Virus record (IMG/VR): IMGVR_UViG_3300006928_000075
Span: 1 to 24,777 of that record
Origin: a virus
Length of the DNA: 24,777 bases
Direction: 5' to 3' (one strand)
In this document: one piece after another, positions 1 to 24,777 of the stretch
Numbering within the stretch: the stretch's first letter is position 1
Layout: every line of letters begins with the position of its first letter
Translations under genes and position numbers: made by a program
The notes under the pieces: generated by a model
What the model was told of the DNA's origin: nothing
Database searches by the model: none
The model's input: the letters and a program-made list of their open reading frames with translations, nothing else

Positions 1-23
1 AATCTCCCTAATTGATCTGCCTT

Positions 24-77
24 TTTGACGGGATGCCAGCAATCTCAAACTCTCCAGGATTGAACCCCCCCGTCAAA
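24..77. repeat. Inverted repeat upstream of terminase gene
   Basis: TTTGACGGG (24-32) and CCCGTCAAA (69-77) form perfect 9-bp arms around a 36-base spacer. The right arm runs directly into a second small hairpin (77-89, ACCCC-TCG-GGGGT). This GC-rich patch stands out in an AT-rich phage sequence and lies about 50 bases before the terminase start. It could be an RNA structure ending the upstream transcript, or a packaging or recognition site. There is no T-run after it, so a standard intrinsic terminator is unlikely. None of the three forward frames of 1-131 is open past a few codons before the terminase start. Confidence 0.5.
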
Positions 78-131
78 CCCCTCGGGGGTGCGATATATAT
101 ATACAGTATGAAATAAAATTTTTATAAAAAA

Positions 132-1664
132 ATGAAATACAGTCCACAAGAAGAAAAAGAACTAATGACCTCCATCTGGTCAATCAACATAAAAGATGAT
201 CCTCTAAACTTTGTTCGCTTTGTCTTCCCTTGGGGTCAAAAGGACACCCCCCTCGAGCACTTTGACGGGCCAAGGAAGTGGCAAGAAAAAATTTTGCGGG
301 ATATTGCAATACACATACAACGTAACAACTCTATTGATATGCCCGAAATGTTCCGCTTGGCGGTTGGATCTGGTCGTGGAATAGGTAAGTCTGCTTTAGT
401 TGCGTGGATTATATTGTGGATGTTATCTACACGACTTGGTTCAACTGTTATCGTAACTGCTAACACCGAGCAACAGCTACGCTCAAGAACATGGGCGGAA
501 CTCGGTAAATGGCTCACACTCTCTATACACTCTCATTGGTTTCAAAAAACAGCAACAACCATCAAGCCCGCAACCTGGTTTGAAGAAGCACTTATAAGAG
601 ACTTAAAAATAGACACAGGCTACTACTACGCACAAGCGCAACTCTGGTCAGAAGAAAACCCAGATGCTTTCGCTGGTATTCACTCCAGCTACGGTGTGTG
701 TTTAATTATGGATGAGGCTTCAGGTATACCCGCACCCATCTATTCTGTGTCAGAAGGTTTCTTCTCAGAACCTACCCCTAATCGTTTCTGGTTTACCTTC
801 TCCAACCCCAGAAGAAATTCAGGGCCTTTCTACGATAGCTTCCACTCCAAACGTGCCTTTTGGAAGTCGGAACAAATAGACTCTCGTGACGTAGAGGGAA
901 CAGACAAAGAACTATTCCAAAGAATGATAGAACAGTACGGAGAAGACTCTACTGTGTCTAGAGTAGAAGTCATGGGTCAGTTTCCAAAAGCAGACGACGA
1001 TACAGTTATACCTATGGATTTAATTAATTCTGCTATAGACAGGGAAGTTACATTGACTGCAAGCGAACCGATTGTCTGGGGATTAGACGTAGCTAGATTC
1101 GGTGGCGACAATTCTGCGCTTTGCATACGACAAGGAAATACAGTTTTAGAAATAGTTAGTTTTCAATCTATGGACTTGATGCAGTTATGCGGTGCAATAA
1201 AAAATCGTTATGACGACTCAACTGCGATAGAGCAACCACAAGAAATATTGGTTGACGTAATTGGTTTGGGTAGCGGAGTCGTAGATAGATTAGCAGAACA
1301 GAATTTACCTGTGCGTGGTGTGAATGTAGCCGAAGCACCGAGCACGAAAAAAAATTATTTAAACCTACGAGCAGAGCTTTGGTTTGCAATAAAGGATTGG
1401 TTGGCGCAGCGTGATTGCCGACTTCCTAATAATGACGAGCTTGCTTCGGAACTCGCTGCGCCTCAATACAAATATACATCATCTGGGAAAATTAAAATAG
1501 AAAGTAAAGACGAAATGCGTAAAAGAGGTATAAAATCTCCAGACAAGGCAGACGCATTAGCTCTGACCATGGCAAGTTCGGCTGCATCCTTTGGTGGCAG
1601 TCAAGCGTTTATGGGTTATAATTTCAAAAAACCCTTGAAGTCAAGAATATTTAGAGTGGGATAA
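132..1664 (+). CDS. terL: Terminase large subunit (DNA-packaging motor ATPase/nuclease)
   Basis: ATP-driven motor that docks on the portal, pumps phage DNA into the procapsid and cuts the concatemer. The 510-residue length is usual for the family. The ATPase half has a Walker A-type loop GRGIGKS (residues 81-87), a Walker B strand VCLIMDEA (187-194, with D192 and E193) and a likely coupling motif FSNP (221-224). The C-terminal RNase H-like nuclease half shows acidic residues in GLDVAR (D317), LVDVIG (D373) and the KADALAL region (D472). The N-terminal FVFPWG and FDGPRKWQ stretches are typical of this terminase branch. No Shine-Dalgarno site precedes the ATG; the next ATG (165) is possible but would drop 11 residues. 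The small terminase subunit is not in the window and may lie upstream. Confidence 0.95.
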   Translation: MKYSPQEEKELMTSIWSINIKDDPLNFVRFVFPWGQKDTPLEHFDGPRKWQEKILRDIAIHIQRNNSIDMPEMFRLAVGSGRGIGKSALVAWIILWMLSTRLGSTVIVTANTEQQLRSRTWAELGKWLTLSIHSHWFQKTATTIKPATWFEEALIRDLKIDTGYYYAQAQLWSEENPDAFAGIHSSYGVCLIMDEASGIPAPIYSVSEGFFSEPTPNRFWFTFSNPRRNSGPFYDSFHSKRAFWKSEQIDSRDVEGTDKELFQRMIEQYGEDSTVSRVEVMGQFPKADDDTVIPMDLINSAIDREVTLTASEPIVWGLDVARFGGDNSALCIRQGNTVLEIVSFQSMDLMQLCGAIKNRYDDSTAIEQPQEILVDVIGLGSGVVDRLAEQNLPVRGVNVAEAPSTKKNYLNLRAELWFAIKDWLAQRDCRLPNNDELASELAAPQYKYTSSGKIKIESKDEMRKRGIKSPDKADALALTMASSAASFGGSQAFMGYNFKKPLKSRIFRVG

Positions 1665-1667
1665 TTT

Positions 1668-3830
1668 ATGGCAAAGAAAAGCACAAAGCAGATCGAAGAA
1701 GAAATCGAAATGCAACTCAATGAAGATACGGACTTAATTAATCTATCTGGAGTTATCAAATCAGAGATGGATGATGCTCGTGATTTCATCTACCAAGTCG
1801 GAGAAGAAAGAGCAGAATCTACAGAATACTATCTTGGCAACGAGCCAGAATCGACAAGCACATTACAGTCTGAGTTTATCTCTACTGATGTTAGAGACAC
1901 CGTACTGTTTATGCTACCGTCTATCATGCGTACTTTCTTTGGTACTAAGAAGGTAGTTGAATTTATACCTAAAGGGCCTGAAGACATACAGCTTGCCGAA
2001 CAGCAAACAGATTATATTAACCACGTTATCCAACAAAAGAACAATGGCTTTAAAGTATTGTACGATGCGTTTAAAGATGCACTCGTTAGAAAGACAGGGT
2101 TTGTCAAAGTGTTTTGGGATGACTCGCTTGATGCAACTACGCACGAGTATTCCAACTTAGATCCACAGTCTTACCAAGCCTTAGTGCTTGACCCTGACGT
2201 AGAGATTATCGAAGAAGAGATAACAAAAGAAACGATTACAACACTTGACCCACTTACACAGGAAGAGGTTACACAAGAACTGCCTGTCAGTTACGACCTA
2301 ACTATTAGAAGAGTCAAAGAAAGAAACCAAGTGTGCATGGAGTCTGTACCACCAGAAGAAGTATTAATATCTAGACACGCTAAAGATTTAAACAGCGCAT
2401 CTTATGTTGCACACCGCATGGTTAAATCTGTATCTGATTTAGTTGCTATGGGTTACGACCCCGAAGAAATAGAAGAACACGCTGGCTATGGCGGTAGTGC
2501 AGTTGACCCAGAAGCTTACGAAGAAGTACAAGCGCGTAATCCTTTTGACAACATGGTATATCCCGACAGGAGCGATGCGGGCGGTAAAGACGTTTTATAT
2601 ATAGAACACTATTTATTCTATGACCTTGACGATGATGGTATAGATGAAAGAATTAGAGTATGCACTATTGGTGATGGTATTCACGTTCTAAATGTAGAAG
2701 CGTGGGATGATCTACCGATTGTTATGTTCTGCCCTGATCCTGAACCACATACAGCGATTGGTTCATGTCCAGCAGACTACTTAAAACCGATTCAAGCAGC
2801 GAAGTCTCAGATTATGAGAGACACGCTAGACTCACTAGGACATTCTATTTTCCCTCGTATGGCTGTCGTCGAGGGTCAGGTCAATATTGATGATGTATTG
2901 AATACTGATATTGGACAGCCGATTAGAGTGCGTGCTCCTGGTATGGTACAACCATTTAGCGTACCGTTTGTCGGCAAGGAAGCGTTTCCTGTACTGGGCT
3001 ATCTCGATGAGTCTAAAGAGAATCGTACAGGGGTGTCTAAAGCATCAGCTGGTCTGAACGCAGATGCTCTTCAATCAAGCACCAAGGCAGCGGTTTCCGC
3101 TACCATGTCGGGAGCACAAGGAAGAATAGAGCTAATTTGTAGGCATTTTGCCGAAGGTGGTATGAAAGATCTCTTTGGATTGGTCAACAATCTAGTTATC
3201 AAACATCAAAGTGCTCAAGATATGTTTAGATTGAACGGTAAATTTGTACCTGTTGACCCTAGATATTGGGACACAAACAAAGATATCATTGTAAATGTAG
3301 CGATTAGCAAGACTTCAGACGAAGAAAAGTTTGCTATATTGGCGCAATTATCTACAAAACAAGAGCAAATACTTGCTCAGTTAGGCCCTCAGAACCCTCT
3401 TGTGTCTTTACAGCAATATTCTAATACTTTGAGCAGAATGATAGAAATGGCTGGATTTAAAGACCCAGAATCGTTTATAAACACCGAAGTTCCGCCAATG
3501 CCACCCCCTTCACAAGAGCCACCGAAGCCAGATGCAGCTGAAATGTTAGCGCAAGCAGAGGCTATGAAAGCACAAGTAAGTGCTCAGAAGGCTATGATAG
3601 ATGCGGAAACAGATCGTATGAAGATTATTATGGATGACGATAGAAGTCGTGACATAGAAGAGGCACAAATACGATTAAAAGCAGCTGAGTTGTTGGCAAA
3701 ATATGGAGCACAAGTTAATATTGCAGAGATCAATTCCATCATGGAAAGAGACAGAGAATCGATCAGACAAAATGCAAAACAACAAGCTCAAGGATTATTT
3801 AGTAACAATGCGCCCCAACAAAATTTATGA
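1668..3830 (+). CDS. Portal protein, P22-like long type
   Basis: Dodecameric ring at the special capsid vertex through which DNA enters and leaves. At 720 residues it is close to the long P22 portal rather than the roughly 400-500 residue portals of many other phages. It begins three bases after the terminase stop, the classic terL-portal order. The N-terminal region (about 1-110) has a helical lead and the ELISTDVRD-like core segment seen in these portals. The last ~100 residues are Gln/Ala/Lys-rich and predicted helical (MLAQAEAMKAQ through the C-terminus), consistent with the extended helical barrel of P22-type portals. It overlaps the next gene by 23 bases. A P22-type barrel supports a podovirus-like virion. 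Assignment rests on length, position and sequence style, not on a database search. Confidence 0.9.
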   Translation: MAKKSTKQIEEEIEMQLNEDTDLINLSGVIKSEMDDARDFIYQVGEERAESTEYYLGNEPESTSTLQSEFISTDVRDTVLFMLPSIMRTFFGTKKVVEFIPKGPEDIQLAEQQTDYINHVIQQKNNGFKVLYDAFKDALVRKTGFVKVFWDDSLDATTHEYSNLDPQSYQALVLDPDVEIIEEEITKETITTLDPLTQEEVTQELPVSYDLTIRRVKERNQVCMESVPPEEVLISRHAKDLNSASYVAHRMVKSVSDLVAMGYDPEEIEEHAGYGGSAVDPEAYEEVQARNPFDNMVYPDRSDAGGKDVLYIEHYLFYDLDDDGIDERIRVCTIGDGIHVLNVEAWDDLPIVMFCPDPEPHTAIGSCPADYLKPIQAAKSQIMRDTLDSLGHSIFPRMAVVEGQVNIDDVLNTDIGQPIRVRAPGMVQPFSVPFVGKEAFPVLGYLDESKENRTGVSKASAGLNADALQSSTKAAVSATMSGAQGRIELICRHFAEGGMKDLFGLVNNLVIKHQSAQDMFRLNGKFVPVDPRYWDTNKDIIVNVAISKTSDEEKFAILAQLSTKQEQILAQLGPQNPLVSLQQYSNTLSRMIEMAGFKDPESFINTEVPPMPPPSQEPPKPDAAEMLAQAEAMKAQVSAQKAMIDAETDRMKIIMDDDRSRDIEEAQIRLKAAELLAKYGAQVNIAEINSIMERDRESIRQNAKQQAQGLFSNNAPQQNL

Positions 3831-3984
3831 TATTGAAGTCTTAGAAGGTGATATGGTTTACATAGGCAAAGAGGTATTTGCTAAAAGTAAACAACAAGCT
3901 TTTGAAATGATGATATTAATGTTTGGTGGTGAGATAAACGAAGATTCAGAAATCATTCTTTGTGAAGAAAAAACAATGCACTAA
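3808..3984 (+). CDS. Small acidic protein of unknown function, 58 aa
   Basis: Starts inside the portal gene (+1 frame) and ends in TAATG overlap with the next gene. I chose the ATG at 3808 (MRPNKIYDIEV) over an upstream in-frame ATG at 3703, which would lie deep inside the portal coding sequence. An AAGGA at 3790-3794 precedes 3808 at a slightly long spacing. A second in-frame ATG at 3853 has AGAAGG just before it and would give 43 residues. The protein reads as a small alpha/beta fold with a hydrophobic FEMMILMFGGEI centre and acidic C-terminus. I do not recognise a family. It opens the run of tiny genes that follows. Confidence 0.6.
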   Translation: MRPNKIYDIEVLEGDMVYIGKEVFAKSKQQAFEMMILMFGGEINEDSEIILCEEKTMH

Positions 3985-4268
3985 TGGCTAAAGCAATACG
4001 CAAGACAACAGGAAAGGGCGGTAATTACAGACCTACTAAGTCTGGTGCTGGCATGACTAAGAAAGGAGTCGCTGCCTACAGAAAAGCCAATCCTGGTTCT
4101 AAACTAAAGACTGCTGTAACAGGAAAAGTAAAACCTGGTAGCAAAGCAGCTAAGAGAAGAAAGTCTTATTGTGCTAGATCACTTGGACAACTAAAACGTA
4201 GTTCTGCGAAGACTAGAAATGATCCTAACTCTAGGATAAGACAAGCCCGCAGAAGGTGGAAGTGTTAA
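3984..4268 (+). CDS. Small basic phage protein with KPGSKAAKRRKSYCARS motif, 94 aa
   Basis: Lys/Arg/Gly/Ser-rich 94-residue protein. It has a TKSGAGMTKKGVAAYRK segment (about 18-34), a KPGSKAAKRRKSYCARS motif (about 50-66) and a basic RQARRRWKC tail. I recall this motif set from a family of short uncharacterised proteins in many tailed phages, possibly DUF6321; I could not check this. The charge suggests nucleic acid binding, which is inference. The two Cys residues (in YCARS and at the C-terminus) could pair or bind metal. Its start overlaps the previous stop (TAATG), so translation is probably coupled. Confidence 0.75.
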   Translation: MAKAIRKTTGKGGNYRPTKSGAGMTKKGVAAYRKANPGSKLKTAVTGKVKPGSKAAKRRKSYCARSLGQLKRSSAKTRNDPNSRIRQARRRWKC

Positions 4269-4291
4269 AAAAATCTAAGTATAATCTTTTT

Positions 4292-4405
4292 ATGGATATA
4301 TTAATCGCACTCGTAGTTTTAGCTGTAATAGCTGGCTACTACGTTAAAAAGAAAAAGCCTGAAATTTATAACAAAGTTAAACAATCATTAAAACTAAAAA
4401 AATAA
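4292..4405 (+). CDS. Single-pass membrane microprotein, 37 aa
   Basis: 37-residue ORF: an N-terminal hydrophobic segment MDILIALVVLAVIAGYYV followed at once by KKKKPE and a Lys-rich C-terminal tail. That is the pattern of a one-pass N-out/C-in membrane peptide. It fits between two neighbouring tiny genes with 1 base before the next ATG. There is no clear Shine-Dalgarno site, only an AT-rich leader with TATAAT at 4280-4285. It could be a lysis-related microprotein, given the holin-type genes about 650 bases downstream, but that is speculation. Confidence 0.55.
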   Translation: MDILIALVVLAVIAGYYVKKKKPEIYNKVKQSLKLKK

Positions 4406-4406
4406 A

Positions 4407-4556
4407 ATGCCAAAGAAAGGACTATACGCAAACATACACGCTAAACGTAAAAGAATAAAAGCAGGCTCTAAAGAAAAGATGAGGAAACCTGGTACAAAGG
4501 GTGCTCCTACCGCTAAAGCTTTTAGAAAAGCGAAAAAGACTGCGAAAAAGAAATAA
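4407..4556 (+). CDS. Conserved tiny Lys-rich phage protein (MPKKGLYANIHAKRKRIKAG type), 49 aa
   Basis: 49 residues, about half Lys/Arg. The pattern GLYANIHAKRKRIKAGS, then KMRKPGTKGAPTAKAF and a Lys tail, is one I recall from many phage genomes, always as an uncharacterised short ORF near structural genes. Conservation of the central KPG-KGAPTAKAF part argues for a real protein rather than low-complexity read-through. Nucleic acid or RNA binding is a fair guess from charge. The next gene's Shine-Dalgarno site (AAGGAG) overlaps this gene's stop codon. Confidence 0.8.
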   Translation: MPKKGLYANIHAKRKRIKAGSKEKMRKPGTKGAPTAKAFRKAKKTAKKK

Positions 4557-4565
4557 GGAGTAATT

Positions 4566-4655
4566 ATGCCAAAAGGCTTAGGAACATACGGAAGTAAAAA
4601 AGGTAGACCACCTAAAAGAAAAGTAAGAAAAACCGTATATAAAAAGAAAAAGTAA
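4566..4655 (+). CDS. Tiny basic protein, 29 aa
   Basis: 29-residue peptide beginning MPKGLGTYGSKKGRPPK and ending in KKKK. The start is well supported: AAGGAG at 4555-4560 with a 5-base spacer. The GTYGSKKGRPPK part looks like the short conserved peptides of phage late regions. GRPPK resembles an AT-hook core (GRP), so minor-groove DNA contact is possible but unproven. The stop overlaps the next start (TAATG). Confidence 0.65.
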   Translation: MPKGLGTYGSKKGRPPKRKVRKTVYKKKK

Positions 4656-4756
4656 TGCTTAAGAAAAAGGCAACGCAAGAGGATAAGCGTAAACAAACCG
4701 CTGCCTTTTGGAAGTTTATTTTGCAACAAAGAAAAGATAACAAGGAGAAACAATAA
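4655..4756 (+). CDS. Tiny charged helical protein, 33 aa
   Basis: 33 residues: basic KKK lead, then an amphipathic segment AAFWKFILQQRK and a charged tail. TAATG overlaps link it to both the gene before and the gene after. The next gene's Shine-Dalgarno site (AAGGAG at 4743-4748) lies inside its last codons, which supports the reading frame order. Family not recognised. Confidence 0.55.
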   Translation: MLKKKATQEDKRKQTAAFWKFILQQRKDNKEKQ

Positions 4757-4872
4757 TGCCTTTTAAAAAATACTCACCTAAACAAAAGAAATTAGCTAGA
4801 GTAGCTAAACCTCGTAATAAAATTACAGGCGCAGATTTTAAAAAACTAAAAAGTAAAAAGAAAAGAAAATGA
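4756..4872 (+). CDS. Tiny Lys-rich protein with PRNKITGADFKKL motif, 38 aa
   Basis: 38 residues: MPFKKYSPKQKKLARVAKP, then RNKITGADFKKLK and a basic tail. SPKQKKLA-VA-PRNKITGADF is a pattern I recall from short ORFs of other phages, with no function known to me. It has a strong Shine-Dalgarno site (AAGGAG, 4743-4748) and is coupled on both sides (TAATG upstream, ATGA downstream). High Lys content suggests nucleic acid binding, by inference only. Confidence 0.7.
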   Translation: MPFKKYSPKQKKLARVAKPRNKITGADFKKLKSKKKRK

Positions 4873-5015
4873 AGAAAAAAATCAAAGCACCTAGAGGTTA
4901 TCATTTTATGAAAAGTGGCAAAAGTTATAAATTGATGAAAAACAAAGGTAAGTTTGTTCCACACAAAGGCGCATCACAAACAGCAGAATTTGACGTTATA
5001 ACCAAACACAAATAA
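4869..5015 (+). CDS. Tiny conserved phage protein (APRGYHFMKSGKSYKLMK type), 48 aa
   Basis: 48 residues starting in ATGA overlap with the previous gene. The APRGYHFMKSGKSYKLMK core, then PHKGA and a short end in TKHK, matches a small family I recall from many tailed phages, still without function. Aromatic and Met positions suggest a small beta-hairpin rather than disordered sequence. It closes the run of mini-genes; 30 bases without a gene separate it from the lysis cassette. Confidence 0.75.
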   Translation: MKKKIKAPRGYHFMKSGKSYKLMKNKGKFVPHKGASQTAEFDVITKHK

Positions 5016-5045
5016 AACAACGTCTACCAAATCTAAAAGATAGAG

Positions 5046-5300
5046 ATGGAACAAGAAACAAAAGTAGAGATACATCAACATCAAAATAAAACTTGGTATA
5101 ACTTAGCTGAAGGTTTTGATAAATGGAGAGTGTTTCCTAGATTGTTAATCACTTTGTATGGATATGCTTTTTATAAAACTACTGAATGGTTTATGACTTT
5201 GCCAGATCCAACCAATGCTCAGTCAGCTTTTGTATCTGTCATTGTAGGTGCGGGAGCAGCTTGGTTTGGTTTATATGTTGGCGGAACACCTAGAAAATGA
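5046..5300 (+). CDS. Putative holin, two membrane segments, 84 aa
   Basis: Small inner-membrane protein with a charged N-terminus (YNLAEGFDKWRVFPR) and two hydrophobic segments: about residues 29-50 (VFPRLLITLYGYAFYK...) and 59-79 (AFVSVIVGAGAAWFGLYVG), ending in a short basic tail. Size and topology suit a holin that opens the membrane for endolysin. Position directly before a 3TM holin-like gene and an M15 peptidase supports a lysis role. The wording NLAEGFDKWRVFPR is familiar from other phage genomes. The stop is in ATGA overlap with the next gene. It could instead be a lysis regulator or partner holin. Confidence 0.7.
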   Translation: MEQETKVEIHQHQNKTWYNLAEGFDKWRVFPRLLITLYGYAFYKTTEWFMTLPDPTNAQSAFVSVIVGAGAAWFGLYVGGTPRK

Positions 5301-5677
5301 TAGATAAACTAATTGAGCCAGTAACACAAATACTAGACAAGTTTGTTGCCGACAAAGATCTAAAAGCAAAATTAGATCACGAAATAAAAACACAATTTCA
5401 CAAAATTGATCTTGCACAAATTGAAGTTAATAAAGTAGAAGCATCACATCGTTCTATTTTTGTAGCTGGTTGGAGGCCTTGTTGCGGATGGATATGTGCT
5501 ATTGCACTTGGCTATCATTTTGTTTTGCAACCAATTATTTTATTTGTTCTGTCTCTTAACAATCTTCAATATCAACTACCCGAATTTGATATGGGTGCAT
5601 TGTTGTATGTCTTAGGTGGTATGTTGGGTCTTGGTGGATTAAGGAGTTATGAAAAGTCAAAAGGTTTGACTAAGTGA
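5297..5677 (+). CDS. GTA-type 3TM holin-like protein, 126 aa
   Basis: The first 50 residues are a charged amphipathic helix. The FVAGWRPCCGWICAIALGYHF segment (about 55-75) and the hydrophobic run after it to about 87 look like two membrane segments, and GALLYVLGGMLGLGGL (100-115) like a third. The AGWRP-GW signature is that of the 3TM holin family known from gene transfer agents and many phages (Holin_3TM, PF11351 from memory). It overlaps both neighbours (ATGA, GTGA), so the holin-like pair and the peptidase are translated as a unit. Having two membrane proteins before the endolysin is compatible with a holin/antiholin or holin/pinholin pair. Confidence 0.8.
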   Translation: MIDKLIEPVTQILDKFVADKDLKAKLDHEIKTQFHKIDLAQIEVNKVEASHRSIFVAGWRPCCGWICAIALGYHFVLQPIILFVLSLNNLQYQLPEFDMGALLYVLGGMLGLGGLRSYEKSKGLTK

Positions 5678-6048
5678 GCCACTGGAAAAACTTTAAATTA
5701 GATGAGTTTAAATGTCAGCATTGTGGTGAAAATAACATTGAACATAAACTTGTAGATAAGCTACAATTACTTAGAGAACATTTAGGCTTTACATTTATTA
5801 TTTCTTCTGGTTATCGGTGTAAATATCATCCAGCAGAAAAAAACAAAAGTAAGCCAGGTACTCATAATTTAGGGATTGCAGCCGATATAGCCTGTAGTCA
5901 TAAAGAAGCATTACAAATAGTGTCCAAAGCACAAAGTTATGGATTTACAGGAATTGGAGTTAATCAAAAAGGAAATGGAAGATTTATACACCTCGACATT
6001 GCAAAAGATACGCACGAGCATCCAAGACCTCATATTTGGAGCTATTGA
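5674..6048 (+). CDS. Endolysin, M15-family peptidase (peptide-cleaving murein hydrolase)
   Basis: Zinc peptidase of the M15_3 type that cuts peptide stems or cross-links of peptidoglycan. The metal site is clear: SGYRC (45-49), then H64 and D71 in HNLGIAAD, and H106 in FIHLD. The N-terminal FKLDEFKCQHCG with two Cys (C14, C17) is usual in this family. Length 124 is that of a stand-alone catalytic domain; there is no cell-wall-binding domain and no signal peptide, so release through a holin is expected. The start is GTG at 5674, overlapping the previous stop as GTGA; there is no better ATG. Confidence 0.9.
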   Translation: MSHWKNFKLDEFKCQHCGENNIEHKLVDKLQLLREHLGFTFIISSGYRCKYHPAEKNKSKPGTHNLGIAADIACSHKEALQIVSKAQSYGFTGIGVNQKGNGRFIHLDIAKDTHEHPRPHIWSY

Positions 6049-6054
6049 TTTCTA

Positions 6055-6294
6055 ATGGAACTTTCATTTTATGTAGTTTGGAATATTTTTGTAACACTGG
6101 TTATAGCACCATTGTTTTATTCCATACGCAAAAATGAAAACGAAGCAAAAAGGATTGACATATTAGTGAATAAAACAAGAGAAGAAATAGCTAGAGACTA
6201 TGTTACTAGAAATGCTCACAATGTTGAATATTCAAGATTAATGGATAAAATAGATAAACTTGATGCTAAAATAGATAAACTAATCACTGATTAA
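6055..6294 (+). CDS. Membrane-anchored coiled-coil protein, possible inner spanin, 79 aa
   Basis: An N-terminal membrane segment (about 4-23, FYVVWNIFVTLVIAPLFYSI) is followed by a charged helical region with heptad-like spacing, ending KIDKLDAKIDKLITD. The N-anchor plus coiled coil and the place just after the endolysin fit an inner-membrane spanin subunit, which would need an outer-membrane lipoprotein partner. No lipobox partner gene is visible nested here or next to it, so the spanin reading is tentative. It might instead be a holin regulator. GGAG at 6038-6041 is a distant Shine-Dalgarno candidate. Confidence 0.6.
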   Translation: MELSFYVVWNIFVTLVIAPLFYSIRKNENEAKRIDILVNKTREEIARDYVTRNAHNVEYSRLMDKIDKLDAKIDKLITD

Positions 6295-6295
6295 T

Positions 6296-7300
6296 ATGGC
6301 AGAACCAACATACGATCCATACGCATATAGCGACATAGGCAGAAGAGCATTAGGCGGAGAATACATAGATGCTATGAATTTCTTTTGGTTTGATCCTGTA
6401 ACTGGAGAAGAAGGACAAACTACAGAAGGATGGAGTCGTGTACCTGATGCTGCAAAACCATATACTTATTTAGATCCAGGATCAAGAAACCAAGCTAGAA
6501 ATACTTTCTATGAAAGCGGTGCTGCTTTTGGCGGTGTTGGTGGAATGGGCGGAGGTATGGGTAGTGGCTTATTAAGCGGTCAAGCTTACGCACAACAAAT
6601 AGCGGGCGGTATGCCTTTTGAACAAGTAGTAGCACCTGGTATGAGTTTCTCTCCAGATCAACCTATGGGTTATCTTGCAGAAGGAGTTACACCTTTCCAA
6701 CCTAGAGCTTTTCCAATGACAGGAGAAGACTTAGGTTTACCAATGGGAGAAGGAACACCAATGCCAGCTGGAACTAGATTTGAAGGTGCACCAGTAAGGA
6801 TGCCAACACCATCAGTTATGGCAAGTCCATTGCCTTTGGATATAGATATAGATGAATTGTTAAAAGATATTGATGTAGAGCAAGCTATAGAAAACTTACC
6901 TACACCAGAACCACAACCAGTAGCAGCTCCAGTAGTTTCTACACCTATAATACCTCCTACATTGCCTGAGATCATTCCAGAAAGACAACCTATTATGCCT
7001 TCTATTCCTATGATACCTCCTGTAATAGAAGCTCCTACACCAATAATAGATGTGCCAATGAATCTAGGTTTTCCTATGATCCAAGACATGCCTTTAGCTC
7101 AAATACCTGAGATACCTTTTCAATTACCACAGATACCACAGATAAACGATATGTCGACATTACCTGTAGTCAATACTCCTGTAATGCCACAACCTATGGT
7201 TAATTTAGGAATGAGTCCTACTAACCCAGTTCTAAACATTGATAATATTGTTTCACCCATAAGACAGGGAAGCCCAAGAGCACTATTAGGAACACTCTAA
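6296..7300 (+). CDS. Pro/Met/Gly-rich protein of unknown function, 334 aa
   Basis: The first ~75 residues look folded, with aromatic YDPYAYSDIGRR and FFWFDPVTGEEG patches. Then a Gly-rich hinge (AFGGVGGMGGGMGSGLL, about 77-95) follows. From about 175 to the end it is dominated by Pro, Ile, Met and Val in PxIPPxxPEI-like runs with one acidic interruption (DIDIDELLKDID). This is low-complexity and probably extended. I do not recognise a family. It lies between lysis and head-assembly genes, so a minor head or virion role is a guess. Spacing of one base after the previous stop and TAATG overlap with the next gene support the coordinates. Confidence 0.75.
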   Translation: MAEPTYDPYAYSDIGRRALGGEYIDAMNFFWFDPVTGEEGQTTEGWSRVPDAAKPYTYLDPGSRNQARNTFYESGAAFGGVGGMGGGMGSGLLSGQAYAQQIAGGMPFEQVVAPGMSFSPDQPMGYLAEGVTPFQPRAFPMTGEDLGLPMGEGTPMPAGTRFEGAPVRMPTPSVMASPLPLDIDIDELLKDIDVEQAIENLPTPEPQPVAAPVVSTPIIPPTLPEIIPERQPIMPSIPMIPPVIEAPTPIIDVPMNLGFPMIQDMPLAQIPEIPFQLPQIPQINDMSTLPVVNTPVMPQPMVNLGMSPTNPVLNIDNIVSPIRQGSPRALLGTL

Positions 7301-7563
7301 TGCCTACACATAAAGAAGTCGTAAAAGCAGCTGAAGCTGAAAAAATACTTGAGTCTGATGTTTTCCAAGAAGCTATGCAATCTTTGAAAGATGAGTATAT
7401 GCAAGCTTGGTTAAACTCAAAAAACCCAGATGATATTTCTACAAGAGAAAGTTTACACAGGTCTGTATTATTAATACCTGAAGTAGAGAAGCATCTGCGT
7501 ATCATTGCAGAGAAAGGAAAACTCACTAGAGCAAATATAAATAAAGTCCGTAACATCGGTTAA
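7300..7563 (+). CDS. Small helical protein next to scaffold gene, 87 aa
   Basis: All-helical, charged protein: a KAAEAEKILESDVFQEAMQ first helix, YMQAWLNSKNPDD loop, then RESLHRSV and EKHLRIIAEKGKL helices. This layout (AEKIL-FxEA-xxxY-xxW-RE-L-GK) is one I recall from small conserved proteins encoded near portal, scaffold or capsid genes of many podovirus-like phages, function unknown. An AGGA at about 7288 precedes the start. It is followed by 64 non-coding bases before the scaffold gene. Confidence 0.7.
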   Translation: MPTHKEVVKAAEAEKILESDVFQEAMQSLKDEYMQAWLNSKNPDDISTRESLHRSVLLIPEVEKHLRIIAEKGKLTRANINKVRNIG

Positions 7564-7599
7564 GGCTTTCCTTTTTCCCAAAAATTCATATAAAATACT

Positions 7600-7626
7600 T
7601 ATAAATACATATAAGGAGTATTTATA
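7600..7626 (+). promoter_or_regulatory. Stem-loop holding the scaffold gene Shine-Dalgarno site
   Basis: TATAAATAC (7600-7608) and GTATTTATA (7618-7626) are perfect 9-bp complementary arms around a 9-base loop that contains AAGGA of the ribosome binding site. The ATG follows at 7628. The stem is nearly all A-U, so it would be weak. It may display or modulate the site for scaffold translation. In such AT-rich DNA a chance origin cannot be ruled out. Confidence 0.35.
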
Positions 7627-7627
7627 T

Positions 7628-8632
7628 ATGAGCAACAACGGAAAACCGACTGCTTTACACACAGATGGAGAATTAGCTACTTCCGCTTTTGAGAGTTTTT
7701 TAACTCCTCCAGAGGAAAAAGTTGTAGAAGCAGAAGAAACAGAAGTAGATGTTATCGAAGAAGAAGAGCTCCCTGAAGAAGCTGAACTTGAATTAGATGA
7801 AGCTGAAGACGAAGAAGACTTTGAATACGATGACGAAATTGATGACGAAGAACAATTAGAGGTTGAAGAAGAACAAGAGCAACCCACTTTATACACCATC
7901 CGAGTTGATGGCGAAGAAGTAGAGGTCACGCTTGAGGAACTCCAAAACGGATATTCACGTCAGCAAGATTACACTCGCAAAACTCAAGAGCTGTCTCAAC
8001 AAAGAAAAACTATTGAGCAACAGCAGAAAGAGTTAGCGGAAAGAGATGCTATTTATGCACAGCTGTTACCGAAGATGGAAGCCCAAATATCGGGCGAATT
8101 GGCAAACGAGCCAGATTGGACACAGTTGTATGAAGATGATCCCGTGGGTTATGTTCGTGAAAAGCAAATCTGGGATGATAGAAAAGAGAAACTAGCTGCT
8201 GCTCAAGCTGAACAACAAAGACTTCAACAAGAAGCATTTGATAAACAGCAACAGCAATATGCACAGATGGTGCAAGAAGGTCAGCAAAGACTCTTGGAGA
8301 TCATACCAGAATGGCAAAATCCTGAGACAGCGCAACAGGAAAAGCTAGCAATTCGTGAATATGGCATTAACGTCTTGGGGTATTCACCACAAGAGATGGA
8401 CTCTGTATACGACTACCGAGCATTACTTGGTTTAAGAAATGCGTGGCTTAACAGTAAAACTGTTGAGGCTGTAAAGAAAAAACCAACGCAGAAAGCGAAA
8501 GCTCGGGTTGCAAGACCTGGTACAACGAACCGACCAAAATCAGTAGCCCCTGTGAAAAAAGCAAAACAGGTTTTAGCAAAATCTGGCAAAGTCCAAGATG
8601 CTGCTAAAGTTTTTGAACAAATATTAAAGTAA
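7628..8632 (+). CDS. Capsid scaffolding protein
   Basis: Likely internal scaffold that guides capsid protein assembly and then leaves or is cleaved. Residues about 30-85 are extremely acidic (long Glu/Asp runs). A short folded patch (YTIRVDGEEVEVTLEELQNGY, about 88-108) follows, then a long Gln/Glu-rich coiled coil (about 110-220), and the C-terminus is strongly basic (KKKPTQKAKARVARP). An acidic start, coiled-coil middle and basic helical end that binds the coat are typical of scaffolds. It sits directly before the major capsid gene. The start is supported by AAGGAG at 7613-7618, 9 bases before the ATG. No protease motif is visible. Confidence 0.85.
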   Translation: MSNNGKPTALHTDGELATSAFESFLTPPEEKVVEAEETEVDVIEEEELPEEAELELDEAEDEEDFEYDDEIDDEEQLEVEEEQEQPTLYTIRVDGEEVEVTLEELQNGYSRQQDYTRKTQELSQQRKTIEQQQKELAERDAIYAQLLPKMEAQISGELANEPDWTQLYEDDPVGYVREKQIWDDRKEKLAAAQAEQQRLQQEAFDKQQQQYAQMVQEGQQRLLEIIPEWQNPETAQQEKLAIREYGINVLGYSPQEMDSVYDYRALLGLRNAWLNSKTVEAVKKKPTQKAKARVARPGTTNRPKSVAPVKKAKQVLAKSGKVQDAAKVFEQILK

Positions 8633-8648
8633 TTTAAAGGAATATATT

Positions 8649-9584
8649 ATGGCTAAAGTAACTAATGCTTTTGACACATATACGGCCACCGCTGATAGAG
8701 AAGATTTAAGTAATATCATTTACAACATCTCTCCAATGCAAACTCCGTTTATGTCCTCAATCGGAACAAGAAACGTAAAAAACGTAGTTTTTGATTGGCA
8801 AACTGAATCTCTACCAACACCTAGTGCTACTGGAGAATTAGAAGGGTTTGAACTTTCTAGAGCAGCATCAACTGCTACTACAAGGGCAAGCAATGTATGT
8901 ATGATCTCAAAAAGAGATGCAACTGTCACAGGCTCGCAAGAGGCTTCAGATGCAGCTGGTAAGAGATCAGAAATGGCACACCAGTTAGCTATTATGGCTA
9001 AAGCACTAAAAAGAGACATGGAAGAAGCTCTATGTAAAAAAGGTGCTAAAACAACTGGTAACGCTTCAACAGCTAGGGTAACTGGTGGTTTCGAATCTTG
9101 GATCACAACTAACGATTCAAGAGGAACTAACGGTGCTTCAACTGGTGGCGGAGCTGCTCCAACAGACGGAACTCAAAGAGCACTTACAGAAACACTTCTG
9201 AAAGACGTTCTTGAGCTTATGTTTGCTAGTGGTGCTGAACCAAATCTAGCTATAGCTGGCCCTCACAACAAGCAAGTGATTTCTGGTTTTACTGGAAGAT
9301 CACAAGCTAGGCAAATGATCGATGCTAACACTGTAGAAGCATCTGTATCTATCTACTCATCTGACTTTGGTGAACTGAAAATCGTTCCATCAAACAGATC
9401 AAGAGATAGATCTCTTCTATTAGTTGATCCTGAGTTTGCTAAAGTTTCTTACTTAAGAAACTTTGAGACAGTTGATATAGCAACTATCGGTGATGCTGAT
9501 ACTAAGATGATCGTAGTTGAGTACGGACTAGAAGTGAGCAATGAAGCTGCTCACGGTATAGTTGCCGACTTAAGCACATCTTAA
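8649..9584 (+). CDS. Major capsid protein, SU10/DUF5309 type
   Basis: Main shell protein of HK97 fold. The 311 residues begin NAFDTYTATADREDLSNIIY-like, then the NISPMQTPFMSSIG and FDWQTESLPTPS segments that mark the family known as DUF5309 or SU10 major capsid protein. The Thr/Ala-rich middle and the C-terminal LRNFETVDIATIGDADTKMIVVEYGLEVSNE strand-rich end also fit; key parts are at about 25-55 and 270-300. AAAGG about 7 bases before the ATG gives a good ribosome binding site. A strong terminator follows at once, which may set its high expression apart from the downstream tail genes. Confidence 0.92.
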   Translation: MAKVTNAFDTYTATADREDLSNIIYNISPMQTPFMSSIGTRNVKNVVFDWQTESLPTPSATGELEGFELSRAASTATTRASNVCMISKRDATVTGSQEASDAAGKRSEMAHQLAIMAKALKRDMEEALCKKGAKTTGNASTARVTGGFESWITTNDSRGTNGASTGGGAAPTDGTQRALTETLLKDVLELMFASGAEPNLAIAGPHNKQVISGFTGRSQARQMIDANTVEASVSIYSSDFGELKIVPSNRSRDRSLLLVDPEFAKVSYLRNFETVDIATIGDADTKMIVVEYGLEVSNEAAHGIVADLSTS

Positions 9585-9594
9585 TAGCTTAAAT

Positions 9595-9635
9595 GGAAGG
9601 GGCTAGGACTTTGGTTTTAGCCCCTCCTTTTTTTT
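9595..9635 (+). terminator. Strong intrinsic terminator after the capsid gene
   Basis: AGGGGCTA (9598-9605) pairs with TAGCCCCT (9618-9625) around a 12-base loop that can close further with wobble pairs. One G-C pair lies beyond a mismatch, and eight T residues (9628-9635) follow. It sits 11 bases after the capsid gene stop and 26 bases before the next gene. It is the only convincing Rho-independent terminator I found in the window. Confidence 0.9.
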
Positions 9636-9661
9636 GTGAATAGTGTTAAAATTCAAGGGCT

Positions 9662-9952
9662 ATGGCTAAAAGAACTTTAATAGACAGTAAGATTAACTAT
9701 TCACACGAATTTGCAACCGAAGATGAAAAGGTTGTTTATCACACCAAACAAAATGTCGCACCTGTAATAGAACATTGCAAAGCATTAGCAGAGCACAGAC
9801 CAGGTAAAGATTTTCGTCATGTCGCAGAAGTGCCTATGGTAATATACCAAAAGGCTTTACGAGAAGGTTGGGCACAAGACAACAAGAAATGGAAACAATG
9901 GCTCAACGATCCAGACAACAAATTATTTAGAACATGGGGCGGTAAGGTATGA
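9662..9952 (+). CDS. Conserved phage protein between capsid and adaptor genes, 96 aa
   Basis: Mixed alpha/beta protein with the C-terminal signature WLNDPDNKLFRTWGGKV and a central VAEVPMVIYQKALREGW helix. I recall this WLNDPDN-FRT-GG-V ending from many short phage and prophage proteins found beside capsid or head-completion genes. The role is unknown; a head-completion or connector accessory function is inferred from position. It is the first gene after the terminator, and its stop is in ATGA overlap with the adaptor gene. Confidence 0.75.
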   Translation: MAKRTLIDSKINYSHEFATEDEKVVYHTKQNVAPVIEHCKALAEHRPGKDFRHVAEVPMVIYQKALREGWAQDNKKWKQWLNDPDNKLFRTWGGKV

Positions 9953-10599
9953 CGTATGACCAGTTAAAAACAAACATAGCAAGTTATCTAAACAGATCAG
10001 ATTTAACATCTGATATAGATATGTTTATAGATAACACAGAAGCAGAGCTTAATCGTAGGTTAAGAACTAAAGAAATGATTAAAAGAGCAACTGCTACTGC
10101 TGACTCACAATATTTAGCTGTACCGTCTGATTGGATGGAAGCTATAAACATAGAAATAACATCTAATAACTTCAGACCTTTGTTTCAACAATCTATTGAA
10201 TCACTAGATGTTTACAGACAAGCAAACAACAATGTAGCGGGAGAGCCAGTTTATTTTGCAATAGTTGATGATTCTATTGAACTTGCCCCTACTCCAGACA
10301 CAAGTTATACATTACAATTAACATACTATGGATCGATTGATGCACTCAGCGATTCCAATACAACGAACTTTGTGTCTACAGGACATCCAGACGTTTATTT
10401 ATATGGAGCTTTAAAACACGCATCAATCTTTTTAATGGAAGATGAGCGAGTGCCATTATTTACTGCTCAGTTTGAAAAAGCATTAGAAGAAATGCGACTT
10501 GAACAAGAAAGAGCTGAGTTTGGTAAAGGTTCTTTGTTACAAAGAAGAAGAACTTATGGCAAAGCTAAGAAAAACATTTATTATTGGAATAATAATTAG
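9949..10599 (+). CDS. Head-tail adaptor protein
   Basis: Ring protein that binds beneath the portal and links it to the tail. The 216 residues show a helical N-terminus (YDQLKTNIASYL, then DMFIDNTEAELNRRLRTKEM). A beta part follows, with VPSDWMEAINIEI, PVYFAIVDDSIELAPTP and YTLQLTYYGSIDALSD, then helices with GALKHASIFLMEDE and a basic C-terminus. This order (helix-DW-beta-LxYY-ALxxA) is that of phage adaptors of the SU10/gp6-like group. Position after the capsid gene agrees. It starts in ATGA overlap with the previous gene. Confidence 0.85.
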   Translation: MTYDQLKTNIASYLNRSDLTSDIDMFIDNTEAELNRRLRTKEMIKRATATADSQYLAVPSDWMEAINIEITSNNFRPLFQQSIESLDVYRQANNNVAGEPVYFAIVDDSIELAPTPDTSYTLQLTYYGSIDALSDSNTTNFVSTGHPDVYLYGALKHASIFLMEDERVPLFTAQFEKALEEMRLEQERAEFGKGSLLQRRRTYGKAKKNIYYWNNN

Positions 10600-10607
10600 G
10601 AGTTATT

Positions 10608-11000
10608 ATGGCTGGATTTAGTGATTATTTAGAAGACAAAGTATTAGATCATGTATTTGGTGGCAATTCTTATACAGCACCAGGAACATTATATGTTGCT
10701 TTGTATACAGTAGCACCTACCGATACTGGTGGTGGTACTGAAGTAACTGGCGGTGCGTATGCAAGACAAACTGCTACTTTTAACGTATCTGGTACTAACC
10801 CAACAACTGCAACAAACGCTGCTGCTGTTGAATATCCTACAGCTACAGCTAACTATGGAACTGTAGTTGCGGTTGGTATTTTAGATGCTTTAAGTTCTGG
10901 TAATTTGCTTGCTTATGCAAATTTAGATACCTCAAAAAGTGTAACTACAGGTGACGTTTTTAGATTTGATGCTGGCGATTTAGATATTACTTTAGCGTAA
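10608..11000 (+). CDS. Beta-rich virion protein, often annotated as tail fiber-like, 130 aa
   Basis: Begins MAGFSDYLEDKVLDHVFGG, then TAPGTLYVALYTVAPTDTGGG, AYARQTATF, an ATANYGTVVAVGILDA strand and a C-terminal AGDLDITLA. This is a frequent small phage protein pattern, usually labelled putative tail fiber or head decoration protein; its true place in the virion is not known to me. A jelly-roll or beta-sandwich fold is likely. AGGAG at 10599-10603 gives a strong ribosome binding site. Confidence 0.75.
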   Translation: MAGFSDYLEDKVLDHVFGGNSYTAPGTLYVALYTVAPTDTGGGTEVTGGAYARQTATFNVSGTNPTTATNAAAVEYPTATANYGTVVAVGILDALSSGNLLAYANLDTSKSVTTGDVFRFDAGDLDITLA

Positions 11001-11004
11001 TATT

Positions 11005-11907
11005 ATGGCTGAAAAAGCCTATAATTATGGGAGATATAATAAGTCTCTCTATGATAATTTACAGTATGATGAAGCTGTTGCAACTTCAGCACAAACTTCA
11101 TCTGCATCTGCAACCCCACGTCTAACACTTAGCAGCACAGCTACAGCAGCTCAAACATCTGGGTTCTCTGCACAAGGTAGATTTGTTACTACCTCTATTG
11201 CAAATATACAAGCCAATTCAGGTGCATCGTTTACTGGTGAAGTTGTTAAATTCTTTAGTGCAACTATATCTGCATCTTCAGGCTTTACCGCTATCGGAAT
11301 ACAAGTAGATGTATCTACTGCAACGATAAGCGCAATATCTGATGTTTCAGCAATAGGAAGGCAAATAGATCGTGGATCTGCCACCATATCTGAAACCTCT
11401 AGTGTATCTGCAATAGGAACACAGATAGATCGTGGCGCAGCAACCATAAGTGGTGTATCAGGATTTAGTGCAGATAGCAGTATTGTTTTAGATGGTGTAG
11501 CCACTATTGCTTCAACATCTGGAGCGTCTGCTGTTGGAACACAAATAGATAGAGGATCTGTAACCATAAGTGCAACATCTAATGTTACTGCAAGTGGTCT
11601 TGTTATTTTATCTACCAATGTAACTATAGCGGCAGTTTCTAGTGTAAATGCGTTAGGTGGAATTACACATAGCGAATCTTCTCTGATATCACAAACAAGT
11701 GGTTTCAATGCTATTGGTGGTTTAAAATGGGAAGACATTGTAGTTCCAGACGAAAATTGGACGGATCAAGATGTAACAACAAATTGGACTGATGCAAGCG
11801 ATCCAAGCACTGCTTGGACAAACCAAACGGTAGCATCATCATCTTGGACTGATGTAAGTAATCCAAGTACAACATGGAACAAATTGGACGAACAAGAGGC
11901 AGCATAA
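11005..11907 (+). CDS. Repeat-built virion surface protein (20-residue units plus Trp repeat tail)
   Basis: The N-terminus (EKAYNYGRYNKSLYDN) is tyrosine-rich and may be an anchor. Residues about 45-239 are about ten copies of a 20-residue unit of type ATISATSxVSAIGTQIDRGS; the last eight are in perfect register. The last ~60 residues carry six Trp residues spaced 10, 9, 10, 10 and 10 apart (WTD-xxx-PST-W). The composition (Ser/Thr/Ala/Ile/Val) points to a beta-solenoid or stacked sandwich. Position between adaptor and giant fiber suggests a fiber or decoration role. No enzymatic motif is seen. Confidence 0.8.
   Translation: MAEKAYNYGRYNKSLYDNLQYDEAVATSAQTSSASATPRLTLSSTATAAQTSGFSAQGRFVTTSIANIQANSGASFTGEVVKFFSATISASSGFTAIGIQVDVSTATISAISDVSAIGRQIDRGSATISETSSVSAIGTQIDRGAATISGVSGFSADSSIVLDGVATIASTSGASAVGTQIDRGSVTISATSNVTASGLVILSTNVTIAAVSSVNALGGITHSESSLISQTSGFNAIGGLKWEDIVVPDENWTDQDVTTNWTDASDPSTAWTNQTVASSSWTDVSNPSTTWNKLDEQEAA
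11137..11721 (+). repeat. 60-bp tandem repeat in coding sequence (20-residue unit)
   Basis: Eight units begin exactly every 60 bases at 11260, 11320, 11380, 11440, 11500, 11560, 11620 and 11680 (the last cut short). Two more divergent units precede them (11137-11196, and one of 63 bases at 11197-11259). The unit is roughly [AV]TISxxSxVSAxGxQIDRGS. DRG is shared by units 2, 3 and 5 of the regular block and replaced in the others. Confidence 0.85.
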
Positions 11908-14900
11908 ATGGCAGACACTACAACAACTAATCTGAGTTTAATTAAACCAGAACCTGATGTATCTTTAGATTGGGGTACAAAACTTAATACTGATTTAGAC
12001 AGTATTGATGCTATTTTTAGTAGTTCTGGTACACAGGTTAATCTTAATCCTAATCAAATAAACTTTGCAGATAATAAGAAGGCCATCTTTGGAGCAGGTT
12101 CTGACTTACAGATTTACCATGATGGTACTGCTAGCATTATTAAGGATGCAGGCGCAGGTAATCTACAACTTAATGCAAGTAATTTTGTTCTAAATAATTC
12201 AGGTGACACTCAGAATATGATTACAGGTGTTGATGGAGGTTTTGTAAGATTATTTCATGCAGGTTCAACAAAGCTAGAAACAACCGCATCAGGTATAGAC
12301 GTTACAGGTACAGCAGTAACAGATGGTCTTACAGTAGCTGGCACATCACAATTAACCAATACTTCTTCTATAGATACACTAACATTGATAGGTAATACTA
12401 GCTCTGTTGCAGGTGTAAAACTACAAGCTGAAGAAGTCCACGGTGCTATGTATGGAATTAATATTGGCAATAATTTTGGCGGCCTTGCTTTTCATACAAA
12501 TAATAATGGAACTGTAGCAGAAAGGCTCAGAATAGATAATGCAGGTTTGGTTGGCATAGGAACGACTTCGCCATACGGCAAACTAACAGTTCAAAGTGCA
12601 TCTAATGGTGATACCTATTTTACAGGTGGTACAGCCAATTCGAGATTACTACATATTTCTACTTCTACGCATAGCGGTTACGCAAATGCAGGTCATAATT
12701 TTGTAGTTGCTTCAGGAGTAGGAGCATTAATCTTTGGTAACGCTACAACAGCTAATCTTCTTACAGTTGAAACTGGTGGCATAGATGTTACAGGTACAGC
12801 TACAGTAGATGGTTTGACTTCTAGTGGTGATTTAGTTGTTGATGATGGAGCTAGATCACTAACGTATGATGTCTCGGCAGGAGAACTAAACCATGCAGGA
12901 GCTACATTCCACATAAATAAAAGCAATGGTGTAGATGTAGCCATAGGAAACGATGATCTCTATGTAGACATGAGTACTTCAAGAGTTGGTATCGGAACTA
13001 CTACGCCAACCTATTTGTTAAATGTTATAGCAGGGGCAGGGGCTCAAACTATATTTCAAGCAGGACAAAGTGGCATTTCAAACGGCTACACTGTCAATAG
13101 TGATGGAACTAATCTAACACATCAATGGTATAACGATGCTGGGGAAGCAGCCAGAATCAATAGCAATGGGCGGGTTGGCATAGGAACGACTACACCTTCA
13201 TCACTTTTAGAGGTATATCATGGTAATCAAGCCCTTGGATTTACATCAGGAATTCTTTCATCTGCGAATGTAAGCGATTATACCGCTGGCAGAGGTGCTG
13301 GTATGACCATGCAAAATGTTGATGTTAATGTCGCAGGTATGTATGGCATTAGAGAAACAAGTAGTTGGAGAGGAGCACTTACATTTTATACTCATACAGA
13401 CGCTAGTGGTAATACTTTTGGTACTACATTTACTGAGAAAATGAGAATTACCAGTGATGGAAAAGTTGGTATCGGAACTGATTCGCCATCAGCAACTTTA
13501 GACGTAAACGGAACTACAGAAACAAACGCACTTACTATTAATGGTTCGGCACTAAAATACAAAGCATTTGGATCTAACTCCATAATGTTTGGAGATAATG
13601 CTACAGGAACTATTGATGCAGCAGATCAAAATACTGGAGTAGGTGTAGATGTTTTTGCAGCTTTAACGACTGGTGATAATAATACTGCTGTAGGTTTTAA
13701 TTCTTTAGCATCCAATACCACAGGTGGTGCTAATTCTTCTTTTGGTACTTATTCATTAGATGCAAATACTACAGGTAGTGAAAATACAGCAATAGGTAAA
13801 TCTTCTTTAGGAGCAAATACTACAGGGAATAATAATACTTCTGTAGGTAGACACGCTTTATTTTCTAACACCACAGCCAGTGACAATACAGCAGTCGGTA
13901 AAGATGCTCTATATTCTAATACCACAGCAGGTAATAACGAAGCATTTGGTAAAACTGCTTTATATTCTAATACTACAGGTACTCAAAATAATGCTATGGG
14001 TTCTGGGGCTTTGTATGCCAACACTACTGGAAATTACAACACAGCTATTGGTGGTGGTGCTTTAGACGCTAATACAACTGCCAGTAGCAACGTAGCAATT
14101 GGCTATGCCTCACTTACAACAAACACTACAGGTGAAGCTAATACTGCTTTGGGTTCTTATAGTTTACTTTCTAATAGTACAGGAAACTATAATGTTGCTT
14201 TAGGCAACAATGCTTTACGAACAAACACGACTGCTTCAAGTAATACTGCAATCGGACAAGCAAGTTTGTTTTACACTTCAACTGGTGCAGAGAATGTTGG
14301 AGTCGGTAGAGATTCTTTACATTTTAACACTACTGGTGCAGAGAACGTAGCAGTTGGATTTAGTGCTTTAAAGGCAAACACCACAGGAACACAAAATGTT
14401 GCGGTAGGTGAAGGTGCTTTACAAAGTCACACTACAGGTAGCTACAACGTAGCACTAGGTAGAGCATCATTAAGTGCTAATACTACAGCGTCTGGTAATA
14501 CTGCTGTTGGTAATTATTCTTTAGGGGTAAATACTACAGGAACAAGAAACGTAGCGGTTGGTGCGGGTTCATTAGACGCCAACACAACAGCAAACGATAA
14601 TACTGCCTTGGGTTATGATGCTATGTCATCTAATAACACAGGCGCACAAAACACAGCGGTTGGTGCGTATGCGCTTGATGCTAATACGACAGGAGCTTTT
14701 AATGTTGCTGTTGGTAGAGCAGCATTAAGTTCTAATACTACAGCAGAACGCAATACTGCTGTTGGAATTGCTGCATTAGAATTAAACACGACAGGAACAC
14801 AAAACACAGCTGTAGGAGCTAACGCACTAGATTCTAATACCACAGCAGATGCTAATACAGCGGTTGGATATAACGCTTTAGCAGCAAACACTACAGGAAA

Positions 14901-16407
14901 CGATAATACTGCTGTAGGAAGAACTGCACTTGAAAACAATACAACTGGACAGTTCAATGTTTCAGTTGGTAAAGCTGCTTTAGCACAAAATACTACAGCA
15001 AGTAATAATACTGCTGTAGGTACTTTAGCTCTTAATTTAAATACTACAGGAGGTAGTAATACTGCTTTTGGTGCTTTTGCCTTAGATGCCAATACAACTG
15101 CTAACTATAACGCAGCTTTCGGTGATTATGCTCTAGGATCTAATACTACGGGAGGAGTAAATACAGGGATTGGTAGCAATGCCTTATCAGCAAACACAAC
15201 TGGCATTGCAAACACAGCAGTAGGAGCTGATTCTTTAGATGCCAATACAAATGGTGGTTATAATACAGCTATAGGTTATGTAGCTTTAGGGGCTAATACT
15301 ACAGGAAACAACAATACATCAATAGGTGCTTCTACTCTTATAGCAAACACTACAGGGGCTGATAACGTAGCAGTTGGTCAAGGTGCTTTACAAGATAATA
15401 CTACAGCTTCTTATAACACAGCCGTTGGTAGAGATGCTATGGCAAATAACACCACAGGAGAATCTAATACAGCTCTTGGTCACAATGTTTTAAATGATAA
15501 CACTACAGGTTCATACAACGTAGCTATTGGTTCTGGTTGTTTACAACTAAATACAACAGGTGCGAGAAACACAGCAGTAGGACAAAATGCTCTAGACACT
15601 AACACTACAGGTTCTAATAACACAGCGTTTGGCCTTAATGCTTTAGATGATAACACTTCAGGTTCTTTTAACTCTGCGTTAGGTAGAAGCTCTTTAGCTA
15701 ATAATACAACTGCAAACAACAATACAGCCGCTGGTTACTATGCTTTAGAAGTAAATACTACTGGTTCAGGCAATGCTGCGCTTGGTAGAGATGCCTTGTT
15801 AAATAACACTACAGGTACAGAGAACGTAGCTTTAGGATTTGATGCTGGGGGTGATGTAACAACAGGTAGTAACAATTTCTTTATTGGGAAAGGAGCGGGT
15901 ACTGCTACTGCACCAGGAGGAAGCCCAGGCGGTACGATTACCACTGGTAATAACGAAGGTGTAATTGGTAATGGTAGTCATTCTAAAATTAACGTACAAG
16001 TTTCTTTAACAGTAGCATCTGACGAAAGAGATAAAACAGACTTCCAACCTCTATCTGCTGGATTAAATTTTGTAAATGAATTAACGCCATACACTTATTA
16101 CTGGGATAAACGTGCTAAATACGTTGATTGGGATGCAAACCCAGATACAGATTTAAATACAATAGAACATGATGGAACTCATAAAGAGGACTGGATGGAC
16201 ATTGGATTTAAAGCACAAGACGTTATAGCTTTAGAAGAATCTATAGGTCATAATTTAGCAAATAAAACAAACCTTGTTTCTAATCAAACAGGGGATGGTA
16301 AACAATATCAGTTACAATATGAAAAGTTTGTACCGATATTGGTTAAAGCAATACAAGAACTTTCGGCAAAAGTCGAAGAATTAGAAAGTAAATTAAACGG
16401 AGAATAA
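11908..16407 (+). CDS. Giant tail fiber with 44 pentapeptide-like 17-residue repeats and S74 chaperone
   Basis: Probable receptor-binding fiber, 1499 residues. Residues 1-45 (TTTNLSLIKPEPDVSLDWGTKLNTDLDS) are the common virion anchor motif. Residues about 50-570 are mixed beta shaft with four VGIGTxxP units (GIGTTSP 216-222, GIGTTTP 361-367 and 424-430, GIGTDSP 521-527) and two IDVTGTA-xxDGL segments. Residues 575-1322 are 44 tandem 17-mers (NTAVGxxALxxNTTGxx). The C-terminal Peptidase_S74 intramolecular chaperone starts at S1371 (SDERDK); it normally trimerises the fiber and cuts itself off just before that Ser. A short coiled coil ends the protein. The repeats resemble YadA-head beta-roll repeats in style. 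The start directly follows the previous stop. Confidence 0.9.
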   Translation: MADTTTTNLSLIKPEPDVSLDWGTKLNTDLDSIDAIFSSSGTQVNLNPNQINFADNKKAIFGAGSDLQIYHDGTASIIKDAGAGNLQLNASNFVLNNSGDTQNMITGVDGGFVRLFHAGSTKLETTASGIDVTGTAVTDGLTVAGTSQLTNTSSIDTLTLIGNTSSVAGVKLQAEEVHGAMYGINIGNNFGGLAFHTNNNGTVAERLRIDNAGLVGIGTTSPYGKLTVQSASNGDTYFTGGTANSRLLHISTSTHSGYANAGHNFVVASGVGALIFGNATTANLLTVETGGIDVTGTATVDGLTSSGDLVVDDGARSLTYDVSAGELNHAGATFHINKSNGVDVAIGNDDLYVDMSTSRVGIGTTTPTYLLNVIAGAGAQTIFQAGQSGISNGYTVNSDGTNLTHQWYNDAGEAARINSNGRVGIGTTTPSSLLEVYHGNQALGFTSGILSSANVSDYTAGRGAGMTMQNVDVNVAGMYGIRETSSWRGALTFYTHTDASGNTFGTTFTEKMRITSDGKVGIGTDSPSATLDVNGTTETNALTINGSALKYKAFGSNSIMFGDNATGTIDAADQNTGVGVDVFAALTTGDNNTAVGFNSLASNTTGGANSSFGTYSLDANTTGSENTAIGKSSLGANTTGNNNTSVGRHALFSNTTASDNTAVGKDALYSNTTAGNNEAFGKTALYSNTTGTQNNAMGSGALYANTTGNYNTAIGGGALDANTTASSNVAIGYASLTTNTTGEANTALGSYSLLSNSTGNYNVALGNNALRTNTTASSNTAIGQASLFYTSTGAENVGVGRDSLHFNTTGAENVAVGFSALKANTTGTQNVAVGEGALQSHTTGSYNVALGRASLSANTTASGNTAVGNYSLGVNTTGTRNVAVGAGSLDANTTANDNTALGYDAMSSNNTGAQNTAVGAYALDANTTGAFNVAVGRAALSSNTTAERNTAVGIAALELNTTGTQNTAVGANALDSNTTADANTAVGYNALAANTTGNDNTAVGRTALENNTTGQFNVSVGKAALAQNTTASNNTAVGTLALNLNTTGGSNTAFGAFALDANTTANYNAAFGDYALGSNTTGGVNTGIGSNALSANTTGIANTAVGADSLDANTNGGYNTAIGYVALGANTTGNNNTSIGASTLIANTTGADNVAVGQGALQDNTTASYNTAVGRDAMANNTTGESNTALGHNVLNDNTTGSYNVAIGSGCLQLNTTGARNTAVGQNALDTNTTGSNNTAFGLNALDDNTSGSFNSALGRSSLANNTTANNNTAAGYYALEVNTTGSGNAALGRDALLNNTTGTENVALGFDAGGDVTTGSNNFFIGKGAGTATAPGGSPGGTITTGNNEGVIGNGSHSKINVQVSLTVASDERDKTDFQPLSAGLNFVNELTPYTYYWDKRAKYVDWDANPDTDLNTIEHDGTHKEDWMDIGFKAQDVIALEESIGHNLANKTNLVSNQTGDGKQYQLQYEKFVPILVKAIQELSAKVEELESKLNGE
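13630..15873 (+). repeat. 44 x 51-bp tandem coding repeat (17-residue unit, no indels)
   Basis: By reading the translation I count 44 consecutive units of exactly 17 residues: 44 x 51 = 2244 bases, with no insertion or deletion. The consensus is N-[TV]-A-[VIL]-G-x-x-[AS]-L-x-x-N-T-T-[GA]-x-x. A 45th degenerate unit (NFFIGKGAG...) follows. The first unit (NTGVGVDVFAALTTGDN) and the 44th are the least regular. Units differ widely at DNA level, so this is an old array and not a recent slippage product. Confidence 0.95.
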
Positions 16408-16408
16408 T

Positions 16409-16687
16409 ATGGCTCAAACAGTAGAAGAATGTTTAACAACAGCAACAGATAGTGTTAGTTTGATAAATGATGTAAATGTAAATAATGCAAACTCTATTTA
16501 CATTATTAATAATTTAACACAAGATGAAGTAAATAAAGTGGTACAACGTAACGTAGACCACTTAGAAATTATCTTAGCTTACGATGGAACTAATGATACT
16601 CCAGACGTTGTGGGATCTAGTGATGATAAATCATCTTATAATGATGCTATAGAAACTGGTAAGGATTATATAGAAGCAAATTCATAA
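16409..16687 (+). CDS. Small protein of unknown function between fiber genes, 92 aa
   Basis: Acidic and Asn-rich, mostly helical: NDVNVNNANSIYIINNL, then TQDEVNKVVQRNVDHLEIIL and a GTNDTPDVVGSSDDKSSYNDAI end. The VQRNVDHLEI segment looks like the core of short phage proteins I have seen after fiber genes. Starts one base after the giant fiber with GGAG at 16399-16402 upstream. A fiber assembly chaperone or cap is a reasonable but unproven idea. No signal peptide or membrane segment. Confidence 0.7.
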   Translation: MAQTVEECLTTATDSVSLINDVNVNNANSIYIINNLTQDEVNKVVQRNVDHLEIILAYDGTNDTPDVVGSSDDKSSYNDAIETGKDYIEANS

Positions 16688-16726
16688 TTGTGCATTACCA
16701 ACAAATATATTAAATAAAAAAATAAA

Positions 16727-17071
16727 ATGGCAATAAATTATACTTGGGATTGTAACACTGTAGATGTTTACCCATCTGATGATGACCACACAGATGTTAT
16801 TTATGTGGTACATTGGAGACTAAATGCAGAAGATACTGAATCAGATGAAGAAGAAGATGTTTATGAAGCAACTGTTTATGGCACACAAAGCATTGACACT
16901 TCAGATTTAAGCAATTTTATACCATTTGAAGATGTAACCAATGCAATAGCTACTGGTTGGGTTGAAAATGCTATGGGTGAAGAAGCAGTACAAAACCTTA
17001 AAGATTCATTGGATGCTAATATCGCAGAGCAAAAGAATCCTACTTCAGTTACTAAACACTTAGATTCTTGA
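16727..17071 (+). CDS. Conserved acidic phage protein (DUF7936-like), 114 aa
   Basis: Beta-type N-terminus (YTWDCNTVDVYPS, then TDVIYVVHWRLNA), acidic stretch (SDEEEDVYEATVYGTQ) and helical C-terminus with FIPFEDVTNAIATGWVENAM and a conserved NPTSV end. This layout (Y-W-DVYP, VHWR, FIPFE-V-GWV, lNPxxV) is one I recall in marine phage fiber regions, perhaps called DUF7936; I could not confirm the number. Function unknown. It sits between two fiber genes after a 39-base gap. Confidence 0.7.
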   Translation: MAINYTWDCNTVDVYPSDDDHTDVIYVVHWRLNAEDTESDEEEDVYEATVYGTQSIDTSDLSNFIPFEDVTNAIATGWVENAMGEEAVQNLKDSLDANIAEQKNPTSVTKHLDS

Positions 17072-17106
17072 TACAATTTATTATTAAGATTTTATAGAAA
17101 AACATT

Positions 17107-18543
17107 ATGGCAGATACATTTACCAGTAATTTAAACCTAACAAAGCCAGAAGTGGGGGCTTCTACAGATACTTGGGGAACAAAATTAAATACAAATTTAG
17201 ATAATTTAGATGCAATTTTTACCAGTGGCGGTACAGGAACTAGCGTTGGCCTTAATATTGGTTCAGGAAAAACATTAAATGTTTCATCTGGTACTTTAAC
17301 ATTAGCTGACAACCAAATATCTGGTGACAAGGTTGAGGGTGGTACTATTGCTGCTACAACTATTACTACATTAACTTCAACTACTGGCAATATAACTAAT
17401 GTAAATGCTACTACAGTTGATTCTACTAATTTAGAAGTTACAAATTTAAAAGCTAAAGATGGTACTGCTGCGGGTTCTATAGCAGATTCTACAGGTGTTG
17501 TAACACTTGCAAGTTCTGTATTAACAACCACAGATATTAATGGTGGAACAATAGACGGATCTACTATTGCAACTTCTAATGTTACTGTTGGTTCTGGTAA
17601 AACACTTGATGTTTCTGCTGGAACTCTAACACTTGCAGACAATCAAATAAGCGGTGATAAAGTAGAAGGCGGAACAATAGCTGCAACTACTATTACAGCT
17701 TTAACATTTGGTAGTCTTAATGATGGAACTATTAATATTGCGGGTTGGGTAGATGAAGATAATATGTCGTCTAATTCTGCTACCCTTGTTCCTACACAAC
17801 AATCTGTTAAGGCTTATGTAGATTCACAGACAAGTGGTGCAAGTACATTAACTCAAGTTTTATCTGCTGGTAACAGCACAAGCGGATCTGATATTGTTAT
17901 TACATCAGGCGACAAAATTACAGGATTTACTTCTACTGGTATTGATGACAATGCCACATCTACTTCAATTACTATTGATTCTAGTGAAAATGTAATGATT
18001 GGCAAAACTGCTACAGACGCAGCAACTGTCGGTACAGCACTTTTATCAACAGGACAAGGAAACCAGGTATTTAATTTTTCAAGTGGTGGTGAAGCACATA
18101 TTTTTAACAACACCAATTCGGGTGATGTTACTTACACTATAGATTTTAGACAACAAGGAACTGATTCTGGAAGAATTAGGGTGCTTGCAAGCAGTGTTGA
18201 ATATCAAACATCTTCTGACTATAGACTTAAAGAAAATGTTGAATATGAATGGGATGCTATTCCAAGATTGAAAGAACTTAAACCAGTTAGATTTAACTGG
18301 ATTAAAGATGAAACAAATACTGTTTTAGATGGATTTATTGCACATGAAGCACAAACTGTTGTACCAGAATCTGTAGGTGGTGATAAAGACGAAGTTTATC
18401 CTAGTGACCATGAAAATGCTGGACAACCAAAATATCAAGGAATAGATCAATCTAAATTAGTTCCTTTACTTACTAAAGCACTCATTGAACAACAAGCATT
18501 GATTGAACAGTTGCAAGCAGATGTGGCTGAATTACAGGGGTAG
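17107..18543 (+). CDS. Second tail fiber with S74 chaperone domain
   Basis: 478 residues. The N-terminus ([20 protein letters not shown], then [14 protein letters not shown]) repeats the anchor of the giant fiber gene, so both fibers may dock on the same virion site. Shaft segments include two copies of a 39-residue block (52-90 and 162-200) and [14 protein letters not shown], common in phage fibers. The C-terminal S74 domain begins at S370 (SDYRLK) with K375; it should act as trimerisation chaperone and release itself. The coiled-coil tail is rich in Gln and Leu. It is about one third as long as the upstream fiber. Two fibers on one phage suggest two receptors or alternative roles. Confidence 0.88.
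17260..17706 (+). repeat. Two copies of a 117-bp coding duplication in the second fiber
   Basis: Copy 1 is 17260-17376 (residues 52-90) and copy 2 is 17590-17706 (residues 162-200). The proteins agree at 36 of 39 positions (differences N58/D168, S61/A171, T88/A198). Of the 36 shared residues, 22 use a different codon, so the DNA copies are far less alike than the proteins. Confidence 0.9.
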
Positions 18544-18549
18544 TAACTA

Positions 18550-20058
18550 ATGCCACTACTTCCTATCACTCCTCCAGCTGGAATTGTTAAGAACGGAACT
18601 GATTATGGAAACAAAGGTCGTTGGGTAGATGGAAATTTAGTACGTTTTGAAAATGGCTACCTAAAACCTATTGGTGGTTGGTCTAAATTAAGAGACACAG
18701 CTTTAACAGGTGAACCTATTGGGATGTATGCACATTCCGATAATATAGGTCAGCCTATATTAGCTGTGGGTACAAGGCAAAAAGTTTATGTACTGTATAA
18801 AAATGTTTGGACAGACATCACACCATCTGGTTTCGTAAACGATGCTAGTAACGATCCTTTGGGTTATGGTGCTTATCAATACGGTCAAGAAGACTATGGT
18901 GATGCTAGAAGTCAATCAGGTTTACCCCTAGATACAGGTCATTTTGCTTTTGATAACTGGGGTGAAGATTTAGTCTTTTCTTTTTCAGGTGATGGCAAGA
19001 TATATAAATGGCGACCTAACTCTGGCGGAACAGCCGATACGATAGCTACAGTTGTTACCAATGCACCTGTAGGCAATCAGGCTATTCTTGTAACCAATGA
19101 AAGACATCTCGTAGCTATTGGTTCTGCAAGTGATCCTAGAAAGATTGCTTGGTCTGATAGAGAAGACAGAAACAACTGGACATCTAAAGCAACTAACTCA
19201 GCGGGTGATCTACAAATTCCTACAGGCGGTAGAGCATTGTACGCAGTTAAGTTTGGTACAGATGTCATTATATTTAGTGATACAGGCATAGCTAGAATGT
19301 ATTATACAGGCAACCCCTTTATCTATGGTATAGCTGATGCGGGTTCTAACTGTAAAGCAGTAGGTAGAAGAGTTATTGTATCTACAGGATCTTTCATGGC
19401 ATGGATGGGTGAGAACTCGTTCTTTGTTTATGATGGACAAGTAAGAGAAATACCATGCGAAGTTCACGACTATGTGTTTGACAATTTAAACGTACCAGCT
19501 AGAGCTGCTAGTTGGGGTGGACACAACTCTAACTTTAATGAGATATGGTGGGGATTCCCAAGCGGTGATGGACAATACACACCGAACAAATATGTTATAT
19601 GGAACTACAGAGAAAATACATGGTCTATAGGATCATTAGATCGTGGTTGTTGGATTGACCAAGGTATATTTGACTTCCCTATAGCGGGTGACTCAAGTGG
19701 TTTTATTTATGAACACGAATCTCAACTATTAAACAACTCTCCAAATTTAGGTACATCTGTACCTTTTGCAACAAGTGGCCCTATAGAGATTGGCAATGGC
19801 GACAGGTACGTTCAATGCAACCAAATTATTCCAGACGAAGAAGCAAACACCTTACCTGGTGTGACTCTTAGTTTCAAAGGTAGATTTACACCTCTAGGAA
19901 GCGAGACTGACTTTGGCAGTTTCACCTTTGAAAGTGATGGTTATACCGATGCAAGGTTTACAGCACGACAGGTACAGATGACAGTTACAGGAAGTACAAC
20001 ACAAGATTTCCAAGTTGGTAATATAAGACTAGATGTAAGGAACAGAGGCAGACGATGA
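18550..20058 (+). CDS. Putative tail nozzle/hub protein (beta-propeller-like)
   Basis: 502 residues. The N-terminus PPAGIVKNGTDYGNKGRWVDGNLVRF, then FENGYLKPIGGWSKL, is a motif I recall from podovirus tail proteins. The body has repeated strand patches, including GMYAHSDNIGQPILAVGT, YVLYKNVWTDITPSG, HLVAIGSASDPRKIAWSD and FSDTGIARMYYTG. The pattern of WxD and GxxxYxW strands fits a six- or seven-bladed propeller such as the P22 gp10 or SU10 nozzle class. The C-terminus (GRFTPLGSETDFGSFTFESD) is more beta-sandwich-like. It is followed by an ATGA overlap. Role at the tail tip is inferred; structure prediction would settle it. Confidence 0.75.
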   Translation: MPLLPITPPAGIVKNGTDYGNKGRWVDGNLVRFENGYLKPIGGWSKLRDTALTGEPIGMYAHSDNIGQPILAVGTRQKVYVLYKNVWTDITPSGFVNDASNDPLGYGAYQYGQEDYGDARSQSGLPLDTGHFAFDNWGEDLVFSFSGDGKIYKWRPNSGGTADTIATVVTNAPVGNQAILVTNERHLVAIGSASDPRKIAWSDREDRNNWTSKATNSAGDLQIPTGGRALYAVKFGTDVIIFSDTGIARMYYTGNPFIYGIADAGSNCKAVGRRVIVSTGSFMAWMGENSFFVYDGQVREIPCEVHDYVFDNLNVPARAASWGGHNSNFNEIWWGFPSGDGQYTPNKYVIWNYRENTWSIGSLDRGCWIDQGIFDFPIAGDSSGFIYEHESQLLNNSPNLGTSVPFATSGPIEIGNGDRYVQCNQIIPDEEANTLPGVTLSFKGRFTPLGSETDFGSFTFESDGYTDARFTARQVQMTVTGSTTQDFQVGNIRLDVRNRGRR

Positions 20059-20420
20059 ACCTAGCTTCTAAAAGGCAATATTTAGAAAGAGCTACTAATG
20101 TAAAATATTCTTTTGCAGCTACTACTCAACAAACTATATACACAGCACCTACTGGTGATGATTTTACGTTTGCCATAATAGAAGGCATATTTGCTTGCGA
20201 TCATGGTAATCAACAAACTAACTTAGATATAACAATTACAGATACCAGTTCTAATGAGTTCTTTCTTTTTAAGAATCACAACATAGCAGCCTATGGCACA
20301 GAAGAATTAGTAGTTAATTCTGGTTTGATTTTACAACAAGGAGAAATCGTTAAAGCACAGGTTAATCACGCAAACATAGACTTAGTATTAAGCATCGTAG
20401 AGTATGCAAAAGGTGACTAA
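20055..20420 (+). CDS. Small beta-rich virion protein of unknown function, 121 aa
   Basis: After a short basic helix (NLASKRQYLERATNVKY) it has regular beta strands: SFAATTQQTIYTAPTGD, FTFAIIEGIFACDH, TNLDITITDTSSNEFFLFK, and LVVNSGLILQQGEIVKAQV. A beta-sandwich or small jelly-roll is likely. Neighbours imply a tail or tail-tip component. I do not recognise a family. The start is in ATGA overlap with the nozzle gene and it ends 17 bases into the next gene. Confidence 0.7.
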   Translation: MNLASKRQYLERATNVKYSFAATTQQTIYTAPTGDDFTFAIIEGIFACDHGNQQTNLDITITDTSSNEFFLFKNHNIAAYGTEELVVNSGLILQQGEIVKAQVNHANIDLVLSIVEYAKGD

Positions 20421-20799
20421 CAACGTAGTTGATTTTAAGCCCACATGGGAAATGGAGTGGGATCGTTGTAAGCCCTGGATAGAAGAAGCTTTAAAATACC
20501 AAGATTCCTATACAATAGACCATGTAGAAGATAAAATAAGTAATGGATTGTTCCATTTGTGGGCTGGTAAAGAGTCTGCATTGGTAACAGAATTTGTAAT
20601 ATTTCCAAATCATAAAGTATTAAATTTACTTTTTTGCGGTGGAGACTACAATGAATTGACAGAAATGCTACCATCTATAGAGGCTTTCGCTAAAGCAGCT
20701 GAATGTAAAAGGCTGTACGGAGGCGGAAGAAAAGGATGGTCAAGGAAGTTAAAGCATTTAGGTTTTGAAGAAGAACACATGATAAGAAAAGAATTATGA
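20404..20799 (+). CDS. Acetyltransferase-fold (GNAT-like) phage protein, 131 aa
   Basis: The core pattern ALVTEFVIFPNHKVLNLLFCGGD, then ELTEMLPSIEAFAKAAECKRLYGGGRKGW, matches the short GNAT-like proteins that recur next to tail genes of podovirus-like phages. The usual acetyl-CoA loop (Q/RxxGxG/A) is not evident, so it may be a degenerate, non-catalytic fold. The first ~35 residues are helical (WEMEWDRCKPWIEEAL). Role in the virion or in assembly is unknown. It overlaps both neighbours (17 bases upstream, ATGA downstream). Confidence 0.72.
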   Translation: MQKVTNNVVDFKPTWEMEWDRCKPWIEEALKYQDSYTIDHVEDKISNGLFHLWAGKESALVTEFVIFPNHKVLNLLFCGGDYNELTEMLPSIEAFAKAAECKRLYGGGRKGWSRKLKHLGFEEEHMIRKEL

Positions 20800-21848
20800 G
20801 TAAAGGCGCAACAACAGCAGAAGCTACAATACCAGAATATCAGAAACAACAGCAACGTAGTCTGTTTGGTGCTGCACAAGCAGTAGCCAATCAACCTTTT
20901 GTACCATACACAGGTGCAAGAGTAGCTGGTTTTAATCCAGATCAACTAAGGCAGTTTCAAGCCACTCGTGGTTTATTTGAAACAGGTATGCAGTACGATC
21001 CTATGTCTGGATTGGCTGGACTTGCACAAGCTCCTACTCCTAGTCTTTTAGAAACAGATATAGGTGCTTATCAATCACCTTATACACAACAAGTTATAGA
21101 CACTACATTGGGTGATATAAGAAGAGAACGAGACATAGCACAACGTCAAGCACAAGAATCAGCGATTCGTGCGGGTGCATTTGGTGGATCTCGTTCAGCA
21201 ATTATGGAAGCTGAATCCACTAGACCTTATGTAGAACAGATGGCAAGAACTTCAGCTGGTTTAAGAGAGGCTGGCTTTGGTCGTGCTTTAGGTGCTGCTG
21301 AATCGGATATAGAAAGACAAATGAGAGGCAGACAATTCCAAGCTGGATTGCTCGGTGGATTACAAGCAGAACAAGCCAGAAGACTTGGAATGTTAGGCGG
21401 TATAGGAGTACAACAACAAGCTCTACAACAGGCTGGACTGGATATTCCATATCAAGAATTCCAAAGAGCATTGGCTTACGGGCCTCAACAGATTGGTTTA
21501 TTAAGTCAAGCAATGGCTCCAACTACTGCTGGTCAAAGAACAGAACAAGATGTTGGTCTTGGAAATATATTAGGAACTGGTGCTCAACTTGCTGGTGCAG
21601 CATTAATGGGCGGAATGAATCCATTTGGTTTTTTGTCGGATGAAAGATTAAAAGACAACATAGAATATATTGGTAAGTCTAAAAATGGTCACAAAATATA
21701 TACTTGGGAATGGAACGACATTGCTAAAAAGCTAGGAGTTGACACACCAACAATCGGTGTTCTTGCTCAAGAAATAATGAAGTATATGCCTGAAGCGGTC
21801 ATGGAAGACAAGAACGGATATTACAGAGTTAATTACGGAGTTTTGTAA
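20796..21848 (+). CDS. Candidate ejection protein with C-terminal S74 domain
   Basis: 350 residues. The N-terminal two thirds are helical and Gln/Ala/Arg-rich: FNPDQLRQFQATRGLFETG, SPYTQQVIDTTLGDIRRER, AGAFGGSRSAIMEAEST, MARTSAGLREAGFGRAL. This is the style of internal virion proteins injected with the DNA in podoviruses; the AGAFGGSR motif recurs in such phages. The last 70 residues are an S74-type domain (S281 in SDERLK), shorter than in the two fibers. It starts in ATGA overlap with the previous gene and is directly followed by the next ATG. Ejection role is inferred from composition and position; a fiber-like or tail-tip role is the alternative given S74. Confidence 0.7.
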   Translation: MSKGATTAEATIPEYQKQQQRSLFGAAQAVANQPFVPYTGARVAGFNPDQLRQFQATRGLFETGMQYDPMSGLAGLAQAPTPSLLETDIGAYQSPYTQQVIDTTLGDIRRERDIAQRQAQESAIRAGAFGGSRSAIMEAESTRPYVEQMARTSAGLREAGFGRALGAAESDIERQMRGRQFQAGLLGGLQAEQARRLGMLGGIGVQQQALQQAGLDIPYQEFQRALAYGPQQIGLLSQAMAPTTAGQRTEQDVGLGNILGTGAQLAGAALMGGMNPFGFLSDERLKDNIEYIGKSKNGHKIYTWEWNDIAKKLGVDTPTIGVLAQEIMKYMPEAVMEDKNGYYRVNYGVL

Positions 21849-22955
21849 ATGGCAATAGATTCATTGGTAAATATGAAACAGATGTTTGGATCACCAACAC
21901 CTGATCCTTATGGTATAACACAAAGACTGCAAACTGGTTTAGGTCAACAGCGAGCACAAATATCTAACAATATTGCACAAGATAAATCAGACAAAAATCA
22001 AAAATTGGGCTTGATGCTGTACGCATTAGGCGGTGCTTTAAAAGGTGATGAAGACTTTGTTGTAAAAACATTGCAATTTAAAGAAATGCAAGAAGGCAAG
22101 AAGAAAGAGAAAGAACAAAAAGAAGCTTGGGAGAAAGTAAAACAAAGTGCATTAATACAATCAAATCCAAATATTGCCACACTTGCAAATGCACTAACTC
22201 CAGAACAAGGAATAAGTCTTGCTGTTGAAATGGAAACAAGAGAGCCTAAAAAAAGAGAAATTCTTGAAGCAGCAGATGGAAGAAAAAGATATGTAGATAC
22301 TGGAGAGCTTGTTTTTGAAGATGTTGAAGTTTCTGGTACACCACAAAAGATTATTAGCAATGTAGATAAATCTGTAGAGAACACAGTTGAAGAAGTTGGT
22401 TTTGTAGAACCTTTTGCACAAATGGAAGACGCTTTTGGTTTAGGAGATGCGTTAGGAGAAGCTGCAAACATAACATTCAGAAGAATTGGTTTAGAACCAT
22501 TTGAAAATATTGGTCAGTCAGCGAGGGCAAGAGACAATCTTAATTTAGAAATTAAAACAACCTTGGCACAAGATTTTACTGGCAGAGTAAACCAACAACT
22601 TTTACAACAAATAGATGAGTTGCTGCCTAAATCAAGTTTGACATCAGAAAAAGATGCACAAGCTAAATATTCTTTAATGAGAGATAGGGCAAGAAATAGA
22701 ATTCAGCGTTTAGAGCAAGGTATTAAGTCAGGTATTTTATCGGAAACACAAATGGCAACTGCCAGCGATGTTCTTTATAGAACAAAACTGCTAGAAAAGA
22801 AAATTGACGCTGCTGTACTTTCTTTAGAGTCTGAAACAACTGATTTAGACCCTAAAAAAACTAATTTAGACCCTAAAAAAACTAATTTAGACTCTACTGT
22901 AATTTTAGATACAAACGAAACACAAAGATTTAAAGATTTATACAGACCACGTTAA
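21849..22955 (+). CDS. Candidate internal virion/ejection protein, 368 aa
   Basis: Charged helical protein with no enzymatic motif that I recognise. A Gly-poor helical N-terminus (QRLQTGLGQQRAQISNNI) leads to a hydrophobic LGLMLYALGGALKG patch (about 51-65). Then Lys/Glu helices follow (EGKKKEKEQKEAWEKVKQ), an acidic middle (VSGTPQKIISNVDKSVENTV) and helical repeats to the end. A 7-residue tandem repeat (T-x-LDPKK) sits near the C-terminus. It begins one base after the previous stop. The run of three helical genes at the end of the late region is the usual place for podovirus ejection proteins; this is the basis for the call. Confidence 0.6.
   Translation: MAIDSLVNMKQMFGSPTPDPYGITQRLQTGLGQQRAQISNNIAQDKSDKNQKLGLMLYALGGALKGDEDFVVKTLQFKEMQEGKKKEKEQKEAWEKVKQSALIQSNPNIATLANALTPEQGISLAVEMETREPKKREILEAADGRKRYVDTGELVFEDVEVSGTPQKIISNVDKSVENTVEEVGFVEPFAQMEDAFGLGDALGEAANITFRRIGLEPFENIGQSARARDNLNLEIKTTLAQDFTGRVNQQLLQQIDELLPKSSLTSEKDAQAKYSLMRDRARNRIQRLEQGIKSGILSETQMATASDVLYRTKLLEKKIDAAVLSLESETTDLDPKKTNLDPKKTNLDSTVILDTNETQRFKDLYRPR
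22839..22895 (+). repeat. 21-bp tandem repeat in coding sequence
   Basis: Copies ACTGATTTAGACCCTAAAAAA (22839-22859), ACTAATTTAGACCCTAAAAAA (22860-22880) and a partial third (ACTAATTTAGAC...) give T-D/N-LDPKK twice plus TNLDST. The copies are nearly identical in DNA, so this expansion looks recent, unlike the old repeats in the fibers. Confidence 0.9.
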
Positions 22956-22959
22956 TAAA

Positions 22960-24777
22960 ATGTCATCTAAATATGAACAATTAAAAAAAGTTGAAAACAA
23001 AAGAGAAGTTTTTGACAAAGCAAAATCTGCTGGTTATGAAATGTTGCAAAATGGTGAAATAGATGCCAAAACTTATTATGCCAAAACAAGAGATATTGGA
23101 ATAGAACTTGGTCTTATAGATTCTGATGAATACCCAGGTAGGTTGCCACCATTTGCAGAAGGTTTTTTAGAAGTGCTTGGTGGTGTTGGTGGTGCTATAG
23201 GGGGTGCAGTTTTAGGTGCGCCAGCTGGCCCTGTTGGTATAGCAGCGGGAGCTGCTACTGGAGCTGGATTAGGCGCTGGAAGCGGTTCATTGGCAGCAGA
23301 TTTTTTAGGTGATTTATTAGCTCCTGATATGCCATCCCCTAGTGCAGAAGAAAGGTTTATGGATGCTGCTGTAACAGGAACAATAGATGCAGCATTAACT
23401 CTTGCAGTTCCAGTAATCGGTAAAGGTTTAAAACCAATAGCAGAAGGAGCTGTTGATGTTTTTCAAAAAGGCAAACAAGCTGTAAAGCTTCCACAAAAAG
23501 ACGAACGTATAAGTGCCTTAGAATCATTAGCTGGCATAACTCCACAAGCTAAAAAACAAGCAGATATTTTAGCTTCAGAAAAGATTGGATTATCTTTAGG
23601 TCAGGCAAGTGAATCACCTATTTTAAGAGGTGGTTATAATCTTACAAGTCGGATGCCTATAGTTGGATCAAAAGGTCAAAAACAGCTACAAGAATCTTTT
23701 AGACAAATAGACGCAGCTTTAGACAAGAGAATATCTCCTGTTGCAAAAATAAAACCTCTTACTGAAATTGAAAGATCAGAATTAATTAAAGAATTTGGAT
23801 TAGAAACTTTTAATAATTGGAGATCAGCATATAAAGCCATATATAAAAGATCAGAAAAAGAAATGAAAAAAGCTGGAGATTTTTTTAACATAGAGCCTTT
23901 AAGGTTGGTTGCTAGAAGAACAATGCCTAAAAGCACATTTGAGAAAATGCCAACAGACATAAAAGAAATTTTAGATCAATTAAACGTAACTGGTTTTTTT
24001 GTAGGAACTAGAAGAGGAATAGAAACACCAAAAATTTTGAATTTTGATGACATAAAAGCTTTAGACAGTAGACTTTCAGATTTATCAAAAAAATACGATC
24101 CAGCAAAAAGTCAAAGTCCAAACAATGTTGCTTACAAAACTGTAACTGCATTACAAAAAGAAATGAAAAATCAATTAAGAAATCCAACAACTAGCTACGG
24201 AAGACTGTTGCGAGATGCAGATCATCAATTTAAAGAATTTATGAGCGTAGTTGAAGGCAAGACTGGTAAAGAATTCCAAAAAACTATGAGCAGAGGAGCG
24301 TTAAGGCCTGGTGTTGGCAAACCCCCATCAGCAAGATTAGAAGATTTATACAAAAAAACTTTTAGTGACGCAAAATCACCAGAAGCGGTTCGTGAGTTAA
24401 GAAATTTAATTGGTACAAAGAGGGTAAATATATTGGCTGCTAATTATTTAGACGATATATTTACAAAAAATATGAGAGGAGATGTTAAAAACTTTGATGC
24501 TTTGTATAAGGAGTTAGGGTTTGACAACTTAAAGGGAACTAAATTTTCGGCAACTAAAGAATTATTGAAAGACTATAAAGAAACAACAGCAGAAGATTTA
24601 TTTAAATTTCTTGATGCTCTTAAAGGATTTCCAGAAGCTATTCCTGATGTAAATACTTTTATCATGAGGTCTGGTATTCTTAGGTCTGCACAAGGCATGA
24701 CACCTTTAGCTTTGACTGGAGCTGCGGGAATAAGTGCGGGAGGAGGATTAACAGCTGTGGCTGGGTTCGGTTTATTA
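22960..24777 (+). CDS. Large candidate ejection protein, 3' end outside window (>=606 aa)
   Basis: Open from ATG at 22960 to the last base of the window with no stop; 606 codons visible, incomplete. It starts with a charged helical stretch (SSKYEQLKKVENKREVFDKA). Residues 68-110 are Gly/Ala-rich and hydrophobic (GFLEVLGGVGGAIGGAVLGA, then PVGIAAGAATGAGLGAGSG), the kind of membrane-active segment found in internal virion proteins that form the ejection channel. The long middle part is helical and charged, and a second Gly-rich hydrophobic stretch (GAAGISAGGGLTAVAGFGLL) starts at the very end. No lysozyme or transglycosylase motif is seen in the visible part, though one could lie downstream. 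The gene follows its neighbour by four bases. Confidence 0.7.
   Translation, partial: MSSKYEQLKKVENKREVFDKAKSAGYEMLQNGEIDAKTYYAKTRDIGIELGLIDSDEYPGRLPPFAEGFLEVLGGVGGAIGGAVLGAPAGPVGIAAGAATGAGLGAGSGSLAADFLGDLLAPDMPSPSAEERFMDAAVTGTIDAALTLAVPVIGKGLKPIAEGAVDVFQKGKQAVKLPQKDERISALESLAGITPQAKKQADILASEKIGLSLGQASESPILRGGYNLTSRMPIVGSKGQKQLQESFRQIDAALDKRISPVAKIKPLTEIERSELIKEFGLETFNNWRSAYKAIYKRSEKEMKKAGDFFNIEPLRLVARRTMPKSTFEKMPTDIKEILDQLNVTGFFVGTRRGIETPKILNFDDIKALDSRLSDLSKKYDPAKSQSPNNVAYKTVTALQKEMKNQLRNPTTSYGRLLRDADHQFKEFMSVVEGKTGKEFQKTMSRGALRPGVGKPPSARLEDLYKKTFSDAKSPEAVRELRNLIGTKRVNILAANYLDDIFTKNMRGDVKNFDALYKELGFDNLKGTKFSATKELLKDYKETTAEDLFKFLDALKGFPEAIPDVNTFIMRSGILRSAQGMTPLALTGAAGISAGGGLTAVAGFGLL

Follow-up and report, generated by a model that had tools for sequence, protein, structure and literature searches.

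Tiny, mostly basic genes behind a phage portal gene: an ordered cassette with mutually exclusive basic sets

Eight tiny genes fill the interval between the portal and lysis genes of the marine phage in IMG/VR record IMGVR_UViG_3300006928_000075. Are these genes real, do they form a set, and what might their products do? The window (24,777 nt, positions 1 to 24,777 of that record) provides the following surroundings:

132 to 1664, plus strand: terminase large subunit (phrog_2, 4.7e-47)
1668 to 3830, plus strand: portal protein (phrog_1216, 1.4e-150; the solved portals 9nwm and 7sxk were matched)
5297 to 5677, plus strand: holin (Pfam GTA_holin_3TM, 1e-15; phrog_3427, 4.2e-28)
5674 to 6048, plus strand: M15-type endolysin (phrog_894, endolysin, 1.6e-34)
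7628 to 8632, plus strand: head scaffolding protein (phrog_3927, 4.2e-58), with a very acidic N-terminus (net charge about -42 across the first 110 residues)
8649 to 9584, plus strand: major capsid protein (phrog_1328, 5.1e-87)

The cassette itself (3808 to 5015) consists of:

3808 to 3984, plus strand: p1, 58 aa, acidic (pI 4.5); first cassette gene, starting inside the 3' end of the portal gene
3984 to 4268, plus strand: p2, 94 aa, DUF6321 protein, net charge about +28
4292 to 4405, plus strand: p3, 37 aa, one-pass membrane peptide with a basic tail
4407 to 4556, plus strand: p4, 49 aa, 'GLYANIHAKRKRI' module, net charge about +18
4566 to 4655, plus strand: p5, 29 aa, 'GxGTYGSKxGRPPK' peptide
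4655 to 4756, plus strand: p6, 33 aa, basic peptide, TAATG-coupled to p5
4756 to 4872, plus strand: p7, 38 aa, 'KYSPKQKKLARVAKPRNKITGADFKKL' peptide, net charge about +15
4869 to 5015, plus strand: p8, 48 aa, 'APRGYHFMKSGKSYKLMK...KGAS' peptide, ATGA-coupled to p7

The original prediction described eight tiny, coupled ORFs, six of them Lys/Arg-rich and one a one-pass membrane peptide. All were found as described, and each has homologs. TAATG overlaps occur at 3984, 4655 and 4756, an ATGA overlap occurs at 4869, and AGGAG-type sites are clear upstream of 4566 (p5) and 4756 (p7). An alternative GTG start at 4256 would extend p3 to 49 aa. The six strongly basic ORFs (pI 10.3-12.0, K+R 29-45%) are protamine-like in being small (29-94 aa) and Lys/Arg-rich. 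An Rfam scan of positions 3000 to 6500 found no RNA family.

Frames this short could be spurious ORFs from AT-rich DNA, and annotators have missed some of them (p5 in P-SCSP1u, p8 in CRP-901). We give this reading next to no credence, as it is refuted by purifying selection at the codon level. Substitutions relative to homologous genes were analyzed for six families and gave pS values of 0.49-0.82 against pN values of 0.09-0.25 (p1: pS 0.60, pN 0.18, omega about 0.18; p2: 0.73, 0.09, about 0.04; p4: 0.82 and 0.14; p5: 0.49 and 0.25; p7: 0.65, 0.12, about 0.09; p8: 0.64, 0.18, about 0.14). Constraint of this kind is more than chance would give. Spurious ORFs would also be at odds with the order, strand and frame kept across hundreds of contigs; in relatives identified by their portal, every module match is on the coding strand. 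For p3 and p6, 8 and 10 homologs were found at E<1e-3 (best for p6, 9.4e-13).

Two of the families are already catalogued. The p2 protein belongs to Pfam DUF6321 (PF19846; 2.9e-12, 47.5 bits versus a curated cut-off of 28.5, profile positions 6-72 of 72) and has the core RRKS[YF]CAR...W-C of this family. In an alignment of 26-29 sequences, S61, A64, R65 and W92 are invariant and C63 and C94 nearly so. We counted DUF6321 in 545 phage records, most of them from cyanophages and pelagiphages; transcriptomes exist for two pelagiphage carriers of the modules, HTVC022P and HTVC027P. In other phages, the DUF6321 slot is filled by a YWSC-type branch (hhalign to DUF6321, 98.2%), which stayed below the cut-off against DUF5754 (best 0.0042). 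The p4 protein is a member of phrog_16028 (2.7e-25, residues 1-49 on positions 1-49 of 50), and its core residues are near invariant in 123 of 160 matches. The idea of an undescribed set therefore holds only in part: p2 and p4 were catalogued before, both in families of unknown function. That the motifs recur across phages was borne out for all three named ones, GLYAN (84 isolate records and at least 574 places in viral contigs), GYHFMK of p8 (278 viral-contig places) and PRNKITGADF (55 retrieved loci). No match was found for p1 in Pfam and PHROG or for p2 and p4 among PDB sequences, and an NCBIfam search returned nothing relevant.

The main feature, which goes beyond the original prediction, is that equivalent basic sets are exchanged in an ordered and mutually exclusive way. 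It was seen when the slots were compared among 62 portal relatives. In all 62, p1 follows the portal gene, and 61 of them have a DUF6321-superfamily gene, DUF6321 or its YWSC-type relative, in the slot after it. The third slot holds one of three non-homologous basic sets: a 'GLYANIHAKR' gene (23 of 62), a DUF5824 domain split across two genes (15 of 62) or a DUF5872 domain split across two genes (13 of 62). The overlap between these sets is zero, and none of 100,000 permutations lacked overlap. The two half-genes of the split domains always co-occur; when neighboring genes are joined, they match most of the profile (DUF5824, 8.1e-16; DUF5872, 2.1e-15). These domains occupy the slot that holds p4 in the window, the cassette ORFs of which have no Pfam match to DUF5824 or DUF5872. 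Of the genes further downstream, p5 occurs in 9, p7 in 22 and p8 in 17 of the 62. Co-occurrence in the same order, proposed as a check on the set, was confirmed: the order was broken once in 839 comparisons, and slots are shared among the portal relatives. The cassette is drawn from a pool of modules which many unrelated aquatic phages exchange within the head-building cluster. We found no published description of this exchange system, and the module genes are not discussed in the accessible parts of the papers on P-SCSP1u, P-SSP7 and the cyanopodovirus core genes.

In T7-like cyanophages, pelagiphages and T4-like cyanophages, the modules also cluster in head-gene regions. P-SCSP1u has p5 (unannotated there, upstream of DUF6321), DUF6321 and GLYAN between the major capsid protein and a gp11-type tail gene; in Eistla, modules lie between the scaffold and major capsid protein genes, and in P-HM2 between TerS and TerL. 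Some modules are fused to larger proteins. The ICP1 capsid protease gp125 (Peptidase_S78_2, 6.6e-10), encoded between portal and major capsid protein, carries a C-terminal YWSC module (6.9e-21), and the HTVC008M cytidylyltransferase has DUF5824 at its C-terminal end. Short DUF6321 proteins of T4-type phages have an N-terminus resembling the T4 IPII/IPIII leader MKTYQEFIAEA in 11 of 19 cases versus 50 of 387 in the background (p=1e-5, somewhat optimistic because this looser pattern was devised after viewing those N-termini, with the background scored at the first Met only); a strict leader pattern gave 1 of 67 matches. Among the leader-bearing short proteins are CTS-GLYAN-DUF6321 fusions. No ORF of the window cassette begins with such a leader.

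Virion proteomes of relatives bear on the suggestion that the peptides are packed in the virion. The only module carriers in the whole S-CREM2 genome, gp137 (DUF6321) and gp160 (DUF5872N), are both among the 52 virion proteins listed by mass spectrometry. The sole carrier in S-SCSM1, ORF29 with three modules, is labelled a virion protein. S-SZBM1_192 (DUF6321, with the most T4-like leader) is, however, absent from the S-SZBM1 mass-spectrometry list. Detection of three of four module ORFs has a chance probability of 0.024, a value to be read with the general over-representation of head-region genes in virion lists. All these matches are to larger fused T4-like proteins, so that the detected peptides may stem from non-module parts. 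P-SS2 has a good virion proteome; the first 100 kb of its 107.5-kb genome were scanned and contain no modules, so that this phage does not test packaging. The virion guess gains support from the T4-like proteomes and prohead fusions, and the head location predicted for the cassette peptides has fairly good support from homology.

We see an even chance that the cassette encodes small, very basic proteins which are packed in the phage head and bind nucleic acid there, most simply the packaged genome; DNA binding by the peptides is what we infer. Judging from their position, the genes would be expressed late, together with the rest of the terminase-portal-scaffold-capsid cluster. The peptides would then enter the assembling prohead, perhaps attracted by the acidic scaffold, and may remain on the DNA, neutralizing or organizing it and possibly being injected along with it. 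The interchangeable sets (GLYAN, two-gene DUF5824, two-gene DUF5872), each beside a DUF6321-superfamily protein, would be explained if several non-homologous sets could do the same job. The near-invariant GLYAN core, shared by contigs that were binned to widely differing bacteria, makes the partner look universal. Roles for the acidic p1 and the membrane peptide p3, which accompany the set, lie outside this proposal. The very high conservation of GLYAN and DUF6321 exceeds what charge neutralization alone would need, which counts against the packaging reading.

The same head-cluster placement would fit modules that are prohead-targeting or core-assembly tags, binding the acidic scaffold or inner capsid during assembly and so bringing either themselves or cargo fused to them into the head, with nucleic-acid binding being secondary. 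The fusions to the ICP1 capsid protease and to virion-type cytidylyltransferases argue for this, as does the charge of the window scaffold (S-CREM2, S-SZBM1 and S-SCSM1 count cytidylyltransferase/NMNAT proteins among their virion proteins). However, the T4-like short forms already bear a separate T4-type targeting peptide ahead of the modules, so that a second tag would be redundant, and GLYAN hardly varies although its carriers differ in capsid and scaffold types. We regard tags as unlikely, if a serious candidate. Once injected, internal proteins of the T4 type can have functions in the host, and the strong conservation in phages binned with very different bacteria would also suit a universal host target. 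We nevertheless consider it rather improbable that the modules are host-takeover factors, which would arrive with the DNA or be made late and bind ribosomes, rRNA, RNA polymerase or the host nucleoid: such factors predict neither late head-cluster placement nor a capsid-protease fusion, and searches of Pfam, PHROGs and NCBIfam at E<=1 gave no resemblance to ribosomal or regulatory proteins. That the products are late accessory factors for packaging, lysis timing or RNA handling, confined to the cell, is very unlikely. The cassette does adjoin portal and lysis genes, p3 is a membrane peptide and S-SZBM1_192 was not seen in virions, but unpackaged factors conflict with the module proteins in S-CREM2 virions and the labelled one of S-SCSM1.

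If the peptides are packaged nucleic-acid-binding proteins, phage heads contain more than cation-neutralized DNA, and one could then test for a link to the basic virion proteins of giant algal viruses. Tailed phages are generally held to make little use of basic proteins for such a role. It is tempting to speculate, as a possibility we lean against, that in many aquatic tailed phages the packaged DNA carries a set of tiny proteins resembling protamines or chromatin, taken from an exchangeable pool partly shared with giant algal viruses, with non-homologous equivalent sets swapped as a unit. The exclusive slots are a natural experiment on functional replacement. DUF6321 is widespread, yet neither it nor its partners have a known function; the question can be addressed directly with cultured carriers such as P-SCSP1u, which has a solved structure.

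Among known systems, the DUF6321 family (PF19846; PHROGs 4689, 727 and 10346) includes p2 as a member; compared with the family at large, p2 is a stand-alone gene in a fixed slot behind portal and p1. PHROG 16028 is matched end to end by p4, which is one of three exclusive options here; in fusion proteins elsewhere it lies between a T4-type leader and DUF6321. DUF5824 and DUF5872 are matched by the alternative sets of relatives and are absent from the window cassette; CpV-BQ1, a giant virus of algae, likewise has annotated DUF5872 and DUF5754 (PMC12085832). T4 IPII and IPIII are small internal virion proteins with a leader similar to that on short DUF6321 proteins of T4-like cyanophages; the window proteins lack it, and any kinship in fold is only putative. 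A precedent in favor of packaging is chlorella virus PBCV-1, with its basic DNA-bound virion proteins (PMC3281028); the same paper states, as a point against, that neutralization of phage DNA is not known to owe much to basic proteins. Its A278L, A282L and others, strongly basic, packaged and DNA-associated, serve as a working analogue; these proteins are large, contain kinases and belong to a eukaryotic virus, and the window peptides are likened to them by description.

The eight ORFs of the cassette (3808-5015, plus strand) have the coordinates, lengths and couplings given in the original prediction. Six are strongly basic, a further one is a membrane peptide that is also basic, and the first (p1) is acidic. 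For p1, p2, p4, p5, p7 and p8, comparison with homologues sharing at least 60% amino-acid identity showed far more synonymous than non-synonymous change, and at E<1e-3 there are 8 homologues of p3 and 10 of p6. The frames, which might have proved unconserved in relatives, are thus not chance frames. All module matches in portal relatives lie on the coding strand, and an Rfam search of the cassette region matched no family.

As predicted, the cassette is flanked by the portal gene on one side and by genes for a membrane protein, a holin and an M15 endolysin on the other. With the portal upstream and, beyond the lysis genes, the scaffold and major capsid genes downstream, the cassette lies within the head-gene cluster. 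Further downstream (11908-16407), a 1499-aa ORF with many near-identical NTTGxxNTAVGxxAL repeats probably encodes a fibre-type protein.

Gene order was analyzed in 62 contigs that encode a related portal and extend at least 1 kb beyond it. In all 62, p1 follows the portal, and in 61 it is followed by a DUF6321-superfamily gene, either DUF6321 proper (p2) or the YWSC branch, with its RYWSCKKW end. Profile comparison of these two gave 98.2% (at most 2.1% for every other pair among 12 families), but their alignments are not fully independent, since some seed sequences match both profiles. The third slot is occupied by GLYAN (the p4 family) in 23 relatives, a DUF5824 pair in 15 and a DUF5872 pair in 13, counts that do not represent independent events because the contigs share ancestry. 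These three never co-occur (zero overlap in 0 of 100,000 permutations), and both pairs are complete wherever present. In L085-L164, DUF5824 and DUF5872 are one Pfam domain each, divided between two adjacent genes. After the third slot, p5, KFSYT, p7 and p8 follow; the order, which it had been suggested to check, is constant (1 reversal in 839 comparisons). One relative (L116) has a second 58-aa acidic p1-like ORF within its cassette, about 1506 bases past the portal, which suggests p1 paralogues. In another, L167, from a phage closely related to that of the window, GLYAN and p5 are separated by an insert of 3.3 kb:

L167:1815-4763, within the cassette: curli-secretion-like insert with CsgF (1.5e-18), CsgG (6.1e-53), a 236-aa repeat-like secreted protein and a FecR-domain protein

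A similar insert is found downstream of GLYAN in L085 and L160.

The modules recur in other phages, with DUF6321 present in 545 phage records. A DUF6321 or YWSC gene lies within 1.5 kb on the same strand in 58 of 80 GLYAN-selected contigs (other strand: 0). Among 80 DUF6321-selected contigs, 48 contain DUF5872N and 44 the T4-type set. Among cultured phages, P-SCSP1u has p5-DUF6321-GLYAN between the major capsid and first tail genes, in Eistla GLYAN-DUF6321 separates scaffold from capsid, and in P-HM2 terminase genes enclose DUF6321; HTVC027P has consecutive DUF5872N, DUF5872C, a 36-aa basic ORF and DUF6321, and CRP-5 encodes YWSC and GLYAN along with an ORF weakly similar to p8. The p5 homologue of P-SCSP1u (L084:4637-4732; 2.1e-12), a phage of solved structure, is unannotated.

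Virion proteomes and protein fusions bear on where the modules are located. The only module carriers of S-CREM2, gp137 (DUF6321) and gp160 (DUF5872N), are both among its 52 listed virion proteins. In S-SCSM1, only ORF29 carries modules (three) and is labelled a virion protein; this label mostly, not strictly, marks detection, as we count 48 labels in the record versus 45 detections in the paper. The sole DUF6321 carrier of S-SZBM1 (192) was undetected in the virion proteome. Detection of three carriers out of four has a chance probability of p=0.024. The ICP1 capsid protease has YWSC at its C-terminus. Short T4-type DUF6321 proteins often start with a leader like that of the T4 internal proteins IPII/IPIII, and some are leader-GLYAN-DUF6321. 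In HTVC008M, DUF5824 ends a cytidylyltransferase and a YWSC gene adjoins; cytidylyltransferase/NMNAT proteins occur in the virion proteomes of three cyanophages. Several virion-listed S-CREM2 proteins (gp6, gp12, gp14, gp154 and gp15; L333-L336) begin with peptides similar to the T4 capsid-targeting leader, and these proteins include a Cas9-like nuclease, a kinase, a SAM hydrolase and a cytidylyltransferase.

The cassette families are thus conserved genes in constant order with exclusive alternatives, sited in head clusters and fused to prohead or virion proteins. We infer that the window's own peptides are probably packaged, that the acidic scaffold may recruit them, and that the modules may bind nucleic acid and have a role following injection. 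The GLYAN core is near-invariant among contigs binned with diverse bacteria (bins may contain misplaced phage contigs), and a partner present in all hosts, for instance DNA or RNA, fits this best. Rival readings are that the modules serve as tags for targeting or assembly, act in host takeover, or are late factors that stay unpackaged.

The set, which had been suggested to be undescribed, is not wholly so: p2 (DUF6321) and p4 (phrog_16028) belong to families already catalogued without function. Within the literature searched, the exchange pattern, and the recognition that these dispersed families form a single set, appear to be new; no mention of DUF6321 was found there, and the only paper found on DUF5872/DUF5824 concerns an algal giant virus (PMC12085832). 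Basic DNA-bound proteins reside in chlorella virus virions (PMC3281028), to which the cassette modules may be likened by functional analogy rather than by demonstrated homology.

Follow-up and report, generated by a model that had tools for sequence, protein, structure and literature searches.

The fibre gene and its repeat array

The window, a 24,777-nt stretch of DNA, comes from a marine bacterial virus, an SU10-like podovirus carrying an SU10-type portal and major capsid protein (PF23899, 2e-191; PF17236, 3e-87). Only one long open reading frame covers the repeats; its 1499-aa product matches the tail spike protein family PHROG 4636 (6e-161) and also PHROG 6002 and 23837, both of which are virion structural protein families. 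The features of this fibre, and of a second fibre gene, are collected in Table 1.

Table 1. Features of the two fibre genes in the window, with the basis of each assignment
Feature	Position	Strand	Basis
Tail fibre / tailspike ORF, 1499 aa	11908..16407	+	PHROG 4636, 6002, 23837 matches
N-terminal adaptor, residues 1-47	11908..12048	+	62% identity with second fibre at 17107
Four VGIGT motifs, residues 215, 360, 423, 520	12550..13479	+	motif positions
Putative solenoid entry NSIMFGDN..., residues 557-574	13576..13629	+	inferred
Repeat array, 44 gapless 17-residue units (units 0-43, residues 575-1322)	13630..15873	+	circular-profile Viterbi; AF2 strands, units 31-43
Last turn and C-terminal cap (NFFIGKG...GSPGG...VIGNGSHSKINVQVSLTVA)	15874..16017	+	alignment A1
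Peptidase_S74 intramolecular chaperone	16018..16404	+	PF13884, 1.6e-8
Second fibre, 478 aa	17107..18543	+	same N-terminal adaptor, own S74 domain

The sequence-only reading had described 44 tandem 17-residue units without a single indel, and this description is borne out. A circular-profile Viterbi alignment in which indels were allowed placed none within the 44 units and scored the array protein at 1769, compared with 27 or less when the same protein was shuffled 20 times. The units follow the consensus N-T-A-V-G-x-x-A-L-x-x-N-T-T-G-x-x and carry the tandem pattern N-x-A-[VIL]-G-x-x-A-[LG] by which we define membership of the family. N1 and G5 are invariant (44/44), conservation is high at L9 and N12 (40/44 each), T13 (41/44) and T14 (42/44), and columns 6, 7, 10, 11, 16 and 17 are variable. 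The units at the edges of the array are degenerate (NTGVGVDVFAALTTGDN and NVALGFDAGGDVTTGSN), and an additional turn begins directly after the 44 units.

The N-terminal adaptor is probably the virion attachment module, the stretch with VGIGT motifs probably forms a stalk in which beta modules recur, and the solenoid entry is a probable N-terminal cap turn. At the other end, the last turn and C-terminal cap are conserved in both groups of relatives described below, and the end of the cap is predicted to become the mature C-terminus after self-cleavage. The S74 domain that follows is matched by PF13884 at residues 1371-1442, at the C-terminus, with 35.1 bits (cut-off 22). Its S-D-E-R-D-K motif, invariant in the 30 relatives of alignment A1, contains Ser1371 and Lys1376 as the predicted catalytic pair; S74 domains possess a Ser/Lys dyad, trimerise and self-cleave (PMC3742443). 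The Pfam match and the five-residue spacing of an invariant Ser and an invariant Lys liken this end of the protein to the endosialidase-type intramolecular chaperone (ICA) domain, although what lies upstream in the window fibre is an NTAVG solenoid, as predicted, and not an enzyme. In the S74 domain of the second fibre, the corresponding sequence is SDYRLK at residue 370.

Age of the array and constancy of unit length

All 44 units are distinct, in protein as well as in DNA. Any two units are on average 51% identical in protein and 58% in DNA, and 44% when third codon positions alone are compared, with synonymous sites close to saturation; the synonymous identity is accounted for by column codon use (z ≤2.2 at every lag tested). 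An all-against-all comparison of the units in protein and DNA showed no block duplication in the window: runs of two to five units within the array match one another in DNA no better, at best, than in codon-shuffled controls, no self-blocks above 75% were found, and lag 4 carries no signal of a four-unit rhythm. Alternation of NTTG and NTTA units had been read as a sign of higher-order duplication, which these data do not uphold. NTTA occurs in 12 of the 44 units, adjacent A-A pairs number 1 against 3.0 expected (P=0.12), and the pattern at lag 5 gives P=0.07. Given near-saturated synonymous sites and the lack of block duplication, the fixed length of the units is the product of selection acting on an array that is old, and not of recent copying.

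The closest rearranged relative, L006, has 58 successive 17-residue spacings. The ends of the two arrays are orthologous (DNA identity 91% for units 0-4 and 83% for units 33-41), and their interiors differ by whole units only, block 4-8 being displaced by 26 whole units. Scores of the shared blocks range from 0.84 to 1.49 against a null maximum of 0.65, and the array interior turns over fast.

Two processes other than selection might keep the period constant. Unequal crossing-over often enlarges tandem arrays, and L006 has a 10-unit duplication that has diverged (83% in DNA between units 3-5 and 13-15), as would suit a history of recent tandem duplication or slippage in which the units keep their length merely because the copies are young. 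The synonymous saturation and the absence of self-blocks led us to reject this account as highly improbable, and it is likewise opposed by the distinctness of every unit, the low third-position identity and multi-unit DNA matches no better than codon-shuffled ones. Alternatively, in-register recombination between units, and not a folding constraint, could fix the length; whole-unit turnover relative to L006 fits this, as does the register required by gain and loss in 51-bp steps. Homogenised DNA would then be expected and none was observed, and recombination does not remove small indels arising inside units. We regard it as an improbable sole explanation, though it probably acts jointly with selection. 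The claim of strong length selection is sustained for this array by synonymous saturation and by whole-unit differences from L006, but must be qualified across the family, where 17 is not universal: relatives tolerate units of 16, 18, 19 and 21 residues, and cellular relatives have units of 16, 22 and 24.

Relatives and predicted fold of the repeat

Widespread as a family, the repeat is common in phages, in giant viruses and among Bacteroidota. The same 17-residue NTAVG repeat occurs in the S74-terminated fibres of PHROG 4636, 6002 and 23837, for example in Pelagibacter phages HTVC111P and HTVC112P, Methylophilales phage Venkman, Prochlorococcus phage P-SSM2 and Bacillus phage SPO1 (gp2.52), several of which have S74-type C-termini or S74 annotation. 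Most are annotated as tail fibre, tailspike or structural protein, those of the isolates HTVC111P, HTVC112P and P-SSM2 as tail fibres. They differ from the window fibre in having 13-42 segmented units as opposed to an uninterrupted 44, more units of 16, 18 or 21 residues, and other N-terminal parts. In a second large marine group, made up of uncultivated viruses (L012, L014, L018, L043 and others), every fourth unit has 21 residues, so that four distinct unit types, in the order 17+17+17+21, make up a super-repeat of 72 residues; 89-91% of the spacings between long units are exactly four units, compared with 11% after shuffling. These fibres belong to the same repeat family (profile probability 99.5%) and share the cap and S74 domain, whereas the window array has a single unit type and no 21-residue units. 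No description of the four-turn rhythm was found in the literature searched, nor one of the NTAVG repeat in the portions consulted of the literature on contractile injection systems and polinton-like viruses. The window fibre is an added member of a kind of repeat that is already known but structurally uncharacterised.

An AF2 monomer model of a fragment comprising 13 units (31-43) and the following turn gave a solenoid with one main strand per 17 residues at a pLDDT of about 95 in the units, with strands at fragment residues 2-4, 19-21, 36-38 and so on to 223-225, spaced 17 apart. The S74 part was poorly modelled (pLDDT mostly 32-67). The model supports the proposed solenoid, in which a turn takes 17 residues, and each unit is predicted to form one turn of a rigid spiral rod. 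In a PDB fold search neither of the two models found a match at E≤0.001; the weak top matches were leucine-rich-repeat proteins (E 0.03). A phmmer search of the PDB with the array returned one weak left-handed-helix-like chain (E 0.02), and the A1 profile matched no solved structure; a match of the A2 profile to a coatomer structure (E 0.007) was judged to be chance. In Pfam, the only similarity of the repeat was to LbH_EIF2B (2e-4, below the curated cut-off), and the Hexapep and LRR families gave no match to it. In these searches, the family is without a relative of solved structure, either by sequence or confidently by fold. By predicted fold (BFVD, E to 6.8e-14), the model matches FhaB-like adhesins from Bodo saltans virus and from further giant viruses, which, unlike the window virus, are viruses of eukaryotes.

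As to class and handedness, it is a tentative possibility that the solenoid is right-handed with a single sheet, or is a three-sided helix of left-handed, hexapeptide-like type, and not a beta-roll: the LbH_EIF2B and leucine-rich-repeat similarities point in this direction, as would, should they carry this repeat, some prasinovirus FhaB proteins, which were predicted to be right-handed single-sheet solenoids of 13.6-21.2 nm (PMC12906663). All of these scores fall below the usual thresholds, however, and the Hexapep and LRR families are among those unmatched.

The repeat had also been said to resemble YadA heads, whose lateral surfaces serve as adhesins. A local motif T-A-[VI]-G-x-x-A and repeated turns of fixed length are shared with the heads of trimeric autotransporter adhesins (PF05658), which form trimeric rods of the sort we propose for the window fibre. 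In hhalign, the repeat aligned to a YadA profile with a probability of 68% (E 4.9e-5) and a score of 25.3, whereas 25 column-permuted profiles reached 11.3 or less, each 17-mer being paired with a 14-mer YadA unit through an identical 3-residue gap; the YadA profile was built from two proteins only. Together with the report of a YadA domain in the tail fibre of a pelagiphage (PMC3909814), this is what a true YadA-type trimeric left-handed beta-roll, with a 14-residue turn and three further residues in one loop, would lead one to expect. Nevertheless, we hold it to be unlikely, as the period is 17 and not the 14 of the two YadA proteins, PF05658 has no match in the window at E≤10, leaving the sub-threshold LbH_EIF2B hit alone in Pfam, and no YadA chain is among the best 50 PDB fold matches. 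YadA-type proteins also have a bacterial outer-membrane anchor, in contrast to the phage adaptor and S74 domain found here. The profile resemblance is genuine if weak, lying far above its permuted controls.

Proposed role of the array

We consider it likely that the array builds a tail-fibre rod, a parallel beta-solenoid that trimerises via the S74 domain and changes length by whole turns. Each unit would be a single turn, with the N-A-V-G part as its main strand, A8 and L9 packed into the core and the six variable columns facing outward. The C-terminal chaperone would assemble three chains and then cleave itself off before Ser1371. Because a self-cleaving S74 chaperone follows the array, we infer a trimeric mature rod, which would comprise about 45 turns and the conserved cap and measure about 21 nm at an assumed rise of 0.48 nm. 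Stacking requires the strands to be in register, so that indels of a single residue would be purged and the array would lengthen or shorten only by whole turns.

As to function, the rod would serve as a rigid spacer whose lateral face, repetitive and variable, may also bind the cell surface. Conceivably, the array is itself the main receptor-binding surface, acting through many weak lateral contacts, and not mainly a spacer; the variable columns and the rapid interior turnover are in keeping with this, and the predicted mature tip looks like a cap because it is conserved across relatives. Variability in these columns may, on the other hand, reflect merely relaxed surface constraint, and we favour the spacer.

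We tentatively suggest that the NTAVG repeat constitutes a beta-solenoid class without a solved relative, in which a 4-residue loop can decorate exactly every fourth turn. If true, a trimer would bear side loops at regular intervals along its length, like the rungs of a ladder, some 1.9 nm apart at a rise of 0.48 nm, and the gain or loss of whole turns would set both the length and the decoration of the fibre. The repeat is present in many marine phages, giant viruses and many bacterial genomes, with no match to a solved structure by sequence and no confident one by fold, and the window array is unusually clean and uniform, which suits it to expression and structure work. For the family, the proposal would provide testable rules for the evolution of rod length and surface: changes by whole turns only, and +4 loops only at every fourth turn.

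The repeat array and its age

Profile searches show that the window, a 24,777-base virus record in IMG/VR, encodes a portal (PF23899, 2e-191) and a major capsid protein (PF17236, 3e-87) of SU10 type, SU10 standing for a lineage of podoviruses. When the open reading frame of the 1499-residue fibre is cut from residue 575 in steps of 17, it yields 44 gapless units up to residue 1322, in which N1 and G5 are invariant and L9, N12, T13 and T14 nearly so. A circular profile with insertions and deletions allowed left this segmentation unchanged, scoring 1769 against at most 27 for shuffled protein. The 44 indel-free units of the sequence-only reading are therefore real, begin and end where it placed them, and form an unusually clean array.

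No two units are identical in protein or DNA. Mean identity is 51% for protein and 58% for DNA, falling to 44% when third codon positions are taken alone. Where two units have the same amino acid they share the codon in 47% of positions, slightly above the 44% expected from a whole-array codon shuffle; the excess is gone under a within-column shuffle (z at most 2.2 over nine lags), and multi-unit DNA matches within the array are no better than in codon-shuffled controls. As all units differ, codon sharing follows column codon use and multi-unit matches stay at control level, the units are old. No history of block duplication is readable in the window array from unit comparisons of DNA with codon-shuffled controls, and the alternation of NTTG and NTTA units, once taken as a hint of higher-order duplication, is not significant. 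That so old an array contains no small indel is a sign that unit length is under selection.

Features of the window and its relatives
Feature	Position	Description
300-residue protein directly upstream of fibre	11005-11907	own 20-residue period (SxxSAIGxQIDRGSATIS); motif spacings all multiples of 20
1499-residue fibre	11908-16407 (+)	Peptidase_S74 match at residues 1371-1442
17-residue array	13630-15873	residues 575-1322 of fibre
Second, shorter fibre	17107-18543	first 47 residues common with 1499-residue fibre (62%); own S74 domain
Match to DNA ejection protein	20796-21848	phrog_4287
Tandem 21-bp repeat	22823-22896	3.5 copies; encodes LDPKKTN near end of 368-residue ORF
72-residue super-repeat (17+17+17+21)	e.g. 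L012:6307-7386	S74-terminated marine virus fibres; L012, L014, L018, L043 and many more; 89-91% of long-unit spacings exactly four

Module exchange and predicted fibre maturation

Three contigs, L003, L004 and L005, are near-identical to the window (99.8-99.98% DNA); of their arrays, just that of L005 departs from the window's, and at no more than two sites. At 15304, L005 reads G1133R, with R for the usual G or A of unit column 15, which could be an assembly error; differences from the otherwise near-identical L003 cluster at 8554-8690, where a 334-residue ORF ends and the capsid gene starts. The informative relative is a further contig, L006, whose fibre differs in its N-terminal half and has 58 spacings of 17 residues in succession. 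Its first five units have 91% DNA identity to the window and nine units near the array end 83%; between these anchors the interiors are replaced by differing numbers of units. A five-unit block (4-8) is displaced by 26 units (L006-window block scores 0.84-1.49; null maximum 0.65), and within the L006 array the diverged copies of a duplication lie ten units from each other. Because L006 keeps the array anchors and differs in interior unit number and N-terminal half, arrays change length by whole units, and the array with its S74 tail moves between different N-terminal adaptors.

S1371 and K1376 are invariant among relatives, and their Ser and Lys counterparts in endosialidases make up the dyad that cuts off the chaperone after trimerisation (PMC3742443). 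Given this dyad and the S74 match, the fibre would trimerise and be cut before Ser1371, the predicted site, leaving a rod that ends in a conserved cap. Because the second fibre has the N-terminal adaptor in common with the first (47 residues, 62%) and its own S74 domain, the two probably share a type of attachment site. The array may be a spacer alone or may bind as well; its variable outward columns and rapid interior turnover would suit a putative lateral binding face. Elsewhere in the window, the 300-residue upstream protein has no Pfam or PHROG match, and the putative ejection protein ends in an S74 domain that contains SDERLK, which would not be expected of an internal protein that is ejected.

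Predicted fold and distribution

In an AlphaFold2 monomer of residues 1102-1499 (pLDDT about 95 over the array part, S74 domain poorly modelled), a strand is predicted at columns 2-4 of each modelled unit, exactly 17 apart, in agreement with the proposed 17-residue solenoid turn. The suggested rod length of 21 nm is 44 x 0.48 nm, the rise being an assumed value.

The proposed resemblance to YadA heads finds weak support. Profile comparison with two YadA-head proteins aligned three and a half units with a 3-residue gap per unit (probability 68%; score 25.3, maximum 11.3 in 25 column-permuted controls), and a YadA domain was previously reported in a pelagiphage fibre (PMC3909814). However, the window gave no match to Pfam YadA_head, and the units of both proteins are mainly of 14 residues, not 17. 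The array may thus work like a YadA rod while lacking these two defining features.

Annotated Pelagibacter, Roseobacter, Methylophilales, Prochlorococcus and Bacillus phages have units of this type, 17 dominant and 16, 18 and 21 minor. A degenerate DNA pattern for the repeat found bacterial and archaeal loci, which may be prophages or cellular adhesins. Among the matches listed, most are in Bacteroidota, Verrucomicrobiota and Patescibacteria, 17 again dominates (16, 18, 22 and 24 minor), and an SDxRxK motif follows the same frame at 36 of 80 loci. The 1499-residue protein belongs to a common, structurally uncharacterised family.

A four-turn block in relatives

A second group of relatives, from the same scan as the contigs above, has a regular 17+17+17+21 pattern. 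In 24 proteins there were 131 spacings from one 19-21-residue unit to the next, of which 119 were exactly four units (shuffled 11%). A further scan found at least 560 relatives; its seeds were peptides of this group and some contigs overlap the first set, so that it is not fully independent. In 67 proteins from the best 79 of these loci the count was 470 of 528 (shuffled 11%). Same-phase units of different blocks have identities of 0.54-0.59, against 0.18-0.40 between phases. The four unit types are thus distinct, and the true repeat of this group is a 72-residue, four-turn block, of which a limited literature search found no description.

AlphaFold2 predicts a similar solenoid for the L012 block at lower confidence (about 76), which drops to its minimum towards the close of the 21-residue unit. 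No PDB fold reached E<=0.001 with either the window-array or the L012 model, and the best of the weak matches were leucine-rich repeats; a viral model library did give matches, to Bodo saltans virus proteins of FhaB-like type and to many phage proteins with S74.

This four-turn rhythm is the most interesting result. Strong selection on unit length, as first proposed, fits the old, indel-free window array, but relatives with phased longer units show that such selection is local and phased, not absolute.
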